A stretch of 64,000 bases of DNA from an uncultured Rhodopila sp. (lineage in GTDB: Bacteria > Pseudomonadota > Alphaproteobacteria > Acetobacterales > Acetobacteraceae): assembly GCA_903932145.1 (NCBI GenBank), contig CAIZFE010000114.1:1-64000 (forward strand), written 5' to 3'. A program made the position numbers and the translations under genes. The notes beneath the pieces were generated by a model. The model was not told where the DNA came from. It saw only the letters and a list, made by a program, of their open reading frames with translations, and did no database searches. Below are positions 1 to 64,000 of the stretch, piece after piece (the first letter of the stretch is position 1; the number at the start of each line of letters is the position of its first letter).

Positions 1-204
1 ATACATGGCCGGATAGGAAGCGATTCGACCGGTTGGTACAAGTAACATGGCCGTGATTACATGGCTACGTTTTCGTGAGGTTTGGGAACGGTTTTCCTGA
101 TCCTTCAATGGCTTGAAAGTAAAGGAAGGAGGGAAACTCGGTTTAGGTAGCAATTGAGCCACAGGAAATTCTTGAGAAATGCATCAACGAAAACGGAGGC
201 AGGT
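1..204. other. No gene seen
   Basis: I see no convincing coding frame, RNA gene or repeat here. The stretch is less GC-rich than most of the window and lies downstream of the unrecognised minus-strand gene that follows. Confidence 0.5.
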
Positions 205-1053
205 TTACTCAAGCCAATCGACCGGTGTGGGACCGCCTGCACAATATTGGCGTTTCGCCCAATCACGAAAGTCGATCCGCTCGCTCGGGCGCAGATAAAT
301 TGGGATCAGGTCGTCGCCTCCCCCAGTTAGGACGACAACAAAACGGCCCTTGCCAAGGGGGGCCACAAGCAAGTTCATCATCTTGAAAAAATTCGTGAGA
401 TCGGGCCGTTTTTCATCACTCATGTCAAACAAGCCGGAGTTGCCGTTGCTCAATGTTACTTCTCCGACTATACGATTTGACTGATTAGATTCGGTAATAG
501 ACTTGACATCAAAATCGCCGCCGGCCAGTCCGGCCAACTCTCCTACCTGCCGTCGTACATATTCTCCGGGATTGTCTTCGTTAACGATCCAGATCGTGGC
601 GGCATTGTCAAAGATCGGCTTCGAATGTTTATCTAGCATTTCGCTCAATTTATCGGGGGGCATGTCCAATAATTTTGGTAGTACATTACCAATTTCCTCG
701 AAGCCGTAAAACACGTTCGTTTCAGACGCCAGTTTCCAAAAAACTGTAAGATCGAGTGAGTTTTTCGACCCGCCATTCCCTTTATTACAAAAGAAGGTCG
801 TAAGGTCTTCGACGCTATTTTCATCCGCAAAACTGAGCAAGAACCGGACAACGATCAAATCTCGGTCCAGGGCGTTGCCTATCCGCAGTCCCGCAGCTTC
901 GAGCCGAACGAGCGATCCATGAACAAGCCGCCTGTTCGCACCATCCGTCAGCAGCGGGCGCGAGGCAATTTTCAGTTTGGATGAGATGTGCCTGGCAGTG
1001 GGGTCGGGTTGCTCAGGAGTAGTGTGCCTGAAAAGCCTTGACCAAATCGACAT
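205..1053 (-). CDS. Unrecognised protein, 282 aa
   Basis: I do not recognise this family. The ATG at 1053 is preferred because the leader carries AAGGTGG a few bases upstream; a longer reading to 1116 has no comparable site. The protein is soluble, with no signal peptide or membrane segment. It has a mixed N-terminal half with many Ser/Asn residues and a C-terminal beta-rich half containing VVVLTGGGDD near the end. The DNA is visibly less GC-biased than its neighbours, with more Asn, Lys and Ile codons, which suggests recent acquisition. It sits next to a damaged Fic gene on the same strand, so both may belong to one accessory island. Function is unknown. Confidence 0.6.
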   Translation of the reverse strand: MSIWSRLFRHTTPEQPDPTARHISSKLKIASRPLLTDGANRRLVHGSLVRLEAAGLRIGNALDRDLIVVRFLLSFADENSVEDLTTFFCNKGNGGSKNSLDLTVFWKLASETNVFYGFEEIGNVLPKLLDMPPDKLSEMLDKHSKPIFDNAATIWIVNEDNPGEYVRRQVGELAGLAGGDFDVKSITESNQSNRIVGEVTLSNGNSGLFDMSDEKRPDLTNFFKMMNLLVAPLGKGRFVVVLTGGGDDLIPIYLRPSERIDFRDWAKRQYCAGGPTPVDWLE

Positions 1054-1147
1054 GCGCCACCTTTTATTTGAGACCAGCCGGATGATGCCCGGGACCGATT
1101 GCAAGAGTGCACCCAATCAGCCACTGCCGTCCACATGGGAACCACCT

Positions 1148-2173
1148 TCAGATCCGTGCGAACAAGCGCGGGAACAGAAGCTCCGACTCCGCCAACGGGA
1201 AGGCCAGCCGATAGGCCTCGAACTTGCCGCCAGAAACGACCAGACCACGCGCCAGCAACGGTTGGATAATGCGTCTTGCATGGCGGTCGGATACACCCAA
1301 TACCCCCGCGACGCTGGATTTCGCGGCCTCGCCTTCGGTGAACATCCGAACCAGAAGGTCATGTGCCTTGATGTCCAGTCCGCGCGTGCTTGCCGCAGTT
1401 TGCATAAACAACCGCAAGCGATCAAGGAAGCTCGCGGGCTCAAGCAGGCTGCTCATGTATGTAACCTGATCCATACAGATGTCGATGAAGTATTCGGCGA
1501 ATGCCGCCAACCCGCTGTCCGACAAAGTACCACGGCCATCGGTCGCGCCCTGAGGCGGATAATCCGCTCTGGCCAGTGCCGCTTTATAGCGTTCGACCGT
1601 CCGGGCCAGCCCACGCGACACCGGCCAAAGATCGGAGCCGACGCCCGCGCGCCGGAGGAAAGCATGCGAATGCAGCCGGGCGGTGCGTCCGTTGCCATCC
1701 ATGAACGGGTGGATCCAGGCCAACCGATGATGCGACGAAGCCGCCGCGATGATGGAGGTCGCGGGCCTGAACCCGGAGTATCCCCGGTCGAAATGACCCA
1801 TGAACGACGGCACCAACTCCGCTGACACGGGCGTATGAAGGCCGACCTTGACGTCTCGTATGCGCCATTCGCCGGGAACGACCTGGATGCGCTCGCCTGT
1901 GTCCGGGTTCTCAACCCACAGCAGATCGTCGGGCAACCGCGAGCAGAACTCGCCTGACCACCGGATGCAAACTCGCATCCAGCCGAGCGGCCGCGGTCGC
2001 CAACTCGAAGCTCTTGTCTTGCAATGCGGGCAGCGCCGGACAGGCCTCGGACGGCAGCAGCGCCAATGATATGAAATCGTCCTGCACGTGCGTTTCGTGT
2101 CCGGATGCATGTCCGATCTGATTTTGGCTGATTCCGGCGCTAAATCAACATTCATGATGGCCATCCCGGCCAT
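1148..2173 (-). pseudogene. Fic family AMPylase, damaged 5' part
   Basis: The catalytic Fic motif is intact (HPFMDGNGRTAR), followed by a C-terminal winged-helix-like segment, so from about 1978 downward the frame reads as a normal Fic C-terminal two thirds. The first 65 codons of this frame do not look like protein. A neighbouring frame at about 1960-2090 instead reads like a Fic N-terminus (DKSFELATAAARLDASLHP). In the family this is followed by the inhibitory helix S/T-x3-E-G/N and a linker before FCSRLPDDLLWV. Here that part is absent: the two pieces abut with a frameshift and a deletion. An in-frame ATG at 1978 could still express the catalytic core alone. It is therefore either a pseudogene or a Fic enzyme stripped of its inhibitory helix. 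Confidence 0.75.
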
Positions 2174-2316
2174 CCATGTCCGGTCCTATGTCCGATCTGA
2201 GCGGCTCCCTGCGCAGATCCGTCGATGACCGTTCCCTGGTTGGCCCACCGTCTGCCATGGATTATACTGGCCACGCGGTTCCAAGCCGCGCGACGGGCCG
2301 CGCCAGGAGCGACGAT

Positions 2317-2763
2317 ATGAGCAACCAACTGCTTCACGATCAGGACTTCTACGCCTGGGCCAATGAACAGGCCGGATTGCTGCGCGCCGGCCGGCTGTCC
2401 GAGGCGGACATCGAACATATCGCTGAGGAAATCGAGAGCATGGGCAAGAGCGAAAAGCGCGAGCTGGTCAGCCGCTTGACTGTCCTGCTGCTGCACATGC
2501 TCAAATGGCAGTTCCAGCCAGGTCGTCGTGGGGCGAGTTGGGAAGTCAGCATCCGTAATCAGCGCCGCGCCCTGGTTCGGCACCTTGCCGACAATTCGAG
2601 CCTCAAGCCGCTCCTGCCAGAGGCGGTCGTCGATGCCTATGGCGATGCAAGAGGCGAGGCATACGCCGAAACCGGCCTGCCGGAAGCCGCTTTTCCGGCC
2701 GCATGTCCCTGGTCTTATGAGCAGTTGATGGACCTGAATTTCTGGCCGGAGCACGCCTCCTAA
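2317..2763 (+). CDS. DUF29 family protein
   Basis: A 148-aa soluble protein with DUF29 features: a short N-terminal segment starting from DFYAWANEQ, the helical HIAEEIESMGKSEKRELVSRL stretch (about residues 32-52), a KWQFQPGRRGASW core and a C-terminal LMDLNFWPE ending. The start was chosen at the ATG preceded by AGGAG at 2305-2310; longer readings to 2176 run through non-conserved sequence. DUF29 proteins are common in cyanobacteria and alphaproteobacteria and have no established function. It is transcribed away from the Fic locus with about 140 bp between them. The family call is solid, the role unknown. Confidence 0.85.
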   Translation: MSNQLLHDQDFYAWANEQAGLLRAGRLSEADIEHIAEEIESMGKSEKRELVSRLTVLLLHMLKWQFQPGRRGASWEVSIRNQRRALVRHLADNSSLKPLLPEAVVDAYGDARGEAYAETGLPEAAFPAACPWSYEQLMDLNFWPEHAS

Positions 2764-2943
2764 CGGATCCAATCGGAACGATCCGGCTTGTCCTGCTTGC
2801 CGAAACAGCCTCCAGGTCCGGCGGCCATAGCAGGCTCCTGATCATCGCTCCGGCAACGGTCGGAACCCGTGCGCGGAAGCCAGCCACCGCCACCTTTTGC
2901 CAAACACCGGAAACCACCATACCAATTCCCGGATCACGGGGAA

Positions 2944-3012
2944 ATGCCGATGTCAGCCGCGCCTTTACCGACCGAACCGGTCACCGCCGCTGATCAGGCC
3001 TTCGACGCATGA
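2944..3012 (+). CDS. Possible 22-aa leader peptide before sulP
   Basis: An ATG preceded by GGGGA opens a 22-codon frame whose TGA overlaps the ATG of the SulP transporter as ATGA. This geometry is typical of translational coupling. The peptide has no recognisable motif and is not rich in any regulatory amino acid. It could equally be chance in high-GC DNA. Confidence 0.3.
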   Translation: MPMSAAPLPTEPVTAADQAFDA

Positions 3013-4685
3013 CCCTGTTCGGCGGCCTGAAACCCCTCACCCGCGACGGAGTCCTCCGCAACGCCATCGCCGGCGTGATCCTCGCCTCCATGAACATCCC
3101 GCAGGTGCTCGGTTATGCCCGCATCGCCGGCATGCCCGTCGTCACCGGGCTCTACACCGTCCTGCTGCCCCTCGTCGCCTTCGCGGTTTTCGGATCGTCC
3201 CGCCACCTGATCGTCGCCGCCGACTCCGCCACCGCCGCCATCCTGTTCACCGCGCTGTCCCACATGGCCGCGCCGTCGTCCGCGAAATACGTCGCCCTGG
3301 TCAGCACCGTCGCCCTGCTCACCGCCGGATTTCTGTTGGTGGCCCGCCTCTTCAAGCTGGGCTTCCTTGCCGATTTTCTGTCCCGCACGGTCCTGGTCGG
3401 GTTCCTCACTGGAGTCGGCTGTCAGGTCGGCATCTCCATGCTGAGTGACATGACCGGCACCCCGGTCCACTCTGCCCGCACGCTGATCCAGGCCTGGGAG
3501 GTCGTGCAGATCCTCCCCAACCTGCCCACGCTCGCTTTATCCTCACTGGTCGCCACCGCGATCCTGATCGGAACAAGACTCGCCCCCCGCATTCCCCTGT
3601 CGCTGGTCGCCGTCGTCGGCACCATCGTCGCCAGCGCCGTCTTCCACTTCGCGGACCATGGCATAGCCGTCATTGGCGCCGTGCCCGGCGGCCTGCCGTC
3701 GATCGCCCTCCCCGACGTCACCCGGGCGGAAACGCGCGCCCTGCTGCCGGTCGCCGCCTCCTGCTTCGTCATGATCATGGCCCAGAGCGCCGCCACCTCG
3801 CGCGCCTTTGCCGAACGGTATCGAGAAACCGTGGACTCCGATGCCGACATCCTGGGCCTGTCCGCCGCCAACGCTGCCGCCGCGCTCAGCGGAGCCTTCG
3901 TGGTCAACGGCAGCCCGACGCAGACCGCCATGGCCGACCGGGCGGGCGCCCGCAGCCAAGTCGCGCAACTGGCGTTCGCGGCCAGCGTGCTGATGGTGCT
4001 GCTGTTCCTGACCGGCCCCCTGCAATACCTGCCGCGCTGCGTGCTGGCCTCGATCGTGTTCACCATCGCGTTCAGCATGATCGACGTGAAAGGCCTGCGC
4101 GCCATCCGCCGCGAAAGCCCCGGCGAGTTCTGGCTCGCCCTCACCACCACGGCGGCGGTGGTCGCGGTCGGCGTCGAGGAAGGCATCCTGCTGGCGATCG
4201 CCCTGTCGCTGTTCCGGCATGTCCGCCACAGCTACCGGCCGCACACGATGATGCTCGCCCCCGATGCCGCCGGCGAGTGGATGCCGGTGCCGGTCCAGCC
4301 GGGGCAGGTGACCGAACCCGGCCTGATCATCTACCGGTTCGGCTCGGACCTGTTTTACGCGAACCAAAACCGCTTCGTTGACGAGGTGCGCCTTCTGGTG
4401 GCGCGCGCACCGACGCCGGTCCGCTGGTTCATCGTCGATGCCGGTCCGATCACGGATATCGATTACTCCGCCGGTCAGTCCGTGCGCCGGCTGCTGGACG
4501 ACCTGGCGGCGCGGAATATTGGGATGGTGTTCGCCCGGGTCAGTCCCTACCTGCGCTCCGACATGGACCGGCACGGCATCACAGCGGCAGTCGGCGAGGG
4601 GCGAATTTTCGCCACGCTGCACGAGGCCATTGCCGCGGCGCGCGGCGGGTCACTCGATCATTACCGCCCGGTGAACTCAGTTTGA
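3009..4685 (+). CDS. SulP family inorganic anion transporter with STAS domain
   Basis: This 558-aa protein has the SulP layout. A transmembrane domain of about 10-14 helices spans residues 15-400, beginning with the family-typical N-terminal segment LKPLTRDGVLRNAIAGVILA and the early-helix LGYARIAGMPVVTGLY. A cytoplasmic STAS domain follows at about residues 430-545 (IIYRFGSDLFYANQNRF, then FIVDAGPITDIDYSAG). It moves sulfate, bicarbonate or related anions across the inner membrane; the substrate cannot be read from sequence. The ATG at 3009 overlaps the stop of a small upstream frame. It ends 52 bp from the convergent brnA gene, with no obvious terminator between. Confidence 0.92.
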   Translation: MTLFGGLKPLTRDGVLRNAIAGVILASMNIPQVLGYARIAGMPVVTGLYTVLLPLVAFAVFGSSRHLIVAADSATAAILFTALSHMAAPSSAKYVALVSTVALLTAGFLLVARLFKLGFLADFLSRTVLVGFLTGVGCQVGISMLSDMTGTPVHSARTLIQAWEVVQILPNLPTLALSSLVATAILIGTRLAPRIPLSLVAVVGTIVASAVFHFADHGIAVIGAVPGGLPSIALPDVTRAETRALLPVAASCFVMIMAQSAATSRAFAERYRETVDSDADILGLSAANAAAALSGAFVVNGSPTQTAMADRAGARSQVAQLAFAASVLMVLLFLTGPLQYLPRCVLASIVFTIAFSMIDVKGLRAIRRESPGEFWLALTTTAAVVAVGVEEGILLAIALSLFRHVRHSYRPHTMMLAPDAAGEWMPVPVQPGQVTEPGLIIYRFGSDLFYANQNRFVDEVRLLVARAPTPVRWFIVDAGPITDIDYSAGQSVRRLLDDLAARNIGMVFARVSPYLRSDMDRHGITAAVGEGRIFATLHEAIAAARGGSLDHYRPVNSV

Positions 4686-4737
4686 ACAGCCCAGCCATCG
4701 CGGGGTCGTCCCGGCGGAGAACATCGTCTGTTGACCC

Positions 4738-5037
4738 TTACAACTGGCCCGATTCCAAAGCCTGCCGCAGCACCCGCTCGACCTTGGCGTTGTAACCAGG
4801 ACCGGCGGCTCGGATGCCGTTGACGACATCGGCGGCCAACCGCAATCCGATATGGACCTTCGGGGAGGCAAGCCGGGGTCGCCCGCCCGGACGCTTCAGG
4901 GCGGCGTGTTGTTCGGGGAACACCTCTTTGAACGGCCGCGCATTGGCAAAATCCTCGTCCGTCCACTCCGGGTTGTCATCGTCGTCGATGGGCTTGTCCT
5001 CGTAGTCATGCGGATCGATCGGTTTAATTTTTGCCAT
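4738..5037 (-). CDS. brnA: BrnA-type antitoxin
   Basis: A 99-aa protein matching the BrnA family: an acidic N-terminus (YEDKPIDDDDNPEW, DEDFANARPFKEV) that would wrap the toxin, and a C-terminal ribbon-helix-helix DNA-binding part from about residue 56 (RLASPKVHIGLRLAADVVNGIRAAGPG, RVLRQAL). It follows brnT with a 14-bp overlap, the normal brnT-brnA order. In the family BrnA neutralises the BrnT ribonuclease and, with it, represses the operon promoter. The likely target is the pair of 12-bp repeats upstream of brnT at 5298-5342. Confidence 0.88.
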   Translation of the reverse strand: MAKIKPIDPHDYEDKPIDDDDNPEWTDEDFANARPFKEVFPEQHAALKRPGGRPRLASPKVHIGLRLAADVVNGIRAAGPGYNAKVERVLRQALESGQL

Positions 5038-5290
5038 AGCGTTTGATCTCCATTGCGCTCGCCTTCCGAAAGGAAATCATGCGGTATCTTTCACCCCGCA
5101 TCGTGTAAGCGACCATGTAGAGGCGGTGGCCGATTGGCGCAAAAGCCCGAAACCGCGGTTCCGAATAGTCGAAGCGGAGATCAGGCAGCACGACCGCGTT
5201 GCTCCAATCGAGCCGCACCGTGTCGGCCAAAGACAATCCGTGCTTTTCCAGATTGATCGCGTCCTTGTCCGGATCGAACTCGATCTCCAT
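5024..5290 (-). CDS. brnT: BrnT-type ribonuclease toxin
   Basis: This 88-aa protein shows the two BrnT hallmarks: N-terminal EFDPDKDAINLEKHGLSL and C-terminal RMISFRKASAMEIKRY. BrnT is a RelE-like ribonuclease that blocks translation until bound by BrnA. The start at 5290 is set by the conserved N-terminus. There is no Shine-Dalgarno, and the best promoter places the transcript start at or near the ATG, so translation may be leaderless. The gene lies directly downstream of thrS-infC and is separated from it by a strong terminator hairpin. Confidence 0.88.
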   Translation of the reverse strand: MEIEFDPDKDAINLEKHGLSLADTVRLDWSNAVVLPDLRFDYSEPRFRAFAPIGHRLYMVAYTMRGERYRMISFRKASAMEIKRYGKN

Positions 5291-5296
5291 GACGAT

Positions 5297-5342
5297 TTTG
5301 TAGCAACAAAATGCATTGCCCGCAAGGTTGTTGTAGCAACAA
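5297..5342 (-). promoter_or_regulatory. brnTA promoter and paired operator repeats
   Basis: The 12-mer TTGTAGCAACAA occurs exactly at 5298-5309 and 5331-5342, a 33-bp centre spacing (about three helical turns). Each copy sits in a short inverted repeat (TTTTGT/ACAAAA and TTGTTG/CAACAA). On the minus strand a -35 TTGCGG (5325-5320) and -10 TACAAA (5302-5297) are 17 bp apart, with the ATG only 6 bp beyond the -10. The proximal repeat covers the -10 and the distal one lies just upstream of the -35, as expected for autorepression by BrnA. Confidence 0.6.
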
Positions 5343-5381
5343 GAATCGCGTGATGCCGCCAAAGCATCCACCAAACGAAAA

Positions 5382-5402
5382 TGGCCCGGACGAACCGGGC
5401 CA
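5382..5402 (-). terminator. Intrinsic terminator of the thrS-infC operon
   Basis: On the minus strand TGGCCCGG and CCGGGCCA pair as an 8-bp GC-rich stem around a TTCGT loop, followed directly by TTTT. It lies about 30 bp past the infC stop and separates infC from brnT. Confidence 0.75.
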
Positions 5403-5432
5403 CATCGCAGTCAGACACGGATATCGAGCCAA

Positions 5433-5969
5433 CTACCGAGGCGACAGAACCATCACCATCTGGCGGTTTTCCATCCGAGGCATTTGCTCAACCTTGGACG
5501 TCGTATCCATTTCCGCTCGGATTCGTTCCAGCACGCGCACACCGATGTCCTGGTGAGCCATTTCGCGGCCACGGAAGCGCAGCGTCACCTTGACCTTGTC
5601 GCCTTCGTCGATGAAGGACTTCATGGCGCGCATCTTCACCTGATAGTCGTTCTCATCGATATTCGGGCGCACCTTGATCTCTTTGATCTCGATGACCTTT
5701 TGCTTCTTCTTGGCCTCGTTCTTCTTTTTCTGCTGTTCGTATTTGAACTTGCCGAAGTCGAGGATCTTGCAGACCGGCGGATCAGCGTTCGGGCTGATCT
5801 CCACCAGGTCGAGGCCAACCGCGAAGGCGCGTTGCATCGCCTCACGTACGGTCAGCACGCCCTGCATCTCACCGTCCTGATCGATCAGGCGTACCTGCGG
5901 GATTCGGATCTCCTCATTCACGCGGGGGCCGTCGCGGGTTGGCGGGGCGGCCATTGGTCCTCTGGCTAT
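5433..5969 (-). CDS. infC: Translation initiation factor IF-3
   Basis: Full-length IF-3: N-domain starting at GPRVNEEIR, the Lys-rich linker ([21 protein letters not shown]) and a C-domain with [14 protein letters not shown]. It binds the 30S subunit and checks start-codon and tRNA pairing. The nearest ATG is at 5954. However, a near-ideal AGGAG (5980-5976) stands 6 nt before an in-frame ATA at 5969, adding the residues M-A-R-G-P that fit the N-terminus usual in related bacteria. Because infC of many bacteria uses a rare start codon for autoregulation, I give the ATA start; the ATG start remains possible with the weaker AGAGG site. It follows thrS by about 95 bp. The usual rpmI-rplT do not follow. 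Confidence 0.93.
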
Positions 5970-5994
5970 CGTTCTCTCCTGTCACTGTTACGGC

Positions 5995-6031
5995 GGTCAA
6001 CGGCGGCGCCCGAAAGCGCCCGCCGTTGACC
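5995..6031 (-). promoter_or_regulatory. Strong hairpin in the thrS-infC spacer
   Basis: Arms of 15 and 16 nt (GGTCAACGGCGG... and its complement, one bulged base) enclose a 6-nt CCGAAA loop. No U-tract follows on either strand, so it is not a classical terminator. It lies just after the thrS stop and 15 nt before the infC Shine-Dalgarno, a place suited to attenuation, RNA processing or translational control. Confidence 0.5.
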
Positions 6032-6064
6032 ATTTGGTAGTGTGGGCCAAAGCGTGGCCTAAAA

Positions 6065-8002
6065 TCAAGCCATGTTGCTCGATTTCAAATCGGGCGGGGT
6101 CGCTTCCAGTGCAAGTCTGGCCACCGCTTCGTCCAGCGAAAGCACCTCTTGCGCCTGGCTACCGAGCCGGCGGATTGCCACGGTGCGGTTTTCCGCCTCT
6201 TTCCGGCCGACCACGGCAAGCACCGGCACCAGCGCGAGGCTGTGTTCACGAACTTTGGCGTTGATCTTTTGGTTGGTCAGATCTGTGTTCACCGCCAGTC
6301 CGGCCTTGGCAAAAACGGCGGCAACTTCCCGAGCGTAATCGTCGGCATCCGATACGATGGTGGCCACGACGGCCTGCACCGGCGCAAGCCAGAGCGGGAA
6401 GCGCCCGGCATATTGCTCGATCAGGATACCGATGAACCGCTCAAAACTGCCGAAAATCGCGCGATGCAGCATGATCGGGCGGTGTCGGGCGCCGTCCTCG
6501 CCGACATATTCCGCGTCCAGGCGCTCGGGCAGGTTGGGATCGACCTGCAAGGTGCCGCACTGCCAGTCGCGGCCAATGGCGTCGCGCAGCACGAATTCCA
6601 GCTTCGGGCCATAGAACGCGCCTTCGCCGGGGTTCAGTTCGAATTCGACGCCGGCGATGGCGCAGGCCTCGCGCAACGCGCCCTCCGCCTGATCCCAGGC
6701 TGCGTCGGTGCCGATGCGGGCGTCCGGGCGGTCGCTGAACTTGATGCGGAAATCCGGAAAGCCGAAGTCGCGATAGACGACCGAGAGCAATTCAACAAAT
6801 CGAGCGGTTTCGCTGGCGATCTGGGCCTCGGTGCAGAAAATGTGGGCGTCGTCCTGGGTGAAGGCACGCACCCGCATGATCCCGTGCAGCGAGCCGGACG
6901 GTTCATACCGGTGGCACGATCCCATCTCCGCCATGCGCAACGGCAGTTCCCGGTACGACCGCAGGCCGTGGCGGAAGATCTGGACGTGGCAGGGGCAGTT
7001 CATCGGTTTCAGCGCGAGGAATTTGTCCTCGTCCTCCACCTGGGCGATGAACATGTTCTGGCGGTAATTGTCCCAGTGGCCGGACTTTTCCCACAGGCTG
7101 CGATCCACCAACTGCGGGGTTTTGACCTCCTGGTAGCCGTTGGCGTCCAGGCGGCGGCGCAGGTAGGCTTCTACCGTCCGATACAGTTTCCAGCCCTTGG
7201 GGTGCCAGAAGATCGAGCCTACCGCTTCCTCCTGGATATGGAACAGGTCCATTTCCTTGCCGATCTTGCGGTGGTCGCGGCGTTCGGCCTCCTCCAACTG
7301 GTGCAGGTGGGCGTCGAGTTCCTTCTGATCCCGCCACGCTGTACCATAGATGCGCGACAGCATCGCGTTGCGGTGATCGCCGCGCCAATACGCGCCCGCC
7401 ACCTTCATCAGCTTGAAGGCGGAGCCGACATCGGCGGTGGTGCGCAAATGCGGGCCACGGCAGAGATCGACCCAGTCGCCCTGGCTGTACAGCGTGATGG
7501 TTTCGCTCGTCGGCAGGTCCTGGATGAGCTGCGCTTTATATTTCTCGCCCTTGGCCTGGAAGAACGCGATCGCCTCGTCGCGGTCGATCTCCTTCCGCAC
7601 GAACGGCGCCGCTCGGCCGATGATGTCGCGCATCTTCGACTCGATGGCCTCGAAGTCGTCCGGGGTGAACGGCTCATTGCGGGCGAAATCGTAGTAGAAG
7701 CCGTTTTCGATCGACGGGCCGATGGTGACCTGGGTGCCGGGAAACAGCGCCTGAACCGCTTCGGCGAGCACATGGGCGGCGTCGTGGCGGATCATCTCCA
7801 GCGCGTCGGGGTCGCGGCGGGTGATGAAGACGATGCTGGCATCACGGTCGATGACGCTGGACAGATCGACGATCTTGCCGTCGAGCTTCATCGCGAGGGC
7901 GGCGCGCAGAAGGCCGGGACCGATCGCGGCGGCCACGTCCGTGCCGGTGACGGAGGCGTCGAACTGGCGTTCGGAACCGTCGGGCAGGGTGATGACGGGC
8001 AT
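6065..8002 (-). CDS. thrS: Threonyl-tRNA synthetase
   Basis: A 645-aa enzyme of normal length and order. A TGS domain occupies residues 1-62. The editing domain carries the HDAAH zinc-type motif near residue 77 and [11 protein letters not shown]. The class II catalytic core holds [14 protein letters not shown] motif 2 and zinc-ligand Cys/His ([12 protein letters not shown]), and the C-terminal anticodon-binding domain follows. It charges tRNA-Thr in the cytoplasm. The gene begins a short operon with infC and is divergent from the diheme cytochrome gene, with about 165 bp between the starts. Confidence 0.97.
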
Positions 8003-8168
8003 TGGACAGCGATCCTGATGGTTGAAGAGGCGCTGTCTATGACGAAACCGGGGGTTTGCTGCAACCCTTTGGTGGCGGCAGGTCCTGACCGGACACGCTC
8101 TTTCGACCCGCGGTTTCCATCAGCCATGGCACGCGGTATTCCAATCTGAACATTAGGGTGGATGGTGA

Positions 8169-9002
8169 ATGCGGCCTCATTTCACAGTTGGACTGGCTGC
8201 GCTGCTCGCGCTCTTCGCGTCAGACGTCCTGGCGGCCGACTTCGCGTGGCAGACGATCGGAGCGGACACCTACGCAACGGTCTGTGCGGCCTGCCATCAA
8301 CAAGACGGCCAGGGCGTGCCCGAAACATTCCCGCCATTGGCCGGACACGCCCCTGACATCATGGCCCGGCAAGGCGGCCGCGAATACCTGATCCGTCTCG
8401 TACTCTACGGCATGGACGGCGTCATCACCGTCAACGGCAAGCACTTTGAAGGCGCGATGCCGCCGTGGGGGGAGGCCCTGACGGATGACCAGATCGCCGG
8501 CGCGCTCGATCACGCATTGACCACCTGGGGTAACGACAAACCCGGCTTCCAGCCCATCGTGCCCGCTGAGGTCGCCGCCGCCCGCGTCAACCCAATGGCC
8601 GCGACCGAGGTCTACGCCCTCCGCCAGCGCACAATGCCCGCCGAAGCCGCTCCGACAACACCCGAAACCCTCGTGAGCTTCACCGCTGAACAAGCCGGCC
8701 GCGGCCAAACCGCGTACCGCCGGGCGTGCCAGGATTGTCATGGCTTCAACCTGAACGACGGCGAGTTCGGTGGCGCGCCATTGAACGGCAATTACTTCTC
8801 GAAGCATTGGGGCAACGGCAGTGCGGCCGCATTATTCGGCTTCCTCAACACCAGGATGCCGCCCGACCGGCCGGGCAAACTCAACCCGCAGACCTATGCC
8901 GACCTCACCGCATTTTTGCTGTCAAAGAATGGCTACCAGCCCGGAGCCGCCGAACTTCCCGCCGACCCGGATGCTCTGGAACATCTCAGCATGAAGCGGT
9001 AG
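8169..9002 (+). CDS. Periplasmic diheme cytochrome c
   Basis: A 277-aa protein with a Sec signal peptide (cleavage after about residue 22, VLAAD) and two class I cytochrome c domains with CAACH at 39-43 and CQDCH at 187-191. Candidate distal Met ligands lie in EGAMPPW (first domain) and NTRMPPD (second). Both domains resemble those accompanying quinoprotein alcohol dehydrogenases, and the PQQ dehydrogenase cluster lies just downstream on the other strand. The likely role is to carry electrons from that dehydrogenase to the oxidase; this pairing is inferred from context. The next gene starts 7 bp after its stop. Confidence 0.9.
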   Translation: MRPHFTVGLAALLALFASDVLAADFAWQTIGADTYATVCAACHQQDGQGVPETFPPLAGHAPDIMARQGGREYLIRLVLYGMDGVITVNGKHFEGAMPPWGEALTDDQIAGALDHALTTWGNDKPGFQPIVPAEVAAARVNPMAATEVYALRQRTMPAEAAPTTPETLVSFTAEQAGRGQTAYRRACQDCHGFNLNDGEFGGAPLNGNYFSKHWGNGSAAALFGFLNTRMPPDRPGKLNPQTYADLTAFLLSKNGYQPGAAELPADPDALEHLSMKR

Positions 9003-9009
9003 CCGATCC

Positions 9010-9612
9010 GTGGGCGATCTTACGGTTCAGCATGTCGTGCTGCGCATCGTCGCGGTGCTGCTGATCGCCTCGGTGCATGGTTGCGCGCTCGCCTCCCTGG
9101 CCGGCGCGATGGGCGACGCCGGGCCCCGCCACGATGACCGCCTGAGCCTCAGCCCCTGGCGGCACGCCGACCCGCTCGGCAGTGTGCTACTGGTGCTGTT
9201 CACGTTCGGCTGGATCAGGCCGATCGCGATCGACCCCGGGATCGGGCGCCTGCGATTGCCAGTGATCGTTATTGGCGCGTCATGTGCCACGCTGGCGTTG
9301 GCCGTGTTGCCCAGGTTGCTCCGGCCGTTCGTGCTTAACCTCCTCCCTGATACGGCGGCGGCCACATTTTTCGTTTTTGTCGAGACGCTCGGGCAAGTGT
9401 GCGTATCGTTCACACTGTTGAATCTGCTGCCGATCCCGATCCTGACCGGGCAGCATTTACTGGTGGCACTGTTTCCGAACCGAGGCGATGCAATTGCCCG
9501 CCTGCAACCGTATGCGGCAGCCGTGCTCGGGGTGCTGATCGTAACCGGCCTCGCCGAACGCTTATTGGGGCCGGCCGAGGCTGCCATCGCCAGCGTCATT
9601 TTCGACGGCTGA
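9010..9612 (+). CDS. Site-2-protease-like membrane protein, catalytic residues lost
   Basis: A 200-aa protein with a GTG start, 7 bp after the cytochrome stop, and about five hydrophobic segments. It follows the M50 (S2P/Rip-like) pattern: RLSLSPWRHADPLGS, a FGWIRPIAIDP segment and NLLPIPILTGQHLL. In active members the first helix carries HExxH and the later motif reads NLLPxPPLDGGH. Here the first is HGCAL and the Asp of the second is Thr, so the zinc site is gone. I infer a non-proteolytic descendant, perhaps a membrane partner of the cytochrome. The 3' end overlaps the convergent binding-protein gene by 51 bp. Confidence 0.75.
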   Translation: MGDLTVQHVVLRIVAVLLIASVHGCALASLAGAMGDAGPRHDDRLSLSPWRHADPLGSVLLVLFTFGWIRPIAIDPGIGRLRLPVIVIGASCATLALAVLPRLLRPFVLNLLPDTAAATFFVFVETLGQVCVSFTLLNLLPIPILTGQHLLVALFPNRGDAIARLQPYAAAVLGVLIVTGLAERLLGPAEAAIASVIFDG

Positions 9613-10392
9613 CGCGGCCGGCACATACTTCGAAAGTATCGCCGCCATCTCACCGCTGCGCCGCAGCCCTTCCATCGCCCCGACCACCGCGCGCTTCAGC
9701 GTCAGGTCGCCCTTCCACAGTCCAAACACCAGCCGATAGCGGCCCAATTCCGGCGGCATCCAGCCAACACGCCATCCCGACGGAGCCGCCAGTTCCACCG
9801 CCATCAGGCGTTCGGTCACACCAGCATCGAAACGGCCGTCCTGCAGGCCCTGCACAAGCGCCTTACCATCGGGAACAATTGTGACGCGATCCTTCGCCCC
9901 TCGCAGCCAGGCCGCCAACGCCACCCGATCCAGCCCGGAGGCCGATGCCAGCACGCCGATCCGCTGTCCGCTCAACGCGGCGTTCGGATGCGGCGCGATC
10001 CACGCCCATCCCGTCGCCGCGTAGGCTGGTGTGATGTCAAGAAATGACCGTGTCGTCACTGAACCCACGACTCCGCCGGCCAGCATATCGCATTGGGCGC
10101 GCGTGATGCGCCAGGCCCGAGGATTGAAGTCCTTGCCCATTGCCGGGTTGGTCACGACGCTGAGCGTCAGGTGCAGATCGCGGGCTATCGTCCGAAGCAG
10201 TTCCACGTCGATACCGGGCGCCGCCGGGTCGCCGGTGACCAGGGGCGGATAGGACGGCGGCAGGCAAACCCGCAGCGTGCCGGCCTCGCGCACCTGCTGC
10301 AGCGCGGTATCGGGCGGCAGCCAATACACGGCACCGAGCAGGCCGAACACGCCGGCAAAGGAGATGACGTCGCGGCGCGCCGGAAGCCACAT
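9562..10392 (-). CDS. Family 3-type periplasmic binding protein of the PQQ cluster
   Basis: A 276-aa solute-binding protein (SBP_bac_3/transporter-like fold) with an N-terminal hydrophobic signal segment (ISFAGVFGLLGAVYWLP) and the family opening GTLRVCLPPSYPPLV at about residue 38. It contains the lobe-hinge sequences DMLAGGVVGSVTTR and IGVLASASGLDRVAL. It is the last gene of a minus-strand run PQQ dehydrogenase - binding protein - ATPase - permease - binding protein. Such proteins recur beside quinoprotein dehydrogenases; their ligand is not established. The 3' end overlaps the convergent protease-like gene. Confidence 0.82.
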   Translation of the reverse strand: MWLPARRDVISFAGVFGLLGAVYWLPPDTALQQVREAGTLRVCLPPSYPPLVTGDPAAPGIDVELLRTIARDLHLTLSVVTNPAMGKDFNPRAWRITRAQCDMLAGGVVGSVTTRSFLDITPAYAATGWAWIAPHPNAALSGQRIGVLASASGLDRVALAAWLRGAKDRVTIVPDGKALVQGLQDGRFDAGVTERLMAVELAAPSGWRVGWMPPELGRYRLVFGLWKGDLTLKRAVVGAMEGLRRSGEMAAILSKYVPAASAVENDAGDGSLGRPQ

Positions 10393-10398
10393 TGTTGA

Positions 10399-11229
10399 TC
10401 AGGCCTTGCTGAAGCCGCGCAGCGCCATGGCGAAGAACACCACGGCCATGCCAACCAGCACCGCCGGTCCCATCCATGCGTCGAACTGCTGGAAGTGGAT
10501 GAAGGCGCCTCGGAGGGCGTCCACCGCGTAGGTCATCGGGTTGAACCGCACCACGATCATCAGCCACTCCGGATAGATCACGCTGGTCTGTGCGCTGGTC
10601 AGCGACGGATCGAGCGGGAATACCGAACTGGAGGTGAAATACAGCGGCAGAATCACGGCGTTGGAGAACACCCCGAACCCTTCAAAACTACGGATGCGGC
10701 CGGCAATAACGACACCGAGCGAGGTCAGGCCAAAGGCCAGAAGGGCCATCAGCAGCAGGCCCCGGGCGATATCGCCGATCGACAGCGAAAGGTCGGCGAA
10801 ACGGGCCAGCACCAGCACGAGGCAGCCATGGAACAGCGCGACCGTTGCGCCCCCGAGTATCTTTCCCAGCAGGATGGTGGCGCGCGGCAGCGGAGAAACG
10901 AGGACCTCCCGCAGGAACCCGAACTGGCGGTCCCAGATGACGGATACCGCCGATTGGATCGAGGTGTACATGATGTTCAGCGCGATGACGGCAGGAAAAA
11001 TGAATTGCAGGTAAGTATAGGGCACGACAAAGCGGACCTCGCCATAGACCTCGCCCCGGAAATACGGGTTCAGGCCGATACCCATGATCAGCACCCACAA
11101 TAACGGCCGGCTGACCCCGCCGATCAACTGCCCTCGGTCGCGGACAGCACGTTTCACTTCACGGAACCAGATCGCATAGAGGCCGCCGGCGTGCAGGCGG
11201 AACGTGTAGGCCAGACCGGATTCGCTCAT
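10399..11229 (-). CDS. ABC-2 type permease, PQQ alcohol dehydrogenase system
   Basis: A 276-aa ABC-2 type permease with about six membrane helices (for example VVPYTYLQFIFPAVIALNI and GLLLMALLAFGLTSLGVVIAG) and the conserved LYFTSSSVFPLDPS region before the last helix pair. It overlaps the ATPase gene by 4 bp (ATGA) and so is translationally coupled. ABC-2 permeases usually export. In quinoprotein clusters this half-transporter is a regular companion of the dehydrogenase, with an unproven substrate. The presence of two periplasmic binding proteins next to an export-type permease is an unresolved feature of these systems. Confidence 0.88.
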   Translation of the reverse strand: MSESGLAYTFRLHAGGLYAIWFREVKRAVRDRGQLIGGVSRPLLWVLIMGIGLNPYFRGEVYGEVRFVVPYTYLQFIFPAVIALNIMYTSIQSAVSVIWDRQFGFLREVLVSPLPRATILLGKILGGATVALFHGCLVLVLARFADLSLSIGDIARGLLLMALLAFGLTSLGVVIAGRIRSFEGFGVFSNAVILPLYFTSSSVFPLDPSLTSAQTSVIYPEWLMIVVRFNPMTYAVDALRGAFIHFQQFDAWMGPAVLVGMAVVFFAMALRGFSKA

Positions 11230-12200
11230 CGCGTGTGCTCCCCGCCCTGGCGGCCGAACGCCAGTGTCCGTTCGCGTCCGGTCGCCGCCTGATCGCGAAT
11301 TTCCCGCCCGGTGAGCGACAAAAACACGCTTTCCAGGCTCGGTTCTTCCACCGACAGCCGTCGAATGCGGCTGCCGTAGCGCGCCAGAAACGACTCCGCG
11401 AATACGTCGCCACTCGATTGCAGCACCATTTCGCCGTCGGGCCGGATCGTCGCGTCGGGGTAATCCATTGCTATCTCCGCCGCCGCATCCGCATGAGGAA
11501 CGACCCGCAGCAGTTGCTGGCCATACGTCGCCTTCAGCGTCGCGGGAGAGTCCAACGCCAGGATCTTGCCATGGTCAATAATGCAAACCCGGTCGCAGGC
11601 CTCGACTTCCTCGATATAATGCGTGGTCACGACGACGGTCAGGTCGCGCGTGGAGCGCAGGCGGGCAATGTAGCGCCAGATGCGGTCTCGGGACTGCGCA
11701 TCCAGACCAACGGTCGGTTCGTCCAGGAACAGAATGCGCGAGTCATGCGTCAACGCCCGGGCAATCTCCACCCGCCGCTTCATGCCCGAGGACAATGTCC
11801 GCACCAGCTTGTCCCGCCAGTCCGTCAGTTCCACCAGATCGAGCAATTCGCCGATGCGCCGCCGCCGCAAAGCGCTCGGAACGCCATGTACCAATCCATG
11901 AAAATTCAGATTCTCAAATACCGTCAGGCGGTCGTCTAAGCTGGGTTCCTGAAAGACCACGCCAATGTCCCGCCGGCTGCGCGTGGGGTGAGCCAGCGCA
12001 TCCACGCCGCCTATCGTTACGGTTCCGCTGTCAGGCCGCAGGATGGTGGACAGGATATGCAGCAGCGTGGTTTTCCCGGCGCCGTTGGGACCCAGCAGGG
12101 CGAAAACCTCTTGCGCCGCGACGTCGAACGAAATGGCATCGAGGGCGACGGTGCGCCCATACCGTTTACTGACCCCGTCGATCTGAATCGCCGCCGTCAT
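11226..12200 (-). CDS. ABC transporter ATPase, PQQ alcohol dehydrogenase system
   Basis: A 324-aa ATP-binding subunit with Walker A GPNGAGKTT (about residue 38), Q-loop VVFQEPSLDDRLT, signature LSSGMKRRVEIARAL, Walker B ILFLDEPTVGLD and H-loop TTHYIEE. A C-terminal domain of about 90 residues follows, as usual for ABC-2 (NodI/DrrA-like) ATPases. It pairs with the downstream permease (4-bp overlap) and overlaps the upstream binding-protein gene by 4 bp, so the three are co-translated. The cluster context places it in the quinoprotein dehydrogenase-associated transporter family. Confidence 0.92.
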   Translation of the reverse strand: MTAAIQIDGVSKRYGRTVALDAISFDVAAQEVFALLGPNGAGKTTLLHILSTILRPDSGTVTIGGVDALAHPTRSRRDIGVVFQEPSLDDRLTVFENLNFHGLVHGVPSALRRRRIGELLDLVELTDWRDKLVRTLSSGMKRRVEIARALTHDSRILFLDEPTVGLDAQSRDRIWRYIARLRSTRDLTVVVTTHYIEEVEACDRVCIIDHGKILALDSPATLKATYGQQLLRVVPHADAAAEIAMDYPDATIRPDGEMVLQSSGDVFAESFLARYGSRIRRLSVEEPSLESVFLSLTGREIRDQAATGRERTLAFGRQGGEHTR

Positions 12201-13078
12201 GGCACCGGTGCTCCGGGGAATTTTTCGCTGTTCAAAATGTCGGCGATGGTACCGTCCGTGGTCAGGGAGGCGATGGCCTGGTCGATGCTGGTCCGTAAAA
12301 AACTTTGCTTGCTGAGCAGGATTGCACCCACGTCAGCGGTGGAAACCGGCAGCGGGGTGGGCCGTATCTCTCGCAGTGGCCCGAACGCCTGATCTGTTTT
12401 GCGCAACGACCACAGCGCCGGTCCCCACACCAGCGCCGCACCGGTGGTGCCTTTCAGCACCGACCGCAACGCCGCCTCATCCGACGACATCGGGAATTTA
12501 TCCCACCGTTTATCCGCCGATACCGCCAATAAATACTGCGACAACCGCATATCCGCCCCGGTCCCGATCGTCGCCCCGATCGCTCGATTGGTTGGCATGT
12601 CCGACAGCGCGGCCCAGGCCGGGTCGGTGACGACATAAAGATAGCTGCCGCGATAATAGGGGCGTGTGATCGTCAGCCATGCCGGATAGGCGTCCAGCAC
12701 CAGCTTGAATCCGAACACGACATCGCAGTGCTCGATCAACAGGCGATAGGTATCGTCCATGTCCTCACCGGACATATCGGCGGTACGGGGATCGTCGCCG
12801 ATCAGATGCTCCTTCGGCTGTAATAACAAGGCGCCCGCGACCGCCTCGGCGATTTTTCGGGCGACGGGCCAGTCGGGATCACGGGCATCGATGCAGTAGG
12901 AAAGTTCGGCGGTAGCCTCATGCGTGCCGAACCGCCACTGGTCCACCACGAACGGCGTATCGGCGCGGGCAGTGTGGCCAGCGAGCACGAAAGTGCAAGC
13001 ACATAACAAGGTCTGTAAGAGGGGGAGAAGGGTGTCTCCTTCTCCCCATAAAAAGGGACATGTTCGACCATGACCCAT
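12197..13078 (-). CDS. Quinoprotein dehydrogenase-associated periplasmic binding protein
   Basis: A periplasmic binding protein of the type encoded directly after PQQ alcohol dehydrogenases (MoxJ-like). The mature part starts near ARADTPFVVDQWRFG, with ELSYCIDARDPDWPVARKIAEAVAG and a C-terminal lobe reading GATIGTGADMRLSQYLLA. The start is uncertain. The ATG at 13078 would translate through a terminator-like hairpin and a second hairpin, and gives an odd N-terminus. A later TTG inside the signal sequence (LLCACTFVLAGHTARA) is an alternative, whereas the longer 13114 reading overlaps the dehydrogenase gene. In methylotrophs such proteins help dehydrogenase assembly or sense its cofactor; the role here is inferred. 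Confidence 0.8.
   Translation of the reverse strand: MGHGRTCPFLWGEGDTLLPLLQTLLCACTFVLAGHTARADTPFVVDQWRFGTHEATAELSYCIDARDPDWPVARKIAEAVAGALLLQPKEHLIGDDPRTADMSGEDMDDTYRLLIEHCDVVFGFKLVLDAYPAWLTITRPYYRGSYLYVVTDPAWAALSDMPTNRAIGATIGTGADMRLSQYLLAVSADKRWDKFPMSSDEAALRSVLKGTTGAALVWGPALWSLRKTDQAFGPLREIRPTPLPVSTADVGAILLSKQSFLRTSIDQAIASLTTDGTIADILNSEKFPGAPVP
13022..13047 (-). repeat. Perfect 10-bp hairpin in the signal-peptide region
   Basis: GGGGAGAAGG (13022-13031) and CCTTCTCCCC (13038-13047) form a perfect stem with a 6-nt loop. It lies immediately downstream of the terminator-like hairpin at 13050-13076 and could protect or hide the 5' end of the transporter message. Confidence 0.5.
13050..13076 (-). 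terminator. Terminator-like hairpin after the PQQ dehydrogenase gene
   Basis: On the minus strand GGGTCATG and CATGTCCC pair with a single mismatch around a 6-nt loop and are followed by TTTTT. It starts 16 nt past the dehydrogenase stop. It probably causes partial termination, lowering expression of the transporter genes relative to the dehydrogenase. Confidence 0.55.
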
Positions 13079-13091
13079 ATCCGAAAGGCCC

Positions 13092-14882
13092 TTATTTCTT
13101 CTCTGGAAGGGCAAACACCCACAACACCGACCCGCCGTCTGGCACGACCAGTTCCGGCGTCAGGGTTGCCAGCGACTTGGCGTGGCTGGAGCCATTGCCA
13201 ACCGAGACGGCGACGTATTGCTTGCCATTGACGGTATAGCTGACCGGGAAGCCATTGATGGCGTTGTTGGTCTTCGTCTCCCACAACACTTTGCCGGTCG
13301 AGTCGTCCCAGGCGCGGAAGATACGATCCCAGCCGCCGCCGAACACAACGCCGCCCGCCGTCGGCAGCACCGCACCGGTGGCAGGGCCACGCTCCCGGAA
13401 TGACCACGTCGTCGATCGATCCGACAGCTTGACCGCGTCGATGCGGCCAACGTTGCCGTCGCTGTTCGGCACGAGAGTCCGAGCAAAGATGGCGCGTCCG
13501 CCACCGGTATAGGCCTGGCCGGGGTCGAGCGGTGTCGGTGTGGTATTGGAACAGAACTCGTTCAGCGGCAGGAACAAGGTCTGGGTTTTCGGGTTATACG
13601 CCGTGGCCGGCCAGCCGCGGCCGCCCGGATCGGCCGGGCAGTTGATCGTGGTCTGGCCGATATGCGGGATTGCCGCCTGGTTGATGGTTTTCTCGCCGGT
13701 TTTTTGGTCAATTTTTGAAACGACGTTCTGCGGCACGGTTTCCTTCGCCCACAGCCATTCACCGGTATTGCGGTCCAGCGCCTCGATGATTCCCAGCTTG
13801 CCGGTGGTCACCACCGTCTGACGGGTCTTGCCGGCGACCGGCAGGTCGATCAGCATCCGTTCATACACATAGTCCAGATCCCAGGTGTCGTTCTGGAGAT
13901 ACTGGTGATACCACTTTACTTTGCCCGTCTTCGGGTCGATGGCCAAAGTGGAATCCGAGTACAGCGCGGTATTGCTGATGCCCGGCGCGGTTTTCGCCGG
14001 CAGCGTGCCACGCATCTCGGCGATCCACGGGTAAGGCTGGCCGACGCCGTAGAACACCAGGTCCTGCTTCGGATCGTACGCACCCGCGACCCAGGCCGAG
14101 GCGCCAAACCGGCTTTCCAGTGGCACACCGTTCCAGGTGTTGTCATTCGGGTCACCCGGATGGGCGATGGTCCAGACCCGCCATTTCTCGTCGCCGGTCG
14201 CCATGTCATGCGCACTGATAAAGCAGCCGCCGGGTTCGGCGTTGCCGCATCCGGTCATGCCTTGCAGGATCATGCCATCGACGATGAACGGCCCGGCGGT
14301 ATAGCGCCAGCCCTGCTTCCAGTCGGCGGTTTGATGGTCCCAGATCACCTTGCCGGTCTTCAGGTCCAGCGTAACGATGTGGGCGTCCGACGTCGCAACG
14401 ATCAGCTTGTCCTGATAGATGGCCATATTGCGCTTGGCCATGTTGTTGCCTGCCTGATCGATGATCGTCTGCGGCAGATCGCGGCGATACTCCCAGATCA
14501 GGTCCCCGGTCGCGCCATTCAGCGCCTGCACCTTGTCGGCGTAGTTCCAGATATACAGGATGCCGTCATGCACGATCGGCGTGCTCTCGGTGGCGCCATT
14601 GGTCAGCGACCACGCCCAGGCGACGCGCAAATCCTTCACGTTGGCCTTGTTGATCTGGTCCAGCGGGCTGAAGCCGAAACCGTCATAGGTGCGGCGCCAC
14701 ATCAGCCAGTCGCCCGGTTCCGGGTTCAACAGCATCGCGTCGGTGACGGGACGCACGTTCTTCATCGGGTCGGGTGCGGCGGCGCGCTGCGCGCCGGCGG
14801 GAACGCCGCTCAGCAGTAAAGCCGGCAGCGCCGCGATGGCAGCCGCGTAGAGTTTGGTCTTCGATCTGGCGCCGGCCGTCAT
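13092..14882 (-). CDS. PQQ-dependent alcohol dehydrogenase, lanthanide-type signature
   Basis: A 596-aa quinoprotein dehydrogenase (methanol/ethanol family) with a signal peptide ending at PAGAQ and an eight-bladed propeller carrying tryptophan docking motifs such as GDLIWEYR, GKVIWDH and GKVLWETK. The active-site segment reads NDTWDLDY: the first Asp is the catalytic base and the Asp two residues later is the position that marks lanthanide-dependent enzymes (XoxF, PedH, ExaF); calcium enzymes have Ala or Ser there. The enzyme has no adjacent Cys pair, whereas classical members carry a vicinal disulfide near PQQ. Two spaced Cys (GCGN...GGC) lie in the next blade. The ATG at 14882 is preferred over a GTG at 14918. 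It oxidises alcohols in the periplasm and passes electrons to cytochrome c; the substrate is unknown. Confidence 0.93.
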   Translation of the reverse strand: MTAGARSKTKLYAAAIAALPALLLSGVPAGAQRAAAPDPMKNVRPVTDAMLLNPEPGDWLMWRRTYDGFGFSPLDQINKANVKDLRVAWAWSLTNGATESTPIVHDGILYIWNYADKVQALNGATGDLIWEYRRDLPQTIIDQAGNNMAKRNMAIYQDKLIVATSDAHIVTLDLKTGKVIWDHQTADWKQGWRYTAGPFIVDGMILQGMTGCGNAEPGGCFISAHDMATGDEKWRVWTIAHPGDPNDNTWNGVPLESRFGASAWVAGAYDPKQDLVFYGVGQPYPWIAEMRGTLPAKTAPGISNTALYSDSTLAIDPKTGKVKWYHQYLQNDTWDLDYVYERMLIDLPVAGKTRQTVVTTGKLGIIEALDRNTGEWLWAKETVPQNVVSKIDQKTGEKTINQAAIPHIGQTTINCPADPGGRGWPATAYNPKTQTLFLPLNEFCSNTTPTPLDPGQAYTGGGRAIFARTLVPNSDGNVGRIDAVKLSDRSTTWSFRERGPATGAVLPTAGGVVFGGGWDRIFRAWDDSTGKVLWETKTNNAINGFPVSYTVNGKQYVAVSVGNGSSHAKSLATLTPELVVPDGGSVLWVFALPEKK

Positions 14883-14918
14883 CTTGATTGTTTCCCTATC
14901 ATTTTTGTTGGGCCGCAC

Positions 14919-15258
14919 AGTTGACGGCGATCATTAACGCTCCGCGACTTTATCGGCGGGCGGCAGAGTGTCAATCCCCGGGCGAGATCACGCCAGGGCT
15001 ATTGCCGAGGAAAGTAATCTGGAACCATAGATGCACACAGATTCACACGGATGAGTAAAAATTTTCTGCCTTATCTGTGTGCATCCGTGTGCATCTGTGG
15101 TTCCATTTTTCTGTTCTTCCGGGACTATCGCCTGGCCCCGCCAATCCGCGGTAATGGAGGATTCCGAATACAATGATCCAGGGGATGACACGCGAGCGGC
15201 CGGTGCTGGATCAGCCAATCAAACAGCAAGGCTCTCACTATACGTTCTTGCAAGAAGT
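14919..15258. other. Intergenic region with dehydrogenase promoter and one large inverted repeat
   Basis: About 340 bp separate the dehydrogenase start from the 3' end of the gamma-glutamyltransferase gene. Apart from the inverted repeat at 15020-15105 I see no gene. The promoter of the dehydrogenase operon must lie in the first part, but I cannot point to firm -35/-10 boxes. Confidence 0.5.
15020..15105. repeat. Imperfect inverted repeat, about 31-34 nt arms
   Basis: The left arm 15020-15053 (TGGAACCATAGATGCACACA...) is matched by the reverse complement of 15075-15105 with only a few differences. Each arm contains short direct repeats of the kind GATGCACAC/GATTCACAC. About 20 AT-rich bases form the loop. 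The pattern of alternating CACAG/CACGG words recalls dispersed intergenic repeats found in many bacterial genomes. It could fold into a long hairpin in RNA and act as a bidirectional terminator or stabiliser. Confidence 0.75.
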
Positions 15259-16971
15259 TTACGGTGCCAATGCCACGCCCGCGGGACGACGCGAATCGTT
15301 AGCCCCGTAGTACGCTCCGAAAACCGCCTTATGCGTCGCGATAGAGTCCGCCACGGCCGGCCCCGTCGTTGCCTCGGCCCCGCCCGCGATCAGCGCGACG
15401 GCACCCCACGGCCTGCGCTCCTGAATCCGATATCCCATCTGCTCCAGCAACACCGCGGTATCCGGTGACAGCGCGAACGGTTCCGCAAACAGCATGTCCG
15501 GCAGCCATTGCTCGTGCAGCCGTGGCGCATCGACCGCCGCTTGAGCGTCCATGCCATAATCGACCATGTTCAGGATCGTTTGCACCACCGCCGTAATGAT
15601 CGCGGGACCGCCCGGCGTGCCCAGGACCATGTCCACCTTGCCATCTTTCAGCACGATCGTCGGCGCCATCGAAGACAACGGCCGCTTGCCCGGCGCGATC
15701 GCGTTGGGTTCGGCCTGCACCAGCCCGTATTGGTTAGACGCGCCGGCTTTGATGGTGAAATCGTCCATCTCGTCGTTCATCAGAAATCCGGTGTCACCGG
15801 CGATCACCCCGGCGCCGAAGCCGCCGTTGATCGTTGTGGTGACGGACACCGCGCCGCCCGCCTTGTCGATGACCGAGAAATGCGTCGTCTCCGGCTTTTC
15901 TCCCACCGAGACAGACTTGAGCCCCAGACTGGCCGACGCCGTCGCCCGGGCACCAATCTGCCCGCGCAATTCCGTCGCATAGTCCTTCGATACCAGACGG
16001 CTGACCGGCGGGTCGATGAACGCCGGATCGCCCAGCAAGGTGTTGCGGTCAAAGAATGCCCTGCGGAACGCCTCCGTCATCACGTGAACCGCGCTGGCGG
16101 CGTGGAATCCCATGCCATGCAGGTCGAAGCCCTCCAGGATATTCAGGGTTTCGCAAATCGTCGTGCCGCCGGACGACGGCGGTGGCGCCGACTGAATCAC
16201 GCGGCCCCGATACGAGCACGTCACCGGCGCGCTCTCGGTCACGTGATAGGCCGCGAAATCCGCCGCGGTGATGATGCCGCCACCAGCACGCGAAGCCGCT
16301 TCGACCGCGTCCGGAACAGCACCGCGATAAAATGCGTCCGGCCCGCGCTCGGCGATGGCCTGCAACGTCGCCGCCAACGCGGGTTGCCGCAGCCTGTCGC
16401 CTTCTTGCAGCGTTGAGCCATCCGGCCCCAGGAAAATGCTCGCCGCACCGGCGTTGCGGCGCAGCAACGCGGTGCCGCGCGCCAAAATATCCGCGTCGGC
16501 GGCGGTCAGCACAAAACCGTCGCGCGCCAATCGGATTGCATCCGCCATGACGGCCGAGCGCGGCATCGTCCCGTATTTCTGCAGGGCGGTATCCAGGCCC
16601 AGCACGGAGCCAGGTACGGCGACGGATTTCCAGCCGAACACGCTGGCCCCCGCGACTTTTGCGCCCGACGCATCGAGATACATATCGCGCGTCGCCGCCG
16701 CCGGGGCGGTTTCCCGGAAATTCAGGAAAATATCGCGGCCGTCCGCCAGGTGCGCGGTCAGAAACCCGCCGCCGCCAATATTGCCGCAGCACGGATTGAC
16801 CACGGCTTCCGCGTAGCCGACCGCCACTGCTGCATCGATCGCATTGCCGCCCTGGCGCAAGATGCCGGCGCCGGCCTCAGCCGCCAGATGTTGAGCGGAG
16901 ACAACCAGACCGGTCGTGGATTCGGTGGGCGGCAGCGAAGCGGCCGCGGCCGGAAAGGCAAATTCCAACAT
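15259..16971 (-). CDS. ggt: Gamma-glutamyltransferase
   Basis: Gamma-glutamyltransferase of normal layout (570 aa from the ATG at 16971). The N-terminal large-subunit motif is VVSAQHLAAEAGAGILRQGGNAIDAAVA. The autoprocessing site lies at KPETTHFSVID, where the second Thr would become the N-terminal nucleophile of the small subunit. GDTGFLMNDEMDDFT and the PLSSMAPTIV substrate-binding motif follow. It hydrolyses or transfers the gamma-glutamyl group of glutathione in the periplasm. The signal peptide looks short (EFAFPAAAAS); a GTG four codons upstream would lengthen it slightly. The gene follows the class III aminotransferase by 40 bp on the same strand, suggesting co-transcription. Confidence 0.93.
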   Translation of the reverse strand: MLEFAFPAAAASLPPTESTTGLVVSAQHLAAEAGAGILRQGGNAIDAAVAVGYAEAVVNPCCGNIGGGGFLTAHLADGRDIFLNFRETAPAAATRDMYLDASGAKVAGASVFGWKSVAVPGSVLGLDTALQKYGTMPRSAVMADAIRLARDGFVLTAADADILARGTALLRRNAGAASIFLGPDGSTLQEGDRLRQPALAATLQAIAERGPDAFYRGAVPDAVEAASRAGGGIITAADFAAYHVTESAPVTCSYRGRVIQSAPPPSSGGTTICETLNILEGFDLHGMGFHAASAVHVMTEAFRRAFFDRNTLLGDPAFIDPPVSRLVSKDYATELRGQIGARATASASLGLKSVSVGEKPETTHFSVIDKAGGAVSVTTTINGGFGAGVIAGDTGFLMNDEMDDFTIKAGASNQYGLVQAEPNAIAPGKRPLSSMAPTIVLKDGKVDMVLGTPGGPAIITAVVQTILNMVDYGMDAQAAVDAPRLHEQWLPDMLFAEPFALSPDTAVLLEQMGYRIQERRPWGAVALIAGGAEATTGPAVADSIATHKAVFGAYYGANDSRRPAGVALAP

Positions 16972-17011
16972 AAACGGAAGCACCCGGGCGCCAGAGAAAT
17001 GCCGCACGCCC

Positions 17012-18373
17012 CTATGCCACGGCCTGGATCGCGTCCCCGACAATCTCGACGATACGGTCCAGCGTTGCCTCCGGCGTGGAGAGCGGCGGCGCAAAGCACA
17101 GCGTGTCGCCACTGGCCGGCGGACCATCGGCGGCGGCGCGCAGGCGTAGAATCAGGCCACGATTGGCCGCCTCGGCAACGACGCGCGGACCCAGACCCTT
17201 GGCCGGGGTCTTGCTGCCCTTGTCCTCGACCAGTTCGATCGCCGCCAGCATGCCGATGCCGCGCACCTCGCCCACATTTGGCAACGTCAGCAGCGTTTCC
17301 AGCCCGGCTCGGAAGCGGTCGCCCTGGACACGGGCGCGTTCGACCATGCCTTCCTTCTCGATGATGTCGATGTTGGCCAGACCAACGGCGCAGCACACCG
17401 GATGCCCGGAATAGGTGGCCGCGTGCATGAATTTCTCATCCGCCGGGGCCTCCAACAGCACCTGATGCATGTGTTTCGAAATAATGACGCCGCCCAGCGG
17501 CAGGTAGCCTGAGGTCACGCCCTTGGCGAACGACATTAGGTCCGGCTTGGTGTTCCAATGCCCGAGACCGAACCACTGGCCGGTGCGGCCGAACCCGGTA
17601 ATGACCTCATCGGCGATCAGCAGCACACCGTGCCGGTCACAGATCTCCCGCAGGCGCGGAAAATACGAAGCGGGAGGCACAATGACGCCCCCAGACCCGA
17701 TCACCGGTTCGGCGATGATCGCGGCGACCGTGTCGGCGCCCTCGGCCAGGATCGCGTCCTCGACCGCGTCGGCCGCGCCAATGCCGGCATCGCCGTTGCC
17801 CGGCCAGCGATACTGATACGGTGGCACCACCTGCAGGAACCCCGGCACCATCGGGCCGAACATCTTCTGGTAGTTCGGCAGGCTGGTCGCACTCATCGCC
17901 GCCATCGTGACGCCGTGATAGCCGTAGCGGCGGGAGATAATTTTCGTCTTGGTCGGCTTACCCAGCCGCTTCCAGTGATAGCGGGCAAACTTGAAGGCAC
18001 TCTCGTTGGATTCCGCACCACTGGTGGTGAAATACACCGCCGCCATGTTGTCATAGGCGAGGCTGACGATTTTCTCGGCCAGCCGGATCGCCGGTTCGTT
18101 GGTGAACCCGGCATAGGCCGACGCGTAGGCCAGTTTTTCCATCTGCGCCGCGGCGGCGGCAGCGAGTTCCTTGCGGCCATGCCCGATATTGACGTTCCAC
18201 AGTGACGATAACCCGTCGATGTACTCGCGCCCGTCGGCGGTGCGCAGCATCGATCCCTGCGCCGAGACATAGACCTTCGGGTTCGCGTGATCCGCGGCGA
18301 AATGCAGCGGGTGGATCAGGTGGGCGTGGTCGGTGGCCACCAGATTGCCGGAATCTGGCATAAGGTCGTTCAT
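17012..18373 (-). CDS. Class III PLP-dependent aminotransferase
   Basis: A 453-aa fold-type I aminotransferase of class III. The start at 18373 has a good GGAGG nearby. Seen in order: an N-terminal HLIHPLHFAADH segment, substrate/PLP site YFTTSGAESNESAFKFAR, YGYHGVTMAAMSAT, LLIADEVITGFGRTGQ with the PLP-pyridine Asp, and the Schiff-base lysine in SFAKGVTSGYLPLGG. It resembles omega-amino acid/polyamine:pyruvate aminotransferases. The exact amine donor cannot be assigned. It is divergent from the ABC importer locus and shares a transcript direction with ggt, so the pair may recover nitrogen from amino compounds. Confidence 0.9.
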   Translation of the reverse strand: MNDLMPDSGNLVATDHAHLIHPLHFAADHANPKVYVSAQGSMLRTADGREYIDGLSSLWNVNIGHGRKELAAAAAAQMEKLAYASAYAGFTNEPAIRLAEKIVSLAYDNMAAVYFTTSGAESNESAFKFARYHWKRLGKPTKTKIISRRYGYHGVTMAAMSATSLPNYQKMFGPMVPGFLQVVPPYQYRWPGNGDAGIGAADAVEDAILAEGADTVAAIIAEPVIGSGGVIVPPASYFPRLREICDRHGVLLIADEVITGFGRTGQWFGLGHWNTKPDLMSFAKGVTSGYLPLGGVIISKHMHQVLLEAPADEKFMHAATYSGHPVCCAVGLANIDIIEKEGMVERARVQGDRFRAGLETLLTLPNVGEVRGIGMLAAIELVEDKGSKTPAKGLGPRVVAEAANRGLILRLRAAADGPPASGDTLCFAPPLSTPEATLDRIVEIVGDAIQAVA

Positions 18374-18570
18374 GGTCTGCACCTCCTCTATCGTTCCCGA
18401 TACGCTAGAGCATTCGCGGTTCGGATTGAAGCGCATGGTTTCGGGACGGCCCGATGCATCACCTAATGTGTGATTGGACCGTCACCAAGCACGGGCCTAG
18501 ACCGCGAACAGGCGTAAAGGCCAGCTCGATCAAGACCAAGGCCAGCGCCCAACAGGGAAGGATAACGGCC

Positions 18571-19950
18571 ATGGGTATCATGAGCCGGCGGTCGGTATTG
18601 TCGGGCTCCATCGGCATGATCGCGGCCGATACATTGCTGCATCCATACATAGCAAACGCAGCAAGCACCACTGCGGTCGTCTGGGCGGGCCAGGGCTTCG
18701 TCCCGGAGGAAGACATCGCGTTTCGCAAGACAGTCGCGGAGTACGAAAAGGCCAGCGGCAACAAGATCGACCTCAGCATCATGCCCTTCACGGCCTTGAA
18801 CCAGAAGGCGATATCCGCGCTGACGAGCGGAGACGTTCCCGATCTCATCTTTCACGGCGCCCCGGAGACGATCCTGCCGCAGAACGCCTGGAATGACCGG
18901 CTGGTGGACGTCAGCGACGTTGTGGAGACGCAGAAGTCGAAGATCAGCGAGACCGCGCTGCTGGCCTCCAGCTTCTACAATGGCGTCACAAAGCAGCGCA
19001 GCTTCTACCTGGCTCCGGTCAAGCAGGCGTGCGCCCCGTTCCATATCTGGGGCGACCTTGTCGCCAAGGCCGGATTCAAGCTGTCCGACGCACCGAAGAC
19101 CTGGGACGCGTTCTGGGAGTTCTTCAAGCCGATGCAGAAAGAACTGCGCGGCAAGGGAATGCGCAAGATCTACAGCATGGGCTTGCAGATCACCACCGTC
19201 GGCCCGAACGACTGCAACAACCTGTTCGCCCATTTCATGATCGCCAACGGCGGACAGGACATCGTCACCAAGGACGGAAAGTTACATACCGACGATCCGA
19301 AGGTGCGCGAGGCGGCGATTAGGTCGGTCACCTTCATGACCGGTCTCTACAACGGCGGCTACGTGCCGCCCGAGGCGCTGACCTGGAACGATGCAGACGA
19401 CAACAATGCCTACCACGAGAAGCTGTGCGTGATGGATTTCGACGGCACGATCTCGACCGAACTCGCGATGATCAAGGACAAGAAGGCGTACTACGAGCAG
19501 ATGGTGGTGCTGGGTCTGCCGAACCGCAACGACGGCACGCCGATGGCCGCCCAGGTCGGCGCGGGCGGTGGGTTCATCCCGAGGGGCGCGAACAACGTCC
19601 GGGTTGCCAAGGAGTTCATGACCTATTTCATGCGGCCGGAGGTGATGAACGAAAATCTGAAGGGCGGCCTGGGCCGCTGGGTTCCCGTCATTTCGTCGAT
19701 CGTGACGGACGACCCTTGGTGGCTCGATCCCGCGGACCCGCACCGACCGCCGTACGTGCGTGAGGCTCCGCTGGGGCCGACCATCCCGACCTACAACGGG
19801 TTCAATCCGGCCTGGGGTCAGGTGAATGCCGAACAACTCTGGGGTCAGGCCCACGCCGATGTCATCAAGTACGGGATGACTCCCGAGGCGGCGGTGGATA
19901 AGGCATTCAGACGGGCCGAGACTATCTTTGCGAAATTTACAATTGGTTAA
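18571..19950 (+). CDS. Family 1 ABC sugar-type binding protein, copy A
   Basis: A 459-aa extracellular solute-binding protein (SBP_bac_1). The N-terminus has a twin-arginine signal (SRRSVLSGS, hydrophobic stretch, cleavage near IANAAS). The mature body has the typical NQKAISALTSGDVPDLIF early motif and a conserved NPAWGQVNAEQLWGQAHADV end. The start at 18571 is supported by GGAAGGA upstream; the longer frame from 18454 is not. It is strongly similar across its length to the next gene, so the two arose by duplication. It would deliver a sugar, polyol or related compound to the permeases downstream; ligand unknown. Confidence 0.92.
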   Translation: MGIMSRRSVLSGSIGMIAADTLLHPYIANAASTTAVVWAGQGFVPEEDIAFRKTVAEYEKASGNKIDLSIMPFTALNQKAISALTSGDVPDLIFHGAPETILPQNAWNDRLVDVSDVVETQKSKISETALLASSFYNGVTKQRSFYLAPVKQACAPFHIWGDLVAKAGFKLSDAPKTWDAFWEFFKPMQKELRGKGMRKIYSMGLQITTVGPNDCNNLFAHFMIANGGQDIVTKDGKLHTDDPKVREAAIRSVTFMTGLYNGGYVPPEALTWNDADDNNAYHEKLCVMDFDGTISTELAMIKDKKAYYEQMVVLGLPNRNDGTPMAAQVGAGGGFIPRGANNVRVAKEFMTYFMRPEVMNENLKGGLGRWVPVISSIVTDDPWWLDPADPHRPPYVREAPLGPTIPTYNGFNPAWGQVNAEQLWGQAHADVIKYGMTPEAAVDKAFRRAETIFAKFTIG

Positions 19951-20212
19951 TGCGAACGGGTGAATAGCAGCGGGGCGCGCGGATATTGCAGTAAGTGGCC
20001 TGAAAAATGGCAGTAAATCGGCCTTGGTCGATAAATTCCCGTCCGCGGGAGTTTGGCGGAAGCGACAGAACTATACCTGGACTTAGTGGCGGCGAACGGC
20101 CTAGGCTCGTTATCGAGGCCGGTAAGCAGGCCGATAAAAATTGGCCCGTTACCGCGCCCCAAAAAAATGAGCCGACGCATAAGCGTTTGGCCAACAGGGA
20201 AGGTGTGCGGCC

Positions 20213-21592
20213 ATGAGAAATGTGAGCCGGCGGTCTGTATTGAAAGGGTCCCTCGGCCTGGCGGCTGTGGGAACGCTATCCATGCCCTATATCGCCAACG
20301 CCGCGGCGACGTCGGCAGTCGTCTGGATGAACCAGGGCTTCATTCCCGAAGAGGATGCCGCATTCATCGCAGTGGCCGAGGGCTATATGAAGGCCAGCGG
20401 TAACAAGCTCGAATACAGCATCATGCCGTTCATGGCGCAGAACCAGAAAACGATATCCGCGCTGACCAGCGGCGACGTTCCCGACCTGGTCTTCATGGAT
20501 GCTCCGAGTTCCATTTTGCCGCAGAACGCCTGGGACGACAAACTGTTGGACGTGAGCGACGTCGTGAAGCCGTACGAGTCGCAACTCTCGGAAACCGCCA
20601 GGCTTGGTTCGACTTTCTACAACAAGGCCACAAAAGCCCGTAGTTATTACTTGTGCCCGATCAAGCAGGGGGCCACGCCGTTCCACGTTTGGGGCGATCT
20701 GGTCACGAAGGCCGGCATGAGCATGGCGGATGCCCCGAAGACCTGGGACGGGTTCTTTGACTTCTTCAAGCCCATGCAGAAGATCTTGCGCGGCAAAGGG
20801 ATGCGGAAGATTTATGCCCTTGGCCTGCAGGTCACCACCGTCGGACCGAACGACGGCAACAATCTTTTTACGCATTTCCTGATCGCCAATGGCGGCGAGG
20901 GCCTCGTCACGTCAGACGGCAAATTGCATACCGATGATCCGAAGATACGCGAGGCGGCGATCAAGTCGGTCGAGTGGATGACGGACGCCTACAAGCAAGG
21001 TTTTGTGCCGCCGGAGGCACTGAGCTGGAATGACGCCGACGACAACAACGGCTTCCACGAGAAGCTGTTCATAATGGATTTCGATGGCACGCTGTCGACC
21101 GAGCTGGCGATGTTCAAAGACAAGCAGGCTTTTCTGCACGACATGGTGACAGTTGCCCCGGCGCAGAAAAACGATGGCACGCCCATGGTCACGCAGCTCA
21201 ACGCGGGCGGTGGCTTTATCCCCAAGGGGGCCAAGAACGTCGCGGTCGCCAAGGAATTCATGACGTATTTCATGCAGCCGAAAGTCATGAACGACAATTT
21301 GAAGGGTGGTCTGGGCCGATGGCTACCGGCGATTCCGCAGGCCATCAAAGACGATCCGTGGTGGATGAACAGCGGCGAGCCATGCCTGAACCCCTATGTC
21401 ATCGAAGCCACCGTCAATCCGACCATGCCTCTCTTTGAGGGCTTCACACCCGCCTGGGGTCAGGTCCAAGCCGAACAAATCTGGGGCCAGGCCCATGCCG
21501 ACGTCATCAAGGATGGCATGAAGGTGGCGGACGCCGTGGACAAGGCATTCAAGCGCGCCGGACAGATTTTCGCGAGAGTCACGTATGACTAA
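20213..21592 (+). CDS. Family 1 ABC sugar-type binding protein, copy B
   Basis: A 459-aa paralogue of the preceding binding protein, with the same twin-arginine signal pattern (SRRSVLKGS ... IANAAA) and the same landmarks (KTISALTSGDVPDLVF, WNDADDNNGFHEKL, TPAWGQVQAEQIWGQAHADV). The 262-bp spacer before it holds no gene but must contain its own translation signals (GGGAAGG before the ATG). It ends 15 bp before the first permease gene, so it is the copy most closely tied to the first permease pair. Confidence 0.92.
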   Translation: MRNVSRRSVLKGSLGLAAVGTLSMPYIANAAATSAVVWMNQGFIPEEDAAFIAVAEGYMKASGNKLEYSIMPFMAQNQKTISALTSGDVPDLVFMDAPSSILPQNAWDDKLLDVSDVVKPYESQLSETARLGSTFYNKATKARSYYLCPIKQGATPFHVWGDLVTKAGMSMADAPKTWDGFFDFFKPMQKILRGKGMRKIYALGLQVTTVGPNDGNNLFTHFLIANGGEGLVTSDGKLHTDDPKIREAAIKSVEWMTDAYKQGFVPPEALSWNDADDNNGFHEKLFIMDFDGTLSTELAMFKDKQAFLHDMVTVAPAQKNDGTPMVTQLNAGGGFIPKGAKNVAVAKEFMTYFMQPKVMNDNLKGGLGRWLPAIPQAIKDDPWWMNSGEPCLNPYVIEATVNPTMPLFEGFTPAWGQVQAEQIWGQAHADVIKDGMKVADAVDKAFKRAGQIFARVTYD

Positions 21593-21607
21593 TTCAGTGA
21601 GGGGGTT

Positions 21608-22513
21608 ATGAGCGTCTCACAAACGATCGGCGGCGTCACCGCCGGTCGCCGGGCGCGCAGCACCTGGTTCCGCGGCTTGCACGGCGCGGACTACGTCTGG
21701 GCGATTGCCTTCGCCGTGCCGTATGTGGCGCTCTTTCTCGCCTTCGTCGTCTATCCAATTTGTTACGGTTTGTGGCTCGGGAGCGATCCCGAACTTTACG
21801 CTCAACTGTTTGCCGACCCACGTTACTTCACCGCGGTGATCAATACCCTGATCTATGTTGGCGTCGGCGTTAACCTGAAGATGTTCCTGGCCTTCATGTT
21901 GTCAGGCTTTTTCATGCGCAAGCGCGGGTGGGTCAAGGCGTTGCTTGTGGTCTTCATCCTGCCCTGGGCGACGCCGGCCCTGCCGGCCTACATTTCGATC
22001 CACTGGCTGATGAACGGTCAGTGGGGCATGTTCAACAATATACTGTGGCTGCTCTTCGATATCGATGGCCCGGTTTACCTCAACTCACACTGGATGGGGC
22101 TCGCGTGCAATATCGGCGCCTATGTCTGGAAGAATCTACCATTCTGGACGGTCATCCTGCTGGCCGGACGGATGTCGATCCCGCAGGAATTGTATGAAGC
22201 GGCCGCTGTGGACGGCGCCACCGGCATGCGCAAATTCTTCCATGTGACGTACCCGCTGATGGCGAATCTCTATCTTGTCTGCATCCTGCTCGATACCGTC
22301 TTCGCCCTGGGCGACTTCAACGCGACCACGTTCGTGTCCGGCGGCGGCCCGGCGATGTCAACCGAGGTGCTGGCCACACTTGGCATCCGTTATGCTTACA
22401 CCGTCGCGCTACCGCGCCTCGGCGTCGCCGAGGTGATGACCGCGCTGCCGGTGCTAATCCCACTCGTTTACATATTGATGCGTAAGCTTCGCGTGTCAGA
22501 GGGCCAGCTATGA
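21608..22513 (+). CDS. ABC sugar-type permease, pair 1 (MalF-like)
   Basis: A 301-aa inner-membrane permease with six hydrophobic segments and the EAA loop PQELYEAAAVDGATGMRKFFHVTYPLM that contacts the ATPase. It is the MalF-side partner. It overlaps the next permease by 4 bp (ATGA), so the two are translated together. It is highly similar to the permease at 23486, showing the pair was duplicated. Confidence 0.93.
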   Translation: MSVSQTIGGVTAGRRARSTWFRGLHGADYVWAIAFAVPYVALFLAFVVYPICYGLWLGSDPELYAQLFADPRYFTAVINTLIYVGVGVNLKMFLAFMLSGFFMRKRGWVKALLVVFILPWATPALPAYISIHWLMNGQWGMFNNILWLLFDIDGPVYLNSHWMGLACNIGAYVWKNLPFWTVILLAGRMSIPQELYEAAAVDGATGMRKFFHVTYPLMANLYLVCILLDTVFALGDFNATTFVSGGGPAMSTEVLATLGIRYAYTVALPRLGVAEVMTALPVLIPLVYILMRKLRVSEGQL

Positions 22514-23451
22514 GCACCACATACGGGCGAACCGTCAACACGGGTCCGGTCGTTGCCGGCGGCGCGGGCACAGCCAGGGTGGTTCGCAGGCGGGCCGGGC
22601 GGCCGCATTACCGGATGCGGCGCTATGGGATGGAAGCTTTAGCCGTTGCGTTCGGCGTGGTGATCGCCGTTTGGTCCCTGCTGCCGATTTACAACATGGT
22701 TATCATCGCGCTCGACAGTCACGATGACGTCTTCAGTGGCGCCATCTGGCCGGAACACCCATCGCTGGAAAGCTTCCGCGTCGTGATAACCGAGGATTTC
22801 TGGTACCTCGCGCGCTTCTGGCATCAGTTTGGCAACAGTTTTTATGTCGGCCTGACGGTGATGTTCCTGACATTGGCGATCGGCTCACTGGCCAGCTTCA
22901 CGGTCAGCCGGATGCGGATGCGCTACAGTTGGATGCTTAGTAATGCGGCGCTGATGACGTACGTGATCCCCGCATCGTTTCTGGCGATCCCGATGTATCG
23001 GATCATGCAGATCTATGGCTTATCGAACAGCCTCTGGTCGGTGATCCTGGCGCTGACGACGTTTGCCACGCCCTACGCGATTTTTATTTTCACGCAATAC
23101 AGCAGCTCGATTCCGATCGAGCTGGACGAGTCGGCGCGTATCGATGGGGCGACACCGTGGCAGATCTATTTCCGGATTTACCTGCCGCTGATGGCGCCGG
23201 CCCTGGTCGCCGTTGGCACCTACGCTCTGCTGCTGGCATGGAACGAGTACTTGTACAACTTCCTGCTGTTATCCACGCCGGACAGTATGACCGTCGCGGT
23301 CGCCCTGGCGCAGTTCCTCAACAGCGACGAATCGCCGTGGAATTTCATGATGGCAACAGCCATCATCTACGCGATGCCACCGATCATCCTGTATTACGGT
23401 TTCCGGCGTTATATGGCGGCGGGCCTGACCATGGGTGGCGTGAAAGGCTGA
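22510..23451 (+). CDS. ABC sugar-type permease, pair 1 (MalG-like)
   Basis: A 313-aa permease with a basic N-terminal tail, six membrane segments, the EAA loop PIELDESARIDGATPWQIYFRIYLPLMAPAL and the characteristic MalG-type C-terminus GLTMGGVKG. It is coupled to the MalF-like gene by a 4-bp overlap. Its paralogue in this locus is at 24370, and a third, decayed relative lies at 26688-27064. Confidence 0.93.
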   Translation: MSTTYGRTVNTGPVVAGGAGTARVVRRRAGRPHYRMRRYGMEALAVAFGVVIAVWSLLPIYNMVIIALDSHDDVFSGAIWPEHPSLESFRVVITEDFWYLARFWHQFGNSFYVGLTVMFLTLAIGSLASFTVSRMRMRYSWMLSNAALMTYVIPASFLAIPMYRIMQIYGLSNSLWSVILALTTFATPYAIFIFTQYSSSIPIELDESARIDGATPWQIYFRIYLPLMAPALVAVGTYALLLAWNEYLYNFLLLSTPDSMTVAVALAQFLNSDESPWNFMMATAIIYAMPPIILYYGFRRYMAAGLTMGGVKG

Positions 23452-23485
23452 CAGCGCCATCGCCGCGGCAACGCGGGACCTGACG

Positions 23486-24373
23486 ATGAGTCCGCTTGGG
23501 GCTAACCGGTTACGGCCGCCGCGCTGGCGTGTCCGCCTGCAGGGATCGGATACCGCTTGGGCGATCGCCTTTGTCGTTCCATACTTGGCGGTTTTTCTGG
23601 CGTTCGTCATCTATCCCGTCGGGTTCGGACTGTGGATGGGCAGCAATCCGTCGCTCTACGGCTTGCTGTTCTCCGATCCACGGTACCTGAACACGGTGAT
23701 GAACACGCTGCTGTTCGTCGCCATCGGCGTGAACGTGCAGGTGTTCCTGGCCTTCCTGCTGTCCGGCTTCTTCATGAGTGAAAGCTGGTGGGTCAGGTCG
23801 CTGCTGGCAATCTACCTGATACCGTGGGCCTTGCCGGCGCTGGCCGTATTCACCTCCATTCATTTTATGCTCGTGACCCAATGGGGTCTGCTCGACAGCC
23901 TGTGGCGCGGCGTGACCGGCGACGACGGACCGCTGTTTCTGATCTCGCAATGGATCGCCATGACGGCGAACATCGTTTCCTTCATCTGGAAATGGATGCC
24001 GTTCTGGACACTGATCTTCGTGGCGGCACGGATGGCGATCCCGCGCGACATCTATGAAGCGGCCGAGATAGACGGCGCCACCGGCTACAAACGACTGGTC
24101 CACGTGACGTTCCCGTTGCTGGCGAATGTTTACCTGGTATCCACATTGCTCGCGACGATCTGGGCGTTCGGTGATTTCGCTACGGTGTATTTCGTATCCA
24201 GCGGAGCGCCGGCGAAACGCACCGACGTGCTGGCCACCTATGGCTTCCACGAAGCGTTCGATTTCGGCTACCCGAACCTGGGAGTCGCCGCGATGATGTC
24301 GGCGCTTCCGGTGCTGATTCCGCTGGTGATCCTGCTGATGCGGCGGGTCCGAATGAAGGGGGCGCAACTATGA
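23486..24373 (+). CDS. ABC sugar-type permease, pair 2 (MalF-like)
   Basis: A 295-aa permease, paralogue of the 21608 gene, with the EAA loop PRDIYEAAEIDGATGYKRLVHVTFPLL. It starts 34 bp after pair 1 and overlaps its own partner by 4 bp. Two full permease pairs in one operon, without a second ATPase or any ATPase at all, suggest that both share one energy-coupling subunit encoded elsewhere. Confidence 0.93.
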   Translation: MSPLGANRLRPPRWRVRLQGSDTAWAIAFVVPYLAVFLAFVIYPVGFGLWMGSNPSLYGLLFSDPRYLNTVMNTLLFVAIGVNVQVFLAFLLSGFFMSESWWVRSLLAIYLIPWALPALAVFTSIHFMLVTQWGLLDSLWRGVTGDDGPLFLISQWIAMTANIVSFIWKWMPFWTLIFVAARMAIPRDIYEAAEIDGATGYKRLVHVTFPLLANVYLVSTLLATIWAFGDFATVYFVSSGAPAKRTDVLATYGFHEAFDFGYPNLGVAAMMSALPVLIPLVILLMRRVRMKGAQL

Positions 24374-25245
24374 GGCGCCCCCACCCTGGCCGACATCTGG
24401 GCTACCGGCAACGGCGGCGGCTGGTCACGGTCAGCAAAGTGGTTCTCGGTGTCGTGCTGCTGATCTGGACGCTGCTGCCAGTGTACAACATGCTGCTGAT
24501 GGCGCTTGATGCCGACGCCGATGAATTCACCGGCAGCATCTGGCCGCCGGACCCCGACCTGGACAGTTTCCGTTCGGTCTGGACTGAAGATTATTGGTTG
24601 ATGGCGCATTTCTGGCACCAATTCGGCAACAGTATCTTTCTGGGTGTCGCGACGATGGTGCTGACCGTGCTGATCGGGTCGCTGACCAGTTTCTCGCTGG
24701 GCCGGATGCGGTTGCACAAGGGTTGGATTATCACTGACCTCTCGCTGCTGACGTACGTGCTGCCGACGACGTTTTTGGTTATTCCCTTCGTCCACATCAT
24801 GCACCGGTATGGGTTGTCGGACAGCCTGTGGGCGGTGATCGCGGCAGAGGTCACATTTGCCACGCCGTATGCGATTCTTATTTTGCACCAATATGGCAAG
24901 CTGATCCCGATGGACCTGGATGAGGCGGCAAAGATCGATGGCGCCTCGCCATTTCAGGTGTATCGGCTGATTTATATGCCGTTGATGGCCCCGGCGCTTG
25001 TCGCGGTCGGGGTTTATGCGTTGCTGTTGGCCTGGAACGAATACATTTACCAGTATTTACTACTTTCATCGACAGGCAACATGACGGTGGCGGTGATGAT
25101 CAACCAGTTCTTCGATAGTGACGAGGCGCCGTGGAACTACATGATGGCGATTGCCATTATCTATTCGCTGCCTCCGATCGCGATCTTTTATGCGTTGCGC
25201 CGCTTTATGGTGGCGGGGCTGACATTGGGTGGGGTGAAGGGTTGA
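24370..25245 (+). CDS. ABC sugar-type permease, pair 2 (MalG-like)
   Basis: A 291-aa permease with six membrane segments, EAA loop PMDLDEAAKIDGASPFQVYRLIYMPLMAPAL and C-terminal GLTLGGVKG. It is the partner of the 23486 permease (ATGA overlap) and a paralogue of the 22510 permease. It ends 44 bp before the dehydrogenase gene, so that gene is probably the last of the operon. Confidence 0.93.
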   Translation: MRRPHPGRHLGYRQRRRLVTVSKVVLGVVLLIWTLLPVYNMLLMALDADADEFTGSIWPPDPDLDSFRSVWTEDYWLMAHFWHQFGNSIFLGVATMVLTVLIGSLTSFSLGRMRLHKGWIITDLSLLTYVLPTTFLVIPFVHIMHRYGLSDSLWAVIAAEVTFATPYAILILHQYGKLIPMDLDEAAKIDGASPFQVYRLIYMPLMAPALVAVGVYALLLAWNEYIYQYLLLSSTGNMTVAVMINQFFDSDEAPWNYMMAIAIIYSLPPIAIFYALRRFMVAGLTLGGVKG

Positions 25246-25289
25246 GCCGGCATCCCCATATTGTCCGTGCTGTCCAAGGAGAGAGTCAG

Positions 25290-26549
25290 ATGACGATCTA
25301 CAGTGGCCCGGTCTTCGATATGGCCCGCGAGCAGTTCCACATTATCGCCGATTACCTCGACATTCCGGCGGACGACCGGGACCGCCTGCTCTACCCCAAA
25401 CGAGCCATCGTTGTGTCGATCCCGGTCCATATGGACGATGGCCGCACCGAAGTCTTCCAGGGCTATCGCGTCCAACACCACCTCACGCTCGGTCCCACCA
25501 AGGGTGGAGCACGCTTTTCACCGGATCTCGATGTCGGTGAAGTCGCGGCGCTCGCGATTTGGATGAGTTGGAAATGCGCGCTCGCCGGGCTGCCCTATGG
25601 CGGCGCGAAAGGGGGCGTCGCCTGCGATCCGCGCAGCATGTCGCGACGTGAGCTAGAGGCGGTGTCGCGGCGCTACATGCAGGAGATGATCCCCTTCGTC
25701 GGCCCGCAGATCGACGTGATGGCGCCCGACATGGGCACCAACGAACAAGTCATGGCGTGGTTCATGGACACCTATTCCATGTACCACGGTCACGCGATCA
25801 ATGAGATCGTCACCGGCAAGCCGGTCGCCCTGGGTGGCACCGAGGGACGGCGAGAGGCAACAGGCCGCGGCGTCGCGCATCTCGTCAGCCGGGGCTGTGA
25901 TACGATCGGCATGAAGACACAGGAGGCCACCGGCATCGTCCAAGGCTTTGGTAATGTCGGCAGCGTCACCGCCTACACCCTGGCGCGGCGGTACGGCGTG
26001 CGGATCACCGGCCTCTCCGACCACACCGCCGCCTATTATGATCCGGCGGGTCTGCCGCTGGACGCGATAGACCGGTTTGTTCAGGCAAATGGCGTGCTGT
26101 CAGGATTTTCGGCGGAAGCCCTGATCGATCCCATCGATATGCTTAGCGAGCGGTGCGACATCCTGGTGCCGGCGGCGGTGGAGCGGGTGATCACCGCGCA
26201 AAACGCCGGCACGTTGCGCTGCCGCATTCTGGCCGAGGGCGCCAATGGTCCAACGACCCCGGATGCTGATGTTGTGATCGACCAGCGCGGCGATATCTTC
26301 GTCATACCCGATATCCTCTGTAACTCGGGCGGCGTTATCGTCAGTTATTTCGAATGGGTGCAGGATTTGCAGCGATTGTTCTGGAGCGAGTCCGAGGTTA
26401 ACGACAGGTTGTTGCGATTGCTCGATCAGGCATTCGTTCAGGTGACACGCCGCGCGCAACTGGAACACATCAGCAACCGCACCAGCGCGATGGCTATCGG
26501 CGTTGCCAAGGTTCGGGCAGGCAAGCAGCTACGGGGCTTGTTTCCCTAA
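25290..26549 (+). CDS. Glu/Leu/Phe/Val-type dehydrogenase (likely glutamate dehydrogenase)
   Basis: A 419-aa enzyme of the two-domain glutamate/leucine dehydrogenase family. The substrate domain has YRVQHHLTLGPTKGGARF and the catalytic lysine in GLPYGGAKGGV. The Rossmann domain has VQGFGNVGSVTAYTLA, followed by LAEGANGPTTPDAD. The start at 25290 follows AAGGAGAGAGTC. Size and motifs fit NAD(P)-dependent glutamate dehydrogenase interconverting glutamate and 2-oxoglutarate with ammonia. Its place after the ABC importer suggests that the imported substrate contains or yields an amino group, but this is inference. Confidence 0.9.
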   Translation: MTIYSGPVFDMAREQFHIIADYLDIPADDRDRLLYPKRAIVVSIPVHMDDGRTEVFQGYRVQHHLTLGPTKGGARFSPDLDVGEVAALAIWMSWKCALAGLPYGGAKGGVACDPRSMSRRELEAVSRRYMQEMIPFVGPQIDVMAPDMGTNEQVMAWFMDTYSMYHGHAINEIVTGKPVALGGTEGRREATGRGVAHLVSRGCDTIGMKTQEATGIVQGFGNVGSVTAYTLARRYGVRITGLSDHTAAYYDPAGLPLDAIDRFVQANGVLSGFSAEALIDPIDMLSERCDILVPAAVERVITAQNAGTLRCRILAEGANGPTTPDADVVIDQRGDIFVIPDILCNSGGVIVSYFEWVQDLQRLFWSESEVNDRLLRLLDQAFVQVTRRAQLEHISNRTSAMAIGVAKVRAGKQLRGLFP

Positions 26550-26586
26550 CGGCCCGAACCGCATCCGGGGCGATCACCGCCTTAGT

Positions 26587-26685
26587 CCCGCGTACCTCGA
26601 TCTGTCCGGCCTTGATCGCCTCGCTGAACTCCAGCCAATCGGCCATGGTTTTGGTTGCATCTGCGATGCCTGGCGTCGCTATCAT
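26587..26685 (-). pseudogene. 3' fragment of a DUF2252 gene
   Basis: The minus-strand reading ADWLEFSEAIKAGQIEVRG matches the C-terminus of the intact DUF2252 protein at 28949-30325 (ADWLVFLEAIKAGQIEAHG), and the similarity extends a little upstream (DATKTM against YATQTR). Nothing else of the gene remains. The fragment is fused to the permease remnant that follows, which marks an old rearrangement. Confidence 0.75.
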
Positions 26686-26687
26686 GT

Positions 26688-27064
26688 TTTGGACGATGAT
26701 ACCCGTTTATAGCAGGCTGCTGGTCGGCTCGCTGGTCAGTTTCGCAGTGGGCCGCATGCCGGTATGCCAAGCGTGGATGCTCGGAAACGCCTCGCCGCTG
26801 GCGTATCTCTCCCGGCGTCGCTTCTGGCGATCCCCTACACCCGCCTGATGCACATCTACGAGCTGACGGACAGTCTATGGTCCGTCGTCGCCGCGGAGCA
26901 TGGCCGTGGCCGCTTCCATCGATCCGTTCTTCGACAGAGATGAGGCGCCCTGGACCATCATGATGGCCATCGCGCTGGTGTATTCGCTGCCGCCGGTCGC
27001 GGTCTGTTACGCGCTGTGGCGGTACATCGCCGGGGGTTTGAAAATGGGCGGCGTGAAGGGTTAG
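26688..27064 (+). pseudogene. Decayed MalG-like permease
   Basis: Pieces in different frames match the two MalG-like permeases in order: FWTMIPVYS (first helix), LVGSLVSFAVGRM, then in a shifted frame LAIPYTRLMHIYELTDSLWSVVAAE, and finally MAVAASIDPFFDRDEAPW through GGLKMGGVKG and a TAG at 27062-27064. At least two internal deletions and frame changes separate them. It is the remains of a further copy of the permease gene and implies the locus was once larger. Confidence 0.85.
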
Positions 27065-27323
27065 GCAGCCGGCGGTGTCCGCGGAAAACCAATGCATTGA
27101 CGGCGTAATCTCGTAATCACGCTTAATTGATAATAATCAGCGGAATAAACAAATACAGAATACATTATGAACAAACAGGCAAAGTTCCATGAAAGCCGGC
27201 TCGCAAAGCAAGCCTTTGGGTGACGGACGGTTCCAATCCCGAAAAAAAAAGCCGCCGTGCTAACCTTCCGTTAACCTTTTTCAGGCTTCCTGCCGCCTCG
27301 ACTAAATGGCGGAGGGTGTCTGA
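27065..27323 (+). promoter_or_regulatory. AT-rich upstream region of the soluble receptor, with a CtrA-like box
   Basis: The region is clearly AT-richer than its surroundings and holds no gene. At 27260-27274 CTAA-N7-TTAA differs by one base from the CtrA consensus TTAA-N7-TTAA; CtrA often controls motility and chemotaxis genes in alphaproteobacteria. The receptor start is preceded by GGAGGG. Assignment of the box is tentative. Confidence 0.4.
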
Positions 27324-28802
27324 ATGTTTGGGATCACAGAACGGCGAATGGCGGCAGCGCGTAAGCTGTCGGCCCTGAGTGGCTTGCGGGCGAACGTCAT
27401 GGTCGCGGATGCAGACCTGACGATCATGTATATGAACCCGGCGGTCATCGCCCTGCTGCGAAACGCCGAGGCGGATTTGCGGAAGGAGTTGCCGCGATTC
27501 AGCGTCGATACGTTGATCGGCAGCAACATCGACATCTTTCACAAAAACCCGTCGCATCAGCGTAATATGCTGTCGGCCCTGGAAGCGCCGCACAGCGCGA
27601 CGATCCGCGTTGGCAAACTGGTGTTCGATCTGCTGGTGACGCCGCTGTTCGAGAAACGTCAGCGCATTGGCTTCGTGGTCGAATGGTCCGACGCCAGCGC
27701 CCGCCTGCAAAACCTCGACTACGCCGCCCTGAATGACGCGATCAGCCGCTCGCAGGCGGTCGTCGAATTCACCGTCGATGGCATTATCGTCGATGCCAAC
27801 AGGAATTTTCTGTATACGATGGGATATACGATTGAGGAGATACGCGGCCAGCATCATCGAATGTTGGTCGAGCGGATACTCGCGGGCAGCCGGGAATACG
27901 AAGCGTTTTGGGACAATCTCCGCCGGGGTGAATTTCAAACCGGTCAATACAAGCGCCTGGGCAAGAATGGTAAAGAAGTCTGGATCGAGGGTGCCTATAA
28001 TCCGGTTATCGATGCCAACGGCAAAGTCACGAAAATCGTCAAATTCGCCACCGATATTTCCGCGCAGGCAGCGCTACTGGCGAATCTGAAGTCCCTGATC
28101 GATCTGAATTTTGGCGAAATCGACGGGGCCATCGACCTGTCCACATCGGAAGCTCGATCGGCGTCCGCCGCCGCCGGAGAAACGTCCGCCAACGTGCAAT
28201 CCGTCGCGGCCAGTGCGGAACAACTCGCCGCCTCGATCGGCGAGATTTCGCGCAGCATGGCCAATTCCCGTTCCGCCACCGAGAACGCGTTTGAACAGAT
28301 CCTGTCGGTGGGGAAAAACACCGAATCCCTGGCCAGCGCGGCACAGGCGATGAACGGCATTGTTGGACTGATCCGGTCGGTGGCCAGCCAGATCAATCTG
28401 TTGGCATTGAACGCAACGATCGAATCGGCTCGCGCTGGGGACGCCGGCAAGGGTTTCGCCGTGGTCGCGTCAGAGGTGAAAAATCTGGCGGTTCAGGCAG
28501 CCAAGGCAACGGAGCAGATTTCCACCGAAATCGAAGGGATCCAAACCACCTCCACCTCGGTCGCCGGTGCCCTGAGTGCGATCCGCGACGCCGTCACCAC
28601 GGTGCGCGAAAGCGTCGCCCTGACCGCCTCGGCGGTGGAGGAGCAAAGTGCGGTCACCCGCGACATGTCCGTCAACATGCAGAACGCATCGATGGCGGTC
28701 ACGACGGTGTCCACCAACATCACCGAGATTTCTTCCGCCGTCCTGCAAGCCTCGCAGGCCGTCGCCAAGACCAAGGAGGCCGCTCGGGTACTGGTTCGGT
28801 AA
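27324..28802 (+). CDS. Soluble PAS-PAS chemoreceptor
   Basis: A 492-aa methyl-accepting chemotaxis protein without any membrane segment, hence cytosolic. An N-terminal PAS-like domain spans about residues 18-120 ([19 protein letters not shown]). A second PAS at about 135-250 is the same type as the three in the che-operon receptor ([18 protein letters not shown] ... [13 protein letters not shown]). The receptor signalling domain has the tip [36 protein letters not shown] receptors of this kind may bind heme or flavin and report redox state or oxygen; the ligand is not visible here. It is a single gene, with a GC-rich palindrome at 28831-28849 after it. Confidence 0.92.
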
Positions 28803-28830
28803 CGATTTGAGGTCGATACGATGCCGTCAT

Positions 28831-28849
28831 GGCCCGGCTTGTCCGGGCC
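28831..28849. terminator. GC-rich palindrome after the soluble receptor
   Basis: GGCCCGG and CCGGGCC flank a 5-nt CTTGT loop, 29 bp past the receptor stop. There is no U-run. The same palindrome type occurs at 5382-5402 and 51445-51467, so it may be a dispersed repeat used as a terminator. Confidence 0.5.
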
Positions 28850-28948
28850 AACGATCGCGGCACTGTCAGGTTATGGGTGGCCCTGACAAGCCTGACCATG
28901 ACGATAGTGAAATGGTATCAACCCGGCGCGATTATTATTGGGCGCCGC

Positions 28949-30325
28949 CTACGCCCCGTGCGCCTCGATCTGTCCGGCCTTGATCGCTTCCAGGAACACC
29001 AGCCAATCCGCCCGCGTCTGGGTCGCATAAGCCATGGCAAAACCGGCGATGGCGGAATCGAACGCCGTCCCGGTGCCGATATAGCCCGCCAGCTTCGCCG
29101 CATCGCCGGATCGCGCATGCGCCCGCGCCAACGTCACACCGCAAAGCGTGGCGTGGTACGGCAGTGCGCCCTCGGCCAGGTCGGAGCCAATCAGCGCCAG
29201 ACGGCTATCCTTCAACTGCCGGATGTAGCACTGCTGATCGTCCCCGCGATTATCCGTCCAGCCGAGGAACATGTCCGGCACCGTCTGCATGATCCGCTGC
29301 CCGACCACCACCCGCTGCCCCTGGTTCGCATAGGCGCTCGGTCCCGCGTAAGGCGCCAGCACCGACGTCTGGGCTTCTTTTAGTTGCAGCAGCAACGTCT
29401 GATCGTCGCGTGTGACGAACAGGCCAATGGCGCAGAATGTGCCGACACTGCCGACACCGACGACCTTGAACGCAACGTCAGCCAGCTCGTAACGATCCAG
29501 CAGGACCCGGCGTTCTTCGGGCAGCGACAGCTTGTAGGAGTCGAAGGCGGTGCGGGCGACGATTTCATGCGTATCGTCGCGCTGCCCGGACAGCGGAAAG
29601 ATCAACGGCGGTTTCTCCTTGATCCGCCATTGTCCCCTGGTTTTCTCGACCAATTTGGCATAGCCCGCATGCCCGGCCTCGATCGCCGTGTGCAGCCGTT
29701 TCAGTTCGCGGTCTCGCAGCTTGTCATCAGCGATACCGCCGAGAACTTCGGTCACATCGACCCGCGACCGCCAGGACGCCAACGGGTCCAGTTTGGCCAA
29801 TTGGTTCATGTGGCGGCGATATGCCTCCACCATCGCCGCCGCCAAAGACCGCGCGGTCTTATCGCCGAGGTCGCGCGACAGGGCATCGACCGCGAAGCTG
29901 GTGGCGAGGCGCTTCACGTCCCATTCGAACGGCGCCGGCAGGGTTTCGTCGAAATCATTGACGTCGAACACCGGCGTGCCCTCGGGCGAGGCAAAGGTGC
30001 CGAAATTCGCCAGATGGCAGTCGCCGCATGCCTGAACAGACAGCCCGCTTGCCGGTGTGTCCGCCAGATCGGCCGCCATGATGGCGGCGGCACCGCGGAA
30101 AAAGCCGAACGCCGAGGCGCGCATTCGGTCGTATCGGAGTGGCAGGAGGCTGGCGATGCGATGGCGGCCGGACTCGATCAGGATATCGACAGGATCGCGC
30201 CGCCCGGGCGGCGGTGCCCACAGGCTATGGACCCCTCTCGGCACACTCTTGCGCAAAACCTGGCCAGCCTGACGCCGCTCCGCCGCGGGAAGGACGGTGA
30301 CCGTCTGCATATGCTCCAAAGGCAT
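28949..30325 (-). CDS. DUF2252 family protein
   Basis: A 458-aa protein with DUF2252 landmarks: RYDRMRASAFGFFRGAA, CGDCHLANFGTF followed by FDVNDFDETLPAPFEWDVKRLATS, and a C-terminal kinase-like segment with LLLQLKEAQTS and the HATLCGVTLARAHARSGD motif. The family has a protein-kinase-like fold (HxxNFG and DFD-like motifs) but no settled function. The start at 30325 is an ATG; the longer frame to 30373 would need a TTG. A copy of its extreme C-terminus survives as a fragment at 26587-26685. Confidence 0.88.
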   Translation of the reverse strand: MPLEHMQTVTVLPAAERRQAGQVLRKSVPRGVHSLWAPPPGRRDPVDILIESGRHRIASLLPLRYDRMRASAFGFFRGAAAIMAADLADTPASGLSVQACGDCHLANFGTFASPEGTPVFDVNDFDETLPAPFEWDVKRLATSFAVDALSRDLGDKTARSLAAAMVEAYRRHMNQLAKLDPLASWRSRVDVTEVLGGIADDKLRDRELKRLHTAIEAGHAGYAKLVEKTRGQWRIKEKPPLIFPLSGQRDDTHEIVARTAFDSYKLSLPEERRVLLDRYELADVAFKVVGVGSVGTFCAIGLFVTRDDQTLLLQLKEAQTSVLAPYAGPSAYANQGQRVVVGQRIMQTVPDMFLGWTDNRGDDQQCYIRQLKDSRLALIGSDLAEGALPYHATLCGVTLARAHARSGDAAKLAGYIGTGTAFDSAIAGFAMAYATQTRADWLVFLEAIKAGQIEAHGA

Positions 30326-30430
30326 TGAGGCGTTTCCAGAGGGTTTCGGCGATTCACCCACTGATCTGATCAAACGGCAAGTGCGGAATCGGTGAATAGC
30401 GCATTCTTGGTCACATTTGTCTTGATACCG

Positions 30431-30883
30431 TCACAATAGCCAATCTGGCTTCCATAACCGAAGCAATACCAAAAGTGCCGCGCCGATCATCCCGGCGATC
30501 ACATCGTCGGCCATGATCCCGAACGCGCCATGCCGGCGGTCGGCCCAGCCCACCGGACCCAGTTTGGTAATGTCGAACAGCCTGAACAGGATGAAGGCCG
30601 CCAGCACCCCGGGGAGGGTCGGACGAGCCAGCGCCAGCATTGCGATCCATTGTCCGGCGAATTCGTCGATTGTCACCCAGCCGGGGTCGCCCTCGACGGA
30701 TGCGCGTTGAATGGCCAGATAGCCGCCGACGGTTGCCGCTAAAGCCGCAACCGCCAGCGCCCAAGGCGATAGCAGCATCAGGCCGGCGCCACTCACCACC
30801 GCTGCCGCCGACGCCACCGTTCCGGCGGCAAGCGGGGCGTAACCGGTCCCGAAGCCAGCCGCGATAAAACGAGCCAGCCTCAT
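30431..30883 (-). CDS. pgpA: Phosphatidylglycerophosphatase A
   Basis: A 150-aa membrane phosphatase with the PgpA signature: GFGTGYAPLAAGTVAS at the N-terminus, the acidic WVTIDEFAGQWIAM motif and FRLFDITKLGPVGWADRR. It removes phosphate from phosphatidylglycerol phosphate to give phosphatidylglycerol in the inner membrane. The ATG at 30883 overlaps the stop of the hydrolase gene (ATGA), so the two are coupled. Confidence 0.93.
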   Translation of the reverse strand: MRLARFIAAGFGTGYAPLAAGTVASAAAVVSGAGLMLLSPWALAVAALAATVGGYLAIQRASVEGDPGWVTIDEFAGQWIAMLALARPTLPGVLAAFILFRLFDITKLGPVGWADRRHGAFGIMADDVIAGMIGAALLVLLRLWKPDWLL

Positions 30884-31719
30884 GGGCAGTCCTCCAGGAA
30901 TGTCCGGATCGCCCCCAGGGCGGGCGGTTCGGTCAGGATCGGCGCGTGACCGATGCCGGGCAGGGTGACAACCCGCATGGAAGGATGCACCGTCTGCATG
31001 CGCGCGACCGTATCGGGCAACAGAATGTCGCTGACGGCGCCGCGTATCAATAGGACGGGACGTTGAGCCAACGCGCCGAACAGCGGCCAAAGATCAGGCG
31101 CCGGCCGGCTCAGCAACATGGCGATCCTGGTGTCCCAGACCGGATGAAACCGGCCGTCCGCGCCTTGGGCGTAGGTCAGTTCCGCCATACGTCGCCAAGC
31201 GCCCTCGGTGTCAAGCGACAGCGGCGGCAAGTTGGTTTGTAAGTAGGACACGCACGCATCCAGGCTTTCCAGCGCCGGGTCCTTGCCGACAAAGCCTCTG
31301 ACAAAGTCCGCGCCGCCGGACCCGATGTCCGGGCCGATGTCGTTCAGGACCGCGGCTCGGATCAGCCCCGGTCGGGCGACGGCGAGGCCCATGGACAGAA
31401 GGCCGCCGAAACTGGTGCCGATGGCAATGGCGCCATGGATGTGCAGCGCAGCGCAAACGTCCATCACGTCCCGGGCGCAGGCTTCCGGCGCATAACGTTC
31501 GATGTCGCGGGAGCGGCCAGACTCGCCTCGGCCCGGGTAATCGATGGCGATGATGCGGCGTTCCGATCCGATCGCGGGCGCCACGGCTTCGAAGTCGGCG
31601 CTGGTGCGGACCAGTCCCGGCAGGCACAGGATCGGCGGCAATCGGTGGCCGGCGTTCCATTCCAGGACGTGGATCGGCAGTCCGTCCCGGGCTGGGATCG
31701 TGTGTGTCACCGGGTCCAT
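30880..31719 (-). CDS. Alpha/beta hydrolase
   Basis: A 279-aa alpha/beta hydrolase: oxyanion-hole region PILCLPGLVRTSADF, strand-turn DYPGRGESG, nucleophile elbow GTSFGG (Ser) near residue 102, and a C-terminal GIGHAP with the catalytic His. No signal peptide is present. Substrate unknown; the family includes esterases, C-C hydrolases and haloperoxidase-like proteins. It overlaps the upstream lytic transglycosylase by 13 bp and the downstream pgpA by 4 bp, forming one tight operon. Confidence 0.88.
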   Translation of the reverse strand: MDPVTHTIPARDGLPIHVLEWNAGHRLPPILCLPGLVRTSADFEAVAPAIGSERRIIAIDYPGRGESGRSRDIERYAPEACARDVMDVCAALHIHGAIAIGTSFGGLLSMGLAVARPGLIRAAVLNDIGPDIGSGGADFVRGFVGKDPALESLDACVSYLQTNLPPLSLDTEGAWRRMAELTYAQGADGRFHPVWDTRIAMLLSRPAPDLWPLFGALAQRPVLLIRGAVSDILLPDTVARMQTVHPSMRVVTLPGIGHAPILTEPPALGAIRTFLEDCP

Positions 31720-33614
31720 TGTGTGCCGGTCAAAATCGGGGCGGGATCATGCCGGCCAGCGCGATACACCACGACGTTCTCGGTGACGCGCTGGACGTAG
31801 TTACGGGTCTCGGCGACCGGAATCATCTCAATCCAGTCCACCATGTCGATCGGGCCGGTCCTCGGATCGCCGTTGTCGCCCAGCCACTGCGCCACACGAT
31901 GCGGCCCGGCGTTGTAGGCGGCGGCGGCCAGCGGCAGGCAATTGTCAAACCGCGTCAGCATCTCCTGCAGATAGGCCGTGCCGAGGCGGATGTTATGGTT
32001 GGCGTCGGCGGTCAACGAGGGAAGCGACATCGGAATCCCAAGCTGCTTCGCCACGGCGGTCGCCGTCGGCGGCATCAACTGCATCAGCCCGCGCGCGCCG
32101 GACGGGCTGACGGCGGCAACATCGAAACTGCTTTCCTGCCGCATGATCCCCAGCGAGAACGCCGGATCGGGCGGCCCGGCCGGCTGGTATGGCACCGGCC
32201 AGCCATCGTGAGGCAACGCCAGCCCGTCGCGCCCCATACGCCGAGCGACGAATACCGCGCCGTCGGGCATGCCCGCGCGTAGGGCGAAGGTCGCGGTCAA
32301 CGCCCGTTCGGCGGCGATCGGCGCCAGTTCGTCCATGCGCGTCAGGAACGCCCGGGCGCGCTGTGGATCGCCCCAGGCAATCAACCATGCGGCGGCGCGC
32401 AGGACCTCATGGCCGGTGAACGCCAGCGCCGTGTCGGCCGTCCAGGCCGGGTCGCGCAACGCGCCGATCCGCGTGGCCGGGGCTTCTCCCAATGCAAGCG
32501 TCGAGAGCTGGCCGTAAAACGTAGTCGGCCACGCCGCCGATTGCGCGTATTCGGGGCGCGGGTCCTTCCCGGCGTCGGCCGCAACCCGTGCCAACCAATA
32601 ATGCGCCCGGCTTTGCGTGATGATCGCATGCGAGTCGGTCAGCTTCTGGAAATGGACTGCTGCCGCCGCCGGATCATGCAGCATCCGCAGAGCAATGAAG
32701 CCGGCCAGGAATTCGGCTTCCGCCCGGTTTTCATCGCTGGTCTGACTGTGCGCCATGACGACCGCGTAGGCGGTTTTTGGATCGCCATCGTGCAGCAGCT
32801 TGCGGGCCAGTAGATTCCGCTCCGGCCAAAACGCCGGAACATTATCGGCATCGGCGGTTCGGACCAACAGCGCGGCGGCGTCGGCGGTATGATCGGTGCG
32901 GCGCAGGGACCGCGCGCGGTCCAGCGTCAGGCCCGGGTCGGCGCGTTGTGCTGATGGCAACGCGGCCACCAGGGCCTCGGTCGCGGGGTCATCGCGTCTG
33001 GCGGCGAGGCGTGCCTGCGCGGCGGGCTGGCGCGCGGGATCGAGACGCGGGATCTGCCGCGCTGCGGCGGCCGGATCGGACAGCCACGCCAGACGCTGAA
33101 ACCGGGCCCATTGGTCGTCGGCGGTGACGATGCCGTCCCAGCGCAGCCGGAAGCTGGACTCCCCGTTCGCTGAGTCGATCGCATTGACCCAGGCCTGGCG
33201 GGCCAGGACGTTGGCGTCAGCGGTGCGCCCGGCGTTGGCGATGGCTTCGGCACAGCGCAGCATGGCGGTGGCAAGTGTCGGTGCCGGGTTGCATTGAGAC
33301 AGGACGGCGGCGTCGTCCGGGTCCGAGGTAATCGCTTCCTGCCGGCGGCGTTCCAGCATGGCCTGTGCGGGCCAATCCGGATTGCGTTGCATGAAGTCGG
33401 CGATCTCGGACGACGTGGCGGCGCCGGGCGCGCGCAAACGCAAATACAGCACCAGTTTTTCCGCCACGGGATCGGCCACCCGGGCGGCTTCAGCTTGCGC
33501 CTCGGCCCAGCGGTCGGCCTTGACAGCGGCCAGCGGATTGGGCGGTTGCGCGTGCGCATGCACGGCCAAAACACAGGCGAGGCCGGCGAGAAAGCAGCGA
33601 ATCGGAACGGGCAT
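31707..33614 (-). CDS. Soluble lytic murein transglycosylase (Slt-type)
   Basis: A 635-aa periplasmic enzyme with a signal peptide ending near AVHAHAQ. A long helical superhelix domain of TPR-like repeats covers residues 25-450. The C-terminal lysozyme-like SLT domain has the catalytic Glu in [10 protein letters not shown] and [23 protein letters not shown] and [11 protein letters not shown]. It cleaves peptidoglycan to 1,6-anhydro-muropeptides during wall turnover. The ATG at 33614 is preferred over a TTG five codons earlier. It is the first gene of the operon with the hydrolase and pgpA, and is divergent from dapA. Confidence 0.93.
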
Positions 33615-33703
33615 GCACCCTTCTAGCAAGTCCAGGGTTGCGGCGCATCCATCACGCGCCTAGTTTCCGCTGCTTATCTATAAAGCCGGATCGGGAGAGG
33701 GCT

Positions 33704-34582
33704 ATGTTCAAGGGATCGCTCGTCGCGTTGATCACCCCCATGCGGGAAGATGGGTCCGTCGACGAGAAAGCTTTTGCGAATTTCGTGGAGTGGCAGATCC
33801 AGGAAGGCACCCACGGGATTGTTCCCGTCGGCACCACCGGTGAAAGCCCCACATTGTCGCACGCCGAACACAAGCGGGTGGTGGAGATCGCGATCGCGGT
33901 CTCGGCTGGCCGGATTCCGGTGATCGCCGGCGCCGGGTCCAACAGCACTTCAGAAGCGATCGAATTGGCGCGCCATGCCAAGGAAGCCGGTGCGGATGCC
34001 GCGCTGATCGTGACGCCGTACTACAACAAGCCGACGCAAGAGGGCATGTTTCTGCACTACACCGCCATCGCCGACGCGGTGGATATCCCCATCATCATCT
34101 ACAACATTCCGCCGCGTTCGGTGGTGGACATGAGTGTCGAGACGATGGCCAGGTTGGCGAAGCACCGGAACATCATCGGCGTGAAGGACGCGACCGCCAA
34201 TCTGGTGCGGCCGCTGCACACGCGTCGCGCCATCGGGGCCGATTTCTGCCAGTTGTCGGGTGAGGATCACACCGCCCTGTCGTTCAACGCGGCCGGCGGT
34301 GTCGGCTGTATCAGCGTGACGGCGAACGTGGCGCCCCGGCTGTGCAGCGAGATGCAGACCGCCTGGGCCGAGGGTCGGTTGGCCGACGCGATGGCGATCC
34401 AAAACCGTCTGGTGCCGCTGCACGACGCGCTGTTCAGCGAGACCAGTCCGGGACCGGTGAAGTATGCCGCCTCGCTGATGGGCAAGACCTCCGAACGCTG
34501 CCGCCTGCCGCTGGCCCCGATCATGGGACCAACGCGCGAACGGGTGAAGGCGGCGATGGCCGAAGTCGGGTTGCTGAACTGA
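33704..34582 (+). CDS. dapA: 4-hydroxy-tetrahydrodipicolinate synthase
   Basis: A 292-aa TIM-barrel aldolase with the DapA signatures: [14 protein letters not shown] near residue 44, the catalytic Tyr region [23 protein letters not shown] and the Schiff-base lysine in [10 protein letters not shown]. It condenses pyruvate with aspartate semialdehyde in lysine and meso-diaminopimelate synthesis. The ATG at 33704 follows GGGAGAGG. The divergent neighbour is a peptidoglycan lytic enzyme. Confidence 0.95.
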
Positions 34583-34746
34583 TCGATTTGTCTGAGGCTA
34601 TTGTCGTCCCGAAGCGGTTGCCGTGATGCGCGCGCCTGTCCGTCCCGTCATGGTGGTCGAAGGCCTACCATCCACGTCTTGCGAGTTCACCATGCGGGAA
34701 GCCGTTGATGGCGGCCTTGCCGTCGCCATAACGATCGGACAACCCC

Positions 34747-35235
34747 ATGGCCGCTAACGACAAAAAGAAAACCGGCCTGATCTCCCACGGCATCGCGGCG
34801 CAGAACCGCAAGGCGCGCTTCGACTATTCCATCGGCGAGACGATGGAAGCCGGCATGGTCCTGAAGGGGCCGGAGGTTAAATCGTTGCGCCTCGGCCGAG
34901 CGACGCTGACCGAAGCCTGGGCCGGCGAGCGGGAAGGGGAGATGTGGCTGTTCAACTCCTACATCCCCGAATACCAGGGCGGTGTGCTGTCGCGGTTCGA
35001 ACCGCGGGCGCCGCGGAAGTTACTGCTGAAGAAGAAGCAGATCGTGCAGTTGCTGACCGCGGTTGCGAAACAGGGCGCGACGCTGGTGCCGTTACAGATC
35101 CATTTCAACGACCAGGGACGCGCGAAAGTGCTGCTGGGTGTTGGCCAGGGACGCCAGAAGCACGACAAGCGCGAGGCGATCAAGGATCGTGACTGGAAGC
35201 GGGACAAGGCGCGGTTGATGAGCCACCGGGGGTAG
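34747..35235 (+). CDS. smpB: SsrA-binding protein SmpB
   Basis: A 162-aa tmRNA-binding protein: [39 protein letters not shown] at the N-terminus (quoted in part as the family core), an OB-fold with GKAR-type basic residues, and a basic C-terminal tail ([21 protein letters not shown]) that enters the ribosome. It works with tmRNA in rescuing stalled ribosomes. I looked for a tmRNA gene nearby and did not see one. It follows dapA by about 165 bp. Confidence 0.95.
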
Positions 35236-35260
35236 CCGGGTTTTTAAAGACGACTATCCT

Positions 35261-35662
35261 TCAAACGCCCAACCGCTCGATATTCAACCGATACCTTCTC
35301 GTCAGTTCGATCGTGGTTTCATACAGTTCCTGACGCAACCGGACGGAAGCGAAGGCAATCACGCCCTGGTTGCTTGCCCGCAGGTCCGGAAACCATGCGT
35401 CTGTCAGCGGAACGGTCGCCTGCCGATTGAGATGCAGCCGGACAGCGCGCTGCTGACCGAGTCCGATAGCTTCCTCACGCGTAAAAATCCGCACGCCAAA
35501 CGGCAGTGGTGTCGCCGGAGGCCACGGTTGGGAGGTGGTGTAGGCGATCAGTGCCAGCGGCGGCCGAACCGCGAGGCAATAGCCTATATGCAAAAGCCCC
35601 GGTTCGCGGGGCTTTTGGGGGGGCGGAAACAGCACATGGACGAACGCGCCTTCCCCGATCAC
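35261..35662 (-). CDS. PemK/MazF-like toxin candidate
   Basis: A 133-aa protein whose pattern (PGLLHIGYCLAV, ALIAYTTSQPWP, GVRIFTREEAIGLGQ, VPLTDAWFPDL) resembles the beta-barrel PemK/MazF-like growth inhibitors. The relation is my reading and is moderate. It follows the ribbon-helix-helix gene by 10 bp on the same strand, the layout of a type II toxin-antitoxin operon. Oddly, a canonical terminator-like hairpin (35592-35616) lies inside codons 16-24, so either the start is further downstream or expression of this gene is attenuated. Confidence 0.5.
   Translation of the reverse strand: MIGEGAFVHVLFPPPQKPREPGLLHIGYCLAVRPPLALIAYTTSQPWPPATPLPFGVRIFTREEAIGLGQQRAVRLHLNRQATVPLTDAWFPDLRASNQGVIAFASVRLRQELYETTIELTRRYRLNIERLGV
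35592..35616 (-). terminator. Terminator-like hairpin within the toxin 5' region
   Basis: AAAAGCCCC and GGGGCTTTT form a perfect 9-bp stem with a 7-nt loop, T-rich on the outgoing side in both directions. It lies about 60 bp past the antitoxin stop and inside the first codons of the putative toxin. It could uncouple toxin from antitoxin expression, and on the plus strand it could end transcripts coming from smpB. Confidence 0.6.
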
Positions 35663-35672
35663 GGTGCTGGTT

Positions 35673-36014
35673 TCACTCTGAGTCGGGAATGGAGAACAGC
35701 ACGTCCATCAAGGCCGAGCGTTCGGCATATCGTTCGTCTGATTCACCTTCAGTCCTGACCAACGGGCCAGGTGTCAGCGCGGCAGCCTTCGGCGGGACGA
35801 ACATCGTGATCACGCGGGCAGCTTCTTCTTTCGCCTCCATATCCCGAAGGACGGCTGTCTCCACGAAGTTGGTGACAGTCCGGTTTTCCGCGCGTGCCAG
35901 AATTTCGAGGCGTTTGAACCGATCCGCATCCAAACGGAGGGTAACCGGAACTTTCGTTCCGGTTCGGCCGGTGGACGGCGTGCTGACCGTTGAAGCCTTG
36001 GAAGCGTTTGTCAT
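35673..36014 (-). CDS. Ribbon-helix-helix antitoxin-like protein
   Basis: A 113-aa protein with a Ser/Thr-rich N-terminal tail, then a CopG/Arc-like ribbon-helix-helix at about residues 24-60 (KVPVTLRLDADRFKRLEILARAENRTVTNFVETAV) and an acidic-basic C-terminal part that could cover a toxin. The ATG at 36014 is chosen because earlier in-frame ATGs fall within the operator-like decamer repeats. It likely binds those repeats as an autorepressor, together with the downstream PemK-like protein. Family identity of the DNA-binding fold is good; toxin pairing is inferred. Confidence 0.65.
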   Translation of the reverse strand: MTNASKASTVSTPSTGRTGTKVPVTLRLDADRFKRLEILARAENRTVTNFVETAVLRDMEAKEEAARVITMFVPPKAAALTPGPLVRTEGESDERYAERSALMDVLFSIPDSE

Positions 36015-36017
36015 GGC

Positions 36018-36067
36018 ATCTTTATGCATCTTTATGAATCTTATTGCTACCCGTATTTGAGCGCCAA
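36018..36067 (-). promoter_or_regulatory. Tandem decamer operator and promoter of the RHH/toxin pair
   Basis: CATCTTTATG occurs twice in direct tandem (36018-36027, 36028-36037), with a degenerate third AATCTTATTG next to it. Ten-bp spacing puts all copies on one DNA face, the classic arrangement for ribbon-helix-helix dimers. On the minus strand TTGGCG (36067-36062) and TAAGAT (36043-36038), 18 bp apart, form a plausible promoter that the repeats would cover downstream of the -10. Confidence 0.55.
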
Positions 36068-36205
36068 TCACCTGCTTCGCTCTTGCCCGCGCCGCGCCTT
36101 CTGCCTAGGGTCCGGCCGCCGCTTGTCGGCTATCAGCCAAAAAAAGCGTATCGACCGATTGGACACGTCGTCCAGCCGAGCCGCGCGCGCAGATTAGGAA
36201 CGCCC

Positions 36206-37432
36206 ATGCGCCTCTCCCGCCGCCTTACCCTGTCCGGTGCCACATTCGCCGCCGCCATCGGCCGCCACGCCCGCGCCGCGACGCCGACCATCCGGATTGG
36301 GGTGCTGACCGATTTGTCAGGGCAATATCGGGACAACTCGGGCCCGACGACAGTCCTGGCGGCGAAGCAGGCGGTGGAGGACTTCAACCCCTCGGCGCAC
36401 GGGTTCGCGGTCGAGGTTGTCGCCGCCGACCACCAGCAAAAGCCGGATGTCGGGGCGGGCATTGCCCGGCAATGGTTCGATCGTGATGGAATTGACATGA
36501 TCGCCGACGTCAACAACACGGCGATCGCGCTGGCGGTTGGCCGGGTGGCGAGCGAGAAGAACAAGGCCCTGCTGATAACCGGCGCCGCGTCGGTCGATCT
36601 GACGGGCAAATATTGCAACCCCAACACCGTGCATTACGCGCCAGACACCTGGTTCGGCCCACACATGACCGGCAGCGCGGTGCTGAAGGACGGCGGCAAG
36701 GACTGGTATCTCATCATCGCGGATTACACGTTCGGCCACTCCCTCGAAGACCAGGTGACAAAGCTGATCACGGCAAATGGGGGACGCGTACTAGGTTCTT
36801 CGGCGTATCCGTTTCCGGGCACAACCGATTACTCTTCCTATCTGCTGGCGGCGCAGGCCAGCGGGGCGAAAGTGATTGGCCTGTGCAATGTCGGCGGCGA
36901 TATGGAGAACTGCGTCAAGCAGGCGGCCGAGTTCAATCTGGCTGCTCAGGGCATACGCATGGCGGCGCTGCTGGGATTTATTACCGAGGCTAAGTCGATG
37001 GGGCTGGAAACGGCGCAGGGACTTTTGTTGCCGGGGATTTTTTACTGGGATATGAACGACCGAACGCGGGCTTTTACCAAGCGGTTTCTGCCCAAGACTC
37101 CCGACAACTACCCGAGCGATTTGCATGCCGCGTGCTACTCGGCGACGACGCATTACCTGAAGGCGGTGGCCGCGCTTGGCGTGGATAAGGCGAAGGCGTC
37201 GGGTTTGGATGCGATCAACTGGATGAAGGCGAACCCCAGCGACGATGATTGTTTTGGAAAGGCGTCGATCCGGGCAGATGGGCGGTTTCTGACCACCGGA
37301 TATTTGTTCCAGGTGAAAAAACCGTCGCAGAGCAATAGTACCTGGGATGTCTTCAACGTGCTGTCCTCGACTCCGGCGGATCAGGCGTTCCGGCCGATGG
37401 CGGAAGGCGGATGTAGTTTTATCCGGGGGTAA
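36206..37432 (+). CDS. Branched-chain amino-acid-type binding protein, copy A
   Basis: A 408-aa periplasmic binding protein of the LivK/type I family. The N-terminus is twin-arginine-like (LSRRLTLSGATFAAA). The mature start TIRIGVLTDLSGQYRDNSGP is followed by NTAIALAVGRVASEKNKALLITGAAS and PFPGTTDYSSYLLAAQASGAKVIGL. It closely resembles the next gene in the order of motifs (IFYWDMNDRTRAF, ADQAFRPMAEGGC). No permease or ATPase genes accompany it. Ligands of this group include amino acids, urea and aromatic acids; none can be assigned. Confidence 0.88.
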   Translation: MRLSRRLTLSGATFAAAIGRHARAATPTIRIGVLTDLSGQYRDNSGPTTVLAAKQAVEDFNPSAHGFAVEVVAADHQQKPDVGAGIARQWFDRDGIDMIADVNNTAIALAVGRVASEKNKALLITGAASVDLTGKYCNPNTVHYAPDTWFGPHMTGSAVLKDGGKDWYLIIADYTFGHSLEDQVTKLITANGGRVLGSSAYPFPGTTDYSSYLLAAQASGAKVIGLCNVGGDMENCVKQAAEFNLAAQGIRMAALLGFITEAKSMGLETAQGLLLPGIFYWDMNDRTRAFTKRFLPKTPDNYPSDLHAACYSATTHYLKAVAALGVDKAKASGLDAINWMKANPSDDDCFGKASIRADGRFLTTGYLFQVKKPSQSNSTWDVFNVLSSTPADQAFRPMAEGGCSFIRG

Positions 37433-37556
37433 CTGAGGCTGGTCCGGCTTCGGGCCGGCCGTCGATCGCTGCTCGAACCGGACATTCCGAACCGTCGGTG
37501 ACGATAAACCAATGAACACGAGCCGCGGCGACACAGCCCGGCGAAATGGGGGATAC

Positions 37557-38762
37557 ATGATCAAGACATTGGCGGCAGCACTTCTGCTCGCAGGCTTTGC
37601 AACCACCGCCGCCCGCGCGGATATCCAGGGCAATACCGTCACGATCGGGGTTCTGACGGACATGAACGCCGGCAATGCGGATGCGACCGGCCAGGGATCG
37701 GTCGTCGCCGCGCAGCTTGCCGTCGAGGACGCACAGAAATTCCTGCCTGGTGTAAAGATCGATGTCATCAATGCCGATCATCAGAATAAGGCTGATATCG
37801 CCGCCAGCATCGCGCGGGAGTGGGTGAGCAAGGGCGTCAACGTGATCGCGGACGTCCCCTTCTCGTCCGCCGGGCTTGCCGTGAGCGAGGTCACGCGCAA
37901 CACACCGCGCTCGATCTTTATCGCGTCCGGCACTGGTACAAGCGACCTCACAGGCAAGGTCTGCTCGCCAAACACGGTGCACTGGACCTACGACTCCTAC
38001 GCGACGGGCAATGCGGTTGCGCGTGCGCTTATCGGCCAGGGGCTGAAGACCTGGTACTTTATCACCGCGGACTACGCTTTTGGCGCGGCGCTGGAGCGCG
38101 ATACCTCGGCGGGAGTCACCGCCCTGGGCGGGACGGTGGTTGGCCATGTGAAGAACCCGGCTTTCGCACCCGATTACTCGTCATACGTACTGACGGCGCA
38201 GAACAGCAAGGCGGACGTGATCGCGATCGCCAACGCCTCGATCGACTTCATCAATATCGTCAAGCAGGCGCGCGAGTTCGGTGTCACCAATGGACCGCAG
38301 CGGCTGGCGGCGTTGCTGACGCTCATCACGGATGTGCAATCCCTGGGCCTTGAGGCGGCACAGGGCCTTTATCTGGCATCGCCGTTCTATTGGGACCTGA
38401 ACGACCGTACGCGCGCGTTCTCAGCCCGGTTCTCCGAACGCATGCACGGCCGCAAGCCCACCTTGATCCAGGCCGGCGTCTATTCCGGCGTGTTGCATTA
38501 CCTCAAGGCCGTGAAGGATACCGGCAGCACCGAGGCCCCTTCGGTCATCGATGCGATGGAACGTCTGCCGGCGGATGACGACGCGTTCGGCAAGGGGTCT
38601 GTCCGCAAGGACGGAAGGGCACTGCACGACTTCCATCTGTTCCAGGTGAAGGCGCCGTCTGAGTCGAAGGGGCCGTGGGATGACTACAAGCTCATCGCGA
38701 CCGTGCCGGGCGACCAGGCGTTCCGCCCGCTCGCTGAGGGCGGCTGCCCACTGGTAAAATAG
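37557..38762 (+). CDS. Branched-chain amino-acid-type binding protein, copy B
   Basis: A 401-aa paralogue of the preceding protein, with a Sec-type signal peptide (TLAAALLLAGFATTAARA). It begins TVTIGVLTDMNAGNADATGQG and carries NTVHWTYDSYATGNAV, PFYWDLNDRTRAF and GDQAFRPLAEGGC. The ATG at 37557 is preceded by a G-rich Shine-Dalgarno. It lies 124 bp after copy A and ends 12 bp from the convergent exporter gene. As with copy A, transporter membrane genes are missing locally. Confidence 0.9.
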   Translation: MIKTLAAALLLAGFATTAARADIQGNTVTIGVLTDMNAGNADATGQGSVVAAQLAVEDAQKFLPGVKIDVINADHQNKADIAASIAREWVSKGVNVIADVPFSSAGLAVSEVTRNTPRSIFIASGTGTSDLTGKVCSPNTVHWTYDSYATGNAVARALIGQGLKTWYFITADYAFGAALERDTSAGVTALGGTVVGHVKNPAFAPDYSSYVLTAQNSKADVIAIANASIDFINIVKQAREFGVTNGPQRLAALLTLITDVQSLGLEAAQGLYLASPFYWDLNDRTRAFSARFSERMHGRKPTLIQAGVYSGVLHYLKAVKDTGSTEAPSVIDAMERLPADDDAFGKGSVRKDGRALHDFHLFQVKAPSESKGPWDDYKLIATVPGDQAFRPLAEGGCPLVK

Positions 38763-38774
38763 TCCGACAGCCAC

Positions 38775-40613
38775 CTAGGCCCGCGATTTTCCGGCCATGT
38801 CGGTGAATTGCAGGGCGGCGAGACGCGCATAAAGACCGCCGGCCGCGATCAGCGATTGGTGCGACCCCTGGGCGACGATCCGCCCCTCGTCGATCACGAC
38901 GATGCGATCGGCCTTCAAGACGGTGGCCAGGCGGTGGGCGATGACCAGAGTGGTCCGCCCGGCCGCCAGCAGTTCGAGCGCCGCCTGGACGGCGCGTTCG
39001 GATTCGGCGTCGAGCGCGGATGTGGCCTCATCGAGCAGCAGGATCGGCGGGTTGCGCAGGATGGCCCGAGCGATGGCGATGCGCTGGCGCTGACCGCCGG
39101 AGAGGCGAACGCCTTTCTCGCCCAGAAACGTGTCGAAGCCCTCGGGCAAGCGGTCGAGGAATTGGCTGGCCTTGGCCGCATCGGCCGCCGCCCTGACCTC
39201 GGCGTCGCTGGCCTCCGGCCGGCCATAGCGCAGGTTTTCCCAAGCGGACGCCCCGAAAATGACCGGGTCCTGAGCGACCAGTCCGACACGGTGACGCACC
39301 GCCGCGGGATCGGCGGTCCTGATGTCGACGCCATCGACCTTCACGCAGCCCGAACGCGGATCGTAAAAGCGGAGCAGCAACTGGAAGACGGTCGTCTTGC
39401 CGGCGCCGGAGGGTCCGACCAGTGCCACGGTCTCGCCTGGCGCAACGTCCAGGGAAAAATCGTGCAACGAGGCCTGGTCGGGCCGGGCCGGATAATGAAA
39501 CGTAACGGCGTCGAACGTCACGCTGCCGATGGGTGGCGACGGCAGCGCCATCGGTCGCGGCGGCGCGACGATGTCCGACCGTGTCGCCAGCAGTTCCGAG
39601 ATCCGCTCGGCCGCGCCGGCGGCGCGTTGCAGGTCTCCGATCACCTCGGATACCGTGCCGGCCGCGAACGCGACGAGGATCGCGTAGAAGACAAAGGCGG
39701 ACAGCGCGCCCCCCGTCATGCGGCCGGCGATGACGTCGTAGCCGCCCACCCACAGCACCACGGCCACCGCGCCGAATGCCAGCAGGATGACCAATGCCAT
39801 CAGCACCGAACGCGTTCGAATGCGGTTGGTCGCCGTCGCGAACGTCGCCTCCACGCGCGCGGCGAAACGTTCTCGCTCGATGGTTTCGTGGGTGAAGGCC
39901 TGCACCGTGCGGATGGCGTTGATCGTTTCTTCCGCATAGGCGCCAATGTCGGCCACGCGATCCTGGGTATGGCGGGAGAGAGACCGCACCCGCCGGCCAA
40001 AAAACACGATGGGCACAACGACAAGCGGAACCACGACCAGCACCATGGCGGTCAGTTTGGGGCTGGTCAGCACCAGCATGAACAGCGCGCCGGCCAGGGT
40101 GAGCGTGTTGCGCACGGCCAGTGACAGGCTGCTGCCGATGACGGTCTGCAGAAGTTCGGTATCCGTGGTCAGGCGAGACAGCACCTCGCCGGTCTTGGTT
40201 GTTTCGAAATAGGCGGGACTGAGCGCGATGATACGCTGAAAACCGGCCTCGCGGAGATCGGCGACAACCCGTTCGCCGATCCACGAGACCAAGTAATAGC
40301 GGGCGCCGGTGGCCGCGGCCAGGATGCAAACGATGACGACAAAAGCGCCGACCGCGCCATCGAGCATGGATGCATCGCCGGCCCTTAGGCCCTGGTCAAC
40401 GATATGGCGCAGGCCCTGGCCGAGCAGCAGAACCGTCAGCGAGGACACGACCAGCGCCAGGGCCGCACCGGTCAGGCGCAGGCGGTAGGGGCGAAGGAAG
40501 CCGAACAGCGGGCGAAGCTGGGTGAGCGGGCGGGGCGGCGTGCGCACGGCTACCGCGAACGTGTGGAGGCGATGATGGTGCCCCTCGACCGGGGTGTCGT
40601 CGCATCCGCGCAA
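38775..40613 (-). CDS. MsbA-like ABC exporter (membrane and ATPase domains fused)
   Basis: A roughly 610-aa half-transporter. A type IV transmembrane domain with six helices (residues 35-330) contains the coupling helix region LLSRLTTDTELLQTVIGSSL and AEETINAIRTVQAFTHE. The ATPase domain has Walker A GPSGAGKTT, Q-loop VAQDPVIFG, signature VRLSGGQRQRIAIARA and Walker B PILLLDEATSALD. It works as a dimer exporting lipid, peptide or drug; the substrate is unknown. The listed start is a TTG; a GTG at 40547 (VRTPPRPLTQL) is a reasonable alternative. It is convergent with the binding-protein gene. Confidence 0.9.
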   Translation of the reverse strand: MRGCDDTPVEGHHHRLHTFAVAVRTPPRPLTQLRPLFGFLRPYRLRLTGAALALVVSSLTVLLLGQGLRHIVDQGLRAGDASMLDGAVGAFVVIVCILAAATGARYYLVSWIGERVVADLREAGFQRIIALSPAYFETTKTGEVLSRLTTDTELLQTVIGSSLSLAVRNTLTLAGALFMLVLTSPKLTAMVLVVVPLVVVPIVFFGRRVRSLSRHTQDRVADIGAYAEETINAIRTVQAFTHETIERERFAARVEATFATATNRIRTRSVLMALVILLAFGAVAVVLWVGGYDVIAGRMTGGALSAFVFYAILVAFAAGTVSEVIGDLQRAAGAAERISELLATRSDIVAPPRPMALPSPPIGSVTFDAVTFHYPARPDQASLHDFSLDVAPGETVALVGPSGAGKTTVFQLLLRFYDPRSGCVKVDGVDIRTADPAAVRHRVGLVAQDPVIFGASAWENLRYGRPEASDAEVRAAADAAKASQFLDRLPEGFDTFLGEKGVRLSGGQRQRIAIARAILRNPPILLLDEATSALDAESERAVQAALELLAAGRTTLVIAHRLATVLKADRIVVIDEGRIVAQGSHQSLIAAGGLYARLAALQFTDMAGKSRA

Positions 40614-40647
40614 GCATGATCAGCAGTGGGCATCCCGCCGTTCTCTT

Positions 40648-40986
40648 CTAATAGGAGGAGGGCTGCAACCCGTGAGACGTTCGGGCCGTCTGGATTTGCC
40701 TCTCCGCGCAGGCGGCGCGGATTGCCAGCGTAAGCGCGGAAACGACAATCTCAGGGGATAGCGGCGCCTTGGGGGGAGTACTCATTCCCGACTTCTTATC
40801 CTGTTTACAGGCGTTCTCGACTACCGGAGCATCGGATGATGCAGCGGGCAGATGTTGTCGGCGACCACCGTTGCCATCGCCCCGGCAGGCGACGTGATGT
40901 TAGGCAAAATCCGGGAAAGCCCGGCCACAAGCAGACCGGTCTGATCCGCGCTGTCCGCCCCATCTGTCGTTAAGGCCGTGAGTGGT
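40648..40986. other. Stretch without a recognised gene
   Basis: The region between the exporter start and the PAS remnant shows no recognisable protein or RNA. A 45-codon minus-strand frame (40785-40648) begins with an ATG and ends TAG but has no motif and only a weak Shine-Dalgarno. I regard it as noncoding, likely holding the exporter promoter. Confidence 0.4.
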
Positions 40987-41403
40987 TCAGCGTACGATTC
41001 GTGAAACAAGCACCAACACGGACCGTCGATTCAAATCGCGTCCGATACCGCTGGTGCCGCATCGTCTCCTTTTCCCGGTGGAAGCGACCGGCGTCCAAAC
41101 GCATACATGGCGTTTTCGGACTACCTCCCAACCTCTGGTGGGGCACGGAGCGCCAGGTGATCGTGGAGAGATCCAGAAATGGTTTGCAAACCTTTCACCA
41201 AAGCGCTTTGACAACAACGTCACGCAGAGAGCGGCATCGGTTTCCCAGATCCAATCACACGCCGCCTCGGTGACGTCGGCATGCTTGGCTCCGCCCGCCG
41301 GCAAGGCGAGGTTGCTACGGTCCGCCAATTCAAATGTAAATTCAGCACTCATGGCGATACAGGCGTTGTGACTATCGAAATTATAGTCCGTCGTTTGGAT
41401 CAT
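40987..41403 (-). pseudogene. Truncated PAS-domain protein at the end of the che operon
   Basis: The frame begins with an ATG 3 nt after the stop of the preceding operon gene. It reads as the start of a PAS sensor (TEAACDWIWETDAALCVTLLSKRFGERF), as in alphaproteobacterial PAS-GGDEF or histidine-kinase proteins. After about 70 residues the resemblance ends and the rest (HVCVWTPVASTGKRRR...) looks like out-of-frame sequence. It is probably the 5' remnant of a larger sensor gene that was co-transcribed with the chemotaxis genes. Confidence 0.55.
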
Positions 41404-41406
41404 CCC

Positions 41407-42549
41407 TCAAAACAGTTCCATTGATCCACTCTCCGACGCCGCGTTGCTCCGAACCATGTTTTCGGGCGCTTCATGCGGCTTGCCGTCCAGCAGATGGGCG
41501 ACAAATCGTTCGCGCACGTCACTCATTGTGTAGCGTGAAAGCAGGCTTTTCACCCACTCTGTATCGATGATCGTATTTGCGAATTCAGGCGCGGCCTCGG
41601 CTGTGCTGCGTGCCAAGTCCTCGATCGCCTCGCCGATCACATGCAGCGTGTCGACGACGTGTTCCAGTCGCTGCTTGGTCCGATCTTGAAACTGAATTCC
41701 CGTGACCATACCATCGACATCGGCGGAAATCACGGCCGACTCTTTGACGGCGCTCGCAACCACGGTTGACAATTCTCTGGTGCGGCGAACCAGGGCTGGT
41801 AGCAGGATGTCAAGCTGTTCCTTGACCTGGATGTTGTTCGTCATATCTACCGTGGCCACTTTCCTGAGCGAATCGTATCCGCTTGTTATGCCCTGTATAA
41901 TTGCCTTGAGTTCCCCGTTCATCGTGATGGAGTGGGTCTGCATGGCCTTTGACAGTTCGCGGACCTCGTCAGCCACGACGCGAAACGTCAATCCGGCCTG
42001 TCCTGCACGCTCGGCTTCGATACGGGCATTCAGCGCCAGCATGTTCGTGGTGCGATTGATTTGATCCATGCTGGAAAGGCAGGCTTCTATGCGTTTGACG
42101 TTGGCGTTCAGCAAGTCCAGCGCATAGACCATGGACATGGAATCTTTGGACAGCAGCAGGATCTTCCCGACCACATCGCTGAGCGCGGTTTCCAGAAGAG
42201 TGGCGATTTGTTCGATCGATGTCGTCTTGCCGTCCACATCGACGCCCATCGCAAGGTTCGTCAGACTATCGACCCGTACCGTTTGTTGCTGCGTGCCAAT
42301 CGCCAGCCCTTGAAAACGCAGACTGAGTGAATCGGCTTCGGTTTCGACAAAACTAGACGTGCGATTGATCTCACCCGCCAGCGCGTGAATCACCCGTTGC
42401 TGCATGGTGGCGAGTGACATCCAGCGCTGCAATAAGGCGGTATGAGGTGACGATGGCGGCGCCTCTTCATCGCACGTCGGCACCGGCGGTACAATCGGTA
42501 TGACCGGTGCCTCAATCGCGCGGGTGCGCTTCTTAAAAAAACTAAACAT
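41407..42549 (-). CDS. Receptor-like coiled-coil protein with CheZ-like phosphatase signature
   Basis: A 380-aa soluble protein, last intact gene of the che operon, with its ATG 1 bp after the cheB stop. A Pro-rich N-terminus is followed by long helices. Residues 165-200 match the chemoreceptor hairpin tip (NRTTNMLALNARIEAERAG, VVADEVRELS). Residues 284-306 (GIQFQDRTKQRLEHVVDTL) match the CheZ active-site helix, in which Asp and Gln of DxxxQ (here Asp289, Gln293, within FQDxTxQ) attack phospho-CheY. The protein ends ESGSMELF, like the CheD tail PGSVELF. No separate cheZ is present. I infer a receptor-derived CheY-P phosphatase or a scaffold with that activity; the receptor part is certain, the phosphatase part is a motif-based prediction. 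Confidence 0.8.
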   Translation of the reverse strand: MFSFFKKRTRAIEAPVIPIVPPVPTCDEEAPPSSPHTALLQRWMSLATMQQRVIHALAGEINRTSSFVETEADSLSLRFQGLAIGTQQQTVRVDSLTNLAMGVDVDGKTTSIEQIATLLETALSDVVGKILLLSKDSMSMVYALDLLNANVKRIEACLSSMDQINRTTNMLALNARIEAERAGQAGLTFRVVADEVRELSKAMQTHSITMNGELKAIIQGITSGYDSLRKVATVDMTNNIQVKEQLDILLPALVRRTRELSTVVASAVKESAVISADVDGMVTGIQFQDRTKQRLEHVVDTLHVIGEAIEDLARSTAEAAPEFANTIIDTEWVKSLLSRYTMSDVRERFVAHLLDGKPHEAPENMVRSNAASESGSMELF

Positions 42550-42550
42550 C

Positions 42551-43612
42551 TCAGACCCGTATGCCGCGTTTGGCGGTTGCCTGGCAGTTATACAAGACCT
42601 GGTCGGGAATTTTGCCGATTGGCAACTCGATCTCGGAGGCGCCGCAATCGTGCGCGGCTTTGGGCATGCCATAGATCACGCAAGACGCTTCATCCTGCCC
42701 GATCGTTGACGCACCGGCACGACGCATTTCCAGCAGCCCTGCCGCGCCATCTTTGCCCATGCCCGTCAGGATGATACCGACCGCATTGGCGCCGGCCGCC
42801 CGCGCCACAGAGCGAAACAGCACATCAACGGATGGGCGATGCCCGGATACCGACGCCTGGTCATGCAACCGGCAAATGTAGTTCGCCCCGGACCGAGCGA
42901 GTTCCATATGGTGGGAGCCGGGGGCGATATAGACGTGCCCGGGTAGGATGCGATCGCCGTCGGACGCCTGCCTGACCGAAACGGCACAGTTCTGATCGAG
43001 TCGGTTGGCAAACTGGGCAGTGAATGCCGGCGGCATGTGTTGGGTCACCAGGATGGCAGGCGCGTCAGGCGGGAAAGCGGACAGCAATGTATGCAATGCC
43101 TCCACCCCCCCGGTTGACGCGCCCACAGCAATCAGTTTTTCGGACGAGCTGTAACCGGCACTTGTCACGGATCGTGTTGGCTTTTGGGCGTTTTGCGTCA
43201 GTGGCTGTACGCGCGCGCGCGCCGCCTGCTTCACCTTGGAAACAATTTCGTCGCGCATCGCGATAAAGCCTTCCTTCAGGCCGATCGTCGGTTTGGCCAC
43301 ATAGTCAACCGCCCCCATTTCCAGCGCGTGAAGCGCCGTATCGGCACCTTTCTGGGTCAGGGATGAAATCATCAACACCGGCATTGGCCGCAGGGTCATG
43401 ATCTTCTCCAGGAACACCAACCCGTCCATTCTTGGCATCTCGATGTCCAGCGTAACGACGTCGGGGTTCAATGACTTGATCATCTCCCGGGCAACGAATG
43501 GATCGGGGGCCGCGCCAACCACGGTGATGGAAGAGTCTGACTGTAACAATTCGGTGAGCATTTGACGCACCAAAGCTGAGTCATCGACGATAAGCACCCG
43601 GATTTGTGTCAT
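42551..43612 (-). CDS. cheB: Chemotaxis response regulator protein-glutamate methylesterase
   Basis: A 353-aa protein. The N-terminal receiver domain carries acidic pocket Asp10/Asp11 and phospho-acceptor Asp56 (VTLDIEMPRMDG). A linker of about 40 residues leads to the methylesterase domain with catalytic Ser (VGASTGGVEAL), His (TQHMPPAF) and Asp (GMGKDGAAG). It removes methyl groups from receptor glutamates, and deamidates, when phosphorylated by CheA. It follows cheD by 9 bp. Confidence 0.97.
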   Translation of the reverse strand: MTQIRVLIVDDSALVRQMLTELLQSDSSITVVGAAPDPFVAREMIKSLNPDVVTLDIEMPRMDGLVFLEKIMTLRPMPVLMISSLTQKGADTALHALEMGAVDYVAKPTIGLKEGFIAMRDEIVSKVKQAARARVQPLTQNAQKPTRSVTSAGYSSSEKLIAVGASTGGVEALHTLLSAFPPDAPAILVTQHMPPAFTAQFANRLDQNCAVSVRQASDGDRILPGHVYIAPGSHHMELARSGANYICRLHDQASVSGHRPSVDVLFRSVARAAGANAVGIILTGMGKDGAAGLLEMRRAGASTIGQDEASCVIYGMPKAAHDCGASEIELPIGKIPDQVLYNCQATAKRGIRV

Positions 43613-43621
43613 GGTGGGGCC

Positions 43622-44254
43622 CTAGAACAATTCAACCGAACCCGGAACGGGCTCGAATAGAAGTTTCGATTTGTATTTGGCTTCGCATTTGACGACCGCT
43701 ATTTCTTCGGGTCTGCGCAGTTCCAGAAGCATGACCTGTCCTGTGGCCGGGAAGAAGTGCACACGACGCGGCAGATCCCCGCGCAGATGCGCCGCTGCGA
43801 TCCGCAATCCTTCGGCAGCAAGATACTCCTCCACGAAGTCGGCATTACGGTGCCCGATATTGCTGCTACCGCGCATGACATTGCCGCCGCCGAACACCTT
43901 TATCTCCAGGCGTTGACGCAGTCCGCCGCGGGCCAGAATATCGTTAATCAGGCGTTCCATGGCGACGTTGCCATAGCGCATGCAGGGCGAAGCACCACCC
44001 CATCCGTCGCCCCCTGATTCAGGCAACATGAAGTGGTTCATGCCGCCAACACCGATAACCGGGTCGCGGATGCAGGCGGCCACACACGACCCCAGGACGG
44101 TGACGAGCATCTCACCCGCTGAATCCGTGACGTAATGTTCTCCAGGGAACACCTTCACCGCAACGGCATCGAACCGAGGATCACGATACCGATGTGTATT
44201 TACCGACTCCGGGCTTTCCAGCGCTCGTTTGTAGCGAACAAGGGTTTGCGCCAT
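43622..44254 (-). CDS. cheD: Chemoreceptor glutamine deamidase CheD
   Basis: A 210-aa CheD with an N-terminal extension of about 35 residues. The core has the active Cys in LGSCVAACI, His in GGMNHFMLP, then KVFGGGNVM and NIGHRNADFVEEYL. It deamidates receptor glutamines and may exchange with CheY-P-type partners. The ATG overlaps the cheR stop (TGATG); a GTG one codon upstream is possible. The C-terminus PGSVELF is almost the same as that of the receptor/CheZ-like protein two genes downstream. Confidence 0.95.
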   Translation of the reverse strand: MAQTLVRYKRALESPESVNTHRYRDPRFDAVAVKVFPGEHYVTDSAGEMLVTVLGSCVAACIRDPVIGVGGMNHFMLPESGGDGWGGASPCMRYGNVAMERLINDILARGGLRQRLEIKVFGGGNVMRGSSNIGHRNADFVEEYLAAEGLRIAAAHLRGDLPRRVHFFPATGQVMLLELRRPEEIAVVKCEAKYKSKLLFEPVPGSVELF

Positions 44255-45081
44255 CACCGGATCCTCCGATAGATCGTGCGGCCCACCAGATCGAACCGAT
44301 CCGAGATGTTCGTCAGGCTTTCGGAGTGTCCGACGAACAACCAGCCATCGGGACGCAGTATAGTCGCGAAACGATCGAACAGGCGCCGTTGGGTGGGCTT
44401 ATCGAAATAAATGACGACATTCCGGCAGAAAATGACATCGAATGGCCCGGTCATCGGCCAGTCTTCGAGCAAATTAAGCGGCTTGAATGTAATCAGGGAT
44501 CGCAACGTGTCATCCATGGCGGCGCGCCCGTCTGGCTCCGTCGAGACGTATTGCTTCCGGAGCGGCGGAGGGATCGCCTCAACGCGCTCGGCGTCATACA
44601 GTCCCTCGGCAGCATGTCTGACCACGTTCGTGTCCAGGTCGGTCGCGAGAACCCGGACGTCCCAGCCATTCATCGGCAATCGGCAATCGCGCAAAGTCAT
44701 AGCCAGTGAATAAGGTTCTTCTCCCGTCGAACATCCCGCCGACCATAATCTGAGGCGGCCGTTGCGCGGCCCATTCGCCTTGATCGTCGCCGGCAGGACG
44801 GTCTGCGCCAGGTAGTCGAAATGATGCGACTCCCGAAAGAAGCTGGTGTGGTTGGTGGTGATGGCATTGACAAGCATGTCCTGTTCGCCAGCCCCCTCCG
44901 GGCCCTCGAGCAGGCGGCAATATTCGGCGAAGTTGGCCAGACCTAGAATCCGCAGGCGCCGGCCCAGGCGCCCATGGATGAACGCGCGCTTCCGATCGTC
45001 GATCACGATGCCCGACCGCTTGGCGACCAAGGCAGAGATTTTCCGGAAGTCGTCATCGTGAAGCGCGTATTCGCTCTGCAT
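44254..45081 (-). CDS. cheR: Chemotaxis protein methyltransferase
   Basis: A 275-aa CheR: N-terminal helical domain (DFRKISALVAKRSGIVI) and a SAM-dependent methyltransferase domain with NHTSFFRESHHFDYL, LRLWSAGCSTGEEPYSLAM and FDVIFCRNVVIYFDKPTQ. The ATG at 45081 is chosen over a longer frame that runs into the spacer. It methylates receptor glutamates with SAM. The large receptor upstream ends in a Trp-x2-Phe tail that could tether this enzyme. Confidence 0.97.
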   Translation of the reverse strand: MQSEYALHDDDFRKISALVAKRSGIVIDDRKRAFIHGRLGRRLRILGLANFAEYCRLLEGPEGAGEQDMLVNAITTNHTSFFRESHHFDYLAQTVLPATIKANGPRNGRLRLWSAGCSTGEEPYSLAMTLRDCRLPMNGWDVRVLATDLDTNVVRHAAEGLYDAERVEAIPPPLRKQYVSTEPDGRAAMDDTLRSLITFKPLNLLEDWPMTGPFDVIFCRNVVIYFDKPTQRRLFDRFATILRPDGWLFVGHSESLTNISDRFDLVGRTIYRRIR

Positions 45082-45157
45082 CACTATTCCTGCGCAACAA
45101 AAGGACTCGCGCCGATCCATCGATACCGATGGATCGGCGCCGGATCAGAAGTCCAAC

Positions 45158-47518
45158 TTAGAATTGCTTCCAGTCGGTATCCCCGCCTCGTACGGCACGA
45201 CGGGGAGCCGGCGCCGGCTCCCGCTGGAACCGCGGGGTGTCGGTGTTGGCGACGGGACGGACTGTTCGCACCAGGGGCGGGGCTTCCCGGCCCGAGCGAA
45301 AGGCGCGGTCGTTGGCAGCGTGGTTCGACGACCTCGGCGCAGGCGCGGGTGCCCGGGCCGGGGCTGCGGCGAAGCCATCGGACAGTCTGAATTGCGCCAC
45401 CATCTCTGCCATCGAGGCGGTCTGGTCCTCCATCGACTTCGCCGCCGCCGCCGCCTCTTCGACCAACGCGGCGTTCTGCTGGGTCACCTTGTCCATCTGC
45501 ACGATGGCGGTGTTCACCTGCTCGATGCCGCCACGCTGTTCCTGCGACGCGGCCGAAATTTCGGCCATTATATCGGTTACGCGCCGCACCGATTGCACGA
45601 TGTCTTCCATGGTTTTGCCGGCGGTATCGACCAACCGGGACCCGGATTCCACCTTCGAGACCGAGTCAGAGATCAGCCCCTTGATCTCTTTCGCGGCGTT
45701 AGCACTGCGCTGAGCCAGGTTGCGGACTTCCGCGGCGACGACTGCAAAGCCACGCCCCTGATCACCGGCACGCGCGGCTTCCACCGCGGCATTCAGTGCC
45801 AGGATGTTGGTCTGGAAGGCGATTTCGTCGATCACGCCGATGATGTCGGCGATCTTCCGGCTGGCCTGGGTAATGCCGTCCATGGTGTGAACCACCTCGG
45901 ACACCACGGAACCACCCTTGATCGCGACTTCCGAGGCCGACGACGTCAGCTTGTTGGCCTGTTGAGCATTCTCGGCATTCTGACGCACCGTGTTGGTCAG
46001 TTGCTCCATGCTGGCAGCGGTTTCCTCCAGGCTGGCCGCCTGTTCCTCGGTCCGTTGCGACAGATCGGTGTTGCCGGAGGCAATTTCCCGCGCCGCGAGC
46101 GTGAGGGTTTGTGCGGTCTCCGAAATCTCTCCAATCATCGAAGACATCGTGTCGAGAAGTCCGTTCACGCCCTCGCAAAGCTGCGCGATGTCGCCGGTCT
46201 TTCCCTCCAGCGGGATACGATGACGGAGATCGTTTTCTTTTGCTGCGTTGACGACGTCCTGTGTTTGCTGGACGGCAGCCTGGAGCACTTCGGATGCCTT
46301 GACCTGGGCGGTGATGTCGGTTGCGTATTTCACAACCTTGAACGGCTTGTGATCCGGGCCGTAAATCGGGTTGTAGCTTGCTTGGATCCAAACCTCCTTG
46401 CCACCCTTGCCGATACGTTTGTATTGGCCCGAGTCAAATTCTCCGCGACCCAATTTGTCCCAGAACATCCGGTAGTCAGCACTTTGACGATAGCTGAGAT
46501 CGACGAACATGGAGTGGTGCTGGCCGACCAATTCGTTTCCGGAGTAACCGAGCGTGTTGAGAAAATTGTCGTTAGCGCGCAGAACCTTGCCATCGAGCGT
46601 AAATTCAATCACCGCCTGCGCTTTGTTGATCGCATCGATCTGCCCGCTGAAATCAGCGTTTCTGATCACCTGCTCGGTAATATCGGTGGCGTATTTAACA
46701 ACTTTGAAGGGCTTGCCGTCCGGTCCCATGATCGGATTATAGCTGGCTTGAATCCAGACCTCTTTCCCGGCCTTGCCGATGCGTTTATACTGACCGGCGT
46801 CATACTCGCCGCGGCCCAATTTGTCCCAAAACATCCGGTAATCGTGGGTCTGACGATACGCTAACTCGACGAACATCGAATGATGCTGGCCGACGATTTC
46901 CGCTTCTGAATAACCCAACGCGTTCAGGAAATGCTCATTCGCCCGCAGAACCTTGCCTTCCAGCGTGAATTCGATGACGGCCTGTGCTTTGTTGATAGCC
47001 AAGATCTGGCCGCTAAAATCGGCATTCTTCATCACCTGCTCGGTGATATCGGTGGCGTATTTAACAACCTTGAACGGCTTGCCGTCCGGTCCCATGATCG
47101 GATTATAGCTGGCCTGAATCCAGACCTCTTTGCCGCCTTTTCCGATACGCTTATATTGACCCGCGTCGTATTCGCCACGCCCGAGCTTATCCCAGAAAGC
47201 ACGGTAATCGTTGGTTTGACGATACGCTGGCTCCACAAACATGGAATGATGTTGGCCGACGATTTCCTGTTCCGCATAACCGAGCGCGTTCAGGAAATTG
47301 TCGTTGGCACGAAGGACCTTGCCGTCGAGTGAGAACTCAATGACCGCCTGTGCTTTGTTAATGGCTGCAATCTGTCCGCTGAAATCCGCGTTCTTCAGCG
47401 CCTGCGCAGCGCCTTCAGTCGGCTTTGTGGCCAATTTTTCTAAGACGGGCTTGGGCTTGGGCTTGGGCGCCGACTTGATCTTGGTTTTTTCTTCGATCGT
47501 CGCGATGGTGGGGGGCAT
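45158..47518 (-). CDS. Soluble chemoreceptor with three near-identical PAS domains
   Basis: A 786-aa cytosolic methyl-accepting protein. A Lys/Pro-rich head (KPKPKPKP) is followed by three PAS domains with a 122-residue period (residues 43-164, 165-286, 287-408), each reading NADFSGQI...[10 protein letters not shown]...GQHHSMFV...[12 protein letters not shown]-like/coiled-coil region and the signalling domain come next, with tip [38 protein letters not shown] and flanking methylation helices. The C-terminus DTDWKQF resembles the CheR-docking pentapeptide (NWETF in E. coli). No membrane segment is present, so it senses an internal signal, plausibly redox or oxygen through PAS ligands. Confidence 0.95.
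46295..47392 (-). repeat. Three 366-bp tandem repeats encoding PAS domains
   Basis: Units lie at 47392-47027, 47026-46661 and 46660-46295, all in frame, with most codons identical between copies. The high DNA identity points to recent unequal duplication or ongoing gene conversion and makes the copy number prone to change. Confidence 0.88.
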
Positions 47519-47559
47519 GGATATCTCCGTGAGGATGTGTGCTTAAGGCGGCTTGGTAC

Positions 47560-48111
47560 TTAGGCGGCTTTTGCCGTCTGCGTTTCCGCCTGGCTGTGTC
47601 GGGCTTCGGGAGTGGTTTTAGGGCTTCCAAACAGACCGGACAGCGAGACGAGGGTTACCATTCTGTCTTCCAGCGCGACCAATCCGTCGAGAAACTGATC
47701 ATGGGTGGGTAGTCCCATTTCCGGAATGGGGCGGATAGCGCCAGGATCGACCGATATGATGTCCGAGACGGTATCCACCAACAGCCCGATCGTCCTGGTT
47801 GCGGCAGCGACGATGATGACGACGTGCATCTTGGTCGGGTTGGTCATGCCCATGCCGAAACGGGCGCGCAGGTCGAAAATGGGCACGATCACGCCACGTA
47901 AATTGATGACGCCGCGGACATGAGCGGGGGCATTCGGGATCATCGTTGTATCTGTCCAACCCTTGATCTCGCGCACCACCATGATGTCGATGCCGTACTC
48001 CTCGGCACCCAGTGTGAAGGTGATAAACTGTTGTGTGTTTTTGCCAGTGGCCTCCCGATCCAGACTATCGTTGGCGAGGGTACTGACCATCGATTGAATC
48101 GCTGGCTGCAT
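47560..48111 (-). CDS. cheW: Chemotaxis coupling protein
   Basis: A 183-aa CheW of the usual two SH3-like barrels, with FTLGAEEYGIDIMVVREIKGW, RGVINLRGVIVPIFDLRARFG, TIGLLVDTVSDIISV and GLVALEDRMVTLVSLSGLFG. The N-terminal 20 residues and a short C-terminal tail extend beyond the core. It bridges receptors to CheA. It lies between cheA (25 bp upstream) and the triple-PAS receptor. Confidence 0.96.
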   Translation of the reverse strand: MQPAIQSMVSTLANDSLDREATGKNTQQFITFTLGAEEYGIDIMVVREIKGWTDTTMIPNAPAHVRGVINLRGVIVPIFDLRARFGMGMTNPTKMHVVIIVAAATRTIGLLVDTVSDIISVDPGAIRPIPEMGLPTHDQFLDGLVALEDRMVTLVSLSGLFGSPKTTPEARHSQAETQTAKAA

Positions 48112-48136
48112 CTGTCCTGTCCTCTGTAAAATCCGA

Positions 48137-50191
48137 TTAATGAGCTCGGGCGGTCTCGCGGACCTCGGCCCATCGGCGGGTCGGCTCCGGGCGGTTCGCG
48201 CAGTCGCTTTCGCGAAGGCGCGCGATATCCAAAATCAAAGCCACCCGGCCATTTCCAAGGATCGTTGCGCCGCTGATGCCGTCGACCCTGTCGTAGTTGG
48301 CCTCAAGACTTTTCACGACGACCTGCTGCTGTCCGAGAAGGTCATCAACAACCACGCCGATCCGGCCCGCACCCTCGCTCTGCACGATGATCACGATGCC
48401 ATGGCACGGATCGGCAATCGCGTTTGCGATCGAGAATTGCCTATGTAAATGGATCAGCGGAACATATTCGCCGCGAAGCCCCAGGACGTCGCCGCGCCCG
48501 ACCACAGGATGAACGTCGGCTGCCTTGGGTCGGAGGCTTTCTATGATCGCAGTTAAAGGAATAATGTAGGTCTCGCTGCCAACCGAAACGACCATGCCGT
48601 CGAGCACGGCGAGCGTCAGCGGCAGCGACAGAATAAACCGGGAGCCCGCGCCAAACTGAGACTGCACCGTGATGCGACCTCCAAGCGTTTGGACATTACG
48701 CTTGACGACGTCCATGCCGACGCCGCGCCCAGAAATATTCGACACTTTGTCGGCGGTGGAAAACGCTGGCAGAAAAATAAGATTGTCGATTTCTTCGTCA
48801 CTCAGGGTCGCCCCGGCCGGAACCAGCCCGCGGCTTTGGGCTTTAGCCACCACCTTTCCACGGTCAATTCCGCGCCCATCATCTGACACTTCGATAACGA
48901 TACGGCCACTGCGCTGGGCCGCGCCAAGGTGAATGGTTCCCTGGCGTGGCTTACCCACCCCCGCTCGAATATCCGGCATTTCAATGCCATGATCGATGGC
49001 ATTGCGGATCATATGGGTTAGCGGATCATTCAATTGCTCAATGACCGTCTTGTCGATTTCGGTCATTTCGCCGGTCGTTATGATCCGGACCTCCTTACCG
49101 AGGGTGGCAGCAAGGTCGCGAACGATGCGAGGCATCCGAGCGAAGACCGATTTCACAGGCTGGGCCCGGATCGCCATGACGCTTTCCTGGAGTTCCCTTG
49201 CGCTCTGTGCCAGCGCCTCTATGCCTTGAATCAAGGCAGGATAATGATCCAAGGGCAGCAGCGAACTTTGTTCCGTCAACATCGCCTGGGTAATCACCAT
49301 TTCACCCACCAGATTGACCAGACGGTCCACCTTGTCGACGTCAACCCGGATCGATTGGGTGGGCGTGATTGCCGCGGACGCCGTCTCTTCAATTTTGACC
49401 GCCGGCACTGCCATCAATGGCCAAGCCGCGTCGGCGATGATCGGGTCTGCGATGGTGGCGGTCGATACGACTTGTATTGTCAGGTCGCAATCATCCTCGA
49501 CGAATTCAAAAACCTCATGGATGGCACTTTCCGGGGCACCCGTATCCAGGGTGTATATCCAACTTAGATATGCGGCCTCGGGTTCGATTTCCGCCAGCCT
49601 CGGAATACGAGAGGTGTCGACTTCAATACTCAGGCCGCCAAGTCGCCGTAATTGCCGTACCAGCAACAACGGTTCGTTGGCATTGCGGAGCATCTCGGAG
49701 TGGGGGGCAAACACAATCCGATAGCGGCTTTCGCCATTTGCCCTGGTTGCATCCGCTGCCACGGCGATGTTTGCAGGCTTGGCGCACATGTTTTCGGAGG
49801 AAGCGACCAGCAACTCTTCCAGAGATGCGCTGATATCGCCGGCAAAGCCCGCTGGGACCGCGGAATCATCCCGCGCGGCGCTTACGATATCGCCTAACGC
49901 GTCGCTTGCACGTAGCAGGAGCTGGATGACATCGAGGTTGACCTGAACCTTTCGGTCTCGTATCGCATCCAGCAAGCTTTCGAAAACATGGGAGAAGGTC
50001 ACTAGGGTGGCGAAACCGAAGGCTCCCGCCCCACCTTTTATTGAATGAACGGAACGAAATATCGCATGGAGGGTTTCTTCATCACCGCCGCCGTTTGACA
50101 GTTGCTCAAGATGGGATTGCAATGCGTCCAGGAGTTCGGCGCATTCCTCGAAGTAAGTTTTACGAAATTGGGCGAGGGGGTTCGCGTCCAT
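48137..50191 (-). CDS. cheA: Chemotaxis histidine kinase
   Basis: A 684-aa CheA. P1/Hpt has phospho-acceptor His49 (FRSVHSIKGGAGAFG). A variable middle part follows (a P2-like region at about 160-250). The P3 dimerisation helices contain VDKVDRLVNLVGEMVITQAML. P4 ATPase holds N box HMIRNAIDHGIE, G1 VSDDGRGID and G2 GRGVGMDVVKRNV. The P5 CheW-like domain reaches GEYVPLIHLHRQF and LLGQQQVVVKSLE. It phosphorylates CheY and CheB. The ATG directly follows the cheY stop (TAAATG). Confidence 0.97.
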   Translation of the reverse strand: MDANPLAQFRKTYFEECAELLDALQSHLEQLSNGGGDEETLHAIFRSVHSIKGGAGAFGFATLVTFSHVFESLLDAIRDRKVQVNLDVIQLLLRASDALGDIVSAARDDSAVPAGFAGDISASLEELLVASSENMCAKPANIAVAADATRANGESRYRIVFAPHSEMLRNANEPLLLVRQLRRLGGLSIEVDTSRIPRLAEIEPEAAYLSWIYTLDTGAPESAIHEVFEFVEDDCDLTIQVVSTATIADPIIADAAWPLMAVPAVKIEETASAAITPTQSIRVDVDKVDRLVNLVGEMVITQAMLTEQSSLLPLDHYPALIQGIEALAQSARELQESVMAIRAQPVKSVFARMPRIVRDLAATLGKEVRIITTGEMTEIDKTVIEQLNDPLTHMIRNAIDHGIEMPDIRAGVGKPRQGTIHLGAAQRSGRIVIEVSDDGRGIDRGKVVAKAQSRGLVPAGATLSDEEIDNLIFLPAFSTADKVSNISGRGVGMDVVKRNVQTLGGRITVQSQFGAGSRFILSLPLTLAVLDGMVVSVGSETYIIPLTAIIESLRPKAADVHPVVGRGDVLGLRGEYVPLIHLHRQFSIANAIADPCHGIVIIVQSEGAGRIGVVVDDLLGQQQVVVKSLEANYDRVDGISGATILGNGRVALILDIARLRESDCANRPEPTRRWAEVRETARAH

Positions 50192-50557
50192 TTACGGGCA
50201 AACACGCTGGATCAGTTCGATGAGTTTCTCCGGGCTGAAAGGCTTGACCAGCCATCCCGTGGCGCCGGCTGCTTTGCCTTCCGCCTTTTTCGTTCCATCG
50301 CTTTCAGTTGTCAGGATTAGAATGGGTACGCCGCGATGATGGGAACCGGATCGCACATTTTTTATCAGAGAGATGCCGTCCATTACAGGCATATTCAGGT
50401 CGGTGATGATCAGATCAAATTTGTTACCATCAAGGACGGAAAGCGCTTTCTTTCCATCTTCCGCCTCATTTACGTCAAAACCTGCCTTTCGTAAGGTAAA
50501 CGAAACCATATCGCGCATGGTTTTTGAGTCGTCAACAGTGAGGATTCGTTTCGCCAT
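50192..50557 (-). CDS. cheY: Chemotaxis response regulator CheY
   Basis: A 121-aa single receiver domain with acidic pocket Asp9/Asp10 (TVDDSKTM), phospho-acceptor Asp53 (IITDLNMPVMDG), the conserved Thr in LILTTESDG and Lys in WLVKPFSP. Phosphorylated by CheA, it acts on the flagellar motor or as a phosphate sink. The ATG at 50557 follows the STAS gene stop by 2 bp. The CheZ-like protein at 41407 is a candidate for its dephosphorylation. Confidence 0.96.
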   Translation of the reverse strand: MAKRILTVDDSKTMRDMVSFTLRKAGFDVNEAEDGKKALSVLDGNKFDLIITDLNMPVMDGISLIKNVRSGSHHRGVPILILTTESDGTKKAEGKAAGATGWLVKPFSPEKLIELIQRVCP

Positions 50558-50559
50558 AT

Positions 50560-50826
50560 TCAGTCCATCCAAATGCTGAAATCCGCTTCCAATCCCAGAT
50601 CGGCAACTGCCATGCGGAATGCCGCGGATGCGTGCGTAATTCTAAACGAGGTGGCAGCCGAGCCGGCGGCACGTCCAGTTGCAAGGAGTAACTGGACGCA
50701 GGGCGTGGACATGCGATCGACGGCGCTTGCATCCAGGGTTAATGCCCCAGTAGGCAAGAGTGCCATTACCATGTCTCGCAGGGACTGTGCGTGCGCGAAA
50801 TCCAGGATCTGTGGCAACGTGTTCAT
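50560..50826 (-). CDS. STAS-domain protein, first gene of the che operon
   Basis: An 88-aa single STAS domain (ALTLDASAVDRMSTPCVQLLLATGRAA, FRITHASAAFRMAVADLGL). It is the first gene of the operon, 2 bp before cheY. In several alphaproteobacterial che operons a small protein encoded just before cheY-cheA (for example CheS of Sinorhizobium) helps CheA to bind or drain CheY-P; position and size make this the closest analogy. No conserved phosphorylatable Ser of anti-sigma antagonists is evident, so phospho-control is doubtful. Confidence 0.8.
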   Translation of the reverse strand: MNTLPQILDFAHAQSLRDMVMALLPTGALTLDASAVDRMSTPCVQLLLATGRAAGSAATSFRITHASAAFRMAVADLGLEADFSIWMD

Positions 50827-51397
50827 GGTCTATGGTCCCAATGCTACCGACAGATATAGGGGAGTTCAGAAAAACGGGGCTTGGCCAAACTTCGGATCCC
50901 GGGCAGAGGTCACGGTTTGGGTGGAGCAAGGCGCCGAGCCCGCAACGGATGGCGTGGCACGCTTTCGACGAAGGGGATTTGTCCGTGCGCACTCGACACC
51001 CGAAAGCCGATCTTGCGGCGGCGGAGTCTTTCAAAACAGGCTCTCCCGGCCTGGCCCGCGATTCGCTCAGCGAGTCCCCGGCCGGCTAGCCGAACGAAAT
51101 CTGGCTCCGGAAGCGCGGGGCGTCGGCAGGGTAGTGTGGCACGGATTTGGGCCAAGCCCGGCACGCGCCCACGGGCACCGCTGACCAGCGGTTTATCCGG
51201 GTCTGGCTGTTCGATACCAGGGGCTGAAGCGACAATTCGCATTCGCGATCAAAGGAGCGGACGGAACGCCTCCGGCAATCTGTAAATCAATTTTCATTGA
51301 AATTGCAACGAAAAAACCTTGACCCAAGCCTCTCAGAGAGAATGCGTCGTTCAGAGAGAAAACCGCGTATCGTGCCGGACTGGAAATTCCAAGCCTC
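50827..51397. other. Upstream region of the che operon, no gene recognised
   Basis: Open frames here are short, overlap on both strands and resemble no family I know. The part next to 50827 must contain the che promoter, but no clear sigma-54, sigma-28 or CtrA site was found by eye. Confidence 0.4.
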
Positions 51398-51510
51398 ATA
51401 CCAGTCCGCGTTGAGCCATCTGGCGCGGCACCGTCAGCGCGCAGGTGGCCCGGACAAGCCGGGCCACGCACGTGGAATCGCCGTGTGTCAGTCTCAACAC
51501 GGACTGGTAT
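51398..51510. repeat. Composite inverted repeat
   Basis: The outer arms ATACCAGTCCGCGTTGAG (51398-51415) and its complement at 51493-51510 match at 17 of 18 positions. Near the centre, 51445-51467 is a perfect palindrome of GTGGCCCGG type, the same core seen at 5382 and 28831. The element has the look of a small mobile or REP-like intergenic repeat and sits at the border of the pseudogene cluster. Confidence 0.65.
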
Positions 51511-51554
51511 CACACGCAAAACCGCCCGAAGCTGGCCTGCGGCTTGAATTGGGG

Positions 51555-51760
51555 CGGAGATCTGGCCCGCGACAAAGTGGCATCCGTACACTGGCTGGCC
51601 GATTTGTTCGGCCTGGAGGTCCGCGAATCTAGTCCGTTCAGCCCGCCCGGTCGGTTCGCGGTCGTCCGGATCGGCGAGACCAATCTCGATTTCGATAAGG
51701 GGCAGGACTTCAAGGCACACCACTATGCCTTTCTCGTTGACGACGAGGCATTCGACCGCC
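51555..51760 (+). pseudogene. N-terminal fragment of a VOC (glyoxalase-fold) protein
   Basis: The reading ARDKVASVHWLADLFGLEVRESSPF ... GRFAVVRIGETNLDF ... HHYAFLVDDEAFD matches the first half of small VOC-superfamily proteins. It breaks off at about 51757, where the frame continues directly into glycosyltransferase sequence. No C-terminal half is present, so the metal site cannot form. Confidence 0.75.
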
Positions 51761-52700
51761 TCGCCGCCGCGGAGGACTCCGATGCCGTCGTTCTCGGCGG
51801 CCTGGCCGCCTTCGTAGGCCTTTCCGTGGCGGAGGCATTGGGCATTCCGGCCATCGGAACGGGGCTCATTCCGATCGCGCCGACGCGGGACTTTGCCTCG
51901 CCATTCCTGCGACCGAGGACCGTGCCGCACTGGCTGAACCGGGCAAGCCATCTCCGGGTCGACACATTGGTCTGGCGCGCCTTCAAATCCCCCACCAATG
52001 GCGCCCGCGCCGCGGTGTGCGGGCTGCCGCCACGTCGTAAGCTCTTGACAGAACATCCGATGCTTTACGGCATATCCCCCAGGCTCGTGCCTCCGCCCGC
52101 CGCCCGCCGCCCGCCGCCCGCCGCCCGCCGCCCGCCGACTGGCCGGCAAACGCGCGGATTTGCGGCCACTGGCTGGCGCCCGCGACGGATTGGTCGCCGC
52201 CGCCGCCGGACCGCCAATCTATCTCGGCTTTGGCATCATGGGGGCCTTGGGCGGCTCGGAGTTGATGCGAGAGGCGCTGACGGCGCTGCGGGGCCGGCGC
52301 GTGCTGTTTTATCCAGGCTGGGGTGACGTGGCGGCTGCCGACCTGCCTGCCGGCGTCTACCTGTTGGAGGGTGCGCCACATGGCTGGCTCTTCCCCCTTA
52401 CAACACTGGTCGTCCATCATGGCGGTGCAGGCACCACGCATGCGGCCGCCCGCGCTAGCGTGCCGTCTGTGGTGGTTCCGTTCGCGGGCGACCAGTTCTT
52501 CTGGGCGGATCGCCTGCGCGAAGCCGGCGCCGCGACGGTGCCCGTGCGCGCCAAGGGCCCAGCGCGGATCGGCTGGCGCGGTCCAGCGCCGCGGCGCTCG
52601 CTTCGTCCGTCGCGCGGGAGGACGGGCTGAGCATGGTCGTTAGGGCGATCGGAGCATTAGCGGCCGACGCGACGGATGCCTCTCCCGGAAGGCGGGATCC
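51757..52700 (+). pseudogene. Decayed GT1-type (UDP-glycosyltransferase-like) gene
   Basis: Successive pieces in different frames match one GT1 enzyme: SDAVVLGGLAAFVGLSVAEALGIPAIG and HPMLYGISPRLVP (frame a, to 52093), DWPANARICGHW (frame b, about 52136-52190), GPPIYLGFGIMGALGG through TTLVVHHGGAGTTHAAARA and VVPFAGDQFFWADRL (frame c), then EDGLSMVVRAIGALAAD (frame d). The N-terminal acceptor-binding part is missing and replaced by the VOC fragment. The first frame break coincides with a heptanucleotide repeat, the second with a small deletion in a CCG run. It cannot make the enzyme as it stands. Confidence 0.88.
52094..52135 (+). repeat. Heptanucleotide tandem repeat, six copies of CGCCCGC
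   Basis: Six perfect head-to-tail copies occupy 42 bp inside the glycosyltransferase remnant. With a single copy the flanking sequence reads continuously in frame (LVPPPADWPAN). Five extra copies add 35 bp and shift the frame. Because 7 is not a multiple of 3, changes in copy number switch the frame. Confidence 0.95.
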
Positions 52701-52732
52701 TCGCTCGCCGTTGACAAGGCCACTGATGTAGA

Positions 52733-53120
52733 ATGCAGCGGCGACGCATGGTCACCCTAGGCGGAGGCTTTGACGGGTTGTCGTCCTCAGGCGCTCTGGC
52801 CGGCGCGGACATCGAGGTGACGCTCATCGATAAGCACAATCACCACTTGTTCCAACCGAGCCTGTATCAGATGGCCACCGCGGCGCTGGCGCCTGACATC
52901 GCTATTCCGATGAGATGGGTGCTGGCAAAGGCGCGCAATATCCGGGTCCTGATGGCCGAAGTGACAGGGATCGACACACCGAACGCCGTCGGGTGGTCCT
53001 CGTCGTCAGCGACACCTTGCCGGACGACTAGTCCGTCATGGCGACTGGCTCGGCCTACAACTATTTCGGTCGTCCCGAGTGCGAACCCCTGTTCCAGCTC
53101 CGAAGATGATCGGGGATGCG
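52733..53120 (+). pseudogene. Fragment of a type II NADH dehydrogenase
   Basis: The N-terminal FAD-binding region is recognisable (VTLGGGFDGLSSSGALAGADIEVTLIDKHNHHLFQPSLYQMATAAL, shown in part; RVLMAEVTGID). The frame then shifts, and SDTLPDD-stop-SVMATGSAYNYFG continues the family pattern with an internal stop. Everything beyond about residue 130 is gone. The Gly-rich motif is also altered (GGGFDG for GGGFGG). Confidence 0.8.
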
Positions 53121-53471
53121 CAAATCATCCTCGCCGAAGCTGGTCCCCGACTGATGACTGCTTTACCAGAGCGCGAAGCGCCTAACCCGGCGATACTTTG
53201 GGCAGGCTCCCGTGAGCGGGAGCCTTTCCTCGCAGGTCCATGAATTGCTGCGATGCCGGTAAGCGATGATTGATGGCCGGCGGCGACCATCTGTGTGGCT
53301 ACGCTGATCATCTCCATGGGGCTCGACGCGGCCACCAGGAACGGCTGCGCCGCGGGCATAAATGCTGGTGAAAAGGACCTTCACGCCGAATTTGCGCTCG
53401 GAAGGCATCGGCGCGTGCGCGCGTCTGTTTTATCAAGACTGCCATTCGACGTCTCGGTCGTCAGCTTTCCA
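53121..53471. other. Stretch without a recognised gene, one terminator-like hairpin
   Basis: Short frames on both strands resemble nothing I know. A hairpin at 53205-53224 (GGCTCCCG/CGGGAGCC followed by TTT) could be an intrinsic terminator on the plus strand. Confidence 0.4.
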
Positions 53472-53612
53472 CTATTCGGCATGGCATAGCGCAATCGACC
53501 AATGAACGGTGCAACTTCCGTAATTGGCCAGCCTGTGTATTCCCCGGAACACCGCCAGCGTGCCATCGGGGTATTGATGAACACATACCTTCACCTTCAC
53601 GAAGTGCGGTTG
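53472..53612 (-). mobile_element. 3' end of an ISNCY-like transposase
   Basis: The minus strand reads HFVKVKVCVHQYPDGTLAVFRGIHRLANY before running to a TAG at 53474-53472. ISNCY-type transposases end with the very similar pattern FVKARVRVHEYPDGTLAVFHGP. Only about 45 codons remain and no inverted repeats were found, so it is an inactive remnant. Its upstream edge is fused to the enoyl-CoA hydratase fragment. Confidence 0.7.
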
Positions 53613-53755
53613 GTGTAACATCTTTTTTGTAATTTGGGTTCTTCAAGCGTTTGTCCATTCAGGACGTTCAGAACCTTCGACCGATTGATGATGACATAGG
53701 CGATGCCACCCTTTTCGTAGAGGACGTTTGCCTTGGCCGTAGTTACGTCAGTCAT
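53597..53755 (-). pseudogene. 5' fragment of an enoyl-CoA hydratase gene
   Basis: From an ATG with AGGAG upstream, the frame reads TTAKANVLYEKGGIAYVIINRSKVLNVLNGQTLEE, the usual N-terminus of crotonase-family hydratases, then diverges and stops after 52 codons at the junction with transposase sequence. It faces away from the acyl-CoA operon and was probably part of the same degradation pathway before an insertion removed its 3' part. Confidence 0.8.
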
Positions 53756-54172
53756 GGGTTTCTCCTCTTCGAACCGTCAGGCGCCGGATGGCACCCAGTT
53801 TCTGTTAACGTCGCAGTTTGTTTCGATGTCGCATGTCGGTTAGACCAAATAATAAGGGCTGCCTCCTTCGTAAGTCAATTACCGGAAACCACTCATACCG
53901 GTCCATGCCGGGTGTGGCTTTGCGTCAATCGCATCCTCAGCCCCACGCAGCGAATAACTGGGTAGTTTCCGAGGGTGCCGCATTCACCCAGCCCGTGTTT
54001 CCATGTTTTCGTCGCGAAGGAAACTGATGCGGGTCATACAGACTGCCTTCTTGAAACCCGCACGGCGCGAATGTCGTTCCTATTCGGCAAAAGATGATCG
54101 GGGCTGCCCGGTCGCGTCACCTTCATAGAGATCTATGCCCAATACCATCCCAACACCCGAAGGGAAAGTTGT
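53756..54172. promoter_or_regulatory. Intergenic region upstream of the acyl-CoA operon
   Basis: About 415 bp without a gene separate the hydratase fragment from the CoA-transferase start and should hold both divergent promoters. The transferase is preceded by GAAGGGAAAG. No operator of a known acyl-CoA regulator could be assigned. Confidence 0.4.
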
Positions 54173-55753
54173 ATGTCCAAGGTAATTTCCGCAAGCGATG
54201 CCGCTGCGCTAATAAAGGACGGCGCCACGGTTGGGGCCGCCGCCTGCGTCATATCCGGATGGCCGGAAGAAATCGCGATCGCAATGGAAAAGCAATTTCT
54301 TGCCTCCGGGCATCCCGCGAAACTGACGCTTGTTCACGCCTCGGGTATCGGTGACTGGCAAAGCAAGGGCACGCAGCATTTCGCTCATCCCGGAATGATC
54401 TCTCGCTGGATCGGCGGCCATTGCGGGCTCTCCCCGGACTTCGCAACGATGGTGCTTAGCGGTGGATGTGAGGGATATAACTTACCGCAGGGCGTGCTTT
54501 CGCAGTTATGGCGTGAAATAGCCGCGCACCGACCTGGACTGATCACCAAGACAGGTATTGGCACTTTCGTCGATCCACGTCTTGAGGGCGGAAAGATGAA
54601 TACGATCACAACCAAGGACATGGTGAAGGTGATCTCGTTCGAGGGCCAGGAATGGCTTTTCTACCCCACGTTCCCCGTTGACGTGGCGATTATCCGCGGG
54701 ACGACGGCGGACGAGAACGGAAATCTAACCGTCGACGACGAAGGGGCGTTGTTTGAGATCCTGCCGCTTGCACAGGCGGCGAAAAACTGCGGCGGCATGG
54801 TCATCGCCGAAGTTGAATACGTTGCTCGAGCGGGCACTTTGAATCCCAAGTCGGTGCGGGTGCCAGGCGTATTGATCGACCACATCGTCGTTTCCGCTCC
54901 AGACAATCATTGGCAGTCCGCCGCCACACGTTTCAATCCGTCATTCTCGGGCGCCAATCGCTCTCCGTTGGGCGATATCCCACCGATGGTGTTGGATGAA
55001 CGCTTGATCATCGCGCGTCGTGCCGCAATGGAACTGATGCCAGGTAGCGCGGTGAATTTCGGCGTTGGGATTCCTCAAGGAATCGCGGCCGTGGCGGCGG
55101 TTGAAAAAGTCTCTGGGCTGACGACGATGACGTCGGAAACGGGAACGATCGGCGGCGTCCCGGCGGACGGTCATGATTTCGGCATGTCATACGACGCCGA
55201 GGCCTTTGTTGAACAGCAAGTACAGTTCGACTGGTACAGCGGTGGCGGGTTGGATATCGCCTTCGAAAGCTTCGCGCAGGTGGATGTGGTCGGAAATGTC
55301 AACGTCAGCAAGTTCAACGGCAAAAGCGTCGGCTGCGGTGGATTCATCGACATAACCCAGCACGCCAAGAAGGTTGTCTACGTCGGCAGCTTCACGACCG
55401 GAGGACTAAAGATCGTTGCGGCGGACGGAAAACTGACCATCGAGACCGAGGGCAAACACAAGAAGTACGTCAAGCAGGTCGAACAGATCACCTCCAGCGG
55501 CGCCTATGCGTCAAAGGTCCGCCAACCGGTGACATTCGTGACCGAACGCTGTGTGTTCGAACTACAGGATGGGCATCTGGCGCTGACCGAGGTCGCACCG
55601 GGTATCGATATCGAGAAGGATATTCTGGCCCACATGGACTTCAAACCAAGAACGACGCCGGCCCCTAAACTGATGGACGCGGGAATATTCCAGGCCAATT
55701 GGGGCGGCCTGAAGACGATCCTGACATCGAAAAGCAAGGGCAAGACATTATGA
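54173..55753 (+). CDS. Family I acyl-CoA:carboxylate CoA-transferase
   Basis: A 526-aa fused alpha-beta CoA-transferase resembling propionate CoA-transferase/YdiF. The N-terminal half has TGIGTFVDPRLEGGKMN and the CoA-site VDVAIIRGTTADENGN. The C-terminal half carries the catalytic Glu in TSETGTIGG (about residue 323), FGVGIPQGIA and GCGGFIDITQ. It forms a glutamyl-CoA intermediate to move CoA between an acid and an acyl-CoA, activating the substrate for the next enzymes. It overlaps the first acyl-CoA dehydrogenase by 4 bp, so the operon order matches activation - dehydrogenation - hydration. Confidence 0.93.
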   Translation: MSKVISASDAAALIKDGATVGAAACVISGWPEEIAIAMEKQFLASGHPAKLTLVHASGIGDWQSKGTQHFAHPGMISRWIGGHCGLSPDFATMVLSGGCEGYNLPQGVLSQLWREIAAHRPGLITKTGIGTFVDPRLEGGKMNTITTKDMVKVISFEGQEWLFYPTFPVDVAIIRGTTADENGNLTVDDEGALFEILPLAQAAKNCGGMVIAEVEYVARAGTLNPKSVRVPGVLIDHIVVSAPDNHWQSAATRFNPSFSGANRSPLGDIPPMVLDERLIIARRAAMELMPGSAVNFGVGIPQGIAAVAAVEKVSGLTTMTSETGTIGGVPADGHDFGMSYDAEAFVEQQVQFDWYSGGGLDIAFESFAQVDVVGNVNVSKFNGKSVGCGGFIDITQHAKKVVYVGSFTTGGLKIVAADGKLTIETEGKHKKYVKQVEQITSSGAYASKVRQPVTFVTERCVFELQDGHLALTEVAPGIDIEKDILAHMDFKPRTTPAPKLMDAGIFQANWGGLKTILTSKSKGKTL

Positions 55754-56901
55754 ATGCCGAGCAAGCAGAAATACGCCAGACGGCAAAGGAATTCGTCGCC
55801 AAGAATATCATTCCCCACGCGGCGGAATACGACAAATCTGGTGATTTCCACGGTTATATTCTGGAAGCCGCCAAATCGAGCGGCATCTTCGCGATGGCGG
55901 TGCCAAAGGAATATGGCGGGCTAGGTTACGGCCCTTTAACCCAGGCATTGGTGCTGGAGGAATGGGGCTATGGTTGTGCTGCGATGGGAACGACATTGTC
56001 GGCCAGCATTTTGAGTATGGAATCGGTTCTGATCGCAGGTACCGACGACCAGAAGCGGCGCTATTTTAAGCCAATGCTCACGGCTGGAATCGGAGCATTC
56101 GCATTGACGGAACCGGCGGCGGGTTCGGACGCAGGCGCCGGCGTGGCGACTGCCATAAAGAGCGGGAACGACTATATCCTGAACGGTCCGAAATGCTGGA
56201 TTACCAACGGCGGAGAGGCTGCCGTCCTGGTGGTATTCGCAGCGACTGATTTGGCGAAGGGGGCGAAAGGCCTCAGCGCCTTCATCGTCGAGCGCGGACT
56301 GCCCGGCTTCATCATGGGTGACCGCGAGGAAAAGCTGGGATTACGCAGCTCAAACACCGTGTTTTTCTTTATGAAAGACCTCCGCATTCCCGCCACCAAT
56401 CTTTTGGGAAGCGAGGGCGACGGCATGAAGATCGCCATGGAAACACTCGATCTGGCGCGGCCATCGATTGGCGCGCTGGCCATTGGCCTGGCGCAGCGGT
56501 GCCTTGATGAGTGCGTCAAGCATTTGCACGAGCGCTATCCCGCCAAAATGTTCCCTGGTGAAACCCTGCAGTTCGACCTGGCCGACATGCAGATTCAGAT
56601 CGAGGGCGCCAGACAGGCACAGCATCACACGATGGCACTGCGCGAAGCGGATCTGCCGTTCTCCAAAGAACCGGCGATCGCAAAGACCTTGGCAACCAAC
56701 GTCGCGATGGCCGTCTCATCCCAGGCGATGCGCCTGATGGGATCGCACGCATACACGTCGGAATTCGGCAAGTTCATGCGCGATGCAAAGGTCATGCAGA
56801 TCTACGAGGGTACCAATCAAATCCAGCGTCTGGTGATCGCGCGCTCGGTCCTGGCCCCCTCCAAGGTGATCGCCCCGGCAATGAAGGAAGGTGCGAAATG
56901 A
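55750..56901 (+). CDS. Acyl-CoA dehydrogenase
   Basis: A 383-aa flavoenzyme of normal length: N-terminal helical domain, FALTEPAAGSDAGAG and CWITNGGEAAVLVVFA in the beta domain, and a C-terminal domain with FDLADMQIQIEGAR and IYEGTNQIQRLVIAR, the usual catalytic-Glu loop. It introduces a trans-2 double bond into acyl-CoA and passes electrons to electron-transfer flavoprotein. The ATG overlaps the transferase stop (ATGA) and its own stop overlaps the next dehydrogenase start. Chain-length preference is unknown. Confidence 0.95.
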   Translation: MNAEQAEIRQTAKEFVAKNIIPHAAEYDKSGDFHGYILEAAKSSGIFAMAVPKEYGGLGYGPLTQALVLEEWGYGCAAMGTTLSASILSMESVLIAGTDDQKRRYFKPMLTAGIGAFALTEPAAGSDAGAGVATAIKSGNDYILNGPKCWITNGGEAAVLVVFAATDLAKGAKGLSAFIVERGLPGFIMGDREEKLGLRSSNTVFFFMKDLRIPATNLLGSEGDGMKIAMETLDLARPSIGALAIGLAQRCLDECVKHLHERYPAKMFPGETLQFDLADMQIQIEGARQAQHHTMALREADLPFSKEPAIAKTLATNVAMAVSSQAMRLMGSHAYTSEFGKFMRDAKVMQIYEGTNQIQRLVIARSVLAPSKVIAPAMKEGAK

Positions 56902-58055
56902 GTTACTATCTGACCGAAGCCCAGAAGAACCCGGGGCAACGCGCGCATGATTTCGCTGACGAATTTCTGGTTCCGATTGTCGCGGATCTGGACCGTGGCC
57001 AGGTGTTTCCGAAAGCCCTGATTGCCCAGTTGGCGGCACATGATTTCCTGGGACTTGCGGTACCCGAACAGTCCGGTGTGGCGGGCGCTGGATTCGTCAG
57101 CCATATCGAGGTCGTTCAAGCCCTGTCCCGAACCTGCCCCGCGATCGCCTCTATCATCAACAACCACGCCCTGTTCGCCTACGCCATCGACCATTGGGGC
57201 AGTGAGGCACAGAAGAGTCAGTACTAACCAGCGTTGATCAAAGGCGAAAAGCTCGCCGCGATCGCCATCCAGGAGGAAGGGCCAGCCTTGGCGACCGGTC
57301 CCTGTGCGTTCATTGCGACCCGTCAGGGCAAAGGGTTCACGCTGAACGGAACCAAAACGTTCGTGCGTAATGCCGGTGCCGCCGATGTCTACCTGGTGTT
57401 CGCGACCATCGCCGCGGATGCCGGCGGTAACGGACTGACCGGCTTCATCATCGATGCGGCGGCGAGCGGCCTGACCGTTGGACCCAGGCTTGAAACCATG
57501 GGCCTAAAAGCCTGCCTGGTGGCGCATCTCAGCTTCAAGAATGTTCCAGTCAGCGATGCCGGAGTCATGGGCACGGAAAACTGCGGATCGGTGATCGCCA
57601 ACCAGTTGCTCGCAGTTGCCGCGGTTGCCGAGGCCGCGCAAACTGTCGGTATCGCCAAGGCCGCGGTATCCCATGCCGCGGAATACGCAAAGCATCGAGT
57701 GCAGTTTCGCCATCCAATCGCCGGCCTGCAAGCAATCCAGACATTACTCGCCGATATCGTCACCGACAGCCACATGGCCTGGCTCGGTGTTCGACACGTC
57801 GCGCGATTGATCGAGGACGAAGCACCGTTCGAACCCGAAGCCGGCATGGTGCAAATGTTCGCAGGCCGAATTGGATCGAGGATGCTGGTCGATGGGATTC
57901 AGATCGAAGGTGGCATGGGAATTTGCGAGGTCGTGCCGAAGCACATACCCGGCCCTCTGCCACTTGCACGAATGTTCCGGGATATCGCGGGGACGACGTT
58001 ACTGGATGCCCCGAGTGACTTCCCCGACAAGCTTATCGCGGCCGGCATCGCCTGA
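56898..58055 (+). pseudogene. Second acyl-CoA dehydrogenase with one in-frame stop
   Basis: Two frame-identical pieces form a complete acyl-CoA dehydrogenase-like protein of about 385 residues: 56898-57224 (ending QKSQY) and from 57228 (PALIKGEKLAAIAI...). They are separated by one TAA at 57225-57227 where relatives have Leu (QYLPALIKGEK). The remainder is undamaged, including HRVQFRHPIAGLQAIQ and a C-terminal IEGGMGICEVVP, where the usual YEGTNQIQ is replaced. The start overlaps the stop of the first dehydrogenase (ATGA). It is either a very recent pseudogene or a sequencing or strain-specific mutation; a start at 57234 could express the C-terminal part. Confidence 0.88.
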
Positions 58056-58100
58056 TCCCGCGAGGCCAGCAGCCTGAACACAATCGAAAGGAAATTTCAA

Positions 58101-58541
58101 ATGTCCGCCGCAATCAAAGTTGTTCCTCTTACCGATTTCATCGTCGGCCAAACATGCACCTATCATCAACTGATCGATGACAAGCTGGTCCGCGGCTATG
58201 CCGACATCACCGGCGATCACAACAAGATCCATGTCGACGATGAGTTCGCCAAAAGGACGAAGTTCGGCCAGCGCATCGCGCATGGCGGAATCATGTTTGG
58301 CATGATCTCCAAAGTCTTGGGCCGCGAGATGCCGGGCCTGGGCACCGTCTATCTCAGTCAGTTGGTCAATTTCCACGCACCGGTGTTTATCAATGACACC
58401 GTCACGCTGACCGCAACGATCACAGCGCTGCTGCCCAAGCACGTCGCCAAGATCACGACAATTTTGACGAAGCAGACTGGGGAAATCGTCGTGGACGGCG
58501 TGTCCACGGTAAAGCTGCCCGGTTGGCTGATGAAGGCCTGA
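58101..58541 (+). CDS. MaoC-family enoyl-CoA hydratase
   Basis: A 146-aa single hot-dog-fold protein with the hydratase 2 motif ADITGDHNKIHVDDEFA. Asp39 and His44 (D-x4-H) are the expected catalytic pair, as in PhaJ. It hydrates trans-2-enoyl-CoA to (R)-3-hydroxyacyl-CoA, either for further oxidation or as a polyhydroxyalkanoate precursor. It is the last gene of the acyl-CoA operon (45 bp after the broken dehydrogenase), with an AAAGGAAA Shine-Dalgarno. A strong palindrome 45 bp downstream closes the operon. Confidence 0.93.
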   Translation: MSAAIKVVPLTDFIVGQTCTYHQLIDDKLVRGYADITGDHNKIHVDDEFAKRTKFGQRIAHGGIMFGMISKVLGREMPGLGTVYLSQLVNFHAPVFINDTVTLTATITALLPKHVAKITTILTKQTGEIVVDGVSTVKLPGWLMKA

Positions 58542-58585
58542 TTTACCATCGGCCATCCTTCGGGATGGCTGGTCGGACCACCCAA

Positions 58586-58632
58586 AGCATAATGATCGCG
58601 GCAACCGAACTGGCTGTCGCGATCATTATGCT
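58586..58632. terminator. Bidirectional terminator-like palindrome
   Basis: AGCATAATGATCGCG (58586-58600) and its perfect complement (58618-58632) form a 15-bp stem with a 17-nt loop between two convergent operons: the MaoC end and the small membrane protein end. Confidence 0.75.
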
Positions 58633-58639
58633 GTTCTCG

Positions 58640-58816
58640 TTATCGTATGATGCGGCTCACGACCCATCCAAGCCCGACGATCAATGCCAACACCCCAAAC
58701 GCGGCTATCAAACTGCCATCCGCAATCAGGAGTGTCAGCAAAAATCCAGCGATGGCCGCAGCCACCATGTATTGGCTTTCGATCGGATGGAACGGCGGAT
58801 GGGTCGGTGCCTTCAC
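58640..58816 (-). CDS. Small two-helix membrane protein coupled to the DUF3141 gene
   Basis: A 58-aa frame beginning with GTG at 58816, overlapping the TGA of the DUF3141 gene (GTGA), and ending TAA at 58640, 8 bp before the palindrome. It reads MKAPTHPPFHPIESQYM, then two hydrophobic helices (VAAAIAGFLLTLLIA and LIAAFGVLALIVGLGWVV) and a basic end SRIIR, the profile of a real small inner-membrane protein. The overlap implies production in proportion to the DUF3141 protein, perhaps as its membrane anchor. No family recognised. Confidence 0.65.
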   Translation of the reverse strand: MKAPTHPPFHPIESQYMVAAAIAGFLLTLLIADGSLIAAFGVLALIVGLGWVVSRIIR

Positions 58817-60930
58817 ACCAGCCCCTTCCCGGAAAGCGCCGCCGAAAGGCGCCTAAGGCGTTCGGTCTCGCTAACCGTCAGAGCGCCTGCCGCCGAAACG
58901 ACCTCCCTCACCTGCTCAAGCAATCCGTCCGCGTGTGGAACCAAACCGGCAAGAGCGTCCTCGTGCCCCAACTGCAAGATACGGAATTGGTCACGCACCA
59001 ACTGCATGAACGCAACGCGGGGCAGGTGCCTTAGCAAACGACGCGTAGCATTCAGGGCAAGCGCACAGCGCTGATCCAGCGTACGCTCATCCGCCACGAC
59101 GTAGATAACCGCCCGCGTCAGCATTTCGTCGGGGTTTACGATCCGAAATCTGGCCGCATAACCCTCCGCCCGAATTTTTTGCTCGGCCAGTTTTTCAGAT
59201 GAGATCGTCGGGATCGGTCGGACATTGGTGCTGTTATTAATGCCTACCATCGCCTGCAGGATCGGCGAACCATAAACCGCGAAGAAGATCTTTTCCTGCA
59301 TATCGTCACGGGACTTGCGATACGCGTCCAGACCCTTGGTGATCTGGTCCGACATCCGCGTCTGCAGCGCAACGACGGAATTGCCATCAGTAACCGGATT
59401 CCGGGACAGCGCCACGGATTCGGACAGCTTCTGAACGCCCATCATCCAAGGATTGCGGTCAGCGAACATTGTGTAGCTAAGCCGAAGCGGGTTCCAAGCC
59501 TTGGCTAAATCGGCCATAGGTTGGTTGGCCATCATGCGGATCGCCGGCTGCATAAAGGTCCGGTATGCAGCCAGATTCAACGCCGATAACCGCGCCACTG
59601 TGGCAAATGCACGATCATCCGCCGGACTGTTGCGGCCAAGCGCGCGAATGTCGTCAAGCGAGCGCGCTTCGAAGCGCGACATCCACGCGGCGCCAGCAAG
59701 CCCTCCCTCAGGTATATCGGCAGGACGCGGGGAAACGACCATCTCAAACAAACCCGGCGGCAGGCAGTCGATCACATCGATCAGCCGGACGAATTCCTCG
59801 TCCTGCTCCGCACCGACCTTGCTGGAAACGAAAATCGCGAGATGCCCGATCTTTTGATCCATGCAGTAGACGATCGTGCGATCCGCCTCTCGAATTTCCT
59901 CAACGTCATTGTAGAGGTCGAGAATCCATCCGAGCGTTTCTTGTGGCGGACTTATGTTGTCGCCCATCGAGGTGAAAATGATGATCGGCGAGCCGACATT
60001 ACGAACGTCAAACACCGTCCCGTCATGCGACTGCAGTTGGTTGCGGGTCAGCTTGTCGCCGATAAACAGGTTATCGACTAGGTATTGCAGTTCGTCGCCG
60101 CTGAGTTGGATGAAGTCGCCCCACCACTTCTCAAACTCGACGTAGCGCGGACCGTCGGTGTCGACGTTCGCGTAAAGACCGTACTGCTTGCCCCATAGCC
60201 AGTTCGCCGGTCCCAGGCCGTCGAAATTCAGCACCAGCCATGTGCCGTCGAAGTTTCCGTTACCAAAGTCGCTGGTCATCGTGGTAAGCCAGCTTCCGCC
60301 GGACAGACCGCCGGCGTAGCGCATGGGGTTTTTGCCGTGGACGCCTTGCCAGAACGACATTGGTGATCCAGCCATCAGGCAGGGTCCGAACAGATCGGGC
60401 CGCAGCATGGCGACCATCAGCGTCTGGTAGCCGGCCTGGCAATTGCCGATAGCGAACGGACGCGGGGCTTCGGGATGCAGCGCGACCACGCGCTCAAAAA
60501 ACGCCACCTGTCCCTCGACGACGTCGAGGAACTGCTGTCCAGGTACAGGGTTGGCGGAAAAGCCGATAAAGTAGACCGGATGCCCGGCATCCAGGGCATC
60601 GCCGATCTCGCTTTTCGCCTTGAAGCCGCCGATGCCGGGCCCTTCGCCGGCGCGAGGATCCACCACCACCACCGGCCGCTTACGCGAATCAATGACAACG
60701 CCAGCGGGCGGAATGATCCGGTAAAGAGTGTAGTTCATCGGCCGCGGCAGCAAGCGGCCACTCATGATCTCTTCGCAGCCATAGCGCAGCACGGTCGCCA
60801 TTGGGTGCGATTGCATCTCGATCGCTTCATTGCCACGCTGCCGCAGTATGTCGAGGAACAGGACGCTGCGCTGAAATGCGTCCTTCATGTAGTCCGGCAA
60901 AGCGGTTATCGTCATCAACCCGTCCGGCAT
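58813..60930 (-). CDS. DUF3141 protein, PHA-synthase-like alpha/beta hydrolase
   Basis: A 705-aa protein. Residues 60-420 form an alpha/beta-hydrolase domain like that of PHA synthases (RPMNYTLYRIIPPAGV, VVVDPRAGEGPGIGGFK). The nucleophile elbow is IGNCQAGYQ with Cys164, matching the G-x-C-x-(G/A)-G lipase box of PhaC, then FTSMGDNISPPQETL with the likely Asp and KIGHLAIFVSS with the His. A helical C-terminal part of about 280 residues is specific to DUF3141. Polymerase activity has not been shown for this family as far as I know. The start follows AGGAG. Nearby MaoC and CoA enzymes could supply (R)-3-hydroxyacyl-CoA. Confidence 0.88.
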   Translation of the reverse strand: MPDGLMTITALPDYMKDAFQRSVLFLDILRQRGNEAIEMQSHPMATVLRYGCEEIMSGRLLPRPMNYTLYRIIPPAGVVIDSRKRPVVVVDPRAGEGPGIGGFKAKSEIGDALDAGHPVYFIGFSANPVPGQQFLDVVEGQVAFFERVVALHPEAPRPFAIGNCQAGYQTLMVAMLRPDLFGPCLMAGSPMSFWQGVHGKNPMRYAGGLSGGSWLTTMTSDFGNGNFDGTWLVLNFDGLGPANWLWGKQYGLYANVDTDGPRYVEFEKWWGDFIQLSGDELQYLVDNLFIGDKLTRNQLQSHDGTVFDVRNVGSPIIIFTSMGDNISPPQETLGWILDLYNDVEEIREADRTIVYCMDQKIGHLAIFVSSKVGAEQDEEFVRLIDVIDCLPPGLFEMVVSPRPADIPEGGLAGAAWMSRFEARSLDDIRALGRNSPADDRAFATVARLSALNLAAYRTFMQPAIRMMANQPMADLAKAWNPLRLSYTMFADRNPWMMGVQKLSESVALSRNPVTDGNSVVALQTRMSDQITKGLDAYRKSRDDMQEKIFFAVYGSPILQAMVGINNSTNVRPIPTISSEKLAEQKIRAEGYAARFRIVNPDEMLTRAVIYVVADERTLDQRCALALNATRRLLRHLPRVAFMQLVRDQFRILQLGHEDALAGLVPHADGLLEQVREVVSAAGALTVSETERLRRLSAALSGKGLV

Positions 60931-60999
60931 AATGATCTCCTGATCATGCAGGGGTCACGGTACGATCGGGCTGGAGACCTCGGTAGGTTCGGAAAGTAC

Positions 61000-62739
61000 T
61001 CAGCGGATTTTCACCCGAGCGATCTCCTCGCGATCGCTACCAAACACGTGGGCGGCGCAGGACATGCAGGGATCAAAGCTGTGGATTGTCCGCAGCAACT
61101 CCAATGGTTGGTTCGGCACGGCGAGGCGATGGGCATCCATCAGGGCGGCTTCATAAGGCCCATGCTGCCCCTGATCGTCCATCGGGCCGGCATTCCATGT
61201 CGTCGGCACAACGGCCTGATAGTTCGTGATGCGGCCGTCATCGATGACGATCCAGTGGGCGAGGGCGCCGCGCGGTCCCTCGATGGTGCCGACGCCCTGG
61301 CTATGACTGGGCCAGGTGGAAGGTTCCCACTTCGCATTGTTGAAGGTCCGCACGTCGCCGGCTTCAATGTTCGCCATCAACTGGCTGTGCCATCCCGCCA
61401 TGCGGTCCACTAACAGCTTGCTTTCGATCCCGCGCGCCAAGATGCGTCCAAGGGTGGAATAAAGTGCCTCAAATGGCAAATCGAGCTTGCCCAGGATTTC
61501 GGCGGTTAAAGCCTTGGCGGGCGCATCACCGGCGGCATGCAGCAACACCAGTCGCGCGAGCGGGCCGGTCTCCATGGCTTTGCCGCGCCAGCGGGGCGCC
61601 TTGACCCAGGAGTAGGTGCCCGCCGCGTCAAGCTGTTCAAACGGCGGCTTGGGTCCGGTGTAATCGAGCGTCGTTTCGCCCTGATAAGGATGCAGACCGG
61701 CGGCCTGCCCCTGACTGTATTTGTACCAGGCGTGGGCAACGAATTCCTGGATCTGCGCGGGATCGGTGAGATCGACTGGATGGATTTGCGACAGGTCTCG
61801 GTCCAGCACCACGCCGCGCGGCACGCCGAACCCATTGCCCGCCGTCGGTCCCGCGAAATCTCCGTAGGTCATAAAGTTGCGGACGTTCTCACCGCGGGTG
61901 AACCAGTCCTTGTAGCTGCCGCCGATGGCCATCAGGTCGGGCAAATAGACGCCGTCGATAAAGCCGCGCATCGTTTCGATTAATTGGCCGACCCGCAACA
62001 GCCCCGTCATGGACACAGCGGTTGCGTCGCCGCCGCCGGGAAGGGTCTGACCGGTGGATATGGCACAGGGGGCACCGCCGACCGCCACATTCGGGTGCGG
62101 GTTTTTGCCGCCGAAGATCGTCAAAACTTCGCCGATCTCACGCTGCCACGCCAGCGCCTCCAGATAATGCGCCAGCGCGATCAGATCGACGGCCGGCGGC
62201 AGTTTGTAGTCCGGATGGTCCCACCAACCGTTGGCGAAAATCCCCAGTTGTCCCGAGGTCACCAGATCCTTCAGCCGTGTCTGTGCCTTGGCAAAATAAT
62301 CGACTGAGGTCTCGCGATATCCGACCGCGATCGCGGCGGTGGATGCCGCCTTGGGGTCAGCCGCCAGTGCATGGATTGGATTGACCCAGTCCAACGCCTG
62401 CAAATGGTAGAAATGGATCACGTGATCCTGTAGCATTTGCGCACCGGCCATCAGGTCGCGGATCAGTTCACCGTTCGGCGGCACCTGAATGTGCAGCGCG
62501 TCCTCAACGGCCCGAACCGAGGCGAGGCCGTGGACCAAGGTGCAAACACCGCAAATTCGTTGCGCGAATGCCCAGGCGTCACGCGGGTCGCGGCCACGCA
62601 GGATGATCTCGATGCCACGAACCTGGGTCCCGGCGCTGAGTGCCTCGACGACATTGCCGTCGCCGTCGATTTCCACCTCGATACGCAGATGTCCCTCGAT
62701 CCGGGTGATCGGATCGACGACGATACGTTGATTCGTCAT
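61000..62739 (-). CDS. hynL: [NiFe] hydrogenase large subunit, Isp-type
   Basis: A 579-aa catalytic subunit with all four Ni-ligating Cys: L1 RICGVC (Cys63, Cys66) and L2 DPCMSCAAH (Cys558, Cys561). A 15-residue tail after His564 would be removed by the maturation protease once NiFe(CN)2CO is inserted. The N-terminal DPITRIEGHLRIEV and the lengthy middle fit group 1 uptake enzymes. The gene directly follows an HdrD-like isp2 gene (3-nt spacer), the order seen in Isp-type (group 1e) operons hynS-isp1-isp2-hynL. It oxidises H2 at the periplasmic side and feeds electrons through Isp1/Isp2. The small subunit gene must lie beyond the window. Confidence 0.92.
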   Translation of the reverse strand: MTNQRIVVDPITRIEGHLRIEVEIDGDGNVVEALSAGTQVRGIEIILRGRDPRDAWAFAQRICGVCTLVHGLASVRAVEDALHIQVPPNGELIRDLMAGAQMLQDHVIHFYHLQALDWVNPIHALAADPKAASTAAIAVGYRETSVDYFAKAQTRLKDLVTSGQLGIFANGWWDHPDYKLPPAVDLIALAHYLEALAWQREIGEVLTIFGGKNPHPNVAVGGAPCAISTGQTLPGGGDATAVSMTGLLRVGQLIETMRGFIDGVYLPDLMAIGGSYKDWFTRGENVRNFMTYGDFAGPTAGNGFGVPRGVVLDRDLSQIHPVDLTDPAQIQEFVAHAWYKYSQGQAAGLHPYQGETTLDYTGPKPPFEQLDAAGTYSWVKAPRWRGKAMETGPLARLVLLHAAGDAPAKALTAEILGKLDLPFEALYSTLGRILARGIESKLLVDRMAGWHSQLMANIEAGDVRTFNNAKWEPSTWPSHSQGVGTIEGPRGALAHWIVIDDGRITNYQAVVPTTWNAGPMDDQGQHGPYEAALMDAHRLAVPNQPLELLRTIHSFDPCMSCAAHVFGSDREEIARVKIR

Positions 62740-62742
62740 GAT

Positions 62743-63996
62743 TTAGTCCTTGAGATTATCGGCGACGAGTTCCAACAGGCTGGCCACCGTCTTGTTCCAG
62801 CCAACCGCCTTGCCGCCATGGTCCAGCGTCTGCCGGCAGCCGGAGCAACTGGTATAGACGGTTGCCACACCGGTCGCCTCGACCTGACGCTGTTTGATCT
62901 GAAACGCCATGTCCCGCAGTGGCTGCGCGCGTTTGATCAGCGCCACGCCGCCGCCGCCGCCACAGCACCAATTCGCGTCGCCGGCATCTTCCAGTTCATG
63001 CAGATCGACCCCGAGCGCTTGCAGGATGATTCGGGGCGCCGCGGTGGCGCCGCCTCGGCGGGAAAGCTGGCAGGCGTCGTGGTACGTTGCCGTTTGCGGC
63101 GCCTTGTTCACGCGGATACGGCCGTCGGAAATGCCCTCGGCAAGCAGTTCGGTGATTTGCAACACCCGGAAAGGCAGGGCCGCACCGGACTGGTTTGCCG
63201 CTTCCCATCGCATTTCGGTGAAGGAATGTCCGCATTCTGGCATCAGCAGAACTTTTGCCCCGCAGGCCTTGGCTGCCCTGATCACGCCAAGCGTGACGGA
63301 TCGCTGGCCGATCCGGTCACCGGCGGTCAGCGAGACATTGTCCGCGTCGAATCCGTCGGTCCGGAAGGTCCACGACGCACCCATGTGGTTCAGGATTTTG
63401 GCGATCGCCGCCATCGAACTCGGATACGTCTTCAGATCGATCGACGAGACGGTCGGAATGATATCCGCCGTGGGTTCGTCCACGTGCATGACCACGCCGT
63501 GCCGGGTGCCGATGTCGTGCAGCATCTTCTCCAGCGCCGCGGTTGTCAGCCCGAACGGACTGCCGGTGGCGTGTTCCTTTTCCTCAAGTACGCCGAGGAA
63601 ATCCGTCGGCACCAGGCCGGCTTCGCACATGCCATGCCGCGCCTGTTCGACGAGATCGGCGATGTCGATTCCCATGGGACAGATCAACGAGCAGCGGCCG
63701 CACATATTGCAGGAATCGTAGATCAGATCCTGCCACTTCGTTGGTTCCGCTTCCGTTACCTTGGGTGCCAGGCCGAACAGGCGATAGACGAAGGCAAAGG
63801 GTCCGACCTCGCGTTCATAAGCCTGTTTGAACGGGGCGATCTTATGAATGGGGGTGTAACGAGGGTCCTCGGTCTGCACATAGAACTGACACGCCTCGGC
63901 GCAACGGCCGCAATGCACGCAAGATTCCATCGCCAACGCAGCAGTCGGGCCGAAATTCGAGACGAAACCGCGCATTCCCGCTGCGACATCGGTCAT
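62743..63996 (-). CDS. isp2: HdrD-like iron-sulfur protein Isp2 of the hydrogenase
   Basis: A 417-aa protein with two 4Fe-4S ferredoxin motifs (CVHCGRCAEAC at Cys26-36, CNMCGRCSLIC at Cys96-106) and two CCG-type domains. The C-terminal one is complete (YHDACQLSRRGG, NWCCGGGGG near residue 343, YTSCSGC). The first is reduced (LMPECGHSF). This is the heterodisulfide-reductase D/DsrK architecture. Together with its place just before the hydrogenase large subunit, it identifies Isp2, which passes electrons between the hydrogenase-Isp1 cytochrome b complex and a cytoplasmic-side or quinone partner. The ATG is 4 bp from the window end, so the gene is complete. Confidence 0.88.
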   Translation of the reverse strand: MTDVAAGMRGFVSNFGPTAALAMESCVHCGRCAEACQFYVQTEDPRYTPIHKIAPFKQAYEREVGPFAFVYRLFGLAPKVTEAEPTKWQDLIYDSCNMCGRCSLICPMGIDIADLVEQARHGMCEAGLVPTDFLGVLEEKEHATGSPFGLTTAALEKMLHDIGTRHGVVMHVDEPTADIIPTVSSIDLKTYPSSMAAIAKILNHMGASWTFRTDGFDADNVSLTAGDRIGQRSVTLGVIRAAKACGAKVLLMPECGHSFTEMRWEAANQSGAALPFRVLQITELLAEGISDGRIRVNKAPQTATYHDACQLSRRGGATAAPRIILQALGVDLHELEDAGDANWCCGGGGGVALIKRAQPLRDMAFQIKQRQVEATGVATVYTSCSGCRQTLDHGGKAVGWNKTVASLLELVADNLKD

Positions 63997-64000
63997 GTGG

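What the first reader, a model, noticed from the sequence alone, without database searches (positions are those of the whole stretch)
41407..42549. Chemoreceptor-like protein carrying a CheZ-type phosphatase signature
The last intact gene of the che operon joins a recognisable receptor tip (NMLALNARIEAERAG) with FQDRTKQ, which aligns with the CheZ active-site helix FQDLTGQ (Asp and Gln four residues apart, flanked by similar hydrophobic and charged positions). Alphaproteobacteria mostly lack CheZ and use phosphate-sink CheYs; only one cheY is in this operon. A receptor-derived CheY-P phosphatase would close the signalling loop in a way not named in standard models.
Basis: partly seen in the sequence, partly recalled or inferred. 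Interest (0 to 1): 0.75.

Follow-up and report, generated by a model that had tools for sequence, protein, structure and literature searches.

The report
Receptor-like protein with CheZ phosphatase site
A protein filed as an ordinary bacterial chemoreceptor (the McpA-like family) carries, almost without exception, the active-site helix of the signal-ending phosphatase CheZ, which suggests it is the missing off-switch of an old and puzzling class of chemosensory systems; the activity itself has not yet been tested.

Summary
The minus-strand gene 42549-41407 encodes a 380-residue protein with an intact receptor tip and QFQDRTKQ (Asp289, Gln293). Asp and Gln are in 207 of 210 relatives, nearly always 115-116 residues from the tip; the three exceptions sit beside an intact copy and also lack the C-terminal tail. 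Profile comparison with 22 CheZ proteins gives 90.7% (89.5% with 53 distant relatives alone), noise when the motif is masked, and 2.2% for 48 other receptors. Helical wheels mostly place Asp/Gln on the exposed face, as in CheZ. Gene order matches the published F7 'stage 1' cluster, so this is the 'McpA-like chemoreceptor', whose function and conserved C-terminus are called unclear (PMC7184735). Those clusters have cheY but no cheZ of their own. New here: the CheZ-type site, co-occurrence with CheD (22 of 22 and 62 of 65 genomes), and a C-terminal tail shared by McpA-like proteins, CheD and CheT. Phosphatase activity is inferred; no assay or structure could be run.

The parts
41407..42549 (-). 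McpA-like, receptor-type protein with CheZ-type motif (380 aa), the subject of the finding
   Evidence: homologues
41992..42045 (-). codons 169-186: receptor tip NMLALNARIEAERAGQAG (expected CheA/CheW contact)
   Evidence: CheA/CheW contact recalled from MCP biology
41671..41694 (-). codons 286-293: QFQDRTKQ, CheZ-type active-site motif (Asp289, Gln293)
41410..41427 (-). codons 375-380: C-terminal tail GSMELF, shared with CheD
42551..43612 (-). cheB
43622..44257 (-). cheD
43625..43642 (-). CheD C-terminal tail GSVELF
44254..45120 (-). cheR
45158..47518 (-). receptor with three PAS domains in the aer2-like place, ends in DWKQF (CheR pentapeptide type)
47560..48111 (-). cheW
48137..50191 (-). 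cheA
50192..50572 (-). cheY, the only one in the operon
50560..50826 (-). small STAS protein (anti-sigma antagonist type, place of CheS)
   Evidence: 58% identity over 84 residues to the Pfam-recognised STAS protein of L017

Best explanation
The gene encodes an McpA-like protein of an ancestral-type F7 chemosensory operon that works as a CheZ-type phosphatase built on a chemoreceptor scaffold. It forms an antiparallel helical hairpin whose tip can join a CheA/CheW array; about 15 heptads up the C-terminal helix an exposed QFxDxxxQ patch (Asp289 to salt-bridge the conserved CheY lysine, Gln293 to place the attacking water, as in CheZ) dephosphorylates the operon's CheY, possibly also the receiver of the linked response-regulator/SpoIIE protein. 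A flexible C-terminal tail (G-[SD]-Phi-[ED]-L-F), like that on CheD and on CheT, docks it to a shared, unidentified partner. Shown here: motif, conservation, profile similarity to CheZ, operon and CheD linkage, shared tail; exposure by wheel prediction only. Inferred: catalysis, substrate, array insertion, role of the tail.
For: D289/Q293 in 121 of 121 close relatives, 45 of 45 loci and 207 of 210 in the wide set, with columns Q286, F287, Q293, D289 ranking 3, 4, 5, 8 of 380. hhalign to 22 CheZ: 90.7%, E 1.3e-6; with 17 members not found by a motif pattern 80.8%, with 53 distant members alone 89.5%. Controls: reversed target 1.9%, reversed CheZ 1.3%, motif masked 1.4%, residues 1-254 2.3%, 28 receptors chosen to lack QDxxxQ 1.0%, 48 other receptors without that choice 2.2%. 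Asp/Gln wheel angles 122/174 degrees versus 108/159 in CheZ. The three variants lost D, Q and tail together and each sits beside an intact copy (one lineage, so one event). Published F7 stage 1-2 clusters have cheY and mcpA-like but no cheZ; mcpA-like is lost at stage 3 while the F6 cheY/cheZ pair is kept (PMC7184735). The nearest recognised neighbour is CheY (22, six of them on the other strand) or STAS/RR-SpoIIE (22) in 44 of 50 wide-set loci (my reading). 17 of 17 linked CheYs printed have D-x-N, T-x-E and KPF.
Against: No biochemistry and no structure model. No Pfam CheZ match for the window protein; the similarity is confined to about 45 residues. Other receptors also often contain DxxxQ (31 of 48). 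The wheel depends on the stretch used: from residues 262-285 alone Asp289 comes out at 18-62 degrees, towards the core. 18 of 22 genomes with the family also have a CheZ. The tail does not resemble the CheZ CheY-binding end. In P. aeruginosa, McpA is reported with the F6 array, its loss leaves F7 arrays intact, and it is implicated in trichloroethylene chemotaxis, which fits a receptor too.
Confidence: 0.64

Rival explanations
1. It is only a chemoreceptor (McpA-like); QFxDxxxQ is a structural or coupling element of a long hairpin, and the CheZ likeness is convergence of coiled-coil sequence.
For: Pfam sees only MCPsignal above its cut-off. Best PDB relative is a receptor hairpin, T. maritima 2ch7. 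Some other receptors carry MDxxTQQ about 100 residues after the tip, and 31 of 48 other receptors have some DxxxQ there. McpA/CttP is reported as a receptor.
Against: 48 other receptors give 2.2% against CheZ, the family 80.8-90.7%. MDxxTQQ is at +93/+100, the motif at +115/+116, not a whole number of heptads apart for 115. A structural role does not readily predict outward polar invariants or joint loss with the tail.
Confidence: 0.22
2. It is a CheZ-type phosphatase, but its substrate is the response-regulator/SpoIIE protein of the linked partner switch, not CheY.
For: STAS, HATPase_c_2 and SpoIIE-type genes follow the gene in 10 of 10 loci L016-L025, and STAS/RR-SpoIIE is the nearest recognised neighbour in 22 of 50 wide-set loci.
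Against: No such genes were found behind the gene in the window, yet the motif is kept; in another 22 of 50 loci the neighbour is CheY.
Confidence: 0.12
3. It is a partner or substrate of CheD: the conserved glutamines are deamidation sites and the protein serves adaptation, not signal termination.
For: Co-occurs with CheD in 22 of 22 and 62 of 65 genomes and shares its tail.
Against: The recalled deamidation consensus (small residues around the glutamines) is not seen; it does not explain Asp289 or the CheZ likeness. CheD has the tail without the family too.
Confidence: 0.06

Closest known systems
McpA-like chemoreceptors of F7 clusters (P. aeruginosa McpA/CttP PA0180, V. cholerae VCA1088; PMC7184735 passages and Discussion, PMC7534058 passages)
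   Same: Same place in the same gene order; MCP signalling domain; conserved C-terminus without the aromatic residue that the CheR pentapeptide has at position 2.
   Different: Described as receptors with a transmembrane region and unclear function; the window protein and most of alignment A2 lack a strongly hydrophobic stretch. No phosphatase site is mentioned in the passages read.
CheZ (PF04344; E. coli 1kmi; Azorhizobium CheZ, PMC7750401 passages)
   Same: FQDxTxQ(R) helix, Asp/Gln spacing, flanking VVxTL pattern, similar wheel angles.
   Different: No receptor tip in CheZ; no Pfam match here; different C-terminal peptide; the window has Gly where CheZ has the AXXFQ alanine (some relatives have Ala).
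CheT (NF047973; S. meliloti, via PMC12654446 passages, original paper not held)
   Same: DxxxQ with Gln at -3, end of a cheD-containing operon, C-terminal Phi-[DE]-[LF]-F tail.
   Different: About 130 aa, no receptor tip, no detectable homology (hhalign 5.0%).
CheC/CheX/FliY phosphatases with CheD (recalled)
   Same: A CheY-P phosphatase functionally paired with CheD.
   Different: Unrelated fold and ExxN motif (recalled); no Pfam CheC match here.

Membership tests
McpA-like chemoreceptors | MCPsignal domain | tested here: met
   E 3.6e-19
McpA-like chemoreceptors | next to an F7 cluster with cheY-cheA-cheW-aer2-cheR-cheD-cheB order | tested here: met
   against the order given in PMC7184735; the window has one cheW where stage 1 has two, and the F7 class of its CheA was not tested by a class model
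McpA-like chemoreceptors | conserved C-terminus without aromatic at pentapeptide position 2 | tested here: met
   SMELF; 119 of 120 listed relatives end [DE][LM]F
McpA-like chemoreceptors | transmembrane region | tested here: not met
   max 19-residue hydropathy 1.59 in the window; 3 of 56 in A2 and 27 of 53 in the wide set reach 1.6. Reported for the two named proteins; PMC7184735 defined the group by sequence clustering, not by this feature
McpA-like chemoreceptors | orthology to PA0180 itself | not testable with these tools
CheZ | match to PF04344 | tested here: not met
CheZ | DxxxQ in CheZ helix context | tested here: met
   hhalign 90.7%, controls at most 2.3%
CheZ | CheZ-type C-terminal CheY-binding peptide | tested here: not met
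   GSMELF versus DIDKLLADF-type ends
CheZ | CheY-P phosphatase activity | not testable with these tools
   needs assay
CheT | match to NF047973 | tested here: not met
   not among the families at E up to 1; hhalign 5.0%
CheT | DxxxQ motif | tested here: met

The most novel reading that the evidence does not exclude
McpA-like proteins are the F7 system's own CheY-P phosphatases: a proteobacteria-wide family in which a receptor hairpin was turned into an array-resident CheZ-type enzyme. CheD, CheT and McpA-like proteins carry one common C-terminal docking tail for an unknown shared partner, so that signal termination and receptor modification are coupled. When F7 took over the F6 cheY/cheZ pair on the way to E. 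coli, the old receptor-phosphatase was dropped.
Probability: 0.45. Interest if true: 0.87.

Novelty: new variant of a known kind. Interest (0 to 1): 0.74.

Why it matters
PMC7184735 states that the function of McpA-like receptors in ancestral F7 systems, and of their strikingly conserved C-terminus, is unclear, and that in these organisms only the F6 clusters carry cheZ. A CheZ-type site and a tail shared with CheD turn both puzzles into point-mutant experiments. If true, a phosphatase built into a receptor body would place signal production and termination in one array, and would explain why mcpA-like genes vanish when the cheY/cheZ pair of the other system takes over.

Tried and rejected
Bare-motif reasoning: rejected as evidence by itself, because 31 of 48 other receptors contain a DxxxQ in the same stretch. 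My first receptor control (28 sequences) had been chosen to lack QDxxxQ; I repeated it without that choice (48 sequences, 2.2%). CheZ replacement at genome level: rejected; 18 of 22 genomes with the family also have CheZ (without: G082, G110, G144, G243). Tail as CheR docking site (idea from CheT-CheR binding): weakened, since PMC7184735 reports that the valine at position 2 in P. aeruginosa McpA prevents interaction with any of its four CheR proteins. Homology to CheT: not detected. Tail as a mark of the family only: rejected; CheD has it in genomes without the family. Remnant of the partner-switch genes behind the gene in the window: none found. Pfam match of alignment members to CheZ: none for the window, and not among the 25 families shown for the 56 members (164 further families not shown).

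Selections: from 54 loci, L016-L038 (23) were kept as family and 31 dropped as general receptors by eye on match length and score; one search shows that one of the dropped (L039, a Spirochaetes bin) has SLQFQDRTRQ. In one search, 22 genomes with matches of 150 bits or more were kept; the next was one partial at 111, then below 70. In one search, 72 matches of 119 bits or more in 65 genomes were taken as family (next 102); 50 loci were read, two of them the same place (L179, L228) and some from one genome. Rows seen twice elsewhere: L070 is the window; L071/L027, L078/L029 and L089/L036 give the same proteins. Genomes are not independent, so the Fisher values are descriptive. In one search, 8 of 20 loci gave an ORF with a DxxxQ string behind cheD; I judged 6 CheT-like and dropped L236 and L241.

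Full report
What is there. On the minus strand, bases 42549-41407 encode a 380-residue protein, one base behind the stop of cheB. It is the last gene of the operon STAS, cheY, cheA, cheW, PAS-receptor, cheR, cheD, cheB, target. It has an MCP signalling domain and an intact tip, no strongly hydrophobic stretch (max 19-residue hydropathy 1.59), and a single DxxxQ at D289-Q293 in the string QFQDRTKQ. The window lies in a 6.66 Mb genome in 115 contigs, 100% complete by the tool's estimate. The best named relatives are Rhodopila globiformis and Bradyrhizobium sp. Y36, 58% each (records very near the window's genome may be left out there).

Conservation. Among the 120 listed relatives (of 3138) plus the window, D289 and Q293 are 121 of 121, as fixed as the tip. 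In 45 proteins, down to 21% identity, 45 of 45 have both. In the 56-sequence alignment only 12 columns are invariant: seven in the tip region, D235, and Q286, Q288, D289, Q293. A phylum search then found the family outside the class (72 matches of at least 119 bits in 65 of 299 genomes, next hit 102 bits). I read 50 loci with 53 proteins. One of these genomes (L226) matches Pseudomonas orientalis at 100% identity. Together, 207 of 210 have Asp and Gln, while position 288 varies (Q, E, G, D, A). The distance from the tip asparagine to the Asp is 115 in 96 proteins and 116 in 6; two outliers were not examined further. The three proteins without Asp/Gln (in L211, L214, L216) each lie just upstream of an intact copy and also lack the C-terminal tail; they come from one genus handle, so count as one event. 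The search models contained the motif columns, so weak members lacking it may be under-sampled.

Likeness to CheZ. The genome's three CheZ proteins and 19 more from the class sample were aligned; 21 of the 22 have QDxxxQ, typically as EACxFQDITGQRITKVVxTLKxIE, beside QFQDRTKQRLEHVVDTLHVIG here. Profile comparison gives 90.7% probability, E 1.3e-6, with the two motifs in register. The same test gives 80.8% with 17 members that no motif pattern had selected, and 89.5%, E 2e-6, with the 53 wide-set proteins alone. Controls: reversed target 1.9%, reversed CheZ 1.3%, 22 motif columns masked 1.4%, residues 1-254 2.3%, 28 receptors chosen to lack QDxxxQ 1.0%, all 48 other receptors in the loci without that choice 2.2%; residues 255-325 alone 80.2%. 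So the likeness is reproducible and local. Pfam does not call the protein CheZ.

Exposure. Over 41 residues around the motif, Asp and Gln lie at 122 and 174 degrees from the hydrophobic side, against 108 and 159 in alphaproteobacterial CheZ and 144 and -164 in E. coli CheZ. The result depends on the stretch: residues 294-318 give 136 to 179 for Asp, residues 262-285 alone give 18 to 62. So exposure is favoured, not settled. The closest solved structure by sequence is the receptor hairpin 2ch7, aligned over nearly its whole length. With the hairpin folded at the tip, the well conserved F79 and Q89 of the first arm should fall near the motif (inference).

A caution. The operon's PAS receptor has MDKVTQ 100 residues after its tip and similar receptors the same string at 93 or 100. 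31 of 48 other receptors have some DxxxQ within 60-150 residues of the tip, but only one has QDxxxQ. DxxxQ alone is therefore not diagnostic. The usual offset of 115 is not a whole number of heptads from 93 or 100.

Surroundings. In nine of the ten loci L016-L025 the order STAS, cheY, cheA, cheW, receptor, cheR, cheD, cheB, target is complete, and in the tenth (L024) the contig starts within the receptor; in all ten, STAS, HATPase_c_2 and SpoIIE-type genes follow. None of these three was found behind the gene in the window. In other lineages the gene sits beside cheY and cheA. By my reading, 22 of 50 loci have STAS/RR-SpoIIE and 22 have a CheY-like gene as the nearest recognised neighbour (six on the other strand), 6 neither. 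All 22 class genomes with the family have CheD (33 of 289 have it), and 62 of 65 in the phylum sample (116 of 299). CheZ lies elsewhere in 18 of the 22; in the whole class sample 110 of 289 have a match, 107 above the cut-off.

The tail. The protein ends GSMELF and the CheD next to it GSVELF. In 36 loci with both proteins read (including the window itself and two repeats), the tail pattern is on the target in 35 (the other is cut by the contig end) and on CheD in 33. CheD has a like tail in genomes without the family: 7 of 8 end in ELF, some with one residue more, and in the 20 [DE][LF]F stands at or next to the end of 17. Behind cheD in such genomes I judged 6 of 20 loci to hold a small CheT-like DxxxQ protein; of five tested, two pass the NCBIfam cut-off for CheT, a third is a sub-threshold hit, two are not matched. 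CheT relatives end GDFDFF in 113 of 120 listed, like CheD in three of those loci (SIEFF). Three unrelated families thus share a tail. That it is a docking motif is inference; its partner is unknown.

What is known. PMC7184735 (passages and Discussion read; supplement not available) gives this gene order, with two cheW genes, as the ancestral F7 'stage 1' cluster and calls the protein McpA-like. It says that in stages 1-2 only the F6 systems include cheZ, that mcpA-like is lost at stage 3 while the F6 cheY/cheZ pair is kept, that McpA loss leaves F7 arrays present, that an earlier study found McpA with the F6 array, that its C-terminus is strikingly conserved with a valine where the CheR motif has an aromatic residue, and that its function is unclear. 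PMC7534058 (passages) says there are no experimental reports on VCA1088 and that CttP has been involved in chemotaxis to trichloroethylene. CheT is described, through PMC12654446 (passages), as a protein with a DXXXQ motif that enhances dephosphorylation of one of two CheYs and forms a complex with CheR; the original (Agbekudzi 2024) was not held. Ten searches of 5.39 million open papers listed no paper that I recognised from title and abstract start as naming a phosphatase site in McpA-like proteins; subscription papers and supplements were not seen.

Verdict. What is shown is conservation, CheZ likeness and linkage; exposure is predicted; catalysis, substrate and tail partner are inferred. 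The finding is a new reading of a known family rather than a new family, and it makes two stated open questions testable with point mutants.

Noticed in passing
window 41407-38775 versus L017:11144-13404: The STAS, HATPase_c_2 and RR-SpoIIE partner-switch genes that follow the gene in L016-L025 were not found in the window.
   Followed up: partly
L211:2953-3915, L214:4877-5839, L216:2938-3915: McpA-like genes just upstream of an intact copy that lost Asp, Gln and the tail together: possible pseudo-enzymes.
   Followed up: partly
L086:1495-3582 and L219:3948-5954: Double-length proteins made of two McpA-like units in one open frame.
   Followed up: no
L182, L188-L195, L197-L199, L201, L202, L207: Receptor tip reads NARIV: the tip glutamate is replaced by valine, which may change array binding.
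   Followed up: no
L229, L233, L235, L237, L239, L247: CheT or CheT-like small proteins behind cheD; five of the six end in a tail like that of CheD (L247 ends LDDQDEIW).
   Followed up: partly
G000:C101:152034, C4:355267, C86:10631 (L001-L003): Three CheZ proteins in the window's genome; two lie after a similar gene of about 231 aa that looks like a motor-related chaperone (name recalled, not tested).
   Followed up: no
L039 (Spirochaetes bin) and L069 (Pararhodospirillum oryzae, frame at 11107): Two receptor-type proteins below my family threshold carry SLQFQDRTRQVLDHLI and LQIADMTRQRVEHV; the family may reach further.
   Followed up: no
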